In this document: positions 1-64,000 of the stretch, piece by piece | How the letters are laid out: every line of letters starts with the position of its first letter | Position numbering within the stretch: the stretch's first letter is position 1 | From: Methanobrevibacter sp. | Lineage (GTDB): Archaea > Methanobacteriota > Methanobacteria > Methanobacteriales > Methanobacteriaceae | Direction of reading: 5' to 3' | DNA length: 64,000 bases | NCBI GenBank assembly: GCA_017434555.1 | Contig: JAFRFB010000051.1 | Coordinates: 1-64,000 of the forward strand | Position numbers and translations under genes: made by a program | Notes under the pieces: model-generated | What the model was told of the DNA's origin: nothing | The model's database searches: none | Seen by the model: only the letters and a program-made list of their open reading frames with translations

Positions 1-100
1 ATTATAATAATATTTAATATAATAAATAATCGCGAGAGAGCATTTGGCGAGTATTTTTTTTGAAAAAAAATATTTTACAAAATTTTAATGGCCTTTTTTT

Positions 101-144
101 GTGAAATTCATCTCCGACCTGCAGAGGTCGGAGTATTCTTTCAC
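101..144. other. Two-tier hairpin in the aroA leader
   Basis: A perfect 9-bp GC-rich stem (CTCCGACCT at 112-120 with AGGTCGGAG at 125-133, loop GCAG) is enclosed by a second 6-bp stem (GTGAAA 101-106 with TTTCAC 139-144), separated by a symmetric 5x5 internal loop. It is the only GC-rich element in an AT-rich leader. No T-tract follows on either strand, so it is not a typical terminator. It could be a leader RNA element or a protein-binding palindrome; its function is unknown. Confidence 0.6.
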
Positions 145-239
145 ATTTAAGGTAAAGTATATTTTTTGTGAATATTTCAAAAATTGATTTTATAGGTAAC
201 TTTATTATTTATTTAATTCATATTTATTTTTAGATATAA

Positions 240-1556
240 ATGAATCTTAAAGTAAAAAATATTTCTGATATCGGTGGGGTCGTTAAAGCTCCCCCTTCTA
301 AAAGTTATTCTCACAGAGCAGTCATTTTAGCTTCACTGGCTTGCGGAACTTCAAAATTATATGACATGTTGTATTCCGAAGATACTTTAGCTTCAATTCG
401 TGTATGTGAAGCATTGGGTGCTGAAATCACAAAACATGATGATTATCTGGAAGTTAAAGGTACTTCAGGTAAACTCCATAACTCCAGCAAGGACCCGATT
501 GATTTGGCAAATTCAGGCACTACCTTACGTCTAATGACAAGCGTTGCAGGATTATCTGATAATGAAGTCGTATTAACGGGCGATGAATCCCTCAAGACTC
601 GTCCTATGGATTTGCTTATCAATTCAATCAGACATTTGGGAGTTGATGCTGAATCAATAAATGACAATGGCAAGGCTCCAATATTAATTAAACCGGGTTA
701 TTTCGGTGGACATACTAACATTTCAGGAAGTGTCAGTTCACAGTATATTTCATCAATTCTGATTTCTTCCCCATTATCCGAACATGGAGTTACCCTATTC
801 GTATTGCCTGAGTTTAAATCACGCCCTTATGTTGACATGACATTGGATATTATGAAAAAGTTCGGTGTGAAAGTCTTTAAAGGATTTTACCTAAAACATG
901 AAAGCTGCGATAAGGAGCATCAAAGCTGCCGCATTGATGAGTTTAAAGTAAGAAAACAACATTACACTCTATGTGATTACACCGTTGAAGGTGATTATTC
1001 ATCTGCTTCCTATTTGCTTGCTGCAATTGCAATTAATGGAGGTCATGCTAAAGTTTTGAATCTATTTAAAGGTTCTAAACAGGGAGACAAAGTAATATTG
1101 GAAATATTGGAAAAAATGGGTGCTGAAATAGATGTCCATGATGATTATGTTGAAATCACTTCTGACGGCAACCTTAAAGGAATTGATATCAATCTGTCCA
1201 ACGCTCCTGATTTGCTGATTACTGTGGCGGTATTGGCGGCAATGGCTGAGGGAACAACCAACATCACTGGCGTCAAGCATGCAAGAGTAAAGGAAACTGA
1301 TAGAATTGATACTACATGCAAACAGCTTAAAAAGCTCAATTGTGAACTGGAAGAGTTTGAAGACGGCATGAGCATTACCGGCGGGGTCACTGGAGGTATA
1401 GTTGATTCCTGCGGTGATCATAGACTGGCAATGGCATTTAGTTTAATCGGTTTAAAGCATGATATTGAGATAATTAACGGCGAAGTATTTGACGTGTCTT
1501 TTCCAAACTTTATTGAGGCAATGGCAGAAATTGGTTTAGAACTGGAGTTGATTTAA
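240..1556 (+). CDS. aroA: 3-phosphoshikimate 1-carboxyvinyltransferase (EPSP synthase)
   Basis: This enzyme transfers the enolpyruvyl group of PEP to shikimate 3-phosphate in the cytosolic shikimate pathway leading to chorismate and aromatic amino acids. The 438-residue length is normal. Family motifs are visible: PPSKSYSHRA near the N terminus for substrate binding, NSGTTLRLMTS, LKTRPM, and the C-terminal ARVKETDRI and GDHRLAMAF stretches. The ATG lies in an AT-rich leader with no clear ribosome-binding site, so translation may be leaderless or depend on the upstream hairpin. nth follows with zero spacing (TAA then ATG), so the two are cotranscribed. Another shikimate gene, aroD, lies on the minus strand near 29 kb, so the pathway is scattered. 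Confidence 0.96.
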   Translation: MNLKVKNISDIGGVVKAPPSKSYSHRAVILASLACGTSKLYDMLYSEDTLASIRVCEALGAEITKHDDYLEVKGTSGKLHNSSKDPIDLANSGTTLRLMTSVAGLSDNEVVLTGDESLKTRPMDLLINSIRHLGVDAESINDNGKAPILIKPGYFGGHTNISGSVSSQYISSILISSPLSEHGVTLFVLPEFKSRPYVDMTLDIMKKFGVKVFKGFYLKHESCDKEHQSCRIDEFKVRKQHYTLCDYTVEGDYSSASYLLAAIAINGGHAKVLNLFKGSKQGDKVILEILEKMGAEIDVHDDYVEITSDGNLKGIDINLSNAPDLLITVAVLAAMAEGTTNITGVKHARVKETDRIDTTCKQLKKLNCELEEFEDGMSITGGVTGGIVDSCGDHRLAMAFSLIGLKHDIEIINGEVFDVSFPNFIEAMAEIGLELELI

Positions 1557-2180
1557 ATGAGTAAAGGAGATAGAATTCTTAAAATTGTTGAAGAGTTAGA
1601 TAATGTTTTTGAAATTAGGGTTTTTCATGACCATGACCCATATAGGGTGTTAATCAGAACAATTTTGTCTCAACGAACCCGTGATGAAAACACAGATCAG
1701 GCCACTGAAAATTTATTTTCAAAATATAAGGATATTTATGAGGTTGTTGACGCTCCAACAGAAGATGTTCAGGAATTAATCAAGCCTGCAGGATTCTATC
1801 GTGTAAAGGCGGGTCGTATTCAGGAAGTTTCACAGATTCTGATTGATGAATATGGCGGTGAAGTGCCGGATACTTTAGAGGAACTTGTAAAGCTTCCGGG
1901 TGTTGGCCGTAAAACCGCCAATTGCGTTTTGGTTTTTGCATTTGAACTTCCGGCAATTCCTGTTGATACTCACGTTCACAGAATTTCAAATAGGATGGGT
2001 CTTGTCGATACCAAAACTCCTGATGAAACGGAGATTGAATTGTCTAAAATCGCTCCTCGTGAATCATGGATTAAATTAAATGACCTTATGGTCCAGTTCG
2101 GTCAGAATATCTGTAAACCTACATCTCCACAATGTGAAATGTGTCCTGTCAGCTATTTATGTGACTATGACGGGAACTGA
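1557..2180 (+). CDS. nth: Endonuclease III-type DNA glycosylase/AP lyase
   Basis: Base-excision repair enzyme that removes oxidised pyrimidines and cleaves abasic sites. At 207 residues it has the usual size. The helix-hairpin-helix [10 protein letters not shown] contains the catalytic lysine, and the GPD-type aspartate lies in PVDTHVHR. The C terminus carries the four-cysteine 4Fe-4S motif (C-x6-C-x2-C-x5-C in the last 17 residues). The start ATG directly abuts the aroA stop, which indicates translational coupling. The pairing with aroA looks incidental in function. Alternative substrate preferences, such as mismatch-specific activity, cannot be excluded from sequence alone. Confidence 0.94.
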
Positions 2181-2195
2181 TTTTTTTAGAAATAT

Positions 2196-2252
2196 TTATA
2201 TATAAAAACAATGTTATATAACAATGGTTATAATAAAAATAACTATTGTTAT
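2196..2252 (+). promoter_or_regulatory. cysK promoter with ATAAC-N4-GTTAT operators
   Basis: A TATA element (TTTATATATAAA, 2196-2207) is followed at once by overlapping inverted repeats: GTTATATAAC (2213-2222), ATAACAATGGTTAT (2218-2231) and ATAACTATTGTTAT (2239-2252). The last is identical to the site at 6643-6656 in front of metY. Placement over the expected transcription start suggests repression. The binding protein is not known; the HTH regulator at 4068 is the best local candidate by inference. Confidence 0.65.
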
Positions 2253-2307
2253 ACTAACCCTTAACTATGCCTTTGAAAACAATTATAAAAAATTAGGAGA
2301 TAAAACT

Positions 2308-3255
2308 ATGGTGAATGTACCTGAATTAAAAAGAGGAATATTGGATAGCGTTGTTGACGCTATTGGAAATACTCCAATCGTAAAATTAAATAATTTAACA
2401 AAAGATTTAGAAGCAGAAGTGGATGTAAAAATGGAATCTTTCAATCCAACAGGAAGTGTTAAAGACCGTGTTTCTGTTGCAATGATTGAAGATGCAGAAG
2501 AAAAAGGATTATTAAATGAAGATTCTGTAATCGTTGAACCTACCAGCGGTAATACTGGTATTGGTCTTGGTTTTGCTGCAGCTGCAAAAGGCTATAAGTT
2601 AATTTTAACCATGCCTGAAACAATGTCTGTTGAAAGAAGAAAATTGCTCGCTGTTTTCGGTGCTGAAATCGTTTTGACTCCAGGTTCTGAAGGAATGGGT
2701 GGAGCAATTGCAAAAGCAAATGAAATCAAAGAAGAAAATCCTAATGCAATTATTTTAGGTCAATTTGACAATCCTGCTAATGTAGAGATTCATGCAAAAA
2801 CCACAGCTCAGGAAATTTTAAGAGACACCGAAGGAAATGTTGACATTGTCGTTGCCGGTGTCGGAACTGGAGGAACAGTTACTGGTATTGGTAAAGTCTT
2901 AAAAGAAGAAGTTCCTGATGTTAAAATCGTTGCAGTTGAACCACAAGATTCTCAAACATTAGGTAAAGGTGAAAAAGGACCTCACAAAATCCAGGGAATT
3001 GGTGCAGGATTTGTTCCTTCAATTTATGATGAAAATGTTGTAGATGAGATTTTCCCTGTAGCTAATGAGGATGCGGGCAATACTTTAGTTGCACTTGCTA
3101 AAAAAGAAGGTATCTTTGCAGGTATTTCCTCTGGTGCTGCAACTTTCGCTGCTTTAGAATTGGCTAAAAAACCAGAAAACAAAGGTAAAAGAATAATTGC
3201 GATTTTACCGGATAATGGTGAAAGATATTTATCCGTTGACTGGTTATTTGAATAA
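2308..3255 (+). CDS. cysK: Cysteine synthase (O-acetylserine sulfhydrylase)
   Basis: PLP enzyme that makes cysteine from O-acetylserine and sulfide. The PLP lysine sits in PTGSVKDR, the phosphate- and substrate-binding loops are EPTSGNTGIGLG and GVGTGGTVTGIG, and GISSGAA lies near the C terminus. I chose the ATG at 2308 (315 residues) because it follows TTAGGAGAT, and because an in-frame ATG at 2224 would add a non-family N terminus that lies inside the operator repeats. cysE follows at 3355, so substrate-producing and substrate-using enzymes are adjacent. Many methanogens make cysteine on tRNA instead; this locus encodes the free-cysteine route. Specificity for O-phosphoserine rather than O-acetylserine cannot be excluded, but the neighbouring cysE supports O-acetylserine. 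Confidence 0.93.
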   Translation: MVNVPELKRGILDSVVDAIGNTPIVKLNNLTKDLEAEVDVKMESFNPTGSVKDRVSVAMIEDAEEKGLLNEDSVIVEPTSGNTGIGLGFAAAAKGYKLILTMPETMSVERRKLLAVFGAEIVLTPGSEGMGGAIAKANEIKEENPNAIILGQFDNPANVEIHAKTTAQEILRDTEGNVDIVVAGVGTGGTVTGIGKVLKEEVPDVKIVAVEPQDSQTLGKGEKGPHKIQGIGAGFVPSIYDENVVDEIFPVANEDAGNTLVALAKKEGIFAGISSGAATFAALELAKKPENKGKRIIAILPDNGERYLSVDWLFE

Positions 3256-3279
3256 ATCTCGTTTAATGTATAAACAACA

Positions 3280-3300
3280 TTTAAATATAACATATGGTAT
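3280..3300 (+). promoter_or_regulatory. cysE promoter region with a variant operator
   Basis: ATAACATATGGTAT at 3287-3300 matches the ATAAC-N4-GTTAT sites of the cysK and metY promoters except for one base in the right arm. It overlaps the TATA-like TTTAAATATAA stretch. This suggests that cysE and the regulator behind it are controlled with the other sulfur genes, though cysE might also be read through from cysK. Confidence 0.5.
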
Positions 3301-3354
3301 AAATATTTTATACTGTATATAAATTTTATCCATTTCAAATTTTGAGGTTTATCG

Positions 3355-4065
3355 ATGTTTGACGGGCTGAGAAGTGAAATTCAAGCTATAAAAGAAAAAG
3401 ATCCTGCTGCAAGAAGCACTCTGGAGATATTTTTATGTTATCCTGGATTTTATGCATTACTTATGCATAGGGTTAGTCATTATCTCTGGAAACATTCTTT
3501 TAAGCTTCTTGCAAGGATGAATTCTAATTTGGCAAGATTTATCACAGGTATTGAGATTCATCCCGGTGCAACTTTCGGTAAACGTGTCTTCATTGACCAT
3601 GGAATGGGTGTTGTTGTAGGTGAGACTACTGAAGTTGGTGATGATGTATTGATTTATCAGGGAGTTATCCTTGGTGGAACCACTACTCAGAAAACCAAAC
3701 GTCACCCTACAATTGAACGTGGAGTAATTATTGGTGCTGGTGCTAAAGTGATGGGAAACATTACTATTGGTGAATATTCCAAAATTGGTACTGGTGCTGT
3801 CGTTTTAAAGGATGTTCCTCCGGAATCCACTTGTGTTGGGGTCCCTGGAAGAATTGTCAAGTGTAAAAATAATGCTCATATTGTCGATTTAGAACATAAT
3901 AAATTACCTGACCCTGTTGCTGAAGCAATCAGGTCTTTAGAAAAGCAAATTGAAGAAAATGAGGAAATTATTAAAATTTTACTTGATAAACATGATCTCT
4001 GTTTAAATGATGGTGTCTTAGAGAATAAGAACTACGGAGATATATTTAAAAAAGATGGTGATTGA
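3355..4065 (+). CDS. cysE: Serine O-acetyltransferase
   Basis: Acetylates serine with acetyl-CoA to give O-acetylserine, the substrate of the upstream cysteine synthase. The 236-residue protein has a short N-terminal helical domain (about residues 1-65) and a left-handed beta-helix of hexapeptide repeats (about 66-160), with the conserved [21 protein letters not shown] segment (cut here to its key features: GATFG, DHG, VVGETT) and the [14 protein letters not shown] loop. It is shorter than enterobacterial CysE and resembles the compact type. GAGGT precedes the ATG. The stop codon is 2 bases before the ATG of the regulator gene, so they form one transcript. Confidence 0.93.
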
Positions 4066-4067
4066 TA

Positions 4068-4442
4068 ATGAAACCGCCCTGCGAAATAGTTGTATGGTAT
4101 GTAATACCTGCTATCAGATCAGAATTAGCTAAAGAACTATTGAATTTAGGAATGAAACAGAAAGATGTATCTGAACTTATGGACATAACTCAACCTGCAG
4201 TATCACAGTATATCACAGATAAACGTGGTAGTGGAATCAAGTTAGAAGATGATGTTAAGGATATGATTAAAGCTTTTGCATTTGAATTGTCAACTGGTGA
4301 ATCCACTAAAGCAGATTTAATTCCAAGAACCTGTTCAATTTGCAGAAATGTTAGTCCTGCCGATGTTTTAAACCAACTTGATGTTGATAAATCTGAGTTA
4401 AACGAAGATTGTCAATCCTGTATGGGCTCTGAAGCAAAATAG
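4068..4442 (+). CDS. HTH transcriptional regulator with four C-terminal cysteines
   Basis: A 124-residue predicted DNA-binding protein. The helix-turn-helix is GMKQKDVSELMDITQPAVSQYI, whose key residues are MKQKDV and QPAVSQY (about residues 30-52). The C-terminal half has C-x2-C-x22-C-x2-C, a possible metal or Fe-S site. It resembles the archaeal COG2522 predicted regulators. The ATG at 4068 is preferred over an in-frame TTG at 4062, with GGTGAT just upstream. Its position between cysE and tRNA-Cys/cysS, and the shared ATAAC-N4-GTTAT palindromes nearby, make it the natural candidate for a local sulfur or Fe-S sensing regulator. That role is inferred; no binding data are visible in sequence. 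Confidence 0.8.
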   Translation: MKPPCEIVVWYVIPAIRSELAKELLNLGMKQKDVSELMDITQPAVSQYITDKRGSGIKLEDDVKDMIKAFAFELSTGESTKADLIPRTCSICRNVSPADVLNQLDVDKSELNEDCQSCMGSEAK

Positions 4443-4515
4443 GAAAATTTCGATATTTTTAGTAATCTTTATATACTATTAATATCTAATATTTTATTAG
4501 ACTGTTGATTTTTTG

Positions 4516-4587
4516 GGCAAGTTAACCGAGCGGCTTAGGTGCGTGGCTGCAGACCATGAAACGGGGGTTCAAATCCCTCACTTGCCT
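4516..4587 (+). tRNA. tRNA-Cys (anticodon GCA)
   Basis: The acceptor stem pairs GGCAAGT (4516-4522) with ACTTGCC (4580-4586). The D arm has an ACC/GGT stem. The anticodon stem CGTGG/CCATG includes one G-U pair and encloses the loop CTGCAGA, giving anticodon GCA. The T arm is GGGGG-TTCAAAT-CCCTC. The 3' CCA is not encoded. The gene lies 34 bases upstream of the cysteinyl-tRNA synthetase gene, within the cysteine island. A TATA-like element (CTTTATATACTA, about 4468-4479) is upstream. Confidence 0.95.
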
Positions 4588-4620
4588 CTATTTATATAAT
4601 TATTTTTTGAGGAATTTTTT

Positions 4621-5961
4621 ATGGATATTTACTCTACATTAACTCGTAGTAAAGAAAATTTAGAAACCATTAACAAAAATCGAATAAATTTATTTGTTTG
4701 TGGTCCAACTGTTTATGATGATGCGCATATTGGTCATGGAAGAACCTATATCTCTTTTGATACAATTAAAAGATATTTGGAATACTCCGGATACGCTGTT
4801 TTTTATATTCAAAATATTACAGACATTGATGATAAGATTATAAACAGGTCAAAAGAATCAGGAATTCCAGCACATGATATAGCTAGGAAGTTTGAAAAAA
4901 GATATATTGAAGACATGACTAAATTAAATGTCACAGGCGTTAATTTATTCGCAAGAGCAACTGATCATCTTGGTGAAATAATAGACCAAATTCAAAGATT
5001 AATAGATAAAGGATTTGCCTACGAAAGTGAAGATGGAGTTTACTTTGAAATTAAAAAATTTGAAGAGTTTGGAAAACTGTCAAATCGTAAAGTTGATGAG
5101 CTGGAATCACATAGGCAATTGGCCGAAACCACCAAAAGAAATGAACAGGATTTCGCACTATGGAAAAAACGTGAAGGTGTAGATGAACCTGTATGGCCTT
5201 CTCCATGGGGTGACGGAAGGCCTGGATGGCATATTGAAGATACTGCAATTACAGAATACTACTTCGGTGAGCAATATGATGTTCACGGTGGAGGTCTGGA
5301 TTTGATTTTCCCTCACCACGAAGCTGAAATTACTCAAATGGAAGCTGTAAGCGGCAAATCTCCAATGGTAAGGTACTGGTTGCATACAGGATTTTTAAAT
5401 GTTAACGGGGAAAAAATGTCCAAATCCCTTCATAATTTCATTACGATCCGTGAATTGCTAAAAGATTGGGATGCAGACACATTCAGATTCTTTGTATTGT
5501 CCACTCATTACAGAAGTCCTATTGACTTTTCAAAAGATTCCCTTCACCAATCCCAAAAAAGTTTGGAAAAAATTAAAAAATTCTATTCCGCTTTGGATGT
5601 TGAAGTAGGGGACGTTGAATCTGATTTGGAAGCTTTAACTATAGCTAAAGAAGAATTCTTTAACAGTATGGATGATGACTTTAACACTCCAAAAGCTATT
5701 GCTTCTCTTTTTGTTTTAATCAGTGACTGCAAATCCATTGAATTATCAGATAATGATAAAATAGCTGTTAAATCATTTTTAGATGATGTTTCTCAGATTT
5801 TAGGTATTGACTTTACCTTAGAAGAAGTATCTGCAGGATCAGATGATTTATTGAATTTAATTACTGATGTCAGATCCGAGTTAAGAGCAGCAAAACAATA
5901 TGATTTATCCGATAAAATACGTGATGAGTTAAATAAGTTAGGTTATGAAATAAATGATTGA
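4621..5961 (+). CDS. cysS: Cysteinyl-tRNA synthetase
   Basis: Class I synthetase that charges tRNA-Cys with cysteine. The 446-residue protein has the zinc-binding FVCGPTVYD start, the HIGH-type AHIGHGRTYISFD, the GWHIEDTA and HGGGLDLIFPHHEAE zinc/active-site segments, and the KMSKS motif GEKMSKSLHN. TGAGGAAT lies upstream of the ATG. Methanogens may charge tRNA-Cys either directly or by the phosphoserine (SepRS/SepCysS) route; this gene shows the direct route exists here, and it is placed right after its own tRNA gene. The minus-strand flavoprotein gene converges on its 3' end with 8 bases between. Confidence 0.96.
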   Translation: MDIYSTLTRSKENLETINKNRINLFVCGPTVYDDAHIGHGRTYISFDTIKRYLEYSGYAVFYIQNITDIDDKIINRSKESGIPAHDIARKFEKRYIEDMTKLNVTGVNLFARATDHLGEIIDQIQRLIDKGFAYESEDGVYFEIKKFEEFGKLSNRKVDELESHRQLAETTKRNEQDFALWKKREGVDEPVWPSPWGDGRPGWHIEDTAITEYYFGEQYDVHGGGLDLIFPHHEAEITQMEAVSGKSPMVRYWLHTGFLNVNGEKMSKSLHNFITIRELLKDWDADTFRFFVLSTHYRSPIDFSKDSLHQSQKSLEKIKKFYSALDVEVGDVESDLEALTIAKEEFFNSMDDDFNTPKAIASLFVLISDCKSIELSDNDKIAVKSFLDDVSQILGIDFTLEEVSAGSDDLLNLITDVRSELRAAKQYDLSDKIRDELNKLGYEIND

Positions 5962-5969
5962 AAAGGAGA

Positions 5970-6488
5970 TTAAATCTCCAATTCTTCTATTTTTTTAAGT
6001 GCATCTTCGATGCCTTCGCCTTTTCCGGCAGCACCTTTTGCAATAATTGTGTCAATTACTTCCATTCCCATGTAAGCAAACGGCATTGTTTCTAATGATT
6101 TTATGTATCCGTCAAATGCATCTCCAGGATTTGCCTGGGTAAATATTTGGATAACTTTTTTACCTTCTAATGATTTTTCAGGATTTTGTGAAATCATATA
6201 GAATCTGTCTATAATTGTTTTTGCCTGTGCTGACATTTGACCGTAGTAAATTGGGGATGCGAATACGATAATGTCTGAATCCAGCATTTCATCGATTATT
6301 TTTCTTCCGTCATCATCTTTAATACAGTCACCTTTTTGGCATGATTGGCATGCGTTACAGAACTGTAAATCTACATCGTTGAGGTAGAATTTTTTAGTAT
6401 ATCCTTCCATATTTTCAAATAGTTTTGAAACTAATTGGTCACAATTTCCTTCTTTACGTGGACTTCCGATTAAAGCAATAGTTTTCAT
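5970..6488 (-). CDS. Iron-sulfur flavoprotein (flavodoxin-fold FMN reductase family)
   Basis: A 172-residue flavodoxin-like protein with the FMN phosphate loop GSPRKEGNCD and the SPIYYGQMSAQ motif of NADPH-dependent FMN reductases. It carries a compact cysteine motif C-x2-C-x2-C-x4-C (CNACQSCQKGDC, residues about 44-55), as described for archaeal iron-sulfur flavoproteins (Isf), which hold a 4Fe-4S cluster and FMN. Such proteins have been linked to oxidant removal in methanogens. AGGAGAG precedes the ATG. It is divergent from metY and shares the operator-rich intergenic region, so it may belong to the same sulfur or redox regulon. The physiological electron partner is unknown. Confidence 0.85.
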   Translation of the reverse strand: MKTIALIGSPRKEGNCDQLVSKLFENMEGYTKKFYLNDVDLQFCNACQSCQKGDCIKDDDGRKIIDEMLDSDIIVFASPIYYGQMSAQAKTIIDRFYMISQNPEKSLEGKKVIQIFTQANPGDAFDGYIKSLETMPFAYMGMEVIDTIIAKGAAGKGEGIEDALKKIEELEI

Positions 6489-6544
6489 ATAAATCTCTCC
6501 TGATTATTATTTTAGTATATATTACAATTAAAATTTTCTAAAAT

Positions 6545-6580
6545 ATAACAATGTTTATATACTATAATAACATATGTTAT
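6545..6580 (-). promoter_or_regulatory. Operators at the iron-sulfur flavoprotein promoter
   Basis: Two palindromic boxes, ATAACAATGTTTAT (6545-6558) and ATAACATATGTTAT (6567-6580), flank the minus-strand TATA-like sequence AGTATATAAAC (reverse complement of about 6555-6565). A further half site ATAAC is at 6584-6588. They match the boxes upstream of cysK, cysE and metY. Binding and function are inferred. Confidence 0.6.
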
Positions 6581-6603
6581 AATATAACAGTACTTATTTT
6601 TTT

Positions 6604-6656
6604 CCTAAAATTTAGGTTAATCAAAACATTTATATATAAAAAATAACTATTGTTAT
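6604..6656 (+). promoter_or_regulatory. metY-nifS-iscU promoter with DtxR-like and sulfur-type boxes
   Basis: CCTAAAATTTAGG (6604-6616) is a perfect inverted repeat and runs into TTTAGGTTAATCAAAAC (6611-6627). This stretch matches 15 of 17 positions of the element directly upstream of the TATA box of the DtxR-family gene at 42441. A TATA box (TTTATATATAAA, about 6629-6640) follows, then ATAACTATTGTTAT at 6643-6656, identical to the cysK box. The promoter therefore seems built for two regulators, one iron-type and one sulfur-type. Both assignments are inferences from motif similarity and position. Confidence 0.55.
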
Positions 6657-6714
6657 ATAGTCATTATAACACGTGACATATTTTTAAAAATAAATTTATA
6701 GAAGGTGATGATTA

Positions 6715-8010
6715 ATGAGTAATAAAAATTATAGATTAGCAACTTTAGGTGTAAGAGCAGGTCAAGAACCAGATCCGGTAACCGGAGCACAGGCTGTTCC
6801 TATTTATCAGACAACTTCGTATGTATTCAAGGATTCTGATGAAGCTGCAAGGCGTTTCGCCCTTCAAGAATTTGGTCAAATTTATTCAAGACTTACAAAT
6901 CCAACTAATGATGTATTTGAAGCAAGAATTGCTGCTATAGAAGGTGGAAATTCTGGTATTTCAACATCAAGTGGTCTTGCAGCAATATCCTATGCAATAT
7001 TGAATGTCACTCAACCTGGAGACAATATAGTATCTGCAGATAACCTATATGGTGGAACTTACCAGCTCTTTGATTACACATTTAAAGATTTGGCAAGAGA
7101 AGTAAGGTTTGTCGATTCACAAGATTTACAGGCATTTGAAGATGCTATTGATGAAAAAACAAAAGCAATCTATGCCGAATCAATAGGTAATCCAAAATTA
7201 GACGTACCTGACTTTGAAGCTTTGGCTGAAATTGCTCACAGTCATGACATTCCATTAATTGTCGACAACACTGTTGGTGTAGGTTTGGTAAGACCTTTGG
7301 AACATGGTGCTGATGTAATTGCAGCATCCGCAACAAAATATGTCGGCGGACATGGAACTGCTGTCGGTGGATATATTGTCGATTCCGGTAAATTCAACTG
7401 GGGTAACGGTAAATTCCCAAACTTCTCTGAACCGGATCCAAGTTATCATGGATTAGTGTTCTGGGATTCATTTGGAGACGTGCCTGAACTTGGAAATCTT
7501 GCATTTACCGTAAGAGTAAGAGCAAGATTATTAAGGGATTTAGGAGCAACTTTAGCACCGGTACACGCATTTCTTTTCCTACAAGGTTTGGAAAGTTTGG
7601 ATGTACGTGTAAAAAGACATTCTGAAAATGCCTTAAAAGTAGCGCAATTTTTAGAATCCCATCCTAAAGTAAAATGGGTAAACTATCCTGGTTTAGAATC
7701 CCATCCAACATATGAAAATAATAAAAAATACTTGAAAGATAATTTCGCAGGTATTTTAGGATTTGGAGTTGAAGGTGGAGAAGAAGCAGGCAGAAAAGTA
7801 ATTGAACATTTAAACCTTTTCTCAATTCTTGCAAACATTGGGGACGCTAAAAGTTTAGCTATTCACCCTGCAAGTACCACTCATCAGCAATTGACTCCGG
7901 AAGAACAGGAATCAACTGGTGTAACTCCAGACTTCATTAGATTATCAATAGGTCTTGAAGACGTAAATGATTTGATCGATGATTTAAGTCAAGCTTTAGA
8001 TAAAATTTAA
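6715..8010 (+). CDS. metY: O-acetylhomoserine sulfhydrylase (PLP-dependent)
   Basis: Cys/Met-metabolism PLP enzyme, 431 residues, the size of O-acetylhomoserine (thiol)-lyases, which add sulfide to O-acetylhomoserine to form homocysteine. Features are [22 protein letters not shown]-type substrate residues (key part SRLTNPTND), the PLP lysine in [10 protein letters not shown], and the C-terminal [15 protein letters not shown] segment. A good ribosome-binding site (AAGGTGAT) precedes the ATG at 6715. nifS follows 27 bases downstream and iscU after that, so sulfide use for methionine and for Fe-S clusters is on one transcript. A gamma-synthase or gamma-lyase activity cannot be fully excluded by motif alone. 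Confidence 0.92.
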
Positions 8011-8037
8011 AATTAATATACAATCGGGGAGATATGG

Positions 8038-9243
8038 ATGTATTTAGATAATTCAGCAACAACAAAAATAAGTGATGAAGTATTGGAAGAAATGTTACCT
8101 TATTTAAAAGATGAATTCGGTAATCCTTCCACTTTATATTCAATAGGTCGTGAATCTAAAAAGGCTTTGGAAGAAGCTAGACAAAGAATAGCTGATTCCA
8201 TTAACGCAAAAAAAGATGAAATAATATTTACAAGTGGAGGTTCAGAATCTGATAATTTGGCTATTAAAGGAATAGCTTTCAAATTACGCAAAAAAGGTAA
8301 ACACATTATTACTTCTGAAATCGAACATCCTGCTGTTAAAGAATCTTTATATTTCCTGGAATCTCTCGATTTTAAAGTAACTTATTTGCCGGTCTATGAA
8401 AATGGTATTATTAAAATTGAAGATTTAAAGGAGGCTATCACTCCTGAAACAATCTTAATTACCATTATGCATGGTAACAATGAAATCGGTACTTTGCAGC
8501 CTATCGAGGAAATCGGAAAAATAGCTCATGAAAATGGTATTCTATTCCATACTGATGCTGTTCAGACTTTCGGTAAGGTTAAGATTGATGTTGAAAAGCA
8601 GAATATCGATTTATTGTCCGTATCCTCCCATAAGATTAATGGTCCAAAAGGTGTAGGTGCAATATATATCAAAAAAGGCGTCAGATTAATACCGATTATT
8701 CATGGCGGTGGCCAGGAAAGAGGTATCAGGGCAGGTACTGAAAACGTTGCAGGAATCGTCGGTTTTGGAAAAGCTGCAGAAATTGCCACTTCAAAACTTG
8801 ATGAGCATGCTGAAAAGTTATCTAAAATCAGGGATGAAATCGTTGAAAAAGTACTCAATACTATCCCTGAGTCTTATTTGAATGGTGATGTTAATGAAAG
8901 ATTGCCTAATATTGCCAACATCCGTTTTAAAGCTATTGAAGGTGAATCCTTAATTTTATTATTGGATGCTAAAGGTTATCAGGCTTCAACAGGTTCTGCC
9001 TGTTCATCCAATAAACTGGAAGCTTCACCAGTACTCACTGCTTTAGGTTTGGATCCTGTGGATGTCCATGGTTCCTTAAGAATATCTCTAGCTCCTGAAA
9101 GTGATGAATTCGATGTTGATGAATTTGTAGATGTTCTTAGTGAAGCTGTTCAAAGATTAAGAGAAATGTCACCTCTCTGGAATCAGGAACTTGATTATGA
9201 TGGTGTAATGTGTAAAAAACATGATGATTGTAGGATGTGTTAA
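8038..9243 (+). CDS. nifS: Cysteine desulfurase with a Cys-rich C-terminal tail
   Basis: Removes sulfur from cysteine as a persulfide for Fe-S cluster and thio-cofactor assembly. The 401-residue fold-type I PLP enzyme shows YLDNSATTKIS at the N terminus, the PLP lysine in SSHKINGPKG, the GGGQERGIRAGTEN loop, and the catalytic cysteine in STGSACSS. The last 11 residues contain C-x5-C-x2-C (CKKHDDCRMC), an unusual extension that could bind metal or accept persulfide. GGGGAGAT precedes the ATG. The stop overlaps an in-frame GTG of iscU, and the desulfurase-scaffold pair is the expected partner set. Confidence 0.95.
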   Translation: MYLDNSATTKISDEVLEEMLPYLKDEFGNPSTLYSIGRESKKALEEARQRIADSINAKKDEIIFTSGGSESDNLAIKGIAFKLRKKGKHIITSEIEHPAVKESLYFLESLDFKVTYLPVYENGIIKIEDLKEAITPETILITIMHGNNEIGTLQPIEEIGKIAHENGILFHTDAVQTFGKVKIDVEKQNIDLLSVSSHKINGPKGVGAIYIKKGVRLIPIIHGGGQERGIRAGTENVAGIVGFGKAAEIATSKLDEHAEKLSKIRDEIVEKVLNTIPESYLNGDVNERLPNIANIRFKAIEGESLILLLDAKGYQASTGSACSSNKLEASPVLTALGLDPVDVHGSLRISLAPESDEFDVDEFVDVLSEAVQRLREMSPLWNQELDYDGVMCKKHDDCRMC

Positions 9244-9245
9244 AT

Positions 9246-9620
9246 ATGGATTATAGTGAAAAAGTAATGGATCATTTTGCAAATCCAAGAAACTGTAGAA
9301 AAATGGAAGATGCTGATGGGGTTGGAACTGTTGGAAACCCTACCTGTGGAGATTTGATGACTATCTACATCAAAGTTGAAGATGATAAAATTGAAGATAT
9401 ATCCTTCCAGACATTCGGTTGCGGTGCAGCAATTGCAACAAGCAGTATGATTACCGAAATAGCAGTCGGAAAAACTTTGGATGAGGCTTTAAAAATTTCA
9501 CGTAATGATGTGGCTGATGAGCTTGACGGACTTCCACCGGTTAAGATGCACTGTTCAAATCTTGCAGCCGACGGTCTTCAGGCAGCTATTGAAAACTATT
9601 ACGAAACCCATCAAAGTTAA
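9246..9620 (+). CDS. iscU: Fe-S cluster assembly scaffold IscU/NifU-type
   Basis: Scaffold on which NifS builds 2Fe-2S or 4Fe-4S clusters before transfer to apoproteins. The 124-residue protein has the three conserved cysteines in GNPTCGDLM, FGCGAAIA and KMHCSNLA, and the N terminus YSEKVMDHFANPRN typical of the family. I chose the ATG at 9246, although a GTG at 9237 overlaps the nifS end; AGGAT upstream fits the ATG. It is the last gene of the metY-nifS-iscU unit. No hscA, hscB or ferredoxin gene is adjacent, as usual in archaea. Confidence 0.94.
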   Translation: MDYSEKVMDHFANPRNCRKMEDADGVGTVGNPTCGDLMTIYIKVEDDKIEDISFQTFGCGAAIATSSMITEIAVGKTLDEALKISRNDVADELDGLPPVKMHCSNLAADGLQAAIENYYETHQS

Positions 9621-9672
9621 ATAGTCATGACAACTATACATAAATATAACTAAATTTATGGAGATGTTTGTT

Positions 9673-10038
9673 ATGGCAAAAATATTAAAATGTGACGATT
9701 GTGGAAGCATTATCCAAGTTTTAGCTGAAGATGACGGTGACACTTGCGATACTCATATGTTTGAATTCCCGGCACAGACTGAAGGAGAAAAATCTCCTAA
9801 ACACAAACCTGTTGTTGAAATTGATGGTGACAAAGTAACCGTAAAAGTCGGTGAAGCTGCTCATCCAATGGATGATGACCATTACATTCAATTCTTGATT
9901 GTTGAAGCAGGTGCTGAACAATACGCAAAATGCTTCAAACCAGGAGATGTTGCAGAAGCAACCTTCACAGTAAACTCTGCTGATGATGTAAAAGCATTTG
10001 CTTTTTGTAACTTACACGGACTCTGGTCCAGCGAATAG
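9673..10038 (+). CDS. dfx: Desulfoferrodoxin-family superoxide reductase
   Basis: Reduces superoxide to peroxide at a His4-Cys iron site without making oxygen, fitting a strict anaerobe. The catalytic domain supplies ligands in KHKPVVE (His), HPMDDDHYIQF (His, His) and FCNLHGLW (Cys, His). The N terminus has CDDCG like the desulforedoxin domain, but a later single Cys (DTCDTHM) stands where the family usually has CC, so the second iron centre may be altered. The ATG at 9673 follows GGAG with good spacing; upstream in-frame ATGs at 9658 and 9664 are less likely. A separate transcript is likely, with a strong terminator downstream. Confidence 0.88.
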   Translation: MAKILKCDDCGSIIQVLAEDDGDTCDTHMFEFPAQTEGEKSPKHKPVVEIDGDKVTVKVGEAAHPMDDDHYIQFLIVEAGAEQYAKCFKPGDVAEATFTVNSADDVKAFAFCNLHGLWSSE

Positions 10039-10039
10039 A

Positions 10040-10060
10040 TTTTAAGATTTTATCTTAAAA
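10040..10060 (+). terminator. Terminator after the superoxide reductase gene
   Basis: TTTTAAGA (10040-10047) pairs with TCTTAAAA (10053-10060) around a 5-base loop and is followed by a long T/C-rich tract, a clear hairpin plus U-tract terminator. Confidence 0.75.
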
Positions 10061-10121
10061 TTTTTCTTTTTTTTCTTTTCATGACAAATATTAATAACAT
10101 CTTTTTTACATATATTATAAT

Positions 10122-10622
10122 GTGTCAAATTATAGTAAAGTAATAATTTTTATCGTTATTTTAATCGTTTTTTCAGGTGCTGTAATCTATTTATATAATA
10201 CTGAAAGCAGTATGAACCAGGCAATGCCCGATATCAGTTCAAGTATCGTTGCGGGGGATTCCGATTACAACCGTGCCGTTGATTTGTTGAATGATAAAAG
10301 TTATAATGAAGCAAAAAACAAGGCCATTTCGGCCGAAAATAATTTTAATCAAAGTATGATTCAATTATTGGATATAAAAGATAATTTTACGTCTGATACT
10401 AATGACGTTCATAAGAACTATATCAATACAGTAATTAAAGAGCTTGAACTTAAGATTAATGCTACTGAGAATTTATTGGAATCAATAGATTATTATAGGA
10501 ATTATCAAAACAGTACAGGAAATGATTATTCAAGCCATGCCAATGAACTGATGAACGAAGCATTAGACTTTCAGAATGTAAGAAACAATTTGGTTAGAGA
10601 AAATCCTAATTTATTTAAATGA
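10122..10622 (+). CDS. Membrane-anchored protein of unknown function
   Basis: A 166-residue protein I do not recognise. It has one N-terminal hydrophobic segment (about residues 6-27, IIFIVILIVFSGAVIYLY) followed by a hydrophilic, Asn- and Ser-rich part predicted to be outside the membrane and probably helical. It starts with GTG close behind an AT-rich promoter and has no ribosome-binding site, so the message may be leaderless. The next gene begins 9 bases after its stop with its own GAGGT, so the two are probably cotranscribed with the DHH nuclease gene. No motif links it to DNA metabolism. Confidence 0.7.
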   Translation: MSNYSKVIIFIVILIVFSGAVIYLYNTESSMNQAMPDISSSIVAGDSDYNRAVDLLNDKSYNEAKNKAISAENNFNQSMIQLLDIKDNFTSDTNDVHKNYINTVIKELELKINATENLLESIDYYRNYQNSTGNDYSSHANELMNEALDFQNVRNNLVRENPNLFK

Positions 10623-10631
10623 GGTATTAAA

Positions 10632-12893
10632 TTGAAGAAGAATTGTCCAAAATGTAACGGTTCCGGATCTGTTGTTGTAGATTATAAGGAATGTTCTAGC
10701 TGTGGAGGAACCGGATATGAAGAGGACTCTTTTGATGTTGGAAATCATTTCAAAGGAGTAAATAACAATGCTAGAGCAAAATTTGATTTAGGTGCAGAAC
10801 AGGATGTTCCATGTGAAGTCTGTAATGGAAAAGGCCAGGTTGAAGTTTATGAAGACTGTGCTTATTGTAATGGAACAGGTCAAGTTAACGTTTGCCGTGA
10901 CTGCGGTAAACCTTTAGATGAAAAATACGACATTTGCGCTGAATGTGGAGCTAAACGTAGGGAAAGAAAAGAGGCTGAAGAGAAACGCCGCGCACGTGAA
11001 AATGAAGTTAAAGATGTATATATTTTAGATCCTCTGGTTCAGATGCGTGATATGGACCGTGATAAATTATACAAAGGAAAAATTACCAGAATTGAAAAAT
11101 ACGGTGCATTCGTTACTTTAAACAATAACGTCTGGGGTCTCATGAGAGGAGAAGTCTCCGGCTATAATGTGGGAGATGAAGTAATAGTATTCATCACTTC
11201 CATCAAATCAAGGGAAGGAAAGATTGATTTTGCTCCTGCTTACGTTAGAAATCATAGGATTATCAAATTAACAAAATCCATTCCCCGTACTGTCATTGAT
11301 GACTTGGACAGTAAAATGGGAAGGATGGTTCGCATTGACGGTGAAGTTTTACAGGTTCAGCAGACATCAGGCCCTACAATATTTACCGTAACTGATGAAA
11401 GTGGCGTTGCTGAAGTTGCTGCCTTTGATGAGGCAGGTGTCAGGGCATATCCTGAAGTTTCAGAAGGTGATGCTGTTGAAATATTAGGTGACGTTAATCA
11501 GCATGGCGGAAAGACACAGATTGAAGCATCTTCAATGACAAAACTTGAAGGAACCAAAAAGGATGACATCTTAAAATTAATTGACGATGCATTAAATGAG
11601 AAAGCCAGACCTGAAGATGTTGAATTCTTAGTCAAAAGTGACATTTTAAATAAGCTTAAACCTAAGATGGGAGAAGCTGCCCATAAAATTAGACGGGCGA
11701 TTCTTGACGGCAGGACAGTTTTACTCAGACACCACAATGACGCTGATGGAATATGTGCCGGAGTTGCTATGGAAAAGGCAATCGTTCCTTTGATTGAAAG
11801 GAACAATCCAAGCAATGATGCGCAATATTATTATTTCAAACGTTCTCCATCAAAAGCTCCATTTTATGAGCTTGAAGACGTTGTAAAAGACTTGTCCTTT
11901 GCACTTGAAGACCAGGAAAGGCACGGTCAGAAGCTGCCGTTAATAGTTTTACTTGATAACGGTTCTACAGAAGAAGACATTGTAGCGTTAATGCAGGCTA
12001 AAATCTATGATATTGAAGTTGTTGTAATAGACCACCACTCTCCGGGCGATCTATTGACTGTAGATGAACGTGACGGTGAAATCATAGGAGCTACCGTTGC
12101 AGTTGATGAATATGTTGATACTCATGTAAATCCGTATCTTGTTGGCGGAGACTCACAGTTAACTGCAGGAGCATTGGCCACAGAAGTTGCGCACATTATC
12201 AACCCTGAAGTTAAAGAGCTAATAAAACATCTTCCGGCTATTGCAGCATTAGGAGACCGTGCAGAATGTGGTGAAGTTTACCAGTATCTGGAACTTGCAT
12301 ATGAAAAAGACTTTACAAAAGAACATTTGGCAAAAGTGGCTGAATGTATAGATTTTGAATCCTATTTCTTGAGATTCATGAATGGTAGAGGAATAATGGA
12401 TACTATTCTCGCTGTTGATAATTTTGATAAACATTATAAAATGATTGATGCTTTATATAAGGAATATGAAAAGAGAATTGATACTCAACTTAAAGCTGTT
12501 CTTCCAAATATTGAAAAAACTCAGTTTGAGAATGGAATTTACTTCAATATGGTTGATGTTGAGAAGTTTGCTCATAAGTTCACATTCCCTGCTCCAGGAA
12601 AAACCTGCGGGTTTGTCCATGATAGTGTGATAAAAGAGCTTGGGGAAAACAAGCCTATAGTTACCTTAGGTCATGGACCTGATTTTGGAGTATTCAGAGC
12701 AACCGATGCAGTAAATGAAGAATTTGGATTCAATGTTAATGATATTGTTTCAGAGTTAACTGTCAAGGTACCTTCAGCAGGCGTTGACGGAGGAGGACAT
12801 GAATGTGCAGGTTCCGTCAAGTATATTGAAGGATTGGGAGAAGAAGTCCTCTCACAAATAGTTAATGAAATAAAATCTTTATCTAAAATTTAA
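10632..12893 (+). CDS. Archaeal RecJ-like DHH phosphoesterase with DnaJ-type zinc finger, S1 and OB domains
   Basis: A 753-residue protein with, in order, DnaJ-type CxxCxGxG zinc repeats (about residues 5-110: CPKCNGSG, CSSCGGTG, CEVCNGKG, CAYCNGTG, plus CRDCG/CAECG), an S1-like RNA-binding domain (about 145-195), an OB fold (about 225-290), and a DHH/DHHA1 nuclease domain (about 360-750) with HHNDADGICAG and IDHHSPGD, and GGGHECAG near the end. This is the archaeal RecJ-like COG1107 architecture. The enzyme probably degrades or proofreads single-stranded DNA or RNA; substrate is not certain. The start is TTG with GAGGT 6 bases upstream. Confidence 0.9.
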   Translation: MKKNCPKCNGSGSVVVDYKECSSCGGTGYEEDSFDVGNHFKGVNNNARAKFDLGAEQDVPCEVCNGKGQVEVYEDCAYCNGTGQVNVCRDCGKPLDEKYDICAECGAKRRERKEAEEKRRARENEVKDVYILDPLVQMRDMDRDKLYKGKITRIEKYGAFVTLNNNVWGLMRGEVSGYNVGDEVIVFITSIKSREGKIDFAPAYVRNHRIIKLTKSIPRTVIDDLDSKMGRMVRIDGEVLQVQQTSGPTIFTVTDESGVAEVAAFDEAGVRAYPEVSEGDAVEILGDVNQHGGKTQIEASSMTKLEGTKKDDILKLIDDALNEKARPEDVEFLVKSDILNKLKPKMGEAAHKIRRAILDGRTVLLRHHNDADGICAGVAMEKAIVPLIERNNPSNDAQYYYFKRSPSKAPFYELEDVVKDLSFALEDQERHGQKLPLIVLLDNGSTEEDIVALMQAKIYDIEVVVIDHHSPGDLLTVDERDGEIIGATVAVDEYVDTHVNPYLVGGDSQLTAGALATEVAHIINPEVKELIKHLPAIAALGDRAECGEVYQYLELAYEKDFTKEHLAKVAECIDFESYFLRFMNGRGIMDTILAVDNFDKHYKMIDALYKEYEKRIDTQLKAVLPNIEKTQFENGIYFNMVDVEKFAHKFTFPAPGKTCGFVHDSVIKELGENKPIVTLGHGPDFGVFRATDAVNEEFGFNVNDIVSELTVKVPSAGVDGGGHECAGSVKYIEGLGEEVLSQIVNEIKSLSKI

Positions 12894-12902
12894 TTGATTT
12901 TT

Positions 12903-13808
12903 ATGGGGTTTTGGAATTATTGTCCTGATTGCGGAAAGAGATTAAAGCCAAACGAGAAGGAATGTTCTTCCTGTGGGGCTGAAACAATTTTTCTAGATGA
13001 TGAGGATAATTATTTTTTCACTCCTCCAATCCATAATATTGGTTTTTTTGATTTAAAAATAGATTTTTCACCATATATTAATACTGATACTGATTTTAAA
13101 TATGATATATGTGAATGCGGTTATTTAAATAATATTGATAATGAATTCTGTCCATTCTGCGGTGTAAAGCGTATAGATAAGGGCATTTCAAGATTCATTA
13201 AAAAATTTGTAAAGCCGAAATTTAACATGGATGATATTGAAGTTAATACAGACATTATCTGTGAATGCGGTGCAGTGAACTCCGAAGACAGTGAATTTTG
13301 TGAAATGTGTGGCAGATATTTGCATGAGGAAGCCAAAAGTGATGACGCTTATGCTAATTTCAATTTAGAGTATAAAAATCCTATTTTTTGTATTTGCGGA
13401 GAAGAAAATTCCGAAGACAGCCAATACTGTGATAACTGCGGAATTCCTTTAAACGGTTATCATAATATTGATGAAATCAAAATATTGTGTGTCTGTTCAG
13501 TTTTAAATGATTCAACCTCTGACTTTTGTGTTGAATGCGGAAATAATCTGAACGAGGAAATCTCAGAAATTATCTGTGTCTGCGGCACCAGAAATCCGTT
13601 GAGTGCAAGATTCTGTTCATCATGTCAAAAACGCTTGAATCCTGAAAGAATTATCAAATCCAAGATTGTATGCAGTTGCGGTAAAATAATGGATTTCAAT
13701 TCAGAATTCTGTCCTAATTGCGGTAAAAATGTTAAAAAGATTATTAAACGTAAAAAATCTTTTTCAAAAACTATCAAATCTGTTAGAAATGTATGGAATG
13801 GTGTTTAG
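12903..13808 (+). CDS. Tandem zinc-ribbon protein (seven ribbons)
   Basis: A 301-residue protein made almost entirely of zinc-ribbon units. The first is CPDCG...CSSCG; the other six follow a C-x-C-(x8-12)-C-x2-C plan (for example ICECG...FCPFCG, ICECG...FCEMCG, FCICG...YCDNCG). The C terminus is basic (about residues 275-300, many Lys). No signal peptide or membrane segment. The ATG at 12903 is preferred; a TTG at 12894 is possible, and neither has a strong ribosome-binding site. It abuts the next zinc-ribbon gene (TAG then ATG). Function unknown; nucleic-acid or protein binding is plausible but not shown. Confidence 0.75.
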   Translation: MGFWNYCPDCGKRLKPNEKECSSCGAETIFLDDEDNYFFTPPIHNIGFFDLKIDFSPYINTDTDFKYDICECGYLNNIDNEFCPFCGVKRIDKGISRFIKKFVKPKFNMDDIEVNTDIICECGAVNSEDSEFCEMCGRYLHEEAKSDDAYANFNLEYKNPIFCICGEENSEDSQYCDNCGIPLNGYHNIDEIKILCVCSVLNDSTSDFCVECGNNLNEEISEIICVCGTRNPLSARFCSSCQKRLNPERIIKSKIVCSCGKIMDFNSEFCPNCGKNVKKIIKRKKSFSKTIKSVRNVWNGV

Positions 13809-14786
13809 ATGAAAAAATGTGAAGTTTGCGGAACTTTGAATTTGAAAAAAAATAACTATTGCACTCACTGCGGATGCAGAATAGTTGAAGAAAACATCTG
13901 TCCTTTCTGCGGTCAAAAAAACCCGGATGCAAATGATATCTGCATTAATTGTCACAGTCAGATAACACCTATAGCTATTGACAGCTTTGATGTATTATTC
14001 ACTGAACATAACCTTTCACGTATTTTAAATGCCAATTTTCCTTATGATGATTATGTGGATATACTGGAAAATATTTTTAAGAAGTTGGATTATGTAAATA
14101 TTAGTGGGGAAAGTCCTAAAGAAAAGGTTTTTCAAATTGCTAATGTTTTTACATATGTTGTTCCAAAATCCAGCGGTATCCAGCGGGGAGAATATGGAAG
14201 TCAGATTATTTTATTTGATGACCGTTTAGATGAAAGCCTTCAGACTTCAACTATTATTCACGAACTGGCTCATTTCTTACTCTTTGACATTACGGTTAAT
14301 ATTTTATCTAAAATTTTAGATGTAAACCCTTCACCTGTCATAAAAAGTTTTGTGGAGCATTTTCTTATATTGCCTGAAATTGAAGTTATCAATGAATTCT
14401 ATGCTCACAGTGTTGAAAACAGATTCATTCCTTTAAAATATCAAAATTTCAATTCATTCATTAAATGCATAACTGATTTGAATATGGGTAGCGAAGAAAT
14501 TGATTTTTACATTAGTATAGCTAATTCCTTTGCTTATGAAGTTATACATTATTTGCAAAAATATATTGATGATGATCTTAGAGAATCCATTAGACTGCAG
14601 TTTAAAATAGATATGATTGAAGCTAAAAAACTTGAAAGTGATTTTGGTGATATGGTCTTTGACCCTCAGGAAAAAAACATGATATTTTTAAATTTAATCG
14701 GCGGGCATTTTGAATATTTATTTAATAATGAAGAAGCTAGAGAAGAATTAGGATATTTGAAAAATAAGTTTGAAGATTTTGATTAA
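13809..14786 (+). CDS. Zinc-ribbon protein with a zincin-like HExxH motif
   Basis: A 325-residue protein. Two zinc ribbons occupy about residues 4-52 (CEVCG...CTHCG and CPFCG...CINCH). A metallopeptidase-like motif IIHELAHFLLFD is at about residue 151, with acidic residues later (EFYAH near residue 200) that could supply the third zinc ligand. No transmembrane segment, so it is cytosolic. It starts immediately after the tandem zinc-ribbon gene and they are probably coexpressed. The HELAH motif suggests a minimal ImmA/IrrE- or M48-like protease, but the family is not certain. Its 3' end overlaps the convergent wHTH gene by 4 bases. Confidence 0.7.
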   Translation: MKKCEVCGTLNLKKNNYCTHCGCRIVEENICPFCGQKNPDANDICINCHSQITPIAIDSFDVLFTEHNLSRILNANFPYDDYVDILENIFKKLDYVNISGESPKEKVFQIANVFTYVVPKSSGIQRGEYGSQIILFDDRLDESLQTSTIIHELAHFLLFDITVNILSKILDVNPSPVIKSFVEHFLILPEIEVINEFYAHSVENRFIPLKYQNFNSFIKCITDLNMGSEEIDFYISIANSFAYEVIHYLQKYIDDDLRESIRLQFKIDMIEAKKLESDFGDMVFDPQEKNMIFLNLIGGHFEYLFNNEEAREELGYLKNKFEDFD

Positions 14787-15064
14787 TCTTCTTTTTCATT
14801 TATAGTGTTCAATACTTCTTTACCGGTATCAGTTAATCTATATAATCTTCCTTTACGAGCTTCTTCATTTATGCATTCAACTATTTCTTTGTTTTTAAGT
14901 TCGCTTAAAACTTTTGAAATGTGATTAGTTCTAATTCCGCTATCTTTTGCAATGTTTGTTGGTATTTTTACTTCATCGCCAATAGACTTTAAGGTTTTTT
15001 CACGATATTTTGATATTTGAACATATGATGTCAATTTCAAAAGCTCGTCATTTTCTTTACTCAT
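14783..15064 (-). CDS. Winged-helix transcriptional regulator
   Basis: A 93-residue winged-helix protein of MarR/ArsR-like type. The central helix-turn-helix is IPTNIAKDSGIRTNHISKVLSELKN (key residues IAKDSGI and HISKVL), followed by a wing with ARKGRLYRLTDTGKEVL. No metal-binding cysteines. It is transcribed alone on the minus strand, convergent with the zincin-like gene and overlapping it by 4 bases. Targets are unknown; the long AT-rich region upstream may contain its own promoter. Confidence 0.8.
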   Translation of the reverse strand: MSKENDELLKLTSYVQISKYREKTLKSIGDEVKIPTNIAKDSGIRTNHISKVLSELKNKEIVECINEEARKGRLYRLTDTGKEVLNTINEKED

Positions 15065-15475
15065 AATACTTATTTTATATGTTCTAATATAAAAGATTTT
15101 AGAATTTTTGCACTTTTTATATGTTTATAATGTATTGTTTTATTCATCAATGTATTTTTTTGTACATCATTTAATTATTAATAAATTAATTATTACTTGT
15201 GTTAAAGATGCTAACTAATTAAATATTTTTTAATATTTTTGTTTTAAGATTAAAGAAAAATCTATAAATTTTTTATAATTTTATTAATTTGTTAAATATT
15301 TTTTTTAAACACAATAAATGCATATTTTGTCCATATAAATAAAGCAATATTAATACTAAGTTATTTATATGATGTGGGTAATATTATTCAAGTAGTATTA
15401 ATCTATTCTAAAATTATATAATGGAAATCTATAATTTATATAATTTGCAAATTATTAGTATCAATCAATTAATTC
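15065..15475. other. AT-rich intergenic region
   Basis: About 410 bases of very AT-rich sequence between the divergent wHTH gene and the zinc-ribbon membrane protein gene. I see no gene, RNA or clear repeat. A TATA-like TTTATATAAT lies at 15436-15445, about 35 bases before the ATG at 15476. Confidence 0.5.
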
Positions 15476-16078
15476 ATGGATATTATGAAATGTAGTAAAT
15501 GCGGTTTTGAAAATAAAGACACTGCAAAGTTTTGTAGTAAATGTGGTAACTCACTTGAAGCAAAGCCTGAAATTGAAAAGAGCAATAACAATTCCAAAAT
15601 AATCATTGCTGCATTAATAATCATTATTGTTATTTTGGCAGTTTGTATGGGTTATTTTGTATTAAATAATAACTCAAATGTTTCAAATCAGGCTCAGTCA
15701 AATTCACAGAGTCAGCAAGCTCCATCTTCTGGTGAGGAAAGTTCACAACAGACCACTTCATCTGAACCTGCTAAAGAGTCAAAAGAGTGGAAACTGATTG
15801 GATCATATTCTGGTTCGGGAAGTGGTAGTCAGTCAATAAACGTTCCTGCAGGACAAATCATGGTTAAGATATCTGCATATCCGATTAAAAATTATGCAAC
15901 TAATCATTTGTATGTTACCGGTTCTAACGGACAGTCTGCAGGTGTCGATTGGGGTTCAAACAGTGCTGTTGAAACAAGATCAGATTCAGTATCTTACACA
16001 TCCTCATCTCCACAAACATTTACTATTGATTACTACGAAACTGTCAGTTGGCAAGTAGAATTCTACAGATATCAATAG
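15476..16078 (+). CDS. Zinc-ribbon, single-pass membrane protein with an extracellular beta domain
   Basis: A 200-residue protein: zinc ribbon at residues about 5-25 (CSKCGFENK...FCSKCGNSL), transmembrane helix at about 40-62, a Ser/Gln/Asn-rich linker (about 65-105), and a C-terminal, probably beta-rich domain with Gly/Ser and aromatic residues. This N-in zinc ribbon plus single helix plus outer domain layout is common among uncharacterised methanogen proteins. The first ATG (15476) or one three codons on (15485) could be used; neither has a ribosome-binding site, suggesting a nearly leaderless message. A strong terminator follows. Confidence 0.72.
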   Translation: MDIMKCSKCGFENKDTAKFCSKCGNSLEAKPEIEKSNNNSKIIIAALIIIIVILAVCMGYFVLNNNSNVSNQAQSNSQSQQAPSSGEESSQQTTSSEPAKESKEWKLIGSYSGSGSGSQSINVPAGQIMVKISAYPIKNYATNHLYVTGSNGQSAGVDWGSNSAVETRSDSVSYTSSSPQTFTIDYYETVSWQVEFYRYQ

Positions 16079-16088
16079 CTTTTAATTT

Positions 16089-16109
16089 AAGTGATTATTT
16101 TAATCACTT
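16089..16109 (+). terminator. Terminator after the zinc-ribbon membrane protein
   Basis: AAGTGATT (16089-16096) pairs with AATCACTT (16102-16109) with a 5-base loop, followed by TTCTTTTTTT. Confidence 0.75.
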
Positions 16110-16157
16110 TTCTTTTTTTAGTAAAGTTAATAATATATAAAATATTAAAATTTTACT

Positions 16158-16856
16158 ATGTTTGATTTAAATGTTAAGGGAAGCAGTTTTGATAACAATT
16201 TGATTTTGGCGAAACAGGCTTCCATTTATGGCTGGAAGCATATTAATTTTTCATATACTCAAAATGAATATGATGATGCCCTATCTTTTAAAAAGGATTT
16301 AGAAGATAATTTAGAAGATGTTATTGATATTGATTACACATTGCTCATTGAATCAAACAATCCTTCCGAAATTAGAAAAATTGTCCGTAAATACAGAAAG
16401 AAGTCTTCATGCATTTCTGTTTTGGGAGGTGACTTGAAGGTCAATCGTACATCTTTGGAAAATATTCAGATTGATGTGCTTTCAAAACCTTATCTTAAAA
16501 GATATGACTCAGGATTAAATCATGTTTTGGCAAAAGAGGCAAAAGACAATAATGTTGCAGTTGAGCTTGTATTCAGTGATGTCTTGAAGTCTTATCTCAC
16601 ACACAGATCAAAGATACTGGCTAATTTTAGAGACATCTATAAATTGCATAAAAAATATGATTTTCCTTTGATTTTATCATCAGGTGCTGAATCCGTTTTT
16701 GATTTAAGAACGGTTAAAGATTTTCAGGCTGTTTTTACCCAGTCAGGTTTAAGCGAATTGGAAGTTAAAAATTCATTTAAGACTTCAGAAAACATTTTGA
16801 AATTCAATAAGGATAGGAAAAACATGATTCTCTCTGGTGTAAGGGTGGTTGATTAG
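16158..16856 (+). CDS. rnp3: Ribonuclease P protein component 3 (Rpp30)
   Basis: Protein subunit of archaeal RNase P, the ribonucleoprotein that removes tRNA 5' leaders. The 232-residue protein has the PHP-like TIM-barrel fold of Rpp30; recognisable parts are MFDLNVKG, the INFSYTQNEYD region, and the C-terminal FPLILSSGAESVFDLR segment with the S-S-G-A motif. A TATA-like element (AATATATAAAAT, 16131-16142) lies only about 20 bases before the ATG, indicating a leaderless transcript. rnp2 follows with no gap (TAG then ATG), and the two subunits are known to act as neighbours with Pop5. Confidence 0.9.
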   Translation: MFDLNVKGSSFDNNLILAKQASIYGWKHINFSYTQNEYDDALSFKKDLEDNLEDVIDIDYTLLIESNNPSEIRKIVRKYRKKSSCISVLGGDLKVNRTSLENIQIDVLSKPYLKRYDSGLNHVLAKEAKDNNVAVELVFSDVLKSYLTHRSKILANFRDIYKLHKKYDFPLILSSGAESVFDLRTVKDFQAVFTQSGLSELEVKNSFKTSENILKFNKDRKNMILSGVRVVD

Positions 16857-17213
16857 ATGAAACTTAAAGTTCTTCCAAAATCTCAAAGAAAACATAATCA
16901 TTATCTTGTTTTGGACATCAAATCCGAAGAGGAACTGACAAAAAATGATTTCACTTCAATCGTATGGGATGCATGTGTTCGTTTTCAGGGGGAAAACAAT
17001 ACGTCCAATTTCAATTTATGGACTATTGAACTGATTGATAAGGACAATATTTCATTTTTCAATGAATATAATGCTATTTTAAGATGTCAAAGAGACTTTG
17101 AAGATGAAGTCCGTTCCAGTTTGGCACTGGTTAATAATTACAATAGAAATAAAATTTCAATAACCTGTATTGGCATTTCAGGCACCATAAAAGGTTGTTC
17201 AAAATTCATTTAA
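16857..17213 (+). CDS. rnp2: Ribonuclease P protein component 2 (Pop5)
   Basis: Pop5 subunit of RNase P, which pairs with Rpp30 and activates the RNA catalytic domain. The 118-residue length is usual. Visible family features are KVLPKSQRKHNHYLVL at the start, the central VWDACVRFQGE and the C-terminal basic/Gly part VTCIGISGTIKG. It is directly coupled to rnp3. In many euryarchaea psmA follows at once; here the next gene is 865 bases away. Confidence 0.9.
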   Translation: MKLKVLPKSQRKHNHYLVLDIKSEEELTKNDFTSIVWDACVRFQGENNTSNFNLWTIELIDKDNISFFNEYNAILRCQRDFEDEVRSSLALVNNYNRNKISITCIGISGTIKGCSKFI

Positions 17214-17553
17214 ATTCGCAGCTATGCTGCAGAGTTACTCCGTTCAGATTTCAAAAGATTGAGAAAAAACGTGGCGAAATTGGTTAATGTCGCTAAATTT
17301 TTATGAATCATGCTGAATTGTGTTATACTTTACTGAATCTATTTGAATTATGCTATTTATGGATTGAATGAATGTTTTATTCAAAATTGATTTTTTTTCA
17401 AAAAGTCACACTTCAAAAATATTTAATATGTAATAATATACTTTGGTCGTTTGAAAAATCATATTTATATAAACTATTGGTCGTTGAAAAAACCAAATTA
17501 AATAAATATTAATGTCTAATAATAATATAACTAAATTCTTTGGGGCAACTATT

Positions 17554-17646
17554 ATGGAAAACAATGAAAAAAGGCAGTATCTGTTTAATGTTTTAAAAAC
17601 AACACCTGACATTGTCGAATATTCAATCAAAACTCAAGATGATTAA
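17554..17646 (+). CDS. Possible 30-residue ORF
   Basis: ATG to TAA encodes 30 residues (starting MENNEKRQYL, ending SIKTQDD) with balanced composition and no homopolymers. A TATA-like TTTATATAAACTA is about 90 bases upstream, and there is no clear ribosome-binding site. It could be a small protein or the remaining 5' end of a lost gene. I do not recognise it. Confidence 0.25.
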   Translation: MENNEKRQYLFNVLKTTPDIVEYSIKTQDD

Positions 17647-18039
17647 TTAAATAAAAGAAATGATTTTTTTGAATTAATAATCAGGAAATATACAAGTATT
17701 ATACTTTCTTCCAAACTAAACTATTTGATTACTTAAATCCAGATAAAATGGTAACTATACAATTTTTCTTGTGACTACTTTTTGCTGCTATGTAATAATA
17801 TCTTCTCAAGTTGATGATTAGATATTTTTTGGATGTGGGTTAATATTCGATTTCATTTAATTACTTTTTGTTATTTAAAAATAGAAAACTTTATAAATAA
17901 ATTAAATATATAAATAACAATTGGATTTATGGAAAAAAGAAAAAAATATTTTAATTATATTTCATGATTAAAATTAAAAGTACCTTTTCATGGAGATTTG
18001 GTTTTAATTTTGTATTTTTTAGTAGTTGAATTTAAAAAT

Positions 18040-18053
18040 TATATTTATAAAAT
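18040..18053 (+). promoter_or_regulatory. psmA TATA box
   Basis: TATATTTATAAAAT at 18040-18053, about 30 bases upstream of the psmA ATG, which has GTGAGGT as ribosome-binding site. The leader would be very short. Confidence 0.5.
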
Positions 18054-18078
18054 TATTTATTAAATGTGAGGTAATAAT

Positions 18079-18849
18079 ATGCAACCTTTACAAAATGCTG
18101 GATATGATAGGGCTATTACTGTATTTAGTCCAGATGGAAGACTTTTCCAAGTTGAATATGCAAGAGAAGCTGTTAAAAGAGGTACCACATCAATAGGTGT
18201 TAAATGTCCTGATGGTATTGTTTTAGCAGTAGACAAAAGAACTACTTCTACTTTAGTAGAATCATCATCTATTGAAAAATTATTTAAAATAGATGAACAC
18301 ATTGGTGCAGCTACTTCAGGTCTTGTTGCTGATGCAAGAGCATTGGTTGAAAGAGCAAGAGTAGAAGCTCAAATCAATAAAATAACCTATAGTGAACCTA
18401 TTAGAGTAGACAGCCTAGCTAAAAAATTATGTGATATGTTACAGTTATATACCCAAAACGGTGGAGTAAGACCATTCGGTTCCGCTTTAATCATTGGTGG
18501 AGTATATAATGACAAATGCAAACTTTTCGAAACCGATCCTAGTGGAGCATTAATTGAATACAAAGCAACTGCTATTGGTTCAGGAAGATCCGCTGCAATG
18601 GATATTTTTGAAGAGCAATATAAAGATGATTTATCCATCGACGAAGCTATTGCATTAGCAGTAACTGCTATTAATGACGCTACCGAACATGATACTACTT
18701 CAGACAATGTTGAAATAGCTGTCATTAAAAAAGACGATGGTAAATATGTAAAACTTTCAAAAGATGAAGTAACTTCATACATCGATGACGTTCTTGGTAA
18801 AAAAGAAAGCGAAGAAGAAGATGTAGAAAGTGAAGAATCTGAAGAATAA
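18079..18849 (+). CDS. psmA: Proteasome alpha subunit
   Basis: Forms the outer rings of the 20S proteasome, gating entry to the beta-subunit chamber. The 256-residue protein has the alpha-type N terminus [21 protein letters not shown] and [17 protein letters not shown]. The C-terminal 25 residues are strongly acidic (runs of Glu), longer than the HbYX-receptive core. ATG at 18079 has GAGGT upstream. It heads the psmA-sdo1-rrp4-rrp41-rrp42 cluster, a known archaeal proteasome-exosome arrangement that links protein and RNA turnover. The beta subunit gene is not in this window. Confidence 0.96.
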
Positions 18850-18883
18850 ATGTTTTGATTAATTTTAGTTGAGGGATGTTTCA

Positions 18884-19585
18884 ATGGTAAATGTAGATGA
18901 AGCAATAATAGCTAAATATGAATATAGTGGTGAACATTTCGAAATATTGGTTGACCCTGATTTGGCAGCTGAATTTAGAAATCCTGATGGACAGGATGTT
19001 GCCATTGAAGATCTTTTAGCTGTTGAAGAAATTTTTAAAGACTCCAAAAAAGGAGATAAAGCTTCTGAAGAAGCGATGAATAAAATATTTGAAACTACAG
19101 ATCCTATTGAAGTTTCTAAAATAATCCTCGAAAAAGGAACTGTTCAACTGACTGCAGACCAGAAAAGACAGATGCAGGCAGATAAAAGAAAACTAGTTAT
19201 TAATAAAATAGCTAAAGAAGCTATTAATCCACAAAACGGCCTTCCTCATCCTGTTCAAAGAATTGAAAATGCATGTGATGAGGCAAAAGTTAAATTCGAT
19301 CCTTTTACTTCTGTAGACCAGCAGGTTCAAACAGCTCTTAAGGCTATTAAACCGCTTATTCCAATTAGATTTGAAAAAGTTAAAGTGGCTGTTCGTTTAC
19401 CTGGTTCTGCAGCAGGTAGTGCTTATTCTGTTATTCATGGATTTGGTGAAATTTTAAATGAAGAATGGCAACAGGACGGTTCATGGATTGGTATTGTAGA
19501 AATGCCTGGAGGCCTTCAGGATTCTTTTGCTGCTAAAATGGCTGAGATTTCAAGTGGTGAAGCAGAGACGAAAACTATTAAATAA
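18884..19585 (+). CDS. sdo1: Ribosome maturation protein SDO1/SBDS homologue
   Basis: Archaeal SBDS protein, which with EF-2 helps release anti-association factor aIF6 from the large ribosomal subunit in its best-known eukaryal counterpart. The 233-residue protein has the SBDS N-terminal domain ([22 protein letters not shown]), a central helical domain with RRQMQADKR-like basic segment, and the C-terminal ferredoxin-like domain ([20 protein letters not shown]). I chose ATG 18884, preceded by GAGGG, over an upstream TTG at 18869. It lies between psmA and rrp4, its conserved position. Confidence 0.94.
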
Positions 19586-19616
19586 TTTACATTCATGTTC
19601 ATAGAGTGGGATTTTT

Positions 19617-20630
19617 ATGATATATGTGGAAGATAAAAATTTAGTAATTCCTGGTCAAATATTGGCAGATGACGATTATTATCCAGGAAGAGGAACTTTT
19701 AAAGAAAACGGCAAAGTCTGTTCTTCTTTAATTGGTTTAGTTTCTCTAAGAAATAAGAAAATTCGTGTAATCCCTCTCAAAAGCAAATATGTTCCTAAAA
19801 AGGGAGATGTTGTAATCGGTAAGATTAATGATGTCAGATTCTCAATGTGGGATGTAGACATCAATTCTCCATATTCCGGAATTTTACCTGCTTTTGAGGT
19901 ATTTGGTAGGGATAAAAAAGAACTTAATAAAGTATACGATGTAGGAGATGTACTCTTTTTAAGAGTAATTGATGTAGATGAAGTTAAAAAAGCCAAACTT
20001 GGTTTAAAAGGCCGTGGATTAGGTAAATTTAAAGGAGGAATCATTGTAGATATCTCTCCAACAAAAGTTCCTAGATTAATCGGTAAAAAAGGTTCCATGA
20101 TCAACATGATTAAAAATAAAACCAATTGTAAAATTGTCGTTGGTCAAAACGGACTTGTTTGGGTTAAAGGAAATGAAGACATGGAACAGCTTACCCGTGA
20201 AATTATCCATACTATTGAAGCTGAAGCTCATACTTCCGGTTTAACAAATAAAATTAAAAACAAATTATGCTTAGCTATTGACGGCGAGTTACCTGTTGAA
20301 GAAACAGAAGAAGAATTTGTATTGGAAAAACCTAAACTTCAAAACTTCAAAGAAGAATTAGAGCAAGAAGAAAGAGAAAAAGCTGAAGCTGAAAAAGAAA
20401 TGCAAGCTGAATCTGAAGTTGAACAAGACAGTGAAATCGAAACTGAAGAGGAAGCTGATGCTGAAGAAGATATTGAAGCTGAAGCTAGTGAAGAAAAAGA
20501 TACTGGGGATAAACCTAATTTTTATGATGTTATCGAAGAGTTGAAAAAGAAAAGTCAAAGTAGAAAAGATAAAAATTTATCCTACAGTGATAAATCAAAT
20601 AATAATTCATTTATATTAAATAATCGATAA
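19617..20630 (+). CDS. rrp4: Exosome RNA-binding subunit Rrp4 with a long acidic tail
   Basis: Cap subunit of the archaeal exosome that feeds RNA into the Rrp41/Rrp42 ring. The N-terminal domain (about 1-55), S1 domain (about 58-140) and KH domain (about 142-215, with [18 protein letters not shown]) are present. Residues from about 225 to 337 form an extra low-complexity tail rich in Glu, Ala and Lys with an Asn/Ser end; typical archaeal Rrp4 stops near the KH domain. The tail stays in frame with normal codon use, so it is not an assembly error. Its job is unknown. Confidence 0.93.
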
Positions 20631-20653
20631 TTTCTGTTTATGAGGTTGATAAG

Positions 20654-21346
20654 ATGTCTGAAATGATTAGAGAGGATGGTAGGAAGTATAACGAATTACG
20701 TCCTATTAAAATTGAAGCAGGCGTTCTTGAACGTGCTGATGGTTCCGCTTACCTTGAAGTAGGTGGAAATAAAATTTTAGTTGCTGTTTATGGACCTAGA
20801 GAATCATATATTAGAAGGTTACTTGAACCTAATACTGGTGTAATTAGATGCAGATATAATATGGCTCCATTTTCAGTGGATGACAGAAAAAGGCCAGGTC
20901 CTGACAGAAGGTCATCTGAAATTTCAAAAATTACTGCAGATGCATTAAGACCTGCGTTAATGTTGGAAAATTACCCACGTTCAATGGTTGATATTTATAT
21001 TGAAGTAATTGAAGCAGAAGGTGGAACCCGTTGTGCTGGAATTACAGCAGCTTCCGTTGCTCTTGTTGATGCAGGAGTTCCTATGAAAGATATTGTTGTA
21101 GGATGTGCTGCAGGTAAAGTCAATGATGAAGTTGTTCTTGATTTATCTGAAGTTGAAGATAAAGAAGGACAGGCTGATGTTCCTATAGCTATCATGCCAA
21201 GAACTGGTGAAATTACTTTACTTCAAAGTGATGGAGATTTAACTGAGGAAGAATTCCAAAAAGCTATTGATTTAGCAATGGAAGGATGTATGAAAGTTAG
21301 TGAGCTTCAAAAAGAAGCATTAATGAAAAAATACTCTACAGAATAG
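20654..21346 (+). CDS. rrp41: Exosome catalytic subunit Rrp41
   Basis: RNase PH-fold 3'-5' phosphorolytic exoribonuclease subunit of the exosome core. The 230-residue protein has the N-terminal basic [20 protein letters not shown]-binding part, the phosphate-site segment [16 protein letters not shown], and the catalytic acidic segment ALVDAGVPM and [20 protein letters not shown] precedes the ATG. rrp42 starts 9 bases after its stop; the two proteins alternate in the hexameric ring. Confidence 0.96.
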
Positions 21347-21355
21347 GTGTTTAAA

Positions 21356-22141
21356 ATGGATATAGTACCGGAAATTACAAGAGAAAGTATTACAAGCCTT
21401 ATCAGTAATGATAAAAGAGAAGACGGTAGGGCACTTGATGAATATAGGGATATTTCTATTGAAACTGATGTTATTTCTAAAGCTGAAGGTTCTGCAAGAG
21501 TAAAAATAGGTGGAACTCAAGTTATCGTTGGTATTAAACCTCAACTTGGTAGTCCATTCCCAGACACTCCTGATCTTGGTGTATTAATGACTAATTGTGA
21601 AATGTTGCCAATGGCTGATCCTACTTTTGAACCAGGACCACCAGGTGACGATTCCATTGAACTTGCACGTGTTGTCGATAGGGGAATTCGTGAAAGTGAA
21701 TTGGTTGATTTAGATAAGCTCTGTGTTGAAGAAGGTAAACACGTCTGGATGTTATTTATTGATTTACACATTATTGACAACTGCGGAAACCTTTTCGATG
21801 CTGCGGAACTTGCGGTTATGGCTGCACTTAAAAGCACTAAATTACCGACTGCAAGTGTTGTAGATGATGAAGTTGTAATCGATAAGGAAAATACCTTCGA
21901 TTTACCAATCAATAATGAAGTAGCTATGTGTACTTTCGTTAAAATTGGTGATAAAATGGTTTTAGACCCTACATTATCTGAACAACGTGTTGCTAAAGCT
22001 CGTTTAAATGTTGGTGTTACCAAAGAAGGCAGAATTTGCGCTATGCAAAAAGGCGGTCAACAACCATTAACTAAAGAAGATATATTTTCTGCTGTTAATA
22101 CAGCAATTTCTAAAACAAAAGAATTAGTCGAATATCTTTAA
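21356..22141 (+). CDS. rrp42: Exosome structural subunit Rrp42
   Basis: Non-catalytic RNase PH-fold subunit that completes the exosome ring with Rrp41. The 261-residue protein shows REDGRALDEYRDISIET near the start and the DEVVIDKENTFDLPINNEVAMCTF region. The ATG at 21356 is preferred to a GTG at 21347, because AGGTG lies there as the ribosome-binding site. The gene ends the cluster; it overlaps the convergent mobA gene by 18 bases at the 3' ends. The usual downstream rpl37ae/rpoP genes are absent here. Confidence 0.95.
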   Translation: MDIVPEITRESITSLISNDKREDGRALDEYRDISIETDVISKAEGSARVKIGGTQVIVGIKPQLGSPFPDTPDLGVLMTNCEMLPMADPTFEPGPPGDDSIELARVVDRGIRESELVDLDKLCVEEGKHVWMLFIDLHIIDNCGNLFDAAELAVMAALKSTKLPTASVVDDEVVIDKENTFDLPINNEVAMCTFVKIGDKMVLDPTLSEQRVAKARLNVGVTKEGRICAMQKGGQQPLTKEDIFSAVNTAISKTKELVEYL

Positions 22142-22735
22142 GTCCTCTGGACGATTAAGATTTCTAAATTCTTTTTTTAATATTTTTTTATTGTCAATTA
22201 AAACAAATTTTGTATCTATTTTTTCTATTACTCCTTTAATGTGCAGGGAGTCTTTTAAAATCAAATCTTTTATTGTAGGAATAATATTTTTATGATATAT
22301 TGAATGCAGCGGTTCTGATGTTTTCAGCTTATTTTCGCTGTCATGGTATGGTACAACTGCCTGTATATTATCTGTTATTTCACTGAAAAGAGTTTGAATG
22401 GTGTTTTTTGTAACAAATGGGTTGTCACATGGAAATACTATTGCATAATCTGTAGAAATATTTTCAAGGCCGGTTAATATTCCGGATATCGGGCCTTTGT
22501 TTTTAATTTTATCCTCTACAAATTTCACTTCATAGTTATAATCTTGAGAATCGATAAATTCTTTATATTTATCAATTCTTTCAACATCATTTAAAACGAT
22601 TATAACTTCATCTATTTCATTATTCAATGTGGAAAGTATGTATTTAATCATGGGTTTATCTTTAATAATTAAAGATCCTTTGTCTTGACCCATTCTTCTG
22701 CTCTGCCCTCCACATAAAATAATGCAAGATTTCAT
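22124..22735 (-). CDS. mobA: Molybdenum cofactor guanylyltransferase-type nucleotidyltransferase
   Basis: GT-A-fold nucleotidyltransferase of 203 residues. The nucleotide-binding signature CGGQSRRMGQDKGSL lies at the N terminus, with the metal-binding FPCDNPFV in the middle. MobA links GMP to molybdopterin or tungstopterin, cofactors used by formylmethanofuran dehydrogenase and formate dehydrogenase in methanogens. It is the last gene of a six-gene minus-strand operon and starts 4 bases after the preceding stop. Related transferases share the motif, so the exact acceptor is an inference. Confidence 0.83.
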   Translation of the reverse strand: MKSCIILCGGQSRRMGQDKGSLIIKDKPMIKYILSTLNNEIDEVIIVLNDVERIDKYKEFIDSQDYNYEVKFVEDKIKNKGPISGILTGLENISTDYAIVFPCDNPFVTKNTIQTLFSEITDNIQAVVPYHDSENKLKTSEPLHSIYHKNIIPTIKDLILKDSLHIKGVIEKIDTKFVLIDNKKILKKEFRNLNRPEDLKIFD

Positions 22736-22739
22736 CTTT

Positions 22740-23501
22740 TTATTCCTTTACGTATGCATCTGCATTTTCATCAAATGGATTTGTACGCACTATTAATGCA
22801 ATCATGTATGGGTAGTGTTTGTTAAGGTATCTTAAATAGTAAATCCATTCGTGAATTAACTTATTGTAAATTCTTTCCATATCTCCGTTAAGGTGATTGA
22901 AATCGATATCGCTGACTTTGCTTAAATCAGGTCTGTGTTCGAGTTCCTCATCCAAATGAAGAATTGCTGTCAATAATCCTGAAAATTCTTCTTTTTCAAG
23001 TAAATTTGGATTATTCAATAGATTAATTATAAACTCTCTTTTATTAACCAATAAATTTCTAACATTGGTTAAATATTCTTCTCTATTTTCCGGTGAAACA
23101 TCTGCTTTAAATGGGATGTTTTTGTCTTTGATTTCTTTCAATTTGTTTTCATAGTCTTTATCATCCCAGTTTTTGATGGATTCAAGATAATTGGTATCTG
23201 CTTTATGTGCATTGACGGAACTTAACTGACCGATTAAATCGTTTCCAATTTCGGAAAAGAATGTGGACATAATCATATCAAGTTTTTCCAACATTGCTTC
23301 TTTTTCTTTTTTGCTTATAATTTCATCAAGTACAAATGCCACGATGAGTATATCTACAGGAATGAAACCTAAATGTGTCCAGATATAAGAGATGACATGT
23401 TCCGGATCTTTTAAAATCAGTATATTTGACCCGTAAATAACGATTATTGCAATAACCATTATTATTGAAAATTTTATTTTCCATCTGTTATGGCTTTCCA
23501 T
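22740..23501 (-). CDS. Two-helix membrane protein of unknown function
   Basis: A 253-residue protein with two N-terminal transmembrane helices (about residues 9-28 and 42-60) and a long cytosolic helical domain rich in Lys, Glu and Asp. A predicted helical stretch with LDMIMSTFFSEIGNDL follows the membrane part, then a hydrophilic region with EELEHRPDLS. I recognise no family motif. It lies in the mobA operon, 18 bases downstream of cbiT. Its position does not clearly suggest a function. Confidence 0.75.
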   Translation of the reverse strand: MESHNRWKIKFSIIMVIAIIVIYGSNILILKDPEHVISYIWTHLGFIPVDILIVAFVLDEIISKKEKEAMLEKLDMIMSTFFSEIGNDLIGQLSSVNAHKADTNYLESIKNWDDKDYENKLKEIKDKNIPFKADVSPENREEYLTNVRNLLVNKREFIINLLNNPNLLEKEEFSGLLTAILHLDEELEHRPDLSKVSDIDFNHLNGDMERIYNKLIHEWIYYLRYLNKHYPYMIALIVRTNPFDENADAYVKE

Positions 23502-23519
23502 TTTATAATCTCCAAATAT

Positions 23520-24083
23520 TTATCGTTTTTTAGCAGATATTATTGCTATCGGGTTTTCACTCATCATCATAATTCCACGGTCAAGAACTCTTCCTTTAGA
23601 GATATTCACTTCCATGATTCCCGGATTATAATTCAAATCTTTCAATTTGTTTACCGCTTCAACTTTCGTGTCAACCAGGATTGCAGTAACGATGATTCTT
23701 CCTTTTGGATTTAGTTTGGAGTCAATCAATTCTAAAATGTTTTCCAATTGTTTGCCGCTGCCTCCCACAATAGCAATATCAATATTTTCAACATCATTAA
23801 GTGCTTCAGCTCCATCGTCACAGATTAATGTAACGTTATCTCCAAGTCCGAATTTGTCAAGATTTTTCTGAGTCATTTCAATAGCTTCAGGATTTATATC
23901 TATTGATGTCACATGTTTGGCTCTTTGAGCAAATTCACATGTGATGCCTCCTGTTCCACATCCTACATCCACCACATTGTCAGTGTCCTTAACATCTGAT
24001 TTGTAGAGTATTATTGCTCTTATGGCTTCTTTTGTAGGGCCGGGAACATCGCATGATTTAATAAAATCCATATCTTCTAACAT
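23520..24083 (-). CDS. cbiT: Precorrin-6B C15-methyltransferase (decarboxylating)
   Basis: SAM-dependent methyltransferase in corrin ring synthesis, making the cobamide used by methyltransferases of methanogenesis. The 187-residue protein starts with the CbiT-like SCDVPGPTKEAIRAI and has the SAM-binding loop VDVGCGTGGITCEFA and VTSIDINPEA. It abuts ubiX (no gap), so both are translated from one message. Identification over other class I methyltransferases rests mainly on the PGPTKEEIRA-type N terminus. Confidence 0.9.
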   Translation of the reverse strand: MLEDMDFIKSCDVPGPTKEAIRAIILYKSDVKDTDNVVDVGCGTGGITCEFAQRAKHVTSIDINPEAIEMTQKNLDKFGLGDNVTLICDDGAEALNDVENIDIAIVGGSGKQLENILELIDSKLNPKGRIIVTAILVDTKVEAVNKLKDLNYNPGIMEVNISKGRVLDRGIMMMSENPIAIISAKKR

Positions 24084-24632
24084 TTATTCCCACCTTTTAA
24101 ATAAATTATTTTCTATATTCAAGGAATCTAGGATTTTACCGACAACAAAGTTTATCTGTTCATCAACAGTGTCATGATTTGAATAAAATCCTGGCATTGC
24201 AGGTAAAATTATAGCTCCTTCTTGTGATAAGGTAAGCATATTTTTTATATGTGCAGTTCTAAGTGGAGTTTCTCTTGGAACGATAACAGTAGTTCTTCTT
24301 TCTTTTAAACTCACGTCTGCAACTCTTGTAATGGTATTGTCTCCATATCCGTTGGCTATTGATGATAATGTCTTCATGGAACATGGTACAATGGCTAAAC
24401 TTTTAAATTTAAATGAACCGCTGTTAACTGATGCTGTTAAATCATCAAATTCATAATAACTGTCTGCCAATTTGATAATGTCTTCTATTTTCCAGTCAGT
24501 TTCTGTTTTTATCACGGTTTTAGCAGTATCACTAATAATTAAGCTATTTTCTATTTTCAATTCATTCAATGCTTCAAGAAGCCTTATTCCATATATTACT
24601 CCGCTGGCTCCTGTAATTGCAACAACTATCAT
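24084..24632 (-). CDS. ubiX: UbiX-family flavin prenyltransferase
   Basis: Prenylates reduced FMN to make the prenyl-FMN cofactor of UbiD-type decarboxylases. The 182-residue protein has VAITGASGVIYGIRLLEAL at the N terminus, the SLAIVPCSMKTLSSIANGYGDN flavin-binding part (key residues PCSMKT), and VPRETPLRTAHIKNM. No ubiD partner lies in this window. It sits between the HD hydrolase gene (8-base gap) and cbiT. In archaea the pair may serve a menaquinone-like or other decarboxylation step; the target here is unknown. Confidence 0.92.
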   Translation of the reverse strand: MIVVAITGASGVIYGIRLLEALNELKIENSLIISDTAKTVIKTETDWKIEDIIKLADSYYEFDDLTASVNSGSFKFKSLAIVPCSMKTLSSIANGYGDNTITRVADVSLKERRTTVIVPRETPLRTAHIKNMLTLSQEGAIILPAMPGFYSNHDTVDEQINFVVGKILDSLNIENNLFKRWE

Positions 24633-24640
24633 TCTATCAC

Positions 24641-25867
24641 TTAAAATAGTTTAATCTGATCATAATGTATTCCATGGAATTTTTCCCTGTCTATTTCAGG
24701 TAAATCCAGGTAATGATTTAATTTTAATTTGTCAAATCTTTCCTTTTCTTCGATTGGAACATAAACGCTGATGTCAGGAATATTGAATCTGGCTTTGCTT
24801 AATGCTCCTATGATATTTGAAATTTCAGTTAAAGGATATAATTTTTCGTCAACGTTGACCTGTGTTTTCATTTCATCGAAACGAGGATATTCTGCTATAT
24901 TTATAAAGACATAGTTCCTGTCCATATTATAATCTTCAGCAATTTCTTCTTCAGCCTTTCTAAGGGTTTTCTGTTCGATTTTATATAATTTTTCAGGAGT
25001 TTTAAAGTTATCCAGCCTTATGGTTTTCACTCTTTTCGGGATAATTCTATTGTCCAGTCTGTTAATCATGTCTCGCACTATTTCATCGTCACTTTGTCTG
25101 AATAATGAAATGATGTCTGAATCATCATATTTGTACATGTCATGTTCATTGATTTTTCCGGAATCGATTTCCCTTTTTAAAGCTCTTCTAAACATGGAAT
25201 TTACAATTCTTGTGGTGTGGTGCTGATAAACACTAGGATACATAAAATATCTTGATACTAAAGCTCCCTCAGCAGCCTGCACACCTTTTATGTCAAGCAC
25301 CAATCCGTCATCCAGCTTTAAATTGGATATGATTCTTTCATAATCGATTACTCCGTATGCCACACCGGTATTGTGTGAATCTCTTAAAAGATAATCCATT
25401 CTGTCAACATCCAATTCTCCGGAGATTATTGGTCCCAAATGTCCGTTACCGTTAATGATTTCTGCAATTTCTTTTGTGTCAAATTTTTCATCGAGTAAGT
25501 CGTGCATTGATGTTTTTTCAATCACGTGTTTTGTAAGCTCTTCATGAGGAAATGAAAGCACTCCTTCGGATACGTGTGAAAATGGGCCATGACCAACATC
25601 GTGGAGAAGTCCGGACATTCTGACCAGTTCAATTTCATCTTCGGATAAGTCTAACTCAGTGGCCAGTTTTGATGCCAAATTCATTGTTCCGATACAGTGT
25701 TCAAATCTGCTGTGGTTTGCTCCGGGATATATTAAATTAATTAATCCTAACTGTTTGATTCTTCTAATGCGCTGGAACTGTGGCATATCCATTACTTCTA
25801 CTTCAAATTCAGATAATCTAATATCTCCATACACACTATCCCTTATGAATTTTCTCTTTTTTTCCAT
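24641..25867 (-). CDS. HD-domain phosphohydrolase
   Basis: A 408-residue dGTPase/SAMHD-like HD protein. The metal-binding motif is visible as NHSRFEHCIGT (first His), LLHDVGHGPFSH (HD pair) and the SGELDVDRMDYLLRDS region (last Asp). Such enzymes hydrolyse nucleotides or other phosphoesters; substrate cannot be assigned. I chose ATG 25867 with GGGTGA upstream, because the earlier GTG at 25876 overlaps that signal. It belongs to the minus-strand operon headed by a small membrane protein. Confidence 0.87.
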   Translation of the reverse strand: MEKKRKFIRDSVYGDIRLSEFEVEVMDMPQFQRIRRIKQLGLINLIYPGANHSRFEHCIGTMNLASKLATELDLSEDEIELVRMSGLLHDVGHGPFSHVSEGVLSFPHEELTKHVIEKTSMHDLLDEKFDTKEIAEIINGNGHLGPIISGELDVDRMDYLLRDSHNTGVAYGVIDYERIISNLKLDDGLVLDIKGVQAAEGALVSRYFMYPSVYQHHTTRIVNSMFRRALKREIDSGKINEHDMYKYDDSDIISLFRQSDDEIVRDMINRLDNRIIPKRVKTIRLDNFKTPEKLYKIEQKTLRKAEEEIAEDYNMDRNYVFINIAEYPRFDEMKTQVNVDEKLYPLTEISNIIGALSKARFNIPDISVYVPIEEKERFDKLKLNHYLDLPEIDREKFHGIHYDQIKLF

Positions 25868-25872
25868 ACTGG

Positions 25873-26154
25873 TCACCCTATTATCTCATTCCAGGTATTA
25901 TCGGCCACTTCTATAATATCATCGGTTATGTTTTTTAGTGTTGTCGTGTTTTGTGTTGTATTTTGGACTTTTGGAACAATTACTTCTACATTTTTAATGT
26001 CATGTGGTTCAAATCCATCATCTTCAATTGCAGTAAGTTTTTTAGTGTTGGTATTGTCTATAACAACTACGTTGGCAAATACACTACTTAAAACAAATGC
26101 CATCACTGCAATTATTATAAATATTAATAAATATACTTTGGTTGATTGTTTCAT
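25873..26154 (-). CDS. Small membrane-anchored protein
   Basis: A 93-residue protein with one N-terminal hydrophobic helix (about residues 7-28) and a short outer domain rich in Thr, Asn and Val. No motif recognised. It heads the operon of HD hydrolase, ubiX, cbiT, membrane protein and mobA; its stop overlaps the start region of the next gene. The AT-rich region upstream holds the promoter. Confidence 0.65.
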   Translation of the reverse strand: MKQSTKVYLLIFIIIAVMAFVLSSVFANVVVIDNTNTKKLTAIEDDGFEPHDIKNVEVIVPKVQNTTQNTTTLKNITDDIIEVADNTWNEIIG

Positions 26155-26529
26155 AATAACACGATTTTATTCTAATTTTAGATTTTAAACTATACTGATA
26201 TATTATTTATATTCAAGTTTTATTTAACTTTTTTGTGCTTGGATTCTACGGTAATTTGAGCGGGATGTTCAATTTTTTTCAATTTTTCTTTCTCCTGATG
26301 TATCATTTTTTTATGGGGGATTAAGAATGTTTTGAATATAATGTTTTTAACCTTTATCGCATTTTTAATATTAAGCAATTTTAAAGTGGAATAAAATGAA
26401 TCGTTTCATGACCAATAAATTAGTCAAAACACAATTTTAACTCCAAATTAAGCAATAATACACAACCATAAATATTTATGCGGTAAATTATATATTTAAA
26501 TTAACTATATGTTTGATAGAGGTGATTTT
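26155..26529. other. Intergenic region between divergent units
   Basis: About 370 AT-rich bases separate the minus-strand operon from the ATP-grasp gene. I see a TATA-like TTATATATTTAAATT near 26488-26502, suitable for the ATP-grasp gene, and only very short ORFs (one of 14 codons at about 26397). No RNA gene or repeat was seen. Confidence 0.5.
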
Positions 26530-27723
26530 TTGAGAAATATAATCGTTGTCGATTGTATATCTTCCGGAACAAATTATATTGAGGACATTGTTAATAGAGG
26601 TTATAATCCTGTTGTATTGGAATTGCAACCGGGTGGGGCTGATGAAGATGAATATAAACAAAAAATTAAATCTAATTATGATGTCATTAAATATGATTTT
26701 GATCTAATTTACGAAAAGGATTCTTATGATGAAACTCTTGAAATCGTTAGAAAATTAAACCCTTTGCTTGTTCTAGCAGGTAATGAACGTGGAGTTATTT
26801 TGTCAAGTAAGTTATCTAATGATTTGGGTCTTTTAGGCACTCCCATAGAAAATTTGGATGCTATGACGTTTAAAGATAAGATGCATGAAAGACTTTGTGA
26901 GGCTGGTCTTAGATATATTAGGGGGAAAGTTGTCACATCTATTGAGGAAGCAATAGAATTTTATGAATCTGAATCATTAAAAGAGGTTATTATAAAACCG
27001 GTTTATAGTTTTTGCTCTGTTGGTGTTTGTTTCTGTTCCAATAAAAATGAAATAATTGATGCAATGAAAGAATTATTCAATCAAAAGAATGCTTATGGTG
27101 ATGACATTAACGAACTTTTAGTTCAGGAACGTATTGACGGTGAAGAGTATATTGTAAATACCACTTCCTGTGATGGTGTTCCTCGTTTAATTTCAATGTG
27201 GAAGTATGAAAAAGTAAAAACTTCTAAAGGAGCCATAGTCTATGATAGTGCTTGTTCAGTAAATAAATTAAATATTGGTGAAGCTGAATTAGTTGAATAT
27301 GCATATGATGTAGTTAATGCAATTGGAATAGAATATGGGCCGGTTCATGGTGAATATATGATTGATGAAAAGGGACCTGTTTTAATTGAAGTAAATTGCC
27401 GTCCCTGTGGTTTGACCATGCCTGCTGAGTATTTGGACATGATTTTTTCTCAACATGACACTGATTCCATATTGGATTCCTATTTGAGTCCTGAAAATTT
27501 TGAAGAACAAAGAAAAAAACCTTATAGGCCTTCTGCATATGGCTGCATTAAATTATTTATAGTTCCTGAAGATATTTTTGCTAAATCTGCACCTATATCT
27601 AATATGTCCTCCAATCTGAAAAGTCATTATAGTACTGTTTTACAGTCAATTGATGGCAATGAGCTATTTGTTCAAACTAAAGATTTGAATACCAGCTGCG
27701 GGCATGTTTTTTTTAGTTCATGA
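26530..27723 (+). CDS. ATP-grasp ligase of unknown specificity
   Basis: A 397-residue ATP-grasp enzyme of the biotin carboxylase/amino-acid ligase type. The pre-ATP-grasp part starts NIIVVDCISSG and the ATP-binding lysine regions are KDKMHERL and EVIIKPVYS; the metal-binding end is GEYMIDEKGPVLIEVNCRP. These enzymes join a carboxylate to an amine or thiol through an acyl phosphate. I chose TTG 26530, three bases after GAGGTGAT; an ATG at 26509 is possible but lacks a ribosome-binding site. The stop overlaps the start of the next gene, which suggests a functional pair. Product unknown. Confidence 0.82.
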   Translation: MRNIIVVDCISSGTNYIEDIVNRGYNPVVLELQPGGADEDEYKQKIKSNYDVIKYDFDLIYEKDSYDETLEIVRKLNPLLVLAGNERGVILSSKLSNDLGLLGTPIENLDAMTFKDKMHERLCEAGLRYIRGKVVTSIEEAIEFYESESLKEVIIKPVYSFCSVGVCFCSNKNEIIDAMKELFNQKNAYGDDINELLVQERIDGEEYIVNTTSCDGVPRLISMWKYEKVKTSKGAIVYDSACSVNKLNIGEAELVEYAYDVVNAIGIEYGPVHGEYMIDEKGPVLIEVNCRPCGLTMPAEYLDMIFSQHDTDSILDSYLSPENFEEQRKKPYRPSAYGCIKLFIVPEDIFAKSAPISNMSSNLKSHYSTVLQSIDGNELFVQTKDLNTSCGHVFFSS

Positions 27724-28228
27724 GGATTTGGCTATTGTTCGTGAGGATATTGAATTTTTAAGAAGTGTTGAGAAAAATGCATTTGAATTAATTTTAAATG
27801 AAGAAGCTGATGAAAACTACGAATTGGATGAAGATGAAATTATAAGAAAACTTCAAAATATTATTCGGGTTTCTAAAAAATATGGAAATTGTCTACTAAT
27901 CACTGATCAGGATATAAATGATATAAATGTTTTCCAAATAGGTTTAAGTGATATTGGCAATGTTCATGGAGCTTTTGATCATGTTCTTGTTAATTTAAAT
28001 AAGAGTTTGCTTGATGTGAGAAGCGAAAAACGTGTTGAAATTCTTATTAATCTCTTTTCATATCTTAAAGTTGGAGGAATAATTTTTATTCCAAAAAGCA
28101 CTTATGATTATTTCCCCGGAGGAAGAAAAGGAATTGAATCATTAATTAAAGATTTAAACTTAACTATTGAAGCTCCTCCATTCGGAATTAAAAATACAGT
28201 AATAGCATCAAAAAATAGTATTCAATAA
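27704..28228 (+). CDS. ATP-grasp partner protein, possibly methyltransferase-like
   Basis: A 174-residue protein that overlaps the ATP-grasp gene by 20 bases, so the two are translationally coupled. It lacks signal peptide and membrane segment. The central part FDHVLVNLNKSLLD and the GGIIFIPKSTYDYFPGG segment look like the later strands of a Rossmann methyltransferase, but no SAM-binding G-x-G loop is visible, so this is uncertain. TTG 27728 is another possible start. It may modify or scaffold the product of the ligase; nothing more can be said. Confidence 0.6.
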   Translation: MFFLVHEDLAIVREDIEFLRSVEKNAFELILNEEADENYELDEDEIIRKLQNIIRVSKKYGNCLLITDQDINDINVFQIGLSDIGNVHGAFDHVLVNLNKSLLDVRSEKRVEILINLFSYLKVGGIIFIPKSTYDYFPGGRKGIESLIKDLNLTIEAPPFGIKNTVIASKNSIQ

Positions 28229-28237
28229 AAAATTAAC

Positions 28238-28260
28238 TAGTGCAGTCTAGTACTGCACTA
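28238..28260 (-). terminator. Terminator of the S24/S26 peptidase unit
   Basis: TAGTGCAGT (28238-28246) and ACTGCACTA (28252-28260) form a perfect 9-bp stem with a 5-base loop; the stop codon of the minus-strand peptidase lies in the loop. On the minus strand TTAATTTTTTATTG follows. Confidence 0.65.
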
Positions 28261-28861
28261 CAACACCATATATGTCATCGGAATCTACCCAAGTCGTAAT
28301 TCCTTTCGTTTCATATAAAACTCCGTTCCTGTATTCAGATTCCACATTGGTATTGTCACTTGTTAAATAGATTTCATCTCCCTTTATCTGGGATACTCTT
28401 TTGATAATAACTCCATATTCTGATGAATTGGCCACTACCATATTTCCTACTTTCACGTTTTTGGTTTTTTCAACGATAACAGTCTGTCCATCATTTAAAG
28501 TAGGATACATTGATTTGCCCTGAACATGATATAAAACAGGAATCTTATTTTCACCTAAAGATGAATCAAGTTTAACCTTAACGTTATCCAAACCATGTGC
28601 AAGACAAATTCTTAAAATTCCCTGCTTTAAACTGTTAGCGTCTGCGGTAGTATTATTCATAGCACTGAATGTATACGTACAAATTTCTTTGTTCAGTTCA
28701 TCAGTATTAACGCCGGCAAACGGGGATATTGTTGTCTGTGAAGTAACGTTTTCACCGTCCATATAAACGTTAATGGACTCTCCTACAAATAGGAAATATC
28801 CTCCCATTAATAGTAAAATAATTAATGCAATACCTATAGCTAAAACACCCTTGTTAGCCAT
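28247..28861 (-). CDS. S24/S26-family membrane peptidase (signal peptidase-like)
   Basis: A 204-residue protein with one N-terminal transmembrane helix (about 6-26), an outer helical part (about 45-100) and a C-terminal S24/S26 serine peptidase domain. The nucleophile is in QGKSMYPTLNDG and the general base lysine in VIIKRVSQIKGDEIYLTSDN. The layout resembles archaeal signal peptidase I-like proteins, but the extra domain between helix and catalytic part is not typical, so its substrate is uncertain. It is 5 bases downstream of aroD, with GGTGAT before its ATG. Confidence 0.82.
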   Translation of the reverse strand: MANKGVLAIGIALIILLLMGGYFLFVGESINVYMDGENVTSQTTISPFAGVNTDELNKEICTYTFSAMNNTTADANSLKQGILRICLAHGLDNVKVKLDSSLGENKIPVLYHVQGKSMYPTLNDGQTVIVEKTKNVKVGNMVVANSSEYGVIIKRVSQIKGDEIYLTSDNTNVESEYRNGVLYETKGITTWVDSDDIYGVVVQY

Positions 28862-28866
28862 TTAAA

Positions 28867-29547
28867 TCACCCTTCATCCATGATATTTAAATCCATATTA
28901 AGCAATGCCTTCATAGTCTCTATATCAATCTGGCCTGGAGCGGTAACGTCTCTTCCTGCTGCAAAGGTAATCGGGGAATTAAATTTGGAGGCCATGACTC
29001 TGGTATAACTTCCCAAATCGCTCATGGAAATGGCAATAGTATTTTCACAGTGGGAAAGAATGGCCAGTATTTTTAAGGTATCATCCAAATCCTTTGGCAT
29101 GAATGCAACTTTGGCAATGTCTCCAAGTTCCTGTTCCTTTTTAACGATATAGGTTATTTCATCAATTTCCGGGGTCTTTTCAAAGTCGTGGTAAGAGACA
29201 ATGGTTTTAACGCCCGTGTCATGAATCATATTGATATATTCGTCATCGCTTTGAAGTTCAATGTCTACGTATTCAACTAAATCAGCACATTTATATAAAA
29301 TATCAATCCTTTCTTCTTCTGATCCTTTAAAAGAACCTCCTTCTGTCGATATTCTATTGGTTGCAATCATAGGAAAATTAATTTCCTCAATTGTCTGTTT
29401 TATTTCATTAAAATCAGGATTTTTAAGTGCATCAATTCTGAATTCCAAAATATCTGCACCCTTATCAATACAGTCATTTGCAACTTCTATTACTTCATCA
29501 ATTTTACTTTGAAAAATTGGAATAGCTATTTTAGTTTGTGAATACAT
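28867..29547 (-). CDS. aroD: 3-dehydroquinate dehydratase, type I
   Basis: Dehydrates 3-dehydroquinate to 3-dehydroshikimate by a Schiff-base lysine. The 226-residue TIM-barrel protein has DILEFRIDALKNPD near the N terminus, the histidine in VSYHDFEKTPEI, and the catalytic lysine in DIAKVAFMPKD, with GSYTRVMASKF and PITFAAGRDVTAPGQI at the end. It supplies the pathway that includes aroA at the left end of the window but lies apart from it. It is cotranscribed with the downstream S24/S26 peptidase, apparently without functional link. Confidence 0.94.
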   Translation of the reverse strand: MYSQTKIAIPIFQSKIDEVIEVANDCIDKGADILEFRIDALKNPDFNEIKQTIEEINFPMIATNRISTEGGSFKGSEEERIDILYKCADLVEYVDIELQSDDEYINMIHDTGVKTIVSYHDFEKTPEIDEITYIVKKEQELGDIAKVAFMPKDLDDTLKILAILSHCENTIAISMSDLGSYTRVMASKFNSPITFAAGRDVTAPGQIDIETMKALLNMDLNIMDEG

Positions 29548-29696
29548 TATTAAATATTTTTGAATATAGTTATAATTAATTTTTTCTAAAACTTTTGCTG
29601 ATGACTTAATATTTAAATAAATTAACTAACATAATATATTACAGATAAAATTTTTATTTTATTAATTTTTTTAATTAAATAATTAAAGGTGTTATT

Positions 29697-30422
29697 TTGA
29701 AAGTTACAGCTATAGGTGCCGACATTTCTAAAAATGATGTGTCCTGTAGTAATACATTAGTGGAAAATATAGAGAATAATCTTTATAGACTTATTGAGTT
29801 AGGGGCTAGTCATGCAGCTTTAACCAATGTCACTGGTGATGATGTTGTTGTCACGGCATTTGTTGAAGACGATTTGCTTGAAACTGTTAACGGAGGTATA
29901 GTTGATATTTTAAAGGACTGTGCTGAAAACTTGGGGGATTTGTCTGGAATATCAGATGATGAATCTGAAGCCGGAGAAGGAATTTCCTATGCAGAGGCCA
30001 AATTCCGTCCGGGATACTATCCTGATGCAATTATTTTAGGTTTCGACACTTATGGTGGAGAACCTTTTGTTGGGGATGTTGCAAATTCTTCTATTAAGGC
30101 AGCCAGAGGAATGGATAATTTAACTGATGTATCAGATTTAATTGAGGCAAAGACAAGAAAAATCCCAGGAATAGGTTATGTTTCTTCTGAAACAGATGAT
30201 CCTGTTGTTGTTGCCACTGTTGAAAATATAGAATCCGTTGGTGTTATAGCAAGTGCAATGATTGGAGCGGCCCTGGGTAATAAGAATACTTATTTGGTTG
30301 AAAGAGGAACAACCTGTAATGTATTGCCCGGCAGTGTGATTTTTTCCGCTACGGCATTAATGAACGGTAATGTAATAGATTTAGCTATTCCATTTCAAAA
30401 TAAAACTAGAATTTTACGTTAA
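29697..30422 (+). CDS. Conserved archaeal protein of unknown function
   Basis: A 241-residue soluble protein that I do not assign to a named family. It has a Gly/Ala-rich C-terminal half ([41 protein letters not shown], here described by key parts MIGAALGNK and [12 protein letters not shown]) and acidic N-terminal half. No signal peptide, no membrane helix. The start is TTG at 29697 with AAGGTG upstream. It lies 17 bases before sucD, in one operon with sucD, hmgA and a small gene. A similar order in other Methanobacteria would suggest a metabolic role, but I cannot verify that. Confidence 0.7.
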
Positions 30423-30439
30423 TTAAGGGATGTTATATT

Positions 30440-31300
30440 ATGATTTTATTAGATAAAAATACAAAATGTTTAGTTCAAGGAATCACTGGAAAGCAAGGTT
30501 CTTTCCATACAGAACAAATGTTAAAATATAATACCTCCATTGAAGCAGGTGTAACTCCTGGAAAAGGAGGTCAAGACTTCATGGGAGTACCAATTTTTAA
30601 TTCCATCGAAGAAGCGGTAGAAGAAACTGATATCAACTCTTCAATCATATTTGTTCCTGCAAAATTTGCAAAGGATGCTGCTTTTGAATCAATCAGACAT
30701 CTTGATTTGGTCGTAATCATATCAGAACATATTCCTGTTCATGATAGTTTGGACATTATGGCTTATGCAAAACAGATGGGAACTACTGTTATCGGCCCTA
30801 ATACTCCTGGAGTCATTTCTCCTGGCGTCGGTAAATTAGGAATCATGCCTACACATATCTTTGATGAAGGAAATGTCGGTTTAATTTCAAGAAGCGGTAC
30901 ATTAACCTATGAAATTGCAAGTGAACTTACACGTGCAGGAATCGGACAAAGTACCTGTGTCGGTATTGGAGGAGATCCTGTTGTAGGTACCAACTACATT
31001 GACATCTTAAAAAGATTTGAAGCTGACGATGATACTGAAGCTGTTGTTTTAATTGGAGAAATAGGTGGTAATGCTGAAGAAAAGGCTGCTGAATACATTA
31101 AAAATGAAATGACAAAACCTGTTGTATCATATATTGCAGGAAGAACCGCACCTCCTGGAAAAAGAATGGGTCATGCAGGGGCTATCATTCAAGGAAATAC
31201 TGGTACTGTTGCAAGTAAAACTGAAGCTTTAAACGGTGCTGGTGTAGAAGTAGCAAAAATGCCATCTGAAATTGTTGATTTACTTAAAAAGGAAATATAA
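30440..31300 (+). CDS. sucD: Succinate-CoA ligase alpha subunit
   Basis: Alpha subunit of the ADP- or GDP-forming succinyl-CoA synthetase. The 286-residue protein has CoA-binding [21 protein letters not shown] and the phosphohistidine motif [13 protein letters not shown]. In methanogens the enzyme works in the partial reductive TCA cycle that supplies 2-oxoglutarate. The beta subunit gene sucC is not in this window, as is common in methanogens where the subunits are encoded apart. GGGATG precedes the ATG. hmgA begins 1 base after its stop. Confidence 0.95.
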
Positions 31301-31301
31301 T

Positions 31302-32504
31302 ATGACTCATCAAGAAATTATTGATAAATTATTGAACGGTGAAATAAAACTCTACCAGGTAGATAAGGAAGTCTCAGCCAAAGAGGCCACTGATATTAGG
31401 CGTGAATTTTTAGAACAGAAGTATTCCATTAATTTGGACAATATTTCTAATTATACTCTTGATATGGAAAGGGCTTCAGCCAGAAACATCGAAAACTCAA
31501 TAGGAGTTTTGCAGCTGCCTATGGGAATTGCAGGGCCTTTGAAAATAAACGGTGATAACTGCAAGCGTGAGGTTTATATTCCTCTTGCAACTTCCGAAGG
31601 AGCACTTGTAGCTTCAATTAACAGGGGAGCATCTACAATTACTGCTTCAGGTGGTGTCAATGCACACGTTCTATCAGATATCATGACACGTGCACCAGTT
31701 ATTAAAACTGAAAATGCTACACAATCAATGGAAATCAAACAATGGTTTATTGATAATTTCGCTGAATTAAAAGAAATCGCTGAAAGTACAACATCTCACG
31801 GAAAGCTTCTTAAAATTGATCCTATTTTAATTGCAGGGTCCTATGTTTACCCACGTTTCGTCTACTCTACCGGAGACAGTATGGGTATGAATATGGTAAC
31901 AATCGCTACAGAAAAGATTTTGGATAAATTGGCAAGTGAAACCACAGCACGCCACATTGCACTAAGCGGTAATGTCTGTGTTGACAAAAAACCTGCAGCA
32001 ATCAATATGGTTGAAGGGAGAGGAAAAAGTGTTGTTGCAGATATTTTAATTCCTGAAGAAATTGTAAATAAGAAATTAAAAACTACTGCAGAAGCAATGG
32101 CTGAAGTCAATATTGCTAAAAATCTGATAGGTTCTGCTGTTGGTGGAAGTCTGGCTTATAATGCCCATTACGCTAATATGGTCGCAGCTATATTTTTGGC
32201 TACCGGTCAGGATGCAGCTCATGTTGTTGAAGGATCATTGGGTATTACAACTGCTGAAGCTCGTGATGGAGATTTATACTTCTCAGTTAACCTGCCTGAT
32301 TTACCTGTTGCTACTGTTGGTGGTGGAACCAGTCTTGAAGTAGCTAATGAAGGATTGAATATTTTAGGTGTCGCAGGTTCCGGAAAAGCTCGTGAATTTG
32401 CTGAAATTGTTGCAAGTACTGTTCTTGCAGGAGAATTATCATTAGTAGGTGCTTTAGCTGCAGGACACTTGGCAAGAGCACATCAAGAACTAGGCAGAGG
32501 TTGA
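31302..32504 (+). CDS. hmgA: Hydroxymethylglutaryl-CoA reductase (class I type)
   Basis: Reduces HMG-CoA to mevalonate with NADPH, the committed step of isoprenoid lipid synthesis. The 400-residue protein has the class I motifs ENSIGVLQLPMGIAGPL, TTEGALVASINRG-type segment (here TSEGALVASINRG), GDSMGMNMV and ATVGGGTSL, and the catalytic His region near GHLARAH. I chose ATG 31302, with GGA upstream, over an in-frame earlier start inside sucD. It is tightly coupled to sucD and followed by a small gene after 1 base. Confidence 0.96.
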   Translation: MTHQEIIDKLLNGEIKLYQVDKEVSAKEATDIRREFLEQKYSINLDNISNYTLDMERASARNIENSIGVLQLPMGIAGPLKINGDNCKREVYIPLATSEGALVASINRGASTITASGGVNAHVLSDIMTRAPVIKTENATQSMEIKQWFIDNFAELKEIAESTTSHGKLLKIDPILIAGSYVYPRFVYSTGDSMGMNMVTIATEKILDKLASETTARHIALSGNVCVDKKPAAINMVEGRGKSVVADILIPEEIVNKKLKTTAEAMAEVNIAKNLIGSAVGGSLAYNAHYANMVAAIFLATGQDAAHVVEGSLGITTAEARDGDLYFSVNLPDLPVATVGGGTSLEVANEGLNILGVAGSGKAREFAEIVASTVLAGELSLVGALAAGHLARAHQELGRG

Positions 32505-32505
32505 A

Positions 32506-32712
32506 ATGATGGAAGACATTGACAATTTGCTTTTACCTGAAATTAATTTGGAAACTGATGATATTATAATGAATATTGCAGTTAAAAAAGACTATTCAGT
32601 AATCGAAGATATTGACCAAAGAAAAGAAGAGTTTATCAAGGATTTAAAAGCTTTCATTGAAGAATTTTCTCAAACAGAAGAATCTAAAGAATTCATGAAG
32701 TATTATGATTAG
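32506..32712 (+). CDS. Small acidic protein of unknown function
   Basis: A 68-residue acidic protein that starts 1 base after the hmgA stop, with AGAGGT as ribosome-binding site. It is hydrophilic and mostly helical, with a KEEFIKDLKAFIEEF segment. A second ATG one codon on is possible. It overlaps the convergent DUF116 gene by 4 bases. Function unknown; cotranscription with hmgA is clear from spacing. Confidence 0.65.
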   Translation: MMEDIDNLLLPEINLETDDIIMNIAVKKDYSVIEDIDQRKEEFIKDLKAFIEEFSQTEESKEFMKYYD

Positions 32713-33350
32713 TCTTTTGAATTAATTATTTTTAATACTTCACTGACATCCACTTTTGTTTCATAACATCCTGTTTTTTTAAGCAATGTGCCCTGTGGGC
32801 AAAAATCAGATAGCAGCATCATTATCTGATTTAAATCCTCATGGCATGCAACGCCCACTACTGCCTTGAACTTATTTTCCCTAACTATTTTTTTAACAAA
32901 GCTTGATCCGGGTACGATATAGAGTTTATAACCTTTAGGTTCAGCTTTCTTTTTAATGACTCCAATGGAGCATAATCCGCAGCAGGTACAGTTAACACCA
33001 TCCTTTTGAAGTGTGGCCGGACAGTCTCTATGCCTTAAGCAATGTGGTAAAAATATTAATGTTTCCTTTGCGGGAATCTGTTGGAATTTCTTTTTATTGA
33101 TGTCATTTCTTATTTCTATACTCATGTTGTCAATTAGATGCTCATCAAGTTTTAAAAGCTTTGCAATTGATTTAAATGGTGAATAAAGAGTGTCAATTAT
33201 AAATAAAAGGCCTTTTGGAAATATAATTATTCCCCTTTTCAAAAAGATTCTTCCGAAAAGCAGTGCTATAATAAATAATATTACAATTAAAATAATGATT
33301 AATACAATCAGTTGGCCTAAAAAAGTATAAATAAAATCAAAGTTAATCAT
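32709..33350 (-). CDS. DUF116 family membrane protein
   Basis: A 213-residue protein with a double N-terminal hydrophobic region (about residues 5-45) and a cytosolic Cys-rich domain: LPHCLRHRDCPA, NCTCCGLC, and later GVACHEDL and FCPQGTLLKKTGC. These conserved cysteines match the DUF116 family of archaea and some bacteria, whose function is unknown but which could bind Fe-S or metal. I chose ATG 33350, 1 base after the upstream gene's stop; an earlier in-frame start inside the upstream gene is less likely. Confidence 0.82.
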   Translation of the reverse strand: MINFDFIYTFLGQLIVLIIILIVILFIIALLFGRIFLKRGIIIFPKGLLFIIDTLYSPFKSIAKLLKLDEHLIDNMSIEIRNDINKKKFQQIPAKETLIFLPHCLRHRDCPATLQKDGVNCTCCGLCSIGVIKKKAEPKGYKLYIVPGSSFVKKIVRENKFKAVVGVACHEDLNQIMMLLSDFCPQGTLLKKTGCYETKVDVSEVLKIINSKD

Positions 33351-33351
33351 T

Positions 33352-33804
33352 TTAAAACCTTTCAATAGTGTAATTTTCATAATTTTTATTTAATTTTACG
33401 CCAGTTGATGTTTTAACGATAGATAATCCTGATAATGAGTCGCATGAACATAATACGTCCTGTTCAGGGTGTGTTCCTGGAATAATATTGCAGTTCAAAT
33501 TAACCTTTTCGCCTACAGACAATACCTGCGCTAGTCTTTTAACGGAAGGATGGTCCTTATTTAAAATGACTATTGGTGAGTCCTCTTCACGGGTTAAATA
33601 GGCTTGTGACCTTATTGCACGTTTGTCTTTTTTAAAGTTAGATACTGCTATGATGTCGTCCTTTTCAAGGAATTGAACAATCTCTTCATTGTCCTGTGTG
33701 GCTATAAACAGCATTTTATTGTCATGTGCCACTTTTACAACACCGACAATTCCTCTTTCGCCTTCCAAAAATAATATTTCATCATAGTTAAAATCAATAT
33801 CCAT
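33352..33804 (-). CDS. Conserved protein of unknown function upstream of DUF116
   Basis: A 150-residue soluble protein, mostly beta strands, with no motif I recognise. It includes a CSCDSLSG segment near residue 120. It is directly upstream of and cotranscribed with the DUF116 gene (1-base gap), so a linked function is likely. The zinc-ribbon gene at 33844 lies just upstream on the same strand, but a terminator palindrome separates them. Confidence 0.65.
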   Translation of the reverse strand: MDIDFNYDEILFLEGERGIVGVVKVAHDNKMLFIATQDNEEIVQFLEKDDIIAVSNFKKDKRAIRSQAYLTREEDSPIVILNKDHPSVKRLAQVLSVGEKVNLNCNIIPGTHPEQDVLCSCDSLSGLSIVKTSTGVKLNKNYENYTIERF

Positions 33805-33827
33805 TTTATCCCAAAAAATAAAAAAAG

Positions 33828-33851
33828 AAGAATAAATAATTATTTATTCTT
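33828..33851 (-). terminator. Terminator palindrome of the small zinc-ribbon gene
   Basis: A perfect 24-base palindrome (12 + 12, arm AAGAATAAATAA) that contains the TAA stop of the minus-strand zinc-ribbon gene. On the minus strand it is followed by a T-rich run (complement of the A-run at 33811-33827). Confidence 0.7.
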
Positions 33852-33999
33852 TTAATTCAACGTTATCGCTTTGGCAAGACGGGCAAACAACTTTCTTACC
33901 AAGGCCTTTGAATTCATTTCCACAGTCTAAACATCTATATCTTTTTGTTTTCAATTTATTCAAATCAATGTCGGCCATTGGCCCACCACTAGAACACAT
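33844..33999 (-). CDS. Small rubredoxin-like zinc-ribbon protein
   Basis: A 51-residue protein found by reading the minus strand; it is too short for most gene callers. It contains CLDCG (residues about 23-27) and CPSCQ (about 40-44), a single zinc ribbon preceded by a basic LKTKRYR segment. A good ribbon-type ribosome-binding site (AAAGGTGATT) lies 5 bases before the ATG at 33999. A second ATG seven codons on is possible. Function unknown; such mini-ribbons are common in methanogens. Confidence 0.8.
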   Translation of the reverse strand: MCSSGGPMADIDLNKLKTKRYRCLDCGNEFKGLGKKVVCPSCQSDNVELKE

Positions 34000-34030
34000 C
34001 TAAAATCACCTTTATAATATTATATATTAA

Positions 34031-35065
34031 TTATATAATTAAATTTTTCTTTTGTTTTCTTTGAATCAAATCGAGTTTTTTGATTTTTTCAAAAATTTTA
34101 TTTTCTTTAGTAATACTGTACAATAGGCGATAAAAGAACAATGACTGATTTAGGAGATTATCCTTTTCATATTCCATTGCCAGTTTTTCCAGGTTTTCAA
34201 TTATGAACAGATCAACTTCGAGTTTAATGTGCTTGTCATGCATCAATTCTTTACATTTCTCATCATTTAAAGAAATATTATATGATTTTTCAAGCTGTTT
34301 TATTCTCTCTTGGGTAAATGGATCATTTTCATATTTTAAGCTGTATCTGTAACATGCAACAGCTAGTTCAATGTTGCTTTCTTCATAATAATAAAATCCC
34401 AGATTCCTGTAACCCTGTGCAAGTTCATATCCTGAGTATGCATATCTAAGGGCATCCATCGTATAGAAATAGAATTTATTGAATGTCGGTGCTCTCATCT
34501 TGTAGATATCACATAGCTCCAGTATGATTTTTGTTGATACGGGGTTTATTCGTAATGCTTCTTTTAAAGCATCTTCTGCTTCATCCAAACATGCTGCATT
34601 TCTTAATAAAAATCCGTAAGCATAATATAATTCTTCCAAAGGCTGATTGTCAGGAATGTATCTAAGTTCCTTTTTACACCCTATAAACTCATTGAATATT
34701 AATTCCTCTAAAGGATTGGAAAAGCTGTGGTACTCGTTAATTTCATCATTTTCATAGAGTTTAGGTTGCGCTTTTATGAATGTATCAATTTTTTCAAGGG
34801 CAGTTTCATAGTCATTGTTCTGTATATAAAATTCGGCTTCAATCAATGTTTCCTTAATGGGATTTTCTTCATTAACAATCCTTTCGAATTCTTCCTGCTC
34901 TTCGGGGGTTAAACATTCCCAAATCATTCTGGAGATTTCTTTAATTATTTCCGTTGAATATTCATGGGTTTTATAGATTTCAATTTGAGAAATTAAATAT
35001 CTTCGGTTCAGCTCATTGTTTGCACCGAGGTTTCTTTTTATATCTTCAATGACTTTTTGATACAT
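34031..35065 (-). CDS. TPR-repeat protein
   Basis: A 344-residue cytosolic protein with several tetratricopeptide-like helical pairs, for example YALGFLLRNAACLDEAEDALKEALRINP (key LDEAEDALKEALRINP, about residues 155-170) and YRNLGFYYYEESNIELAVACYRYSL. TPRs mediate protein contacts. No enzyme motif. It is a monocistronic minus-strand gene with a TATA-like element upstream. Function unknown. Confidence 0.78.
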   Translation of the reverse strand: MYQKVIEDIKRNLGANNELNRRYLISQIEIYKTHEYSTEIIKEISRMIWECLTPEEQEEFERIVNEENPIKETLIEAEFYIQNNDYETALEKIDTFIKAQPKLYENDEINEYHSFSNPLEELIFNEFIGCKKELRYIPDNQPLEELYYAYGFLLRNAACLDEAEDALKEALRINPVSTKIILELCDIYKMRAPTFNKFYFYTMDALRYAYSGYELAQGYRNLGFYYYEESNIELAVACYRYSLKYENDPFTQERIKQLEKSYNISLNDEKCKELMHDKHIKLEVDLFIIENLEKLAMEYEKDNLLNQSLFFYRLLYSITKENKIFEKIKKLDLIQRKQKKNLII

Positions 35066-35301
35066 ATATAATATTATATAACTTCATCTTTTAAAATTTA
35101 ATAGGTTTTAAAAAATAATTTAAATTATAAATTAAATCTTATTTATTTAATAATTGGCTATTTTCTCTTTTTTTATCATTTAACAATGTAAGTGAGTACT
35201 TAAATTCGAAAACATTTATATGTGGTCTTTTTCAAATAATATAACTAAGTAGATGTATTAAAAAATAATCATTTACTTTAAATTTAATTAAAGGGGATAT
35301 T

Positions 35302-35535
35302 ATGAATAAAATAATTTTGTGTTTATTGTTAATTGCAATAGCATTTGTTGGGGTCTGTGCTGTTGCAGCATCTGATGTAGATGATGTTATTGTTCCTATA
35401 GATGATCATTCATCTCCGGACATTACTGATGTTCCTACGATTGTTATTCCTGGAGGAGATGGGCCTGGTGTTGAGCCTACTGGGGAAATAGAAATTATAC
35501 CTCTTAGTATTCTTGAGGGTTTTTCAGATAACTGA
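35302..35535 (+). CDS. Small secreted Asp/Pro-rich protein
   Basis: A 77-residue protein with a clear signal peptide (IILCLLLIAIAFVGVCAVAASD, cleavage near residue 24). The mature part of about 53 residues is acidic and rich in Pro, Gly and Val, with no Cys. AAAGGGGAT precedes the ATG, and TATA (ACATTTATATGTGG, about 35212-35225) lies upstream. A strong terminator follows, so it is a single-gene transcript. Function unknown; it could be a small cell-surface or exported peptide. Confidence 0.72.
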   Translation: MNKIILCLLLIAIAFVGVCAVAASDVDDVIVPIDDHSSPDITDVPTIVIPGGDGPGVEPTGEIEIIPLSILEGFSDN

Positions 35536-35574
35536 TTAGTAATATAATTAAATCAAGTTTCTCCCATAATTAAT

Positions 35575-35598
35575 ATAAGTGCTTTTTTAAGCACTTAT
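35575..35598 (+). terminator. Terminator after the small secreted protein
   Basis: ATAAGTGCTT (35575-35584) and AAGCACTTAT (35589-35598) form a 10-bp stem with a TTTT loop, followed by TCTTTTTTAT. Confidence 0.8.
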
Positions 35599-35650
35599 TC
35601 TTTTTTATCTAATTTTTTTAATTTTCATTAATTTTTCAAAATAAGGCAAT

Positions 35651-35662
35651 ATTTTTATATTA
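35651..35662 (+). promoter_or_regulatory. Thermosome TATA box
   Basis: ATTTTTATATTA at 35651-35662, about 70 bases upstream of the thermosome ATG, which has AAAGGTGA as ribosome-binding site. Confidence 0.4.
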
Positions 35663-35732
35663 TCACAAATCAATATTATTAATGTATAATGGTTATACAA
35701 TATTATGAAATTAATTTTAAAGGTGAAAATAT

Positions 35733-37388
35733 ATGGCAAATCAACCAATATTTATTCTTCCTGAAGGAACCGAAAGATATTCTAAAAGAGATGCTTTAAG
35801 AATGAATATTACTGCTGCTAAAGTATTGGCAGGTATTGTAAGAACTACTCTCGGTCCTAAAGGAATGGACAAAATGCTTGTTAGTGGTATGGGTGATATC
35901 ACTATTACAAATGACGGTGCAACTATCATGAGAGAAATGGATATTGCACAGCCTGCAGCACGTATGCTTGTAGAAACCGCTAAAAAACAAGAAGATATTG
36001 TTGGAGACGGTACTACTTCTGTTGTTGTTATTGCAGGTGAATTATTAGCTAAAGCTGAAGAATTATTAGAAGACGGTATTGCAACTTCTGTTGTTGTTAA
36101 AGGATACAGAAATGCAACTAAAAAAGCTGTTGAAATATTAAATGATATAGCTATTGATGCTGATGATAAAGAAACTCTTAAAAGTGTAGCTGTAACTGCA
36201 ATGAGTGGTAAAGGATCAGATTATGCAAAAGAACATTTAGCAGAATTAGTTGTTGATGCTGCTTTAAGAATTGAAGAAGACGGTGAATCTGACATAGACA
36301 ATATTAATATTCAAAGGGTTTCCGGAGATTCTGTGGAAGATTCATTTTTAGCTGAAGGTATTGTTATCGATAAAACTCCTTTATCCAAAAACATGCCTGA
36401 AAGTGTTGAAGATGCAAAAATTGCAATCATGAAATATCCTATTGAATTGAAAGATATCAACACCAGCACTAAAATTGATATTACTTCTCCTGATCAGTTT
36501 GCTGCATTTTTAGATAATGAAGAAGAAATGATTAAGGATTTAGTTAACCAGATTGTTGATTCAGGTGCTAATGTATTGTTCTGTCAAAAAGGTATTGACG
36601 ATTTGGCTGAACACTATCTTAAAAAAGCAGGAATCATGGCATTTAAAAGAGTTAAAAAATCAGATATGGAAAGAATTGAAAAAGCTACCGGTGCTAAATT
36701 GGTCACTGATATTGAAGACTTATCTGAAGATAAATTAGGTCACGCAGGTAAAGTTTATCTCGAAAAACTCTTTGATCACAAATTAACTTTCATTGAAGAA
36801 TGTGAAAATCCAAAAGCATCCTCAATTGTTTTAAGAGGAAGTACCCGTTATGTAACCGAACAAATCTCAAGAGCTTTAGATGATGCTTTAGGTGTAGTAG
36901 CTGCTACCATTGAAGAAGGTAAAGTTCTCATTGGTGGAGGAGCTTGTGAAATTGATTTGGTAAAACAGTTAAGAGATTATGGTGAATCTGTAAGTGGAAG
37001 AGAACAATTAGCTATTTTAAAATATGCTGAAGCTTTAGAAATCATTCCAAAAACCTTAATTGAAAATGCAGGTTTAGATACCATTAACTTAATTGCTGAT
37101 TTAAAAGCTGCTCACGAAGACTCAAATGCTATTGGTATTAATGTATTCTCAGGTAAAGTTGTTGACATGAAAGAAGACGGCGTTATTGAACCTTTAAGAG
37201 TAAAAGTTCAAGCTCTTCAATCTGCAGGCGAAGCTGCTGAAATGATATTGCGTATTGATGACATGATTGCAGCTAGAAATGCACTTAGTTCAACCGGTCC
37301 TGATGAGTCTGGAAATGATGCTAGTGGTATGCCTCCAATGCCTCCAGGTGGTATGGGTGGAATGGGTGGTATGCCTCCAATGATGTAA
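35733..37388 (+). CDS. thsA: Thermosome (group II chaperonin) subunit
   Basis: ATP-driven folding chamber subunit. The 551-residue protein has the signature [12 protein letters not shown], the [10 protein letters not shown] segment, the catalytic [12 protein letters not shown], and the C-terminal Gly/Met-rich tail typical of chaperonins ([13 protein letters not shown]). The ATG has AAAGGTGA upstream. It is monocistronic with its own strong terminator that overlaps the stop codon. No heat-shock operator could be recognised. Confidence 0.97.
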
Positions 37389-37404
37389 ACTTGATTTACA
37401 TCAT
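37380..37404 (+). terminator. Thermosome terminator overlapping the stop codon
   Basis: A perfect 10-bp stem ATGATGTAAA (37380-37389) with TTTACATCAT (37395-37404) and loop CTTGA contains the TAA stop (37386-37388); T-rich sequence follows. Confidence 0.75.
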
Positions 37405-37780
37405 TTATTTTTCTATTTTTTTTATTAAAATTATTAATTATTTTAAGTTTTTTGTAAATATTTGTTATTTTTGATTTTAATAATACATTATTCATTGAAT
37501 TTAATATAAGAATTATTATACTAATTTTTTTCATTTTGATAATAGGCTTTAACCTAGTTGATAAATCCATATCCTTTAAGCTTTTTATTAGTAAATCTAC
37601 ATATATTTTTACTTATTTGGTTATTTTTACAATTTTTTAGTATTTATTTTTAAAATTCGTTCCGTTTTAAGCCATAAAAATAATAAATAACTTTATATAA
37701 GATATTCTTAATAATTATAAACATAATGGAAAATAGGATTTTTCCATAGTTGTTAAATACGTTATAGGAGGTTAAGTATT
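37405..37780. other. AT-rich intergenic region before the large surface protein
   Basis: About 375 bases with no recognisable gene or repeat. AACTTTATATAAG near 37690-37702 is a possible TATA box, and AGGAGGT (37766-37772) is the strong ribosome-binding site of the next gene, whose start codon is TTG. Confidence 0.5.
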
Positions 37781-40700
37781 TTGAAAAAAAGAATATTCTT
37801 GACATTAATAATATTGATTGCATTTTTGTCGGTCGGTGTTATTTCTGCAAGTGAAATAAATATGAATGATAACTATACCGCTCAAGTTTCAGACGGTGAT
37901 TTGTTAGCTGTTGACAATGGAGGTGTAGAATCAGATTCTTCAAATATCTTATCAATTAACAACGTTGATACAAGCGTGGATGAAAACATTATGGGTGCAG
38001 GCAATGAATCAACGAAAAAAGCCGTTAAAATAGATGCACCGGATATAACTTTATATTATAAGAATGGAACAAAATTTATAGCTACTTTAAGTGATATTGA
38101 TGGAAATAAGTTAGCTAATCAGACTTTATTAATTTCAATTAATGGGATAAATTATACTAGAACCACCAGCAGTGATGGTCAGGCTTCAATTGCTGTTAAT
38201 TTGAATCCTGGAGAATATAATTTTGATGTTTATTATAATGGTAATGATTATTATTTAGATACTAAAACAACTGCTAAATGTGAGGTTTATCCTACAATTT
38301 CTGGTGAAAATCTTGTAAAATACTTCAGAAATTCAACACAATACTATGCTACATTTTTAGATGGTGATGGTTCTCCATTAACTAATGCAACTGCTACATT
38401 CAATATTAATGGTGTATTTTATAATCGTAAGACTAATGCAAATGGTACTGCCCAATTGAATATTAACTTAGAACCGAAAGAATATATATTGACTGCTATA
38501 CATCCTGTTACTGGATATACATATAGTAATACTATTACTGTATTGAGCACTATTTCTGGTGATAATTTAACTAAAGTATATAGGGATAGTCATCAATATT
38601 ATGCTACATTTTTAGATGGTGATGGTTCTCCATTAACTAATGCAGTTGCTACCTTTAATATTCATGGTGTATTTTATGATCGTAAGACTAATGAAAATGG
38701 TACTGCTCAATTAAATATTAACTTAGAAGGTGGAGAATATATAATAACAGCATATCACCCTAATGGTGAAATGCATGCTAATACCATTAAGGTCCTAGGT
38801 TCATCTAGTACATATATGATTGTTAATAATTATACTTACTTTGCTGATGATACACAAACTATTGATGTTACACTAATGAATGAGTTAGGTTATGGTGTAC
38901 CTAATCAGAATATTGATATGGATTTATTTGGTAGAACAAGTATTCTAACTACTGGTGATGATGGTGTTGCTAGTATAGATGTTATTTTACCACCAGGTTA
39001 TTTTACTCCTACTTTCACATATGCAGGTTCAAGTCCATATAAAGCATCTACTGCAACTGGTACTATTACTATAATGGAAGGTTATCCTGTATACTTCAAT
39101 ACAAGTAGCAGTATTATATATTATAATAATAAGGAATCATTTGATGTTACTGTATTTACAGATAATGGTGTTGTTATTCCAAATGAACCGGTCTATTTCA
39201 CGGTTAATGGCGTAACTTATAAAAGAACTACTAATGCTAATGGTACTGCAAAATTAAATATTAATCTAGAACCTGGTATTTATCCAATTTCATATAGGTT
39301 TAACAGTACCAATTATGAAGACTTGACTGAAAATATAGATCTTTTAGTAATTGATGGTGCTGAATCTGAACTTGTTGGTGAAAATACAACAGTTGCTTAT
39401 GGTGCAGGTGAAAAATTCTATGTCTCATTAAATGTCGGTGATGTGGGATTGCCATATAGGACTGTGATACTTAACATCAATGGTATTAATTATACCAGAA
39501 CAACTGATGAGTATGGTTTTGCCGGTATTGCAATTAATCTTAATGTCGGAACTTATCTCATAAAATATTACTATGCAGGTGAAGACAGGATTGATGCATG
39601 TCAGGGTGAAGCATATGTCAGAGTAAAAGAAAATATTCCAACTTCATTAAAATGGATGTCCGCTTCCAAATTTATTGCTGATACAGATATTATTCTTAAA
39701 GTTGCATTGTATGATGATAAGAACAATCCATTAGCTAATCAAGCGGTTTTCTTTAAAATCAATTCTAAAGAATATGGCGAAATTACAGATTCACAGGGTA
39801 TAGCTTCATTAACTATAAAATTAAATGCAGGTACCTACTTGATATCCTATTCATTTGACGGCAATGAGGATTACTATGCAAGTGAAGGTTCATCTCAGAT
39901 TACTGTTTCTAAATCAGGTGTTTCAAGCGGATTTGGTTACTGGTCATTTGGTAGGGATATGGAAAGCATTGATTTAGCTCAATTTGCATCATTAGGAACT
40001 ACTGATATATTATTAAACTTCTATGCATTTACACTATATGGCGAATCTAAAGTTGTATCATGGATTGAAAAAGCAAATTCCTATGGAATAAATGTCCATA
40101 TCTGGATGCAAGTATTCTATTCTGGAGGATCCTGGGTCAACCCGGTCTCTGGCGGATCAGTTAATCAGGCATACTTCAATCAAGTTATTAACGAAGCAAA
40201 ATACTATGCTGGATTAAAAGGAGTGGCCGGTGTTCACTTTGATTACTTAAGATATCCTGGTACTGCTTATAAAACCAGTGGAGGTACAGCTGCAATTACA
40301 GAATTTGTAAGACAGGCTACAACCGCATGTCGTGAAGTAAATCCTAACATTATAATGTCAGCCGCTGTAATGCCTGAAACCACTAATGATATCTATTATT
40401 ATGGTCAGGACATTCCTGCTATTACTAAATATCTGGATGTAATTGTTCCAATGCAATATAAAGGAAATTACGGTACTGGAACAAGCTGGTTGGCTTCAAC
40501 AACAAAATGGTTTGTACAAAACTCCAATGGTGCTGAAGTTTGGTCAGGTTTACAGGCATATATATCTGATGACAATCCTACAAAATTAACATACACTGAA
40601 CTCTTTGACGATTCACAGACTGTTATGGATAATGGTGCTGATGGAGTTATAATGTTTAGATATGGTTTATCAGTATTTTTAGACTTCAATGATTTAGTAG

Positions 40701-42277
40701 ATCCTTCATATGGCGATGTAATTGATATAGATGATGTTTTAAGTGCAGCATCTGATTTAAAAGCATACATTGAAGGAAATTATACGTTGCCGGGAAAAGT
40801 CAGTGTCGGTCTTGACAGCTTTACAGTTCCTCAGTTCCTATACCTTATGAGTGAAGCATTAATGATTTTAAATGGTGATGTTTCCGAAGATATTGTTTCA
40901 ATAATTGTAACTGACCCTGAAAATAATGATGGTGATGTTATTTACAGCCAATTGGATCAAGCTGCATATATGGATGTTTGTAAACGTGTTAATGAGTATT
41001 GTATCTTAAATAATCAAGCACCATCCAGTATGATTGCTTTAATTGGTGATATTAAGTATGAAACAATGGTCTATATGTTTGCCCGTACTTTGGATTTCTA
41101 TGTATCATATTCTGCACTTCCTGCTATGGTATTGGTAAATAATTTCTTGGATCAACCGACTTTAACAGTTAATATGCTTCCAAGTTATTCAACAGAAGAA
41201 TACAGGTATATTAACTATACCACAACCTGGTTGAATTACTGTCCAAATTGTGAATACTATGGAACTCTCCTTATTAATCCAAAAGGAACCTATGAAGGTG
41301 AATTAACTTGTTATCACTGTGATAGTGATTACTGTGGTGTCACTGGTCATGAAAAGATTATAGGTTCTACTTCAGAATTAACAAGACTTTCCGAATCTGT
41401 TCCTACAGATCCTGGTGAATCTGGAGATGAAGTTTCTATTTTAAGCATTGTTGAGGGTGCATCTTATATGGCGGCTTATTATGCCGAAAATGAGGAATTT
41501 CCGGATTATATTATTGTGGAAGAAGGTAAATACACTATCCAGCAGTTCCTATACTTGATGACTAGGGCTACTGTACAGATTGAAGCTTCAAATTTCAGTC
41601 CAGTTACACTTGTGGATATGACAGGACCTGAAACTCCATCCGGAGATGCTGTCGACGGTGACTTATCAAAAACTAAATATCTTGATGTTGCAAATAGGGT
41701 TGCTAACTTTATTAGTAATAATAACCTTGTTCCAAATTATGCTTCATCTGATTTAGGTAGAATTGCATATGCTACATTAGTGGACACATTCTCACGTGTA
41801 TTGGACTATTATGGTGATAATGGTGCATTACCTGCTTCAGTTCATGTTAAATATGTTTCCCCTTCATCAAAATCCATATCTGATTTATCTAAATCATTGA
41901 TTTCAGGATTGACTTCAACTAGGGAAAAAGCTACTGCTTTATTCAACTATGTAAGGGATTACATTACATATGAATTCTATTATGATACTCAAAAAGGTGC
42001 TGAAGGTACATTAATCGCTGGTTCAGGTAACTGCTGTGACCAAGCTCAACTGCTTGTTGCAATGGGAAGATCTGTTAATTTAACTGTCAGATTTGCTACA
42101 GGATACTGCCATTTCTCAAGCGGTTCATGGTATGGACATGTGTGGGCTCAATTCCTGGTTGATGGCGTCTGGATTAATGCAGATCCAACCAGTACCAGAA
42201 ACTCATTTGGAGTTATCAACAATTGGGATACCTCTTCATACACTGACAGAGGAACATATGATATTTTACCTTATTAG
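37781..42277 (+). CDS. Large surface protein: Ig-like repeats, glycosidase-like barrel, pseudomurein-binding repeats and a transglutaminase-like peptidase domain
   Basis: A 1498-residue secreted protein that starts with TTG behind AGGAGGT. It has a signal peptide (residues 1-22), about six Ig-like repeats (about 85-700, each with a FNINGV-Y-R-T-N--G-A-LNINL pattern), a TIM-barrel glycosidase-like domain (about 712-980, with GVAGVHFDYLRYP and VIVPMQYKGNYGTG), two pseudomurein-binding repeats (about 979-1030 and 1217-1270, with QFLYLM), a four-Cys zinc knuckle (about 1154-1190) and a C-terminal transglutaminase-like domain with GNCCDQAQ (Cys), HVWAQF (His) and NADPTS (Asp). It probably cuts or remodels the pseudomurein wall, similar in part to PeiW/PeiP-type enzymes. 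The barrel could also be only structural. Confidence 0.85.
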   Translation: MKKRIFLTLIILIAFLSVGVISASEINMNDNYTAQVSDGDLLAVDNGGVESDSSNILSINNVDTSVDENIMGAGNESTKKAVKIDAPDITLYYKNGTKFIATLSDIDGNKLANQTLLISINGINYTRTTSSDGQASIAVNLNPGEYNFDVYYNGNDYYLDTKTTAKCEVYPTISGENLVKYFRNSTQYYATFLDGDGSPLTNATATFNINGVFYNRKTNANGTAQLNINLEPKEYILTAIHPVTGYTYSNTITVLSTISGDNLTKVYRDSHQYYATFLDGDGSPLTNAVATFNIHGVFYDRKTNENGTAQLNINLEGGEYIITAYHPNGEMHANTIKVLGSSSTYMIVNNYTYFADDTQTIDVTLMNELGYGVPNQNIDMDLFGRTSILTTGDDGVASIDVILPPGYFTPTFTYAGSSPYKASTATGTITIMEGYPVYFNTSSSIIYYNNKESFDVTVFTDNGVVIPNEPVYFTVNGVTYKRTTNANGTAKLNINLEPGIYPISYRFNSTNYEDLTENIDLLVIDGAESELVGENTTVAYGAGEKFYVSLNVGDVGLPYRTVILNINGINYTRTTDEYGFAGIAINLNVGTYLIKYYYAGEDRIDACQGEAYVRVKENIPTSLKWMSASKFIADTDIILKVALYDDKNNPLANQAVFFKINSKEYGEITDSQGIASLTIKLNAGTYLISYSFDGNEDYYASEGSSQITVSKSGVSSGFGYWSFGRDMESIDLAQFASLGTTDILLNFYAFTLYGESKVVSWIEKANSYGINVHIWMQVFYSGGSWVNPVSGGSVNQAYFNQVINEAKYYAGLKGVAGVHFDYLRYPGTAYKTSGGTAAITEFVRQATTACREVNPNIIMSAAVMPETTNDIYYYGQDIPAITKYLDVIVPMQYKGNYGTGTSWLASTTKWFVQNSNGAEVWSGLQAYISDDNPTKLTYTELFDDSQTVMDNGADGVIMFRYGLSVFLDFNDLVDPSYGDVIDIDDVLSAASDLKAYIEGNYTLPGKVSVGLDSFTVPQFLYLMSEALMILNGDVSEDIVSIIVTDPENNDGDVIYSQLDQAAYMDVCKRVNEYCILNNQAPSSMIALIGDIKYETMVYMFARTLDFYVSYSALPAMVLVNNFLDQPTLTVNMLPSYSTEEYRYINYTTTWLNYCPNCEYYGTLLINPKGTYEGELTCYHCDSDYCGVTGHEKIIGSTSELTRLSESVPTDPGESGDEVSILSIVEGASYMAAYYAENEEFPDYIIVEEGKYTIQQFLYLMTRATVQIEASNFSPVTLVDMTGPETPSGDAVDGDLSKTKYLDVANRVANFISNNNLVPNYASSDLGRIAYATLVDTFSRVLDYYGDNGALPASVHVKYVSPSSKSISDLSKSLISGLTSTREKATALFNYVRDYITYEFYYDTQKGAEGTLIAGSGNCCDQAQLLVAMGRSVNLTVRFATGYCHFSSGSWYGHVWAQFLVDGVWINADPTSTRNSFGVINNWDTSSYTDRGTYDILPY
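38341..38760 (+). repeat. Near-identical 255-base tandem Ig-like repeat
   Basis: Two copies starting near 38341 and 38596 share long identical runs (for example the stretch from ATGCTACATTTTTAGATGG, at 38346 and 38601). The period is 255 bases, 85 residues. The match is much closer than to the other Ig-like units, indicating recent duplication. Confidence 0.75.
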
Positions 42278-42307
42278 GTCTGAAATCGTAAAATAATAAT
42301 TAAAATT

Positions 42308-42331
42308 AGTTAATAATTAATTTTATTAACT
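42308..42331 (+). terminator. Terminator after the large surface protein
   Basis: AGTTAATAA (42308-42316) pairs with TTATTAACT (42323-42331) with a 6-base loop, followed by TTTTTCC. A second hairpin, AAAATAAG-CAA-CTTATTTT (42350-42368), lies further on. Confidence 0.6.
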
Positions 42332-42367
42332 TTTTTCCTATTTTTTTTTAAAATAAGCAACTTATTT

Positions 42368-42394
42368 TTTAGGCTAACCAAAACTTTTTTATAC
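42368..42394 (+). promoter_or_regulatory. DtxR-like box and TATA element of the metal-dependent regulator
   Basis: TTTAGGCTAACCAAAAC (42368-42384) resembles DtxR/IdeR-type operators and directly precedes the TATA-like TTTTTTATACT. The same kind of element, TTTAGGTTAATCAAAAC, is in front of metY (6611-6627), matching at 15 of 17 positions. Autoregulation by the gene product is a natural inference. Confidence 0.55.
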
Positions 42395-42440
42395 TCTTAA
42401 ATTAAATATATTAATATTTATAAATTTAGGTGGATTTTTC

Positions 42441-43145
42441 ATGGCTGATGATAAAATAAGTGAAAATATTGAAGAATATTTGGAAGTTCTTTATAGAAAC
42501 GGTAGTAATAAAGAACAAGTATCAACCACAACTCTTTCTAAGGATTTAGGAATTGCTCCGGGTAGTGTAACCCAAATGCTTAAAAAATTAGAAAATTTAG
42601 GTTACATTGTTTATACTCCATACAGAGGTGCTACCTTAACAGATGAAGGAATGAAAATCGCTCAAAAAATCACTAGAAAACATAGAATTTTAGAGAAATT
42701 CTTATTGGATGTTCTAAAGGTTAAAGAAGAAAATATCCACGATCAGGCTTGTGAAATGGAACACACATTATCCGACGAAGCTGAAAGGGCTTTATGTACC
42801 ATGTTGCACCATCCTGATTTATGTCCTGATGATAATGTAATTCCTGCATGTGATTTGGATTTTGATAGCTGTCAGCAATGCTTTTCCGTTAAAGACTTTG
42901 ATGATGTTATCAACAGGAAATTTAACTTGCTTTCAATTTCTGAATTAAATCCGGATACTTCCGGTGTAATTTCATTCATTCGCGGAAATAGTGAACTCTT
43001 GGATTCAGTTGCTGATGCCGGAATTGCAGTTGGAAATAATATCCATTATTACAATAATGATGGAAATGAATTTGCAGTTACCATTGAAGATGAAAACTTT
43101 TCTCTTTCAGCTGAAATGGCAAATAACATTTTTATTAGGGTTTAA
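42441..43145 (+). CDS. DtxR-family metal-dependent transcriptional regulator
   Basis: A 234-residue three-domain regulator: N-terminal winged helix (about 1-70, SKDLGIAPGSVTQMLKKLENLGYI), metal-binding dimerisation domain (about 75-145, with CEMEHTLSDEAERAL supplying the typical Cys, Glu and His ligands), and a C-terminal FeoA/SH3-like domain (about 160-234). Such proteins bind Fe2+ or Mn2+ and repress iron uptake or storage genes. The extra Cys-rich stretch CDLDFDSCQQC (about 137-147) is unusual. It is monocistronic, and its promoter has a likely operator for itself. Confidence 0.92.
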   Translation: MADDKISENIEEYLEVLYRNGSNKEQVSTTTLSKDLGIAPGSVTQMLKKLENLGYIVYTPYRGATLTDEGMKIAQKITRKHRILEKFLLDVLKVKEENIHDQACEMEHTLSDEAERALCTMLHHPDLCPDDNVIPACDLDFDSCQQCFSVKDFDDVINRKFNLLSISELNPDTSGVISFIRGNSELLDSVADAGIAVGNNIHYYNNDGNEFAVTIEDENFSLSAEMANNIFIRV

Positions 43146-43150
43146 ACCCT
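43137..43150 (+). terminator. Terminator palindrome overlapping the regulator's stop codon
   Basis: AGGGTTTAAACCCT (43137-43150) is a perfect palindrome that contains the TAA stop and is followed by TAAATCTTTTTTTT. Confidence 0.6.
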
Positions 43151-43258
43151 TAAATCTTTTTTTTAATTTATAAAATTTTCTATCTAAACAAATATTTTAT
43201 ATAACATCAACTTCATAATATATTGCATTAAAATAATTTTTTCTTATTTGGTGTTTTA

Positions 43259-43774
43259 ATGCGTGGTAATTTATCTAATGAAATTGTATCAATTAAAATA
43301 GAAGAAGGCAGTAAACGACCTGTTGCTTTACATGAGAAAAGCTTTTTTGGTAAAATCGAAGAGGACACATTAAACCTTTCTTTAATTGAAGCCTGTTATT
43401 TAATGGAAAAAGACCGTTTGGATGTTTATGAAGATGATATCTTATGTACGGTGTCCTATTTAATCGATCTTTTAAAGGAAAGGGATTTATACGGCAGATA
43501 TATTGTCTATCGTGATTTGAAGGATAGGGGTTATGTAATAAAAACAGGATTCAAATACGGTTCCGATTTCCGTTTATATGACCGTGGCAGGTCTCCGGGA
43601 AAAGGCCATTCAGATTTTTTAGTCAAAATCGTATATGAGAATTACGACATTTCAGCACTTGACTTTGCAAGCTATGTCAGGGTTTCTCACGGTGTTAATA
43701 AAAAATTGTTATTGGCAATTGTCGATGATGATTTGGACATAACATACTATAATGTTGAATGGACAAGACCATAA
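43259..43774 (+). CDS. endA: tRNA-intron endonuclease
   Basis: Cuts bulge-helix-bulge splice sites in archaeal pre-tRNAs. The 171-residue size fits the homotetramer class. The catalytic triad is visible in the C-terminal domain: Tyr in FKYGSDFRLYDRG, His in GKGHSDFLVKI, and Lys in VNKKLLLAIVDD. The N-terminal domain (about 1-70) is shorter in information. GGTG lies upstream of the ATG. trpS lies downstream on the same strand, 107 bases away with its own promoter. Confidence 0.92.
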   Translation: MRGNLSNEIVSIKIEEGSKRPVALHEKSFFGKIEEDTLNLSLIEACYLMEKDRLDVYEDDILCTVSYLIDLLKERDLYGRYIVYRDLKDRGYVIKTGFKYGSDFRLYDRGRSPGKGHSDFLVKIVYENYDISALDFASYVRVSHGVNKKLLLAIVDDDLDITYYNVEWTRP

Positions 43775-43881
43775 CTTTAATTTATTGAAGATACAATATT
43801 TCAATTAGTTATTTAAATTACTATAATAATTATTAATCAAACATTTAATTTAATGAAGTTATATAAGTAAGGTGATAAAAT

Positions 43882-44970
43882 ATGATTGATCCATGGGCAT
43901 CAACTAGCGTAGATTATGATAAGTTAATCAATCAGTTCGGTATTGAAAAAATTTCAGATATTATTGGAGATATAAAAGACCCTCAAAGATTAATGAAAAG
44001 AGGAGTAGTATTCGGACACAGGGAATTTAATCAAATTAATGACTTGATCAATAAAAAGGAAGACTTTGCAGTAGTAACTGGGATGATGCCGAGTGGCCAG
44101 ATGCATATCGGACATAAGATGGTAGTCGACCAGTTAATATGGTATCAAAAGAAAGGTGCGATGCTGTCATTGCCAATTGCTGATTTGGAATCATATGCTG
44201 CAAGGAACATGAGCTTTGAGAAAGGAAAGCAGATTGCGGTAGAGGAATACCTCACAAACTGGATTGCACTTGGACTTGACTTGGAAAAGGATAATGTAAA
44301 CGTATATCTTCAGTCTCAAAACAAGTTACTCTTTGATTTGGAATTCAAAGCATCAAGAAAAACCAATTTCTCCCAATTGCATGCTATTTATGGATTTGAT
44401 AACTCAACAAATATTGCTCATGTGCAGGCGCCGTTAATGCAGGTGGCAGATATATTGCTGCCTCAAATAGAAGAGTTCGGAGGTCCAAAAAAGGTTGTTG
44501 TTCCTGTTGGTGTTGACCAGGACCCTCATATCAGGCTTACTAGAGACATTGCCCACAGGTTAAATGAGGAGTTAGGCTTCATTCAGCCAGCATCTACCTA
44601 TCACAGATTCCTCACGGGATTAACAGGAGATAAGATGAGCAGTTCAAAGCCAAACACTGCAATCTATTTGAATGAGGAACCTGAAGTTGCTGCCAAAAAG
44701 GTAAAGACAGCTAAAACCGGTGGAAGAGAATCACTTAAAGAGCAGGAAGAATTAGGCGGTGAAGTAGACAAATGCGTTATCTATGAAATGCTGGTTTACC
44801 ACCTCATTGATGATGACGGGGAACTTGAAAAAATCCGTGAAGAATGTTTGTCCGGAAATCTCCGTTGCGGTGACTGTAAGGCAAAAACCGCTGAATTGAT
44901 GCAGGAATACTTTGAAGATTTAAAAGATAAACAGGTTGAGGCATCAGAAATTGCTCAAACAATATTATAA
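43882..44970 (+). CDS. trpS: Tryptophanyl-tRNA synthetase
   Basis: Class I synthetase that charges tRNA-Trp. The 362-residue protein has the HIGH-type GQMHIGHKMVVD, the adenine/tryptophan pocket region with QAPLMQVADILLPQ, VVPVGVDQDPHIRLTRD, and the KMSKS-type GDKMSSSKPNTAIYL. GGTGAT precedes the ATG. The downstream membrane protein gene starts inside its last 20-35 bases, so they are cotranscribed. Confidence 0.95.
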   Translation: MIDPWASTSVDYDKLINQFGIEKISDIIGDIKDPQRLMKRGVVFGHREFNQINDLINKKEDFAVVTGMMPSGQMHIGHKMVVDQLIWYQKKGAMLSLPIADLESYAARNMSFEKGKQIAVEEYLTNWIALGLDLEKDNVNVYLQSQNKLLFDLEFKASRKTNFSQLHAIYGFDNSTNIAHVQAPLMQVADILLPQIEEFGGPKKVVVPVGVDQDPHIRLTRDIAHRLNEELGFIQPASTYHRFLTGLTGDKMSSSKPNTAIYLNEEPEVAAKKVKTAKTGGRESLKEQEELGGEVDKCVIYEMLVYHLIDDDGELEKIREECLSGNLRCGDCKAKTAELMQEYFEDLKDKQVEASEIAQTIL

Positions 44971-45556
44971 TGAAGTAAAATCGGCTTTTTTGGAAAATAA
45001 AACGGCCATTTACATTTCTTTATTTATTCTTATTTTTTCTCTGATTTTAGGATATTTTTTGGAACCATACCTTTATAGCTATTTCAATCCTGTAGTCGAT
45101 GATTTGTCAAATAAGGTCGAAACAGGCGTAGTTAAGCTGACTTTTGGAGATATTTTTTCAAATAACATCAAAATAATACTTCAGATGTTTATTTATGGAT
45201 TATTATTTTGTTTGTCTGTGTTTTTACTGGCTTATAACGGATTTTTCGTAGGATATTATGTGGCTATTGCAAATAATCTTTCAAGAGTGCTTCTCCTGCT
45301 GATTCCTCACGGGATATTTGAATTGACTTCATGTGTTTTGGCCTGTTCATCTGGACTGGTCCTATTTAATTTTCTATTCAATTTCTTTAAGACATATTTA
45401 AAAGACGACATGACCTTGAAAAAAGCATTTTCAGACAATAGCTATAAAATAAAACAGGCTGTAATCATTTTCATGGTGGCAGTTTTTCTTATGGTAATTG
45501 CAGGTTTTGTAGAGGTATATCTTACAATCCCAATAGCCCATTTTTTCTTAAGATAA
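44951..45556 (+). CDS. SpoIIM-like (stage II sporulation protein M/DUF95) membrane protein
   Basis: About 201 residues with five likely transmembrane helices (around 20-40, 75-95, 100-120, 130-155 and 175-195). The YNGFFVGYYVAIANNLS and LLLIPHGIFELTSCVLACSSG segments match the SpoIIM-like (DUF95) family, whose function is unknown in archaea. Start choice is uncertain: TTG 44951 sits 9 bases behind GAGG, and TTG 44936 is the longest form; both overlap trpS. Coupling to trpS is probably positional only. Confidence 0.8.
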   Translation: MLKQYYNEVKSAFLENKTAIYISLFILIFSLILGYFLEPYLYSYFNPVVDDLSNKVETGVVKLTFGDIFSNNIKIILQMFIYGLLFCLSVFLLAYNGFFVGYYVAIANNLSRVLLLLIPHGIFELTSCVLACSSGLVLFNFLFNFFKTYLKDDMTLKKAFSDNSYKIKQAVIIFMVAVFLMVIAGFVEVYLTIPIAHFFLR

Positions 45557-45618
45557 TTTTTTATATTATTTCATTTAAATTATTAATATAGAATTTTTAA
45601 TTTAATTTAGTGATATTT

Positions 45619-46812
45619 ATGATACGTTGTGTTTCATGTGGAGCAGAATATGACGACGATGAAGTGATTTACACTTGTGAAAAATGTGGAAGTGTATTGG
45701 AACTCGTCAGTGATATTGATGTTTCTAAAGATATATTTGAGGGTAGAAAAGATACTTTATGGAAATTTAAAGAATGCATTCCTGTAGATGAAAGTAAAAT
45801 TGTTTCTCTTAATGAAGGAGGAACACCATTTTGTAAATGTGATAAATTGGGAGAAGAACTCGGCGTTAATTTATATGTAAAAGTCGAAGGATCCAATCCT
45901 ACTGGAAGTTTTAAAGACCGTGGTATGACTGTTGGTATGACTAAAGCTATGGAATTAGGTGTAAGTACTGTAGGCTGTGCTTCAACAGGTAACACATCCG
46001 CATCTCTTGCAGCATATGCGGCACGTGCAGGTTTACGCTGTATCGTATTTTTACCTTCCGGAAAAGTTGCTTTAGGTAAATTGGCTCAGGCAATGTTCCA
46101 TGGTGCTGAAGTAATGTCTATTAACGGTAATTTTGATGAAGCTCTTGAAGCAATGACTGCTCTTGCTTTAGAAAAACATCTTTACTTATTGAATTCAATT
46201 AACCCTTACAGATTGGAAGGTCAAAAAACTATCGGTTATGAGATTTTAAGGGACTTGAACTGGGAAGCTCCGGATAGGATAATCTTGCCTGTAGGTAATG
46301 CAGGAAACATTTCAGCTATCTGGAAAGGAGTATCTGAGTTTTATAATGCTGGTTTTGTTAAAGACTTGCCAATGATGACAGGTATTCAGGCTGAAGGTGC
46401 ATGTCCTGTTACCAATGCGTTTAGAAAAGGAGATAAAAGGGTTGTACCTGTTGAAAATCCTGAAACCATTGCAACTGCAATCCGTATTGGTGCGCCTGTA
46501 AGTGACATTAAGGCATTGAATGCAATCTATGACTCAAACGGTTACTCTGAAACCGTAAGTGATGAAGAGATTTTGGATGCTCAGAAATTGCTTGCAAGGA
46601 CTGAAGGTATAGGTGTTGAACCGGCTTCAGCAGCTTCAATTGCTGGTCTTAAGAAATTGGTTGATCAGGGTGTAATCGATAAAGGTGAAACCATTACCTG
46701 TGTTGTAACCGGACATTTACTTAAAGACCCTAATACTGCTATTGATGCTTGTACTAAACCAACAGAGGTAGATGCAGACATCGATACTTTAAGAAAATTA
46801 TTAATGGAATAA
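45619..46812 (+). CDS. thrC: Threonine synthase
   Basis: PLP enzyme that converts O-phosphohomoserine to threonine. The 397-residue protein has an N-terminal zinc ribbon (residues 3-25, CVSCG and CEKCG) as in archaeal ThrC, the PLP lysine in NPTGSFKDRGMTVGM, and the phosphate loop VGNAGNISAIW. ATG 45619 with GTGAT upstream is preferred to the GTG at 45610. It is monocistronic. Related cysteate or homocysteine synthases share the fold, but the ribbon and ribosome-binding position fit ThrC. Confidence 0.95.
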   Translation: MIRCVSCGAEYDDDEVIYTCEKCGSVLELVSDIDVSKDIFEGRKDTLWKFKECIPVDESKIVSLNEGGTPFCKCDKLGEELGVNLYVKVEGSNPTGSFKDRGMTVGMTKAMELGVSTVGCASTGNTSASLAAYAARAGLRCIVFLPSGKVALGKLAQAMFHGAEVMSINGNFDEALEAMTALALEKHLYLLNSINPYRLEGQKTIGYEILRDLNWEAPDRIILPVGNAGNISAIWKGVSEFYNAGFVKDLPMMTGIQAEGACPVTNAFRKGDKRVVPVENPETIATAIRIGAPVSDIKALNAIYDSNGYSETVSDEEILDAQKLLARTEGIGVEPASAASIAGLKKLVDQGVIDKGETITCVVTGHLLKDPNTAIDACTKPTEVDADIDTLRKLLME

Positions 46813-46989
46813 TAATTTTTCTTCTTTTTTTATTTATCTTTATTTTTATATTTTTCTAAATTTTTTTTCTAATTTTTTCTATAACCTTGTAATACAATAA
46901 TATATTATGTTTCAATTATTGACTTTGTAATGTTTGAAAAGTGTAGTGTAGTTGGTGATATATATCAAAATTTGACCCATTTTTACCAA

Positions 46990-47003
46990 TAGATTTATAT
47001 ATG
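46990..47003 (+). promoter_or_regulatory. Histone gene TATA box
   Basis: TAGATTTATATATG at 46990-47003, about 45 bases upstream of the histone ATG, with TGAGGTGA as ribosome-binding site. A palindrome GATATATATC is at about 46958-46967. Confidence 0.5.
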
Positions 47004-47044
47004 GGAAAGTTTAAAGTATTAGTATAAAAAAATGAGGTGAAAAA

Positions 47045-47242
47045 ATGGAATTACCAATTGCTCCTGTTGGCAGAATCTTAAAAAATGCTGGTGCAGCTAG
47101 AGTATCTGACGACGCTAAAGAAGCATTAGCAGAAGCTATCGAAGATTACGGTAACGAAATCGCAGCAAAAGCTGTCGGATTCGCACGCCACGCTGGCAGA
47201 AAAACTGTAAAAGCAGAAGATATCAAATTAGCAATCAAATAG
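47045..47242 (+). CDS. Archaeal histone (HMf-type)
   Basis: A 65-residue histone-fold protein that wraps DNA as dimers and longer fibres. Typical residues are [26 protein letters not shown] (key [13 protein letters not shown]) at the start and [18 protein letters not shown] at the end. It is highly expressed judging from its strong TGAGGTGA ribosome-binding site and strong terminator. Only one histone gene is in this window. Confidence 0.97.
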
Positions 47243-47265
47243 ATGTATTCTGTTTAGTAAGAGTG

Positions 47266-47289
47266 GATAGTAATTTTTTAATTACTATC
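47266..47289 (+). terminator. Histone gene terminator
   Basis: GATAGTAATT (47266-47275) with AATTACTATC (47280-47289) forms a 10-bp stem with a TTTT loop, followed by TTTTTTC. Confidence 0.82.
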
Positions 47290-47367
47290 TTTTTTCTTTA
47301 AATACTACTTTTTTTTAAAAAACTTTTTTTGTATTAATTTTACGTGATTTTACTGATTTTTTGATGG

Positions 47368-48255
47368 TTATTTATTATAATCTTTAATTGTTTCAACGAT
47401 ATGATTCAATGCTTCTTTTGCTTCACGCATTAACGGATAGACTGCATAGACATGTGTCATTTCTTTTCCGACAATCAATTCAGCATCAACGCCGTTATCC
47501 TTTAATTTATCATGAAATTTGACAATATCCGGATATAATATTTCATGAGTTCCTACAAAAAGCGTAGTTTTTGGAAGTTTTTTCACTTCTCCGAATAAGG
47601 GGCTTATCTTATAGTCTTTTGAATCTAACTCACCTGCCCAGGCTTTACCCATTTCACGCAAACCGTCTACTCCAAGCATAGGATCAAATTCAACCTCATC
47701 ATAATTTCCTGACATTGACACATCCACCCATGGAGATATTAAAATTAAATTTTTAGGCTGAGGCATATCATTGGTGGCTAAATATTCGCAAAATGCTGCT
47801 GAAAATCCTCCTCCTGCAGAGTCACCCATAATTATAACTGGCTTATCCATCGTCAATAAGTAATCATATAGTTTTTCTACAATTTCATAGCTTTCTTCAT
47901 ATGTATGATTTGGAGCAAGAGGATATATTGGCGCAAATACGCTTCCATTAATCTTTTTTGCAAGCTTATCGCAAAATAATATATGAGGCAGCCTAATTTC
48001 GTTTACATATATTCCTCCATGAAGATATATGACAAGGTATTCACTATTTTCAATGTCATTGAAAGTTACTATCTGACATCCAAACAAATCTTTGCTTTCA
48101 ACTTTGCTGTGATATATCATTTTTGGTATTTTGTAGGGTTCATCTTCTTCAAGAGAACGTTCTTGCATATGTTTCCTAGCTTTTTCTGCATCGTCAACAT
48201 ATTCGCGATGCCTTTTTTCTAAAACTCTTTCAATAACTTTTGCCATTATTGACAT
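47368..48255 (-). CDS. Alpha/beta-hydrolase, HSL-type esterase
   Basis: A 295-residue hormone-sensitive-lipase-like esterase. The oxyanion-hole motif is YLHGGIYVN, the nucleophile elbow GDSAGGGFS, and the acid and base are near TLFVGTHEILYPDI and MTHVYAVYPL. It cleaves ester bonds of unknown substrates; host-derived or plant-derived esters are possible in a gut setting, but that is only inference. AAGGTGAGAG lies upstream of ATG 48255; an in-frame ATG three codons later is a second choice. Monocistronic on the minus strand. Confidence 0.88.
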   Translation of the reverse strand: MSIMAKVIERVLEKRHREYVDDAEKARKHMQERSLEEDEPYKIPKMIYHSKVESKDLFGCQIVTFNDIENSEYLVIYLHGGIYVNEIRLPHILFCDKLAKKINGSVFAPIYPLAPNHTYEESYEIVEKLYDYLLTMDKPVIIMGDSAGGGFSAAFCEYLATNDMPQPKNLILISPWVDVSMSGNYDEVEFDPMLGVDGLREMGKAWAGELDSKDYKISPLFGEVKKLPKTTLFVGTHEILYPDIVKFHDKLKDNGVDAELIVGKEMTHVYAVYPLMREAKEALNHIVETIKDYNK

Positions 48256-48521
48256 TCTCTCACCTTTTTGTATAGCTATTTTAATTTATGTTTTTTTATT
48301 AAATAATGGATGGTGTTGATAGTATTTTTATTATTATTCTCTAAGAATTTCTCATGTTTTCTTAAATTTTACTTTCCAATTAATTAAATTTGTTTAGAAT
48401 ATTTTCTAAATGTTTAATATTTCAATAAATTAATATAAAAGTAAATTATAATATATTCATATAAATAACTTGCTTGAATGTTTAAATTAAAAAGAAGATT
48501 ACTATCTGGGCGGTTTAGAAA

Positions 48522-51515
48522 ATGGAATACAAAAAATGTGCTCTTTTGTTAATATTAACTATTTTCTTTTAAGTATTTCCGCAGCATATGCAATGGATAG
48601 TGGACATGCCGAATCAAATGATGAAATATTGGCTGATAATCCAAAAACATTCACACAATTAAGTTTGGATATTAATGCATCAGCTAATACATTTGATATT
48701 CACTCCGATTATGCTTTCAGCAGTGAAAGTGATGACAGTTATGTTATTATAGATAAGAATAATTTCACAATTAACGGAAATAATCACGTTATTGATGGAA
48801 ATGATAAATCCAGAATATTTTTCATTTCCGGAGGCAATATAACAATTAATGATTTGCTTTTCATCAACGCTAATTTTACCCAAGGTGGAGCAATATATTC
48901 CCTTGGAAACATAACATTAAATAATGTCACATTCATCAGTAACACTGCTAATAGAGGAGGATCTGTATATATTGACTTTGGTGAACTAAATTGTTTGATT
49001 GTAAGTTTATAGATGGAAATTCCAGTTATGGTTCTGCAATATATTCATTTAATTCGAATACAAACATTGAAAATTCATATTTCACTTCCAAATATTTGGA
49101 TACTAGGGGTTCTCTATATTCCAGATATGGAAATTTGTCAATAAAAGATTCTATTTTTACAGATATTTCATCAAATAGATTAGCTTCCGTTTATGCTTTA
49201 TATGGTGATTTATTTATAGATAACTGTCTTTTCAAAAATATCACATCAAAGAATGCTGCAGCTATTTTTTCTCAAAATTGCAGAGTCTTTGTTAATAATT
49301 CTAGATTCAGTAATTTAAAATCCAATATATCTGCTGCTGCAATGGGATTAAATGAGTTTAAAGAATGTGAAATTGAAAACTGTACTTTTGTTAATCTCAC
49401 TTCCCACAATAATGCCGGAGCAATATTTGCTGAGGCTGAAGATGAAAATAAATCTGCTGCAATCAAAAATTCCGAATTCGTTGATTGCAGTTACGGATTT
49501 GGTGGTGCTATTGTTTATTTGGAAGGTATTTTATCCATAACTGATTCAAAATTTGTTAATAATACTGCTGAATATTATGGTGGAGCTATTTATACATCTT
49601 TTGTTAATTTAAATATTATAAATTCTTCATTAACCGGCAATCGTGGTGAAAATTACACTGTATTATACTTTGATAATGGAGAATTATTTATTGTAAATTC
49701 CACTTTAACAGATAATAAAGCTTTAAATTCATCAGAGCCTGTTTATGCACTTTATTTAAATGATGCTGTGGCAAAAATTGAAAATTCGACTATTGACAAT
49801 GGTGAATTTAATATTTATGGAAACTTTGTAAAAAGTTATGAATCACTAAACAACGCTCTTGATGAAGGTAGTGTTTCAATAGATAATCAAAATTACATTT
49901 ATTATGTTGAAAACACTGGAGTTGTTCTTAATTTAACAAATAATCTTCTTATTTCTGAAGAATATCCTTCCAGATTCGATTTGCGCGAAATGGATTTGGA
50001 TACTCCTGTTAAATATCAGGGAATGATGGGTTCCTGCTGGGTATTTTCTGTTATTGAATCATTGGAATCTGCATTGTTAAGGGCAACCGGTTTGGAATAT
50101 GATTTTTCTGAAAATAATGTGCAGGATCTTGAAATAAAATATTATCCGACAGGGTCTACAACATCAACTGAAGGGGGATATGAGCTTTGGTCTTTAAATC
50201 ATGCTCTCAGCGGGTATGGTGTTGTTCCGGAAAATGAAGACATCTATGATGAGCTGGGTAAAGTGTCCCGTTATCTTGAATCTGAAAATAGAATACATCT
50301 TCAGGATGCTTACTTTGTAATGTCAAATTCAACCGACTATATTCATGACCTTAAAAAGGGAATTTTTAATTTCGGTGCAGTTACAATAGACTATAAGTCT
50401 GCTCAAAATGCACCATATTTCAATGTAAATACTTCAGCCCATTACATTAATGAATCCATATCAGCAAGTCATCAGTTGCAGTAGTTGGATGGGACGATAA
50501 TTATTCAAAAGAAAATTTCTTAATCACACCACCCGGAGACGGTGCCTGGATTGTTAAAAACAGCTGGGATAATGATTGGGGCGAAAACGGATATTTCTAC
50601 CTCTCATACTATGAAAAGTCATTGTTTACAAAGGATTTGGATACAAATCTTTCCTATCCTTTTATAGCATGTATTTTCAATAATACTATCAATTATCATG
50701 TTAATTATCAAACAGACTTAAATGGATTGTATTATTTTGATAATAATTATAAGTATTATTCCAATGAATTCATCTCCAAATATGATGAGTTGATTGGTGC
50801 TGTTGGAACATACTTCAATGATTCCGGTATCGACTATTCTTTTGATGTTTATGTCAATGGTGAAAAAATTTACTCCCAAAGCGGCATAAGTGAATTTGCA
50901 GGATATAGAACAATTGTTTTAAATGACTATCTTTATGTTAATTCAGGTGACAAGTTTAAAGTTGTATTTAGCAGTAACACCCTTCCTTATGAAGCAGGAT
51001 CAAGAAGACATTACGTTCCTGAAATGTCCTTTGTTAGTGTGGATGGAGAATCATGGAGTGATTTTTCACTGGAAAATAAAACAGTTTGCCTTAAGGTCTA
51101 TACGCTAGCTGATGATTCAATAATGGTGCCTGTTAGTAATGTTTCAGCAGTATATGAACCGCAATCCTCTTTCAGTGTTAAGGTAGTGACCTCTGATGGG
51201 CGCTGCGTAATCGGGGCGTTGGTGGAATTTACAATTGATGATAAAACTTATCATGTTAAAACAAATGATGAGGGCATTGCAATTTTTAAAATACCGATGT
51301 TAAATCCTGGAAATTACACATTAACTCTTTCATATAAAAATCAAACTATTAATGTATGTGTTTTATCAGTTAATGAAGGCAATGAATCACAAAATATGAC
51401 AAATGAGAGTGTTAATTCAAATCCTAAGTTAGAATCTTGCGGAAATCCAATTTTAATGGTGATTTTATCAGCATTATTGATTGTTGCTTTTCGTTGTAAA
51501 AGAAAACATTTCTAA
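48522..51515 (+). pseudogene. Frameshifted adhesin-like surface protein with a papain-like (C1) peptidase domain
   Basis: Three adjacent reading frames are pieces of one protein of about 1000 residues: a signal peptide starting MEYKKCALLLILTIFF at 48522 and continuing LLSISAAYA in another frame; beta-helix adhesin repeats with G-A-I-Y patterns (48600-49900); a C1 peptidase domain with catalytic Cys in GSCWVFS (50035-50037), His in a SHAVAVVGWDD-type stretch near 50470, and Asn in VKNSWDNDWG; and a C-terminal helix NPILMVILSALLIVAF with a basic end. Each junction (about 48570, 48995 and 50472) fits loss of one base. Either a recent pseudogene or sequencing error. Confidence 0.82.
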
Positions 51516-52020
51516 TTATGATTTTTGTCATTTAGAAAAGATAGTTCAATCAGCTGAAATTAAAATTGAATTATGTTGCATGCAAATAATTTTTAATTTG
51601 CACTGACAAATAATAATTCATTGGCAAATAATAATTGGATATATGTGAAAAATGGCAAAATTTTTTCCAGAATATGAAAAATTGCCAAATTTTAAAAGAG
51701 CCTTTTTTTAATAACATTTATATGTAATGAAAACAAAACATATTTAATGTCTAGTTCTCTAGAATTATTTCATTAATTACTAAATTTTTATTTTTAGTTT
51801 TGCTAAAAATTATATGAAATTCAGAAGTATTTGTATTGAAAGTTTAACTCCTCTTGTTTTATCTTATGGAGTTATATTTAGTGATATATGAATTATTCAA
51901 GAATTAGTATTATTAAAAACTATAATAGATTATTCATTAATTATATAGTTTGAGTAATTTCTATAGTTAAAAAAATAATATAACTATATATAATTACAAT
52001 TATTATAATTCGAGGAATTA
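51516..52020. other. AT-rich intergenic region before the L7Ae operon
   Basis: About 500 bases without a gene. It contains a weak hairpin with arms AACTCC and GGAGTT (about 51845-51873), another with AAACTATA and TATAGTTT arms (about 51918-51952), and a TATA-like AACTATATATAATT near 51982-51995 that fits the long translation operon. Confidence 0.5.
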
Positions 52021-52025
52021 TAATA

Positions 52026-52051
52026 AGCCGATGGATGGCATAGCCAGATGA
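52026..52051 (+). promoter_or_regulatory. Possible kink-turn in the L7Ae mRNA leader
   Basis: A short stem TGGC (52036-52039) with GCCA (52043-52046) and a 3-base loop is flanked on the 5' side by the 3-base bulge candidate ATG then GA (52034-52035), and on the 3' side by GA (52047-52048). This is the plan of a kink-turn (tandem sheared G-A pairs next to a three-base bulge), the RNA motif bound by L7Ae. The outer helix is weak. It lies just before the AAGGAGG ribosome-binding site. Autoregulation is a hypothesis. Confidence 0.35.
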
Positions 52052-52068
52052 AAAAGGAGGTATATTTT

Positions 52069-52437
52069 ATGGCAAACATTTATGTAAAATTTGATACACC
52101 TGAAGAGTTAGCTAAACAAGCTGAAGAAGCATTACAAACCGCTCAAGAAAGTGGTAAAGTAGCAAAAGGAACTAATGAAGTAACTAAATTTATCGAAAGA
52201 GGAGACGCAGCTCTCGTTGTTATCGCAGAAGATGTTGATCCTGCTGAAATCGTTGCTCACATTCCAGTTCTCGCTGATGAAAAAGAAATTCCATATGTCT
52301 ACTTACCTACTAAAGAACAAGTTGGTGGAGCTGCAGGTTTAACTGTTGGTACCGCATCCGCTTGTATTGTAGACGCTGGTGATGCTGAAGCTGCTGTTGC
52401 TGAAATTGTAGAAAAAGTTGCTGAATTAAAAGAATAA
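52069..52437 (+). CDS. rpl7ae: Ribosomal protein L7Ae
   Basis: RNA-binding protein of the large ribosomal subunit, and in archaea also of box C/D and H/ACA RNPs and RNase P. The 122-residue protein has TNEVTKFIERGDAALVVIAEDVDP, key of the L7Ae family, and the CGVxxxTASACIV-like end (here VGTASACIVDAG). I chose ATG 52069 with AAGGAGG upstream over an earlier in-frame ATG inside the leader. It heads the long operon of 14 genes to argH. Confidence 0.95.
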   Translation: MANIYVKFDTPEELAKQAEEALQTAQESGKVAKGTNEVTKFIERGDAALVVIAEDVDPAEIVAHIPVLADEKEIPYVYLPTKEQVGGAAGLTVGTASACIVDAGDAEAAVAEIVEKVAELKE

Positions 52438-52471
52438 TTAAATTCTTTTGATCAATCATACGGTGATTTAC

Positions 52472-52678
52472 ATGGAAGAAGGAACTCCTGCTGAAGTCAT
52501 TGAAGTTTTAAAAAGAACTGGTATGACTGGTGAGGTAATGCAAATCAAATGCAGAATCCTCGATGGTAGAGATAAAGGAAGAATTTTAACAAGAAACATT
52601 ATGGGTCCTGTAAGAGAAGGCGACATTTTAATGTTACTTGATACAATTAGAGAAGCTAAGGAAATTAGAACTCCTTAA
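52472..52678 (+). CDS. rps28e: Ribosomal protein S28e
   Basis: Small-subunit protein of 68 residues with an OB-like fold. The typical stretch is [26 protein letters not shown], key TGEVMQ and GRDKGR, and the C-terminal [16 protein letters not shown] 52472 has GGTGAT at 52461-52466; the longer frame starting with TTG at 52448 is not the real start. L24e follows at once in the conserved L7Ae-S28e-L24e order. Confidence 0.94.
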
Positions 52679-52692
52679 GAAGGTGTAAGAAC

Positions 52693-52854
52693 ATGAGAAC
52701 TTGTTCATTCTGTCATAAAGAAATAGAAGAAGGCACAGGAAAGATGTACGTCAAAAAAGACGGTTCAATTTATTTCTTTTGTAGCAGCAAATGTGAAAAG
52801 AATATGATTAAACTCGGAAGAGTTCCAAGAAAAGTTAAATGGGTTAAAGAATGA
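52693..52854 (+). CDS. rpl24e: Ribosomal protein L24e
   Basis: Large-subunit zinc-binding protein of 53 residues, translated directly from the sequence because it is too short for the usual cut-off. Four zinc cysteines are present: CSFC near the start and CSSKC in the middle, followed by the basic [10 protein letters not shown] end. AGGTG precedes the ATG. Its TGA stop overlaps the ndk ATG (ATGA). Confidence 0.95.
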
Positions 52855-53303
52855 TTCAAAAAAGTTTTGTAATGATGAAACCGGACGCTGTTCAAAGACG
52901 TCTTATGGGTAAAATATTGTCCCGTTTTGAAGAAAAAGGTCTTCAAATTGTAGCTGTTAAATTAATGCAAATTGATGAAGAATTAGCAAAAACTCATTAT
53001 GGTGAACATGCTGAAAAACCATTTTTCCCAAGCTTAGTTGAATACATTACTTCTTCACCAGCTCTTGCAATGGTTATTGAAGGGGAAGAAGCAATCACCA
53101 CTATCAGAAAATTAGTCGGTGCAACTAATCCTTTGGAAGCAGATCTTGGAACAATCAGAGGAGACTACGCAATGGATACTGGAAGAAACATTATTCATGC
53201 TTCAGACTCTTCAGCTTCTGCAGAAAGAGAAATTGCTCTTTTCTTTAACGAAGACGAAATTTGCGATTATCAAATTGTTGATAACAATTTAATTTACGAA
53301 TAA
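52851..53303 (+). CDS. ndk: Nucleoside diphosphate kinase
   Basis: Transfers the gamma phosphate between NTPs and NDPs through a phosphohistidine. The 150-residue protein starts [14 protein letters not shown] and has the catalytic His in [18 protein letters not shown]. The ATG overlaps the L24e stop, showing translational coupling. It is a standard member of this archaeal cluster, next to GTP-using initiation factors. Confidence 0.97.
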
Positions 53304-53331
53304 ATTTAAAGTGATTATTTAAAAAGATATT

Positions 53332-55122
53332 ATGAAAATTAGATCCCCTATTGTATCAGTTTTAGGACATGTAGACCATGGAAAAACTACTTTGTTAGAT
53401 TATATTAGAGGAAGTACTATTGCTGATAAGGAAGCTGGTGGTATTACTCAACATATTGGAGCTACTGAGATTCCAAATGATACTATAGATGAAATTTGTG
53501 GAAACTTCATTTCTGCATTAACAATTAAAGATTTAATTCCTGGTTTGTTTTTCATTGATACTCCAGGACACGCTGCATTCACCAGTTTGAGAAAACGTGG
53601 TGGAGCGTTAGCTGATTTGGCAGTCTTGATTGTTGATATTAATGATGGATTTAAACCACAAACTTATGAAGCTTTAAATATTCTTAAAATGTATAAGACT
53701 CCATTCATTGTCGTAGCTAATAAAATCGACATGCTTTTCGGTTGGGAAACTCATGAAGGTGCTTCTTTTAAAGAATCATTTAATCAACAAGCTCAAAGTG
53801 TTCAACAGGCTTTGGACACTAAAGTATATGAACTTGTAGGTACTCTTCACAAAGAAGGTTTCCAGTCTGAAAGATTTGATAGGATTAGTGATTTCGCTTC
53901 CCAGATTTCAATCATTCCGATTAGTGCAAGGTCTGGTGAAGGAATCATTGAAGTTTTAGCTATGCTTTTAGGACTTGCTCAAGAATATTTAACAGAACAG
54001 CTTGAAATAAATGAGGATGCTCCTGCTAAAGGTACAGTTTTGGAAATTAAGGAAGAAACTGGACTTGGACTTACTGTAGACAGTATCATTTATGACGGTG
54101 TTTTAAGAACTAATGATGAAATTGCTTTAATGACTTCTAATAATGAAGTCTTAACAACTAAAATCAGATCTATTTTAAGACCTCTTCCTTTAGAGGAAAT
54201 GAGAGATTCTAAAAAGAAATTCCAAAAATTTGATGAGGTTGTTGCGGCAGCAGGTATTAAGATAGCTGCTCCGAATTTGGACGATGTCGTTTCCGGTTCT
54301 CCTTTAAGAGTTTTAAACGATGAGGAGGACGTTGAAGAAGAAATCTTAAAAGAAATCGAAGACATTACCATCAATACTGATGATGAAGGAATTTTAGTTA
54401 AAGCAGATACTCTTGGTTCACTTGAAGCTATCGTTCAGCTGTTAAAAGAGTTGGATATTCCTATTCGTGAAGCGGACATTGGAGATGTTAACCGTAGAGA
54501 TATTATTAATTCTTCAATAGCTTTAAATGATGATGAATCACATGGTGCAATTATTGCATTCAATGTTGGTGTTCATCAAAATTCCTTAGAGGATTTAAAT
54601 AATTCTGATGTTAAGCTTTTTGAAGGCGATGTAATTTATCAGATTATTGAAGATTACGAAGAATGGATCAGACAAAAAGAAGAAGCTAAAAAGAAAGCAT
54701 TTTACAATGCAATTATTAAACCAGCTAAATTTATGGCACTTCCAAAATTAGTGTTCCGTCAAAGCAAACCTGCAATTATCGGTGTTGAAGCGTTAAGCGG
54801 AACAATAAAACAGGGTCAAAAACTAATAAATAAAAATGGTGAAAGTGTTGGAATAATTGCTAGTATGGAAGATAAGGGTGAAACATTACCTGATATTTCC
54901 AGAGGTCAAAGGGTTGCTATGGCTATTGAAAATGCTATAGTAGGTAAAGATTTCGATGAAGGGGATGAATTATTTATAGACGTTCCTGAAAAACATTATA
55001 AATTCATTGAAAGGGAGTTTAAGGATAAATTGACTGAAGATGAATTTGAAACTCTCTATGAATTTTTAGAAATCAAACGTAAACAAGATCCTGATTGGGG
55101 AAAATTCGGTCTTTTTGAATAA
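53332..55122 (+). CDS. infB: Translation initiation factor aIF5B (IF-2 homologue)
   Basis: GTPase that promotes ribosomal subunit joining. The 596-residue protein has G1 [13 protein letters not shown]3 FIDTPGH, G4 VVANKIDM, domain II and IV folds, and the C-terminal helix typical for aIF5B. No intein is present, although some methanogen infB genes carry one. It starts 28 bases after ndk, with a weak ribosome-binding site. Confidence 0.97.
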
Positions 55123-55159
55123 ATATTATGATGATAAATAAAAAATAAGGAGGAATACC

Positions 55160-55582
55160 ATGGCATTCAAAGTTGTCGTATCTAGTAAAGCAGATTCTTA
55201 CCAAGTGGAAGTCGATGATACTAAAGCTCTCAACGGTTTAGTTATCGGCGATGAATTCGATGGTAGTATTGTTGGTTTAGATGGTTATACTTTAAAAATC
55301 ACTGGTGGTAGTGATAAAAACGGTTTTACCATGAAAAAAGATGTTCCTGGTACTAGAAGAATCAAAAGTTTATTAACTGGCGGTACTGGTTATCATCCTA
55401 AAAAAGCAAAAAAAGTCAAAGGTGTTAGAAAAAGAATCGCCATTGACGGTGTTAAAAGAAGAAAAACCGTAAGAGGTAACACTATTGCTGATGATATCGT
55501 ACAAATTAACACTGTTGTTGTTAATCAAGGATCAAAACCAATAGCTGATATTCTCGGTGCTGGTGAAGAAGAGGAAGAATAG
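55160..55582 (+). CDS. rps6e: Ribosomal protein S6e
   Basis: Small-subunit protein of 140 residues with FKVVVSSKADSYQVEV at the start, the GGSDKNGFTMKKDVPGTRRIKSLLTGG core (key DKNGFPM-like part), and a C-terminal acidic tail of Glu residues. AGGAGGAAT precedes the ATG. It lies between aIF5B and aIF2 gamma, its conserved place. An AATAGT-TCT-ACTATT hairpin (55578-55592) with U-rich tail follows and may attenuate the operon. Confidence 0.95.
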   Translation: MAFKVVVSSKADSYQVEVDDTKALNGLVIGDEFDGSIVGLDGYTLKITGGSDKNGFTMKKDVPGTRRIKSLLTGGTGYHPKKAKKVKGVRKRIAIDGVKRRKTVRGNTIADDIVQINTVVVNQGSKPIADILGAGEEEEE

Positions 55583-55645
55583 TTCTACTATTTTTCTTAT
55601 TTTTACTTTATGTTGAATTAAAATTATTAAAAAAGGTGGTTATCT

Positions 55646-56860
55646 GTGAATGTACAGTCAGATGTTAACATAGGTTTGGTTGGTCATGTAGACCACGGTA
55701 AGACTACTCTTACCAAAGCATTGTCAGGAGTATGGACAGATACTCACAGTGAGGAAACTAAAAGAGGTATTTCTATCCGTTTGGGATATGCAGATATCGA
55801 ATTTAAGAAATGTCCTAAATGTGGAGAGCCTGAATGTTATACTACTGCAGATGTCTGTGAAATTTGTGGTAGTGAAACTGAATTGATTAGAAAGGTTTCT
55901 TTCGTTGATGCTCCAGGACATGAGACTTTAATGGCAACTATGTTATCTGGTGCTGCTATAATGGATGGAGCAGTTTTAGTAATTGCTGCAAACGAACATT
56001 GTCCACAACCACAAACTAAAGAGCATTTGATGGCACTCGACGTTATCGGTGTTAAGGATGTTATTGTAGTTCAGAATAAAATTGATATTGTTTCAAAAGA
56101 AAGAGCTATTGAAAGTTATAATGAAATTAAGGAGTTTGTTAAAGGTACTTGTGCTGAAGACGCTTTAATAATACCAGTTTCTGCTCAACAAGGTGCAAAC
56201 ATGGATATCTTAATTGAAGCAATGCTTAAAAATATCGAACCTCCTGAAAGGAAGTTGGATGGCAGCGCTTTAATGCATGTTGCAAGATCTTTTGATATTA
56301 ACAAACCAGGTTCTGGTGCTGATAAAATCAAAGGAGGAGTTATTGGTGGTACCTTGGTTCAGGGTAAATTAAGACTCGGTGACACTATTGAAATCAGACC
56401 GGGCATTAATAACAATAATCAAAGAATCTATTTGACTTCAGAGATTATTGGTCTTGAAGCTAACGGTAAACAGGTTGAAGAGATTGGTCCTGGAGGACTT
56501 GTCGGTATTGCAACCAAATTAGACCCATCTTTAACCAAATCAGATTCCCTTTCAGGTTCTGTAGCCGGTGAAGAAGGAACACTGCCTGATGTTTTAGATG
56601 CTTTTACTATGGAATCTCATTTGCTTGATAGAGTAGTTGGTACTAAAGAAGAACGTGACGTAGCTCCAATTAAACTCAAAGAACCTTTAATGATCAATTG
56701 TGGTACTACAACTACAATTGGTGTTGTTACATCAGCCAAAAAAGATGTTGTCGATGTTACACTTAAATTGCCTGTATGTGCAAGTCCGGGTGACAGGGTA
56801 GCATTGTCCCGTCGTGTTGGTGCACGTTGGAGATTAATTGGTTACGGTATTATTAAATAA
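55646..56860 (+). CDS. Translation initiation factor aIF2 gamma
   Basis: GTPase subunit of the initiator-tRNA-binding factor aIF2. The 404-residue protein begins with GTG behind GGTGGTTAT and has G1 [16 protein letters not shown], a zinc knuckle with CPKCG and CEICG (about residues 58-80), G3 FVDAPGHE and G4 VQNKIDIV. The PIN-domain gene follows after 14 bases. Confidence 0.96.
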
Positions 56861-56874
56861 GTTTGAGGGCAATA

Positions 56875-57267
56875 ATGAGCATAAAAGAAGTTGTAATTGA
56901 TACCAATTTTTTTATGGTTCCTTTTCAGTTCAATGTTGATATCATCACTGAACTGGAAAAAGTATTACCTTCTTACAAATTAACTACTCCAAGCTTTGTT
57001 ATCAATGAATTGAAGGGTTTGAAAAGAAATAACAAAGGTAAAATACGTTTAAATGCTAATTTAGCCTTGAAGTTAGCTAATTCTTCAAAAGTTGAAATAA
57101 AGGATATTTCATTGCTTGAAAATGAAACTGTGGATGATGCGTTACTTAGAGTTTCAGAAGTTTTAGCTACAAATGACATAGAATTAAAAAAACGTGCAAA
57201 GGCAAAAGGCATTACTATTGTCTATTTAAGGCAAAAAAATTATATAACTGTTGACGGCAAGATATAA
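56875..57267 (+). CDS. PIN-domain (Fcf1-like) ribonuclease
   Basis: A 130-residue PIN nuclease. Acidic residues of the active site are in VVIDTNFFMVPF, SFVINELKGL and the C-terminal VATNDIELKKRAKAKG. The archaeal homologues in this operon are related to Fcf1/Utp24, which cuts pre-18S rRNA in eukaryotes. GAGGG precedes ATG 56875; the earlier TTG at 56863 overlaps that signal. rRNA processing is a fair inference; a toxin role is unlikely because no antitoxin is present. Confidence 0.87.
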   Translation: MSIKEVVIDTNFFMVPFQFNVDIITELEKVLPSYKLTTPSFVINELKGLKRNNKGKIRLNANLALKLANSSKVEIKDISLLENETVDDALLRVSEVLATNDIELKKRAKAKGITIVYLRQKNYITVDGKI

Positions 57268-57328
57268 ACATATAATAATTAAACTTATTAATTAATAATT
57301 AAAAAAAATAAAAAAATGAGGGATTGTT

Positions 57329-57889
57329 TTGTACTACAAGGTCAAAATTGAAGACACAGTAAGAATACCTCCTCGTCGTTTCGATGAGCCTCGTGAAAAA
57401 GTTGCTATAGAAACTTTGAATGAGACTTATAACGGTCGTTTAGACAAGAATTTAGGTTTATTCATCTGTGTTAATGAAATTGAAGAACTTGGTGAAGGTA
57501 AACTCATTATGGGTGATGGTGCTTCCTACCATAATGTTATTTTCAACTCAATATTCTTTAAACCTGAACAGCAAGAAATTATTGATGGTGAAGTTATTGA
57601 AATAGCTGAGTTCGGTGCTTTTGTTAGAATTGGTCCTATGGACGGTTTAGTCCACGTATCACAAGTAACTGATGATTACATTGGTTATGATGCAAAAAGA
57701 GGAGCATTACTTGCAAGAGAATCTAATAAAACTTTAGATGAAGGAGATTTAGTTAGAGCAAGAACTGTAGCTATTAGTCTTAAAGACAATTCTGTTAAAG
57801 ATACTAAAATTGGTCTTACAATGAGACAAAATAATTTAGGTAGATTTGAATGGATTGAAGAGGCTAAACAAAAAAGTAAGAAGGCTTAA
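57329..57889 (+). CDS. rpoE1: RNA polymerase subunit RpoE1 (Rpb7)
   Basis: Stalk subunit of archaeal RNA polymerase. The 186-residue protein has the N-terminal RNP-like domain ([13 protein letters not shown]) and a C-terminal S1/OB domain ([27 protein letters not shown]). The start is TTG with GAGGGATT upstream. Spt4 (RpoE2) follows after 2 bases, in the conserved order. Confidence 0.96.
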
Positions 57890-57891
57890 AA

Positions 57892-58068
57892 ATGAAAGCG
57901 TGTACTGTTTGTAAAATGTTATCAAATAAAGAACGTTGCCCTTCCTGCGGTAACCCTACTTCAGACAACTGGAGTGGTCTTTTGATTATTACTAATCCTG
58001 AAGAATCTGAATTGGCTCGTGAATTAAATATTAAAATTCCTGGAGAATATTGTTTAAGAGTTAGGTAG
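57892..58068 (+). CDS. spt4: Transcription elongation factor Spt4 (RpoE2)
   Basis: A 58-residue zinc protein read directly from the sequence. It has ACTVCK and CPSCG zinc ligands and the NWSGLLIIT segment that contacts Spt5. Spt4 and Spt5 together keep RNA polymerase processive. The ATG is 2 bases after the rpoE1 stop. The next gene starts 7 bases after its TAG. Confidence 0.95.
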   Translation: MKACTVCKMLSNKERCPSCGNPTSDNWSGLLIITNPEESELARELNIKIPGEYCLRVR

Positions 58069-58075
58069 TGGTTAA

Positions 58076-58585
58076 GTGTTACGTTTAGATGCAGAATTAA
58101 ATAAAGATGTAATTGCCGAACTTAAAAAACCGTTAGGCAAGTTATATCATGATTTTGAAGATGCAATTGATGAAATTAAATCTTCTAAGTTTTTAATTTC
58201 TGTAGGTGATGCAACTTTCTCTAATCTCATTAAATACGAATTATATCCTAATCTTGCGATTATTGATAATTTAGTTCAGAGACAAAATTACGATCATGAT
58301 GTTATACATACGGAAAACATTTTAAAATCCAATAATCCTGCGGGAACCATTACAGAGGATCTATGGGAAACCATAGGCAAAGCACTTCAGTTATGTGGCA
58401 ATGGCGAATGTTATGTAATTGATGTGGATGGGGAAGAAGATCTTGCAGTTCTTCCTTGTATCTTAATGGCCAGTGAGGATACAACCATTTTATATGGTCA
58501 ACCTAACGAAGGTTTAGTTATTTTAAAAGTTTCTGATACAATAAAGAAAGCTCAAACGTTGATTGATGCATTTATTGAAGAATAA
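58076..58585 (+). CDS. GTP-dependent dephospho-CoA kinase (DUF359)
   Basis: Phosphorylates dephospho-CoA with GTP, the last CoA step in many archaea. The 169-residue protein has FLISVGDATFSNLI with the key D-A-T segment, and AIIDNLVQRQ and GTITEDLW from the DUF359 family. The start is GTG. It sits between spt4 and rps24e, as in several euryarchaea. Confidence 0.88.
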   Translation: MLRLDAELNKDVIAELKKPLGKLYHDFEDAIDEIKSSKFLISVGDATFSNLIKYELYPNLAIIDNLVQRQNYDHDVIHTENILKSNNPAGTITEDLWETIGKALQLCGNGECYVIDVDGEEDLAVLPCILMASEDTTILYGQPNEGLVILKVSDTIKKAQTLIDAFIEE

Positions 58586-58605
58586 AAATTAAGTGAGGCT
58601 TAATT

Positions 58606-58914
58606 ATGGAAATCGATATTTTTGAAGAAAAAGAAAACAAATTGTTTAACAGAAAAGAAATCAAATTTTATGTTGATTACGATGGAGAAGCTACTCCTAA
58701 AGTATTAGACATTAAATCTAAATTAGTAGCTTTATTAAATGCTAAAAAAGATGTTGTTGTTGTAGATAATGTACAACCACACTACGGTGAACCAAAAGCA
58801 TTAGGTTATGCTAAAGTTTACGATACTGTAGAAGACTTAGAATACATTGAAACTAAACATGTAATTGCTAAAAACACTGAAGCTGTTGAACCAGCTGAAG
58901 ACGAAGAAGAATAG
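58606..58914 (+). CDS. rps24e: Ribosomal protein S24e
   Basis: Small-subunit protein of 102 residues with NKLFNRKEIKFYVDYDGEATP at the start and the YGEPKALGYAKVYD core, ending in an acidic tail. GTGAGG precedes the ATG. S27ae follows after 9 bases. Confidence 0.95.
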   Translation: MEIDIFEEKENKLFNRKEIKFYVDYDGEATPKVLDIKSKLVALLNAKKDVVVVDNVQPHYGEPKALGYAKVYDTVEDLEYIETKHVIAKNTEAVEPAEDEEE

Positions 58915-58923
58915 GTGATTTTA

Positions 58924-59076
58924 ATGGTAAGAAAATCAGATCTTTACAAAGTAGATGGCGACAAAATTGAAAGAAAAAACCAAATTTGTCCTCGTTGTGG
59001 TGAAGGTGTATTCATGGCAGACCATGGTGACAGAGTAGCTTGTGGTAAATGCGGATACACTGAAATGAAAAAATAA
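58924..59076 (+). CDS. rps27ae: Ribosomal protein S27ae
   Basis: A 50-residue zinc-ribbon ribosomal protein read from the sequence. Zinc ligands are CPRCG and CGKCG, with [14 protein letters not shown] in between, the family core. AGGTGAT precedes the ATG. A terminator-like hairpin follows and includes the last A bases of the stop. Confidence 0.95.
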
Positions 59077-59094
59077 GATTTTTAATCAAATCTT
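59075..59094 (+). terminator. Terminator after S27ae
   Basis: AAGATTT (59075-59081) with AAATCTT (59088-59094) and a 6-base loop, followed by TTTCTTTTTTTT. It may reduce readthrough into argH. Confidence 0.6.
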
Positions 59095-59125
59095 TTTCTT
59101 TTTTTTATTTTTTAAGGTGATTCTT

Positions 59126-60547
59126 GTGGATAATATAAGAAACGGTAGATTTAAAACAGGAATGACTGATGAAGCAGCCGAATATACTTCTTCTTTAGAG
59201 GCTGACAAAGTAATTTTTGAAGCAGACATTAAAACTAATTTTGCACATACTTCCATGTTAAAGCATGAGGGTATCATTGACGCTGAAATTGCAGATAACA
59301 TTTTATGCGCTTTGGATGAACTTAAAGAGGAAGGCTACGATGCATTGATTTTTGATCCGTCAGTTGAAGATGTTCATATGGCTATTGAAAACTATGTAAC
59401 ATCCAAGATTGGTCCTCAGGCAGGTTATATGCATACTGCAAAATCACGTAACGATCAGGTTGCAACTGACGTTCGTCTGGTTTTAAGGGAAAGAATCATA
59501 GGCATTCAGATTGGTATTTTGGAGTTTATTGAAGGCATTGTTGAAATGGCCGGAGAGCACCTCGATGATGTTTTCATTGGTTTTACTCATTTGCAGCATG
59601 CTCAGCCTATTACTATTGCCCATCATTTGATGGCTCATGCACAGGCATTGAAAAGAGATTACGAACGTTTGGAAGATACATATAAACGTGTCAACTTAAA
59701 TCCTTTAGGCTGTGCTGCTATGGCAACCACCAGTTTTCCTATTAACCGTGAATTGACTACCAAATTATTAGGCTTTGATGCTTATCTGGAAAATTCAATG
59801 GATGGAGTTTCTGCAAGGGATTTCATTGCTGAAACTGTTTTTGATTTAACCAGTTTATGTACTACATTATCTAAAATCTGTGAAGAGCTAATCTTATGGA
59901 GTACATATGAATTTGGCGTTATAGAAATGGCTGATGAATACTCATCAACTTCATCTATCATGCCTCAAAAGAAAAATCCGGACGTTGCAGAATTGGCTCG
60001 TGGAAAATCAACCATTGTCAACGGTGAACTTGTCACTATCTTAACTATCCTAAAAGCTATTCCATACACTTACAACCGTGACTTGCAGGAAATCACTCCT
60101 CATTTATGGAATGCGCTTAAAGTAAGTGAGGATACATTGTCAATCGTTACACGCATGCTGCTTTCAGTTGAATTCAACACTGAAAGATGTGCTGAACTTG
60201 CAGGCCGTAACTTTGCAACCGCCACTGATTTGGCAGATATTATGGTTCGTGAAAAAGAAATACCATTCAGAACTGCTCATAAAATCGTTGGACGTATTGT
60301 AAATGAAGCAACTGCAAATAACATGGCTGAAGAAGACATTACTTCTACATTCATTGATGATATTGCAGTTGATTTGGGCTTTGACAAGTTATCTTTGGAT
60401 GATGAGTTAATTCAAAACGCTTTAAATCCTAGAGAAAACGTTAAAATCAGACGTGTTGTTGGTGGGCCTGCTCCTGTAATGGTTGAAATGGCACGTGATA
60501 ATATCAAAGTATTTTTAAATGAAGAATTTGAGAAAAAAGGAATTTAA
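59126..60547 (+). CDS. argH: Argininosuccinate lyase
   Basis: Splits argininosuccinate to arginine and fumarate. The 473-residue protein has [28 protein letters not shown] with key SRNDQV, the [14 protein letters not shown] catalytic histidine, and the signature [19 protein letters not shown] chose GTG 59126 with AGGTGA upstream over a GTG at 59117. A C-terminal ring follows a normal family layout. It closes the translation operon or has its own start after the hairpin at 59075. Confidence 0.96.
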
Positions 60548-60565
60548 TTTCCTTTAACTTATTTT

Positions 60566-60590
60566 TTTAGGTATTCCTAAATTTTATATA
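60566..60590 (+). promoter_or_regulatory. Orphan DtxR-like box with TATA element
   Basis: TTTAGGTATTCCTAAA (60566-60581) is a perfect inverted repeat TTTAGG-N4-CCTAAA directly followed by the TATA-like TTTTATATA. It has the same placement as the boxes upstream of the DtxR-family gene (42368) and metY (6611). No intact gene follows; an ATG at 60614 opens only eight codons. Confidence 0.5.
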
Positions 60591-60744
60591 TTGCTTTTAA
60601 TAAATATATTAAATGGCATATTATGCTATGATTAGTTAGTAAATATTTGGTTTTTAATGGAATTACATGAATTAATTCTTGTAAGGCTCAGCTTCTGTTA
60701 ATTACTGAGTATTTCTAATTAATCCAGATTTTTCTTTTGTCTTT

Positions 60745-61275
60745 TTATTTAGCTTCATTTTTTGCTAAATTTTTAATAGTATATCTCACAAATATGAAGT
60801 TTACAATACTTGAAAAACCTCTTCCTATAATAAATCCTATCCAAATACCAATTACACCATAATTTAAGTAAATTGCAAATAGATAAGTGGCTGGAATTGT
60901 ACATATGACTTCAGTAAATGTTGTACAGAATAAACTGTGTAAACCTTTGCCTAATCCTTGATATAAATAAGTGGAAGGTAAACCTACTCCTAAAAATGGA
61001 ATACATAATGCAGTGTACTTAATAAAAGTTGAAATTCCTTGATGTAAGGCTGGATTATTGTTAGTTAATAAAAATACATAAGCTATCTGGTCTGAAAAAA
61101 TTATAAACAATATGGTTATAATTATTCCTAAAATGACTGCGTATAAACAACTATAATTATGAGCTTTTTTAACATAATCTATATTTCGGGAGCCATAATG
61201 ACTTCCAACAACTGCAACCAGTGCTGAACAGGACCCAATACTTTGCAACATTCCGTGATAGCCAGGAAAACTACC
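60745..61275 (-). pseudogene. Truncated MATE-family transporter (C-terminal half)
   Basis: The minus-strand frame (ATG at 61251, 168 residues) matches the C-terminal half of a MATE efflux transporter: about five transmembrane helices with ALVAVVGSHYGSRNIDYVKKA at the start and GIIGIWIGFIIGRGFSS-like (here VIGIWIGFIIGRGFSS) near the end. The N-terminal six or seven helices are missing. The coding frame continues upstream to about 61275, where the sequence becomes adhesin-like on the other strand. Confidence 0.8.
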
Positions 61276-61956
61276 TTAAGGAAGGAACAATGGTCAGATT
61301 CAACATCAATGGTGATGTATGATCGTAAAATCACAGGTAATGAAGGATTGGCTAAATTAAACATTAATCTTGATCAAGGAGAATACATTATCACTGTAAT
61401 AAACCGGAATACATCTGAAATGACTGCAAATACTATTACGGTCATTCCAAGAATAATTGAAAACAGTAACATTACCAAATACTTCAGAAACGCAACCCAA
61501 TACACAGTTAAGGTCATTGGTGATGACGGAAATCCTGGGGGTGCCGGTGAAGTTGTAAAATTCAATATTAATGGTGTATTCTATGAAAGAACAACTAACG
61601 AATCTGGAATCGCAAAGTTAAATATTAACTTAAATCCTGGAGATTATGTAATAACTGCAGAACATAAGGGATGTGCTGTGTCAAATACTATTAAGGTTTT
61701 ACCTGTATTGACTGGTGAAGATTTAACTAAAAAATATGGTGATTCCACTCCATTTGAAGCTAAACTGGTAGATGGTGAAGGCAATCCATATTCAAATCAG
61801 ACGGTTGAATTCAATATTAATGGTGTATTCTACTACAGAACAACTGATAGTGATGGTGTTGCGAAATTAAACATTAATTTACAGGCCGGAGAATATATTA
61901 TCACTTCATCATATGAATATGCTATAACTTCCAATAAAATAACTGTTAAAAATTAA
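61265..61956 (+). pseudogene. Truncated, frameshifted adhesin fragment with Ig-like repeats
   Basis: The plus-strand sequence encodes about three Ig-like repeats (pattern FNINGVFY-R-T-----GIAKLNINL) like those of the surface protein at 37781. Signal peptide and N terminus are missing. The first repeat is in frame as NYLKEGTMVRFNINGDV, then a shift near 61317 is needed to reach YDRKITGNEGLAKLNINL, so one or two bases are lost. It ends at 61956, overlapping the convergent PP-loop gene by 4 bases. Confidence 0.78.
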
Positions 61957-62975
61957 TTTTTTGTTTTGTAGAAACTCCAAATCAGGTCCAGGGCTTCACC
62001 AGGCTCCAGGGCTTGAGAACGGGTTTCTCTTAATATTCTTTGTATTGAATATTTTTTCATGTGGGGATATTTTTTGTGGACTTCATAAAGTAGCGGACAT
62101 CCGAATCCCTTAAACTCTCTTAAATCATATTTTCTGATTAAGGATTTTATCTCTTGCTTGCCTGTTGATAAACTTGCCGGAAGGTTCAGCCGATATAATG
62201 AATCGTCCTGTTTATTTATACATTGTGTACCTGTTGCAAGCATATCACCAAATATGATTATTGGGATTTCGTTATCTTTTGCATATTGTTTTGCAATCTC
62301 GCCTGTGTTTTTGGAGCATCTTCCGCAGGGGTGAAGTTTTCCACTCAATGATTCATTTATTATTTCATTGTAATCTGCGGTTAAATATTCATGATGAACA
62401 TTAAGTGATTCAGTCAAGTTTTTGATATTGATTTTGTACTGGTTCGGAAGGATTATCGTTCCGGGATCAACTGTAACGGCTATAGGATTGAAACCTAATC
62501 TTTTAGCTAAAATCAGTGAAAAGCTGCTGTCAACACCGCCTGAAAGGGCTACAACCGCTTCTGTTTTTTCACTTTCTTCAAATTCATGTGAATTCAGATA
62601 GTTTTCATAGTTAAAGCTATAAATGTTATCCAGTTTATCATCAATTACCTTCTTGAGATTGTCAAGACCCACCAAATCAAGGTCAAGATTTCCCACAGTT
62701 CTTTTGGATAGCTTCAGTTTGTATTCCTTGTTTAAAAAATCGCCATAGCTTTCAACATGAATACTTTCCAAACCAAGCTTTTCTTTCAGTTTTCCAACGA
62801 CCCATCCGCCTTTTCCGATAATTGCTGATTTATCCGGTCTGTCTTCTGTTATAATCCATAATTCATCAGTATCTTCATTGAAATGTATTTCTTCAATATA
62901 TATGTTTACTTCATCATGTCCGATTTCCGAGCGGATTTTATTGACCTCATCCAATATGAATTTCTCATCGTACAA
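61953..62975 (-). CDS. KH-domain/PP-loop ATP pyrophosphatase
   Basis: A 340-residue protein with an N-terminal KH-like RNA-binding domain (about 50-100, IIGKGGWVVGKLKEKLG) and a PP-loop ATPase domain with ALSGGVDSSFSLILAKRLG (about 145-160). It also has CGRCSKN and FGCPLL cysteines, as in tRNA-thiolating enzymes of the TtuA/Ncs6 type. tRNA sulfur modification is a good inference, but substrate is not known. Monocistronic on the minus strand, with a strong promoter-rich region upstream. Confidence 0.82.
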   Translation of the reverse strand: MYDEKFILDEVNKIRSEIGHDEVNIYIEEIHFNEDTDELWIITEDRPDKSAIIGKGGWVVGKLKEKLGLESIHVESYGDFLNKEYKLKLSKRTVGNLDLDLVGLDNLKKVIDDKLDNIYSFNYENYLNSHEFEESEKTEAVVALSGGVDSSFSLILAKRLGFNPIAVTVDPGTIILPNQYKINIKNLTESLNVHHEYLTADYNEIINESLSGKLHPCGRCSKNTGEIAKQYAKDNEIPIIIFGDMLATGTQCINKQDDSLYRLNLPASLSTGKQEIKSLIRKYDLREFKGFGCPLLYEVHKKYPHMKKYSIQRILRETRSQALEPGEALDLIWSFYKTKN

Positions 62976-63391
62976 TTTCTCACCAAAATCATATTTTCTA
63001 TAGTTAATTTTCTAAAATTTATAACTAATATTTTTCTATTGGATGTGAAAATTAAAATTTTTAAAATAAATTCAAATTCATATCTGCAATCAGATTTCAC
63101 ATATTTCATTTTCCAATGAAGTGTATGTGTTCATTTCATATAATCATCTGATTTGTTTCATCTTTCGATATAAAAAATTTTACAATATACATCTATTGTA
63201 CCATGAACATAATTTAATATTAGTATATAATTTAAATCGTTTTTTTAGTTTTAGTATATTTTATACATTAGTATTTAAATTTTAGAGTTATTTTTTTAAA
63301 CAGTAATTTTTCTATTAGATACCTTAATTCTTATTTTTCTACATTAGAATTTAAATATTATTAAAATCAAGATATTATATGAGGTTTAATT
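62976..63391. other. AT-rich intergenic region
   Basis: About 415 bases with no gene. It contains the divergent promoters of the PP-loop gene and the PAP2 gene, several T-rich runs and no recognisable RNA. GAGGT (63380-63384) is the ribosome-binding site for the PAP2 gene. Confidence 0.5.
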
Positions 63392-63958
63392 TTGATTAAT
63401 ATAGATTTGTTTTATTTTATAAATAATGGTTTAAAAAATCCGTTGTTTGATTTTATAATGCCTTTTACAACTGAATTGGGCAGTTTTCTTGCAATGCTGG
63501 GTATTTGTCTCATTGTAATAATATTATCAATATTATTTAAAAAACCGTCTATTAAAAAAATCACATTATTGTGTTTGTTTTCACTTTTACTGGCTGATGG
63601 AATAGCTTTGCTTTTAAAATGCATTATCATGGAGCCAAGACCATTTGTTTATTTGGATAATGTCCGTCTTCTTGTTGTTGAAAATGATCCATGCTCTTTT
63701 CCTTCAGGACACACCACCTCAACCTTTGCTGTTTTAAGCGTTCTGGTCTTTAAGTTCAGGCACAGGTTATGGAGTGTTGTTTTAATACTTTTTGGTGTTG
63801 TCATCGGTTTTTCAAGGATTTATGTCGGTGTTCACTATCCTTTAGATGTTTTGGCAGGCTGTATCATAGGAGTTTTATCAGCATATTTCACATACAGGTA
63901 TGAAGATAAAATACGCAGTTTTTTTAATGGTGTGGTTGGAGTAGTTAAAAGAAGTTGA
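63392..63958 (+). CDS. PAP2-family membrane phosphatase
   Basis: A 188-residue integral membrane protein with about five helices and the three PAP2 motifs: KCIIMEPRP (K-x6-RP), PSGHTTS and SRIYVGVHYPLDV. Family members dephosphorylate lipid pyrophosphates such as polyprenyl diphosphate; here a role in recycling the pseudomurein or glycan carrier is plausible but not shown. The start is TTG with GAGGT upstream. Confidence 0.9.
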   Translation: MINIDLFYFINNGLKNPLFDFIMPFTTELGSFLAMLGICLIVIILSILFKKPSIKKITLLCLFSLLLADGIALLLKCIIMEPRPFVYLDNVRLLVVENDPCSFPSGHTTSTFAVLSVLVFKFRHRLWSVVLILFGVVIGFSRIYVGVHYPLDVLAGCIIGVLSAYFTYRYEDKIRSFFNGVVGVVKRS

Positions 63959-63963
63959 AAAAA

Positions 63964-64000
63964 TTAGTCTTTCAAATCGCTAATTTTTCCGATGTATTCA
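63964..64000 (-). CDS. Possible C-terminal end of a minus-strand gene (partial)
   Basis: On the minus strand the last 12 codons read EYIGKISDLKD followed by TAA at 63964-63966, with balanced composition, convergent with the PAP2 gene. The frame runs off the window edge, so identity is unknown. Confidence 0.35.
   Translation of the reverse strand, partial: EYIGKISDLKD

Follow-up and report, generated by a model that had tools for sequence, protein, structure and literature searches.

A small helix-turn-helix protein with a conserved cysteine tail as the predicted regulator of sulfur and cysteine genes in gut methanogens

The analysed window, a stretch of 64,000 nucleotides from Methanobrevibacter sp. 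(contig JAFRFB010000051.1), possesses a cysteine island near its beginning. The island contains genes for cysteine synthase A, serine O-acetyltransferase, a small helix-turn-helix (HTH) protein, tRNA-Cys, cysteinyl-tRNA synthetase, a flavodoxin/NADPH-FMN-reductase-like protein and a sulfhydrylase, along with several copies of a short palindrome (Table 1). A preliminary description of this DNA had placed the HTH gene in one transcript with cysE and close to tRNA-Cys and cysS, and had considered it the only regulator gene of the island. Both neighbours are indeed situated downstream of it, and among the open reading frames of the window's first ~13 kb no other encodes an HTH protein. The reading frame of the regulator starts with an in-frame ATG just behind the cysE stop codon; this short spacing and the retention of the cysE-regulator pair across Methanobrevibacter suggest that the two genes are probably co-transcribed. 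The order aroA-nth-cysK-cysE-regulator-(tRNA-Cys)-cysS was found in nearly all Methanobrevibacter loci with enough flanking sequence, tRNA-Cys being checked in a subset, and metY-nifS-iscU usually follows downstream of cysS. In other genera of Methanobacteriaceae the regulator adjoins cysE and/or cysK (e.g. G002, G005, G009, G016, G019 and G137).

Table 1. Genes and predicted control sites of the cysteine island in the window.
Feature	Position	Strand	Remarks
cysK TATA box TTTATATATAAA	2195..2206	+	starts 23 bp before first full palindrome
partial operator AAACAATGTTA, N3 spacing	2206..2216	.	between cysK TATA box and first full palindrome
operator ATAACAATGGTTAT	2218..2231	.	before cysK
operator ATAACTATTGTTAT	2239..2252	.	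before cysK
cysK, cysteine synthase A	2308..3255	+	TIGR01139; predicted target
operator variant ATAACATATGGTAT, one mismatch	3287..3300	.	before cysE-regulator
cysE, serine O-acetyltransferase	3355..4065	+	TIGR01172, 243 bits; 2 nt before regulator
HTH regulator	4068..4442	+	lambda-repressor-like HTH (residues ~20-54) and Cys4 tail C89, C92, C115, C118, plus C5
tRNA-Cys (gca)	4516..4588	+	neighbour; palindrome absent before it
cysS, cysteinyl-tRNA synthetase	4621..5961	+	neighbour; operator upstream in 0/41 Methanobrevibacter promoters
flavodoxin/NADPH-FMN-reductase-like gene	5970..6488	-	named from sequence; divergent predicted target of the 6545-6580 operators
operator variant ATAACAATGTTTAT	6545..6558	.	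metY/FMN-reductase intergenic region
operator ATAACATATGTTAT	6567..6580	.	metY/FMN-reductase intergenic region
metY TATA box TTTATATATAAA	6629..6640	+	directly before 6643 operator
operator ATAACTATTGTTAT	6643..6656	.	between metY TATA box and expected start; 3 bp behind TATA box
metY, O-acetylhomoserine/O-acetylserine sulfhydrylase	6715..8010	+	TIGR01326; predicted target

The regulator gene encodes a protein of 124 aa and is single-copy in its own genome. As 125 of 139 Methanobacteriaceae genomes, including 77 of the 78 near-complete ones, encode it, the reading frame represents a conserved gene and not a chance ORF. Residues 21-53 matched the Pfam family HTH_3 (PF01381) with an E-value of 8.4e-5 and a score of 23.0 bits, the same as the gathering score, and the sequence profile also matched lambda-repressor-like chains of the PDB at profile level. 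Beyond this generic HTH, neither Pfam nor NCBIfam yielded a family model that describes the stand-alone protein, and the literature search returned no paper covering it. The tail with the spacing C-x2-C-x22-C-x2-C noted in the preliminary description is real (C89-x2-C92-x22-C115-x2-C118), and C5 has to be added to it as a further invariant cysteine. Residue conservation analysis in 108 aligned members showed that C5 is conserved equally to the four tail cysteines, each of the five being kept in 99% (107/108), along with the conserved positions P4, E6, R17, T41-Q42, A44, Y48, R53 and G54. The AlphaFold model is composed of an all-helical HTH core (mean pLDDT 84.9) and a less certain cysteine tail, with pLDDT of ~56 around residues 111-120. 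Foldseek comparison of this model with the PDB gave no match below E 0.001, hence the structure adds no family for the regulator.

The palindrome before the cysteine genes follows a common pattern. By comparative sequence analysis, the predicted operator is TAAC-N3/4-GTTA, which takes the form ATAACWATWGTTAT in the Methanobacteriaceae methanogens. In the genome to which the window belongs, the generic pattern ATAACNNNNGTTAT was not enriched genome-wide (21 sites against 29 of the control) while the palindrome with a WATW core was found 9 times against 0 in the control, showing that only the WATW core carries the signal. A survey of promoters in 47 Methanobrevibacter loci revealed exact ATAACWATWGTTAT before 36/40 cysK and all 29 metY genes, with less than 1% in shuffled sequences, and an exact palindrome before all six FMN-reductase-like genes. 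Among cysE promoters, 21/44 carry a site that has no more than one mismatch (3% in shuffles). In the same loci no exact palindrome was found before aroA, nth, cysS, nifS, iscU or recJ. The first full cysK palindrome begins 23 bp after the start of the TATA box in 32 of 37 cysK promoters. The own-genome cysK promoter had hinted at a fixed tandem spacing of 21 bp; this was rejected, as the spacings differ by promoter and species (13.5, 15, 20, 22, 23 and 26.5 bp were seen). One more exact TAAC-N4-GTTA (TAACATTGGTTA) is situated outside the island at positions 23060-23071 of the window.

Apart from cysK and metY, sites in the own genome stand directly before fdhD, moaE and thiS, the last with divergent thiF, and directly before genes for a 4Fe-4S protein and an NMT1-type periplasmic binding (transporter) protein. 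Two other loci of this genome are also among those preceded by the nine sites. A Phos_pyr_kin (pyridoxine-kinase-like) gene on contig C82 (L145:2948-3838) has an exact operator 39 bp upstream, and its product could supply PLP to CysK, MetY and NifS. On contig C141 (L153:2887-6000) an operator lies upstream of a GATase gene, with a glutamate-cysteine ligase homologue behind it; this hints that a gut methanogen could make gamma-glutamylcysteine and control its synthesis together with the sulfur genes.

The same target set recurred in Methanosphaera and a third genus. None of the island genes sought near the Methanosphaera regulator gene was found there. The sulfur targets of this genus keep the palindrome even with the regulator gene located far away from the cys genes: sites precede cysK/cysE, metY, nifS-iscU, the NMT1 protein gene, a glutamate-cysteine-ligase-like gene and thiF. 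The regulator promoters themselves mostly contain TAACAWTGTGA at the TATA box, and exact ATAACTATAGTTAT occurs in two of them. In the third genus (G013), palindromes were found before moaE, cysS, thiF, thiI and a PLP enzyme of Cys/Met metabolism, as well as before NifH-like and rubrerythrin-like genes and a few unrelated surface protein genes.

Co-occurrence of regulator and palindrome, which the preliminary description had proposed as a check, was counted in genomes with a completeness of 90% or more. Of those with an intact regulator, 79 of 81 have one or more exact palindromes, against none of the 15 in which the regulator is not intact, so that no near-complete genome has the palindrome without the regulator. 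Near-complete regulator-bearing genomes contain 595 sites in total against 52 of the reversed control. The 15 genomes without an intact regulator represent only about five lineages, and in the regulator-less genomes that were searched cysE, cysK and metY are also absent. In G138 the regulator has a premature stop and the change R17M, and cysE, cysK, metY and the palindrome are all lost. As regulator, palindrome and cysE/cysK/metY disappear together in only these few lineages, co-occurrence alone cannot separate the regulator from its targets. The two exceptions among the 81 genomes are G120, which has the variant TAACAGTGTTA before both cysK and the regulator, and G101, where the regulator is intact and the cys genes are present, without any palindrome. 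Several incomplete genomes (e.g. G030 and G032) contain palindromes and no detected regulator, which could be explained by missing sequence.

Upstream of cysK-cysE-cysS in G101 (L162:80-262), where the palindrome is missing, two tandem hairpins were observed. Their loops are near-identical (CTTTTTTTATGGTGGWGATG), their flanks are GATTTACA/TGTAAATC and the RNA fold has a z-score of -4.3. They gave no Rfam match and may act as a tandem element that controls the cys operon, in the form of RNA or DNA.

Relatives of the regulator with ~30-37% identity were found in Aenigmarchaeota, Undinarchaea, Odin-, Thor- and Bathyarchaea. The remote set consisted of five relatives from these other archaeal phyla, with 32-36% identity, and three further members of the same genomes. 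An exact TAAC-N3/4-GTTA lies within 100 bp of the regulator start codon in six of these eight members (dinucleotide-shuffle P 7.8e-14), and the remaining two have the motif with one mismatch. The site of L246 is TAACAATTGTTA, as in methanogens. No site was found before the gene of the outlier L245, which possesses neither C5 nor the first C-x2-C pair. In the Bathyarchaeon an identical stretch of 20 bp, ATATAACGCTGTCATACTAC, precedes both the regulator and cysK, and in a sample of its phylum exact sites were found in 6/21 scorable members (P 3.5e-9), two of the six being closely related. The short TAACNNNGTTA shows no genome-wide enrichment in the remote archaea; it is significant only where it stands before the regulator gene. 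This position before the relatives' own genes indicates autoregulation through the same operator, and the simplest reading of these sequence patterns is that the regulator family binds TAAC-N3/4-GTTA.

Other subfamilies in the sample of the Bathyarchaeon's phylum show a changed half-site. ATGAC-N4-GTCAT precedes the own regulator gene in L264, L276 and L278, and ATTAC-AATW-GTAAT in L280, L281 and L282; the palindrome geometry is unchanged and one base of the half-site differs. L283 also belongs to these subfamilies, alongside L264, L276 and L278; the sites are often doubled, ~19-21 bp apart. The neighbours of the remote genes, several of them named from sequence, include nifS-iscU beside L061 and cysK, a sulfite-reductase-like gene and TusA near L064. 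L065 sits between ThiF and MoaE/YbaK-like/cysS, and L243 between cysK and nifS. In most relatives, though not in the genus Methanobrevibacter, one further C-x2-H/C pair separates the two C-x2-C pairs. It is a tentative and rather doubtful extension of these patterns that the proteins form an undescribed archaea-wide stand-alone HTH-Cys family that controls sulfur assimilation, with the operator TNAC-N3/4-GTNA conserved across phyla, one half-site base being switched between subfamilies (TAAC, TGAC, TTAC), and in which the cysteine cluster would be the sensor and would itself be built from what the regulon provides, Fe-S or cysteine sulfur.

Among known regulators, ThiR possesses the same N-terminal HTH and cysteine module as the window protein (MKPPCE..., TQ.AVS.Y, C-x2-C pairs). 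It is presented in PMC10746257 as the predicted thiamine regulator PF0601. ThiR has a C-terminal ThiN domain, whereas the window protein ends at 124 aa without a ThiN match; ThiR controls thiamine genes, whereas the palindrome of the window protein marks sulfur genes. A Thorarchaeal ThiN fusion (L241/L062) aligns to regulator residues 1-118 with all cysteines kept, and its ThiN domain matched PF10120 with an E-value of 2e-32. The variant TAACAGTGTTA was observed directly upstream of this fusion gene, which adjoins an ABC transporter with a ThiB-like binding protein. The comparison suggests an ancestral operator shared by ThiR and the sulfur regulator.

SurR of Thermococcales is likewise an archaeal sulfur-responsive transcription factor. 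It is of the ArsR type, has a CxxC redox switch and recognizes GTTn3AACn5GTT, in contrast to the conserved TAAC-N3/4-GTTA here, and the window protein has HTH_3 as its best Pfam match and no match to HTH_5. The bacterial Rrf2 proteins IscR and CymR have a similar job, in which a single regulator governs the genes that supply cysteine and Fe-S and may sense Fe-S, but their HTH family is unrelated and their cysteine pattern differs; no Rrf2 domain was matched in the window protein in Pfam or NCBIfam. MsvR is a methanogen regulator with functional cysteines (PMC3729527), to which family searches detected no sequence relation; the predicted targets here belong to sulfur metabolism.

Very probably the regulator acts as master switch for a set of sulfur and cysteine genes in gut methanogens, and we consider it highly likely that this protein is the regulator of the palindrome regulon. 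That it would control the cysteine island through the palindrome, as proposed in the preliminary description, is strongly supported by the co-occurrence, the Methanosphaera targets and the operators before the remote genes; the proposal has to be enlarged in one respect, as the predicted regulon is wider than the island. A dimer of the protein would bind the operator through its HTH and block recruitment of RNA polymerase when sulfur or cysteine is plentiful. Repression is the likely mode of action because the operators adjoin the TATA box or follow it closely, and these are blocking positions. The whole explanation, a small autoregulated repressor controlling a sulfur-assimilation regulon, is likewise judged likely.

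Activation of the sulfur genes by the same protein when sulfur is short appears improbable. Two arrangements would suit an activator: most Methanosphaera regulator promoters have their TAACAWTGTGA-like site upstream of the TATA box, and some metY sites are located 60-100 bp further upstream than the proximal one. The main cysK and metY operators, however, follow the TATA box and cover the region where transcription is expected to start, and in the remote archaea no more than ~50 bp separate the site from the start codon; both positions normally block initiation. Still less credible is that a different transcription factor binds the palindrome and the HTH protein is a mere neighbour. The joint inheritance of regulator, cys genes and palindrome would be expected in that case too, and G101 retains the regulator without the palindrome, but the remote family genes have the same operator directly upstream, and the Methanosphaera palindrome keeps its targets with the regulator gene elsewhere.

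The signal is a more balanced matter. Since the repressor has just 124 residues and no ligand domain, its cysteine tail appears to be the only obvious sensing element, and the four cysteines would suit either Fe-S or Zn. The Cys4 site, possibly along with C5, may set the state of the protein, and sulfur shortage might lead to loss of the cluster or metal and release of the target genes. That the cysteines are the sulfur sensor is plausible but falls somewhat short of probable. A structural zinc site is a real alternative because the ThiR-type protein with its own ThiN keeps all cysteines, C5 included, and many relatives have the extra C-x2-H/C pair; the equal conservation of C5 points the same way. 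The operator-binding regulator would then respond to a small molecule such as O-acetylserine, to a partner such as a CysE/CysK complex or to the redox state of C5. Against this, the stand-alone, helices-only protein offers no further domain for holding a ligand, and its sulfur-gene targets fit a sulfur-derived cluster; we regard the structural-zinc alternative as having nearly even chances.

Sensing of sulfur and cysteine status by methanogens is little described in the literature searched. For the gut methanogens, the present analysis provides a candidate regulator, an exact predicted operator and a list of putative targets, and it places the regulator in a deep archaeal relationship with ThiR. 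The operator conserved before the regulators' own genes suggests that regulons across the archaea may be readable from this autoregulatory site.
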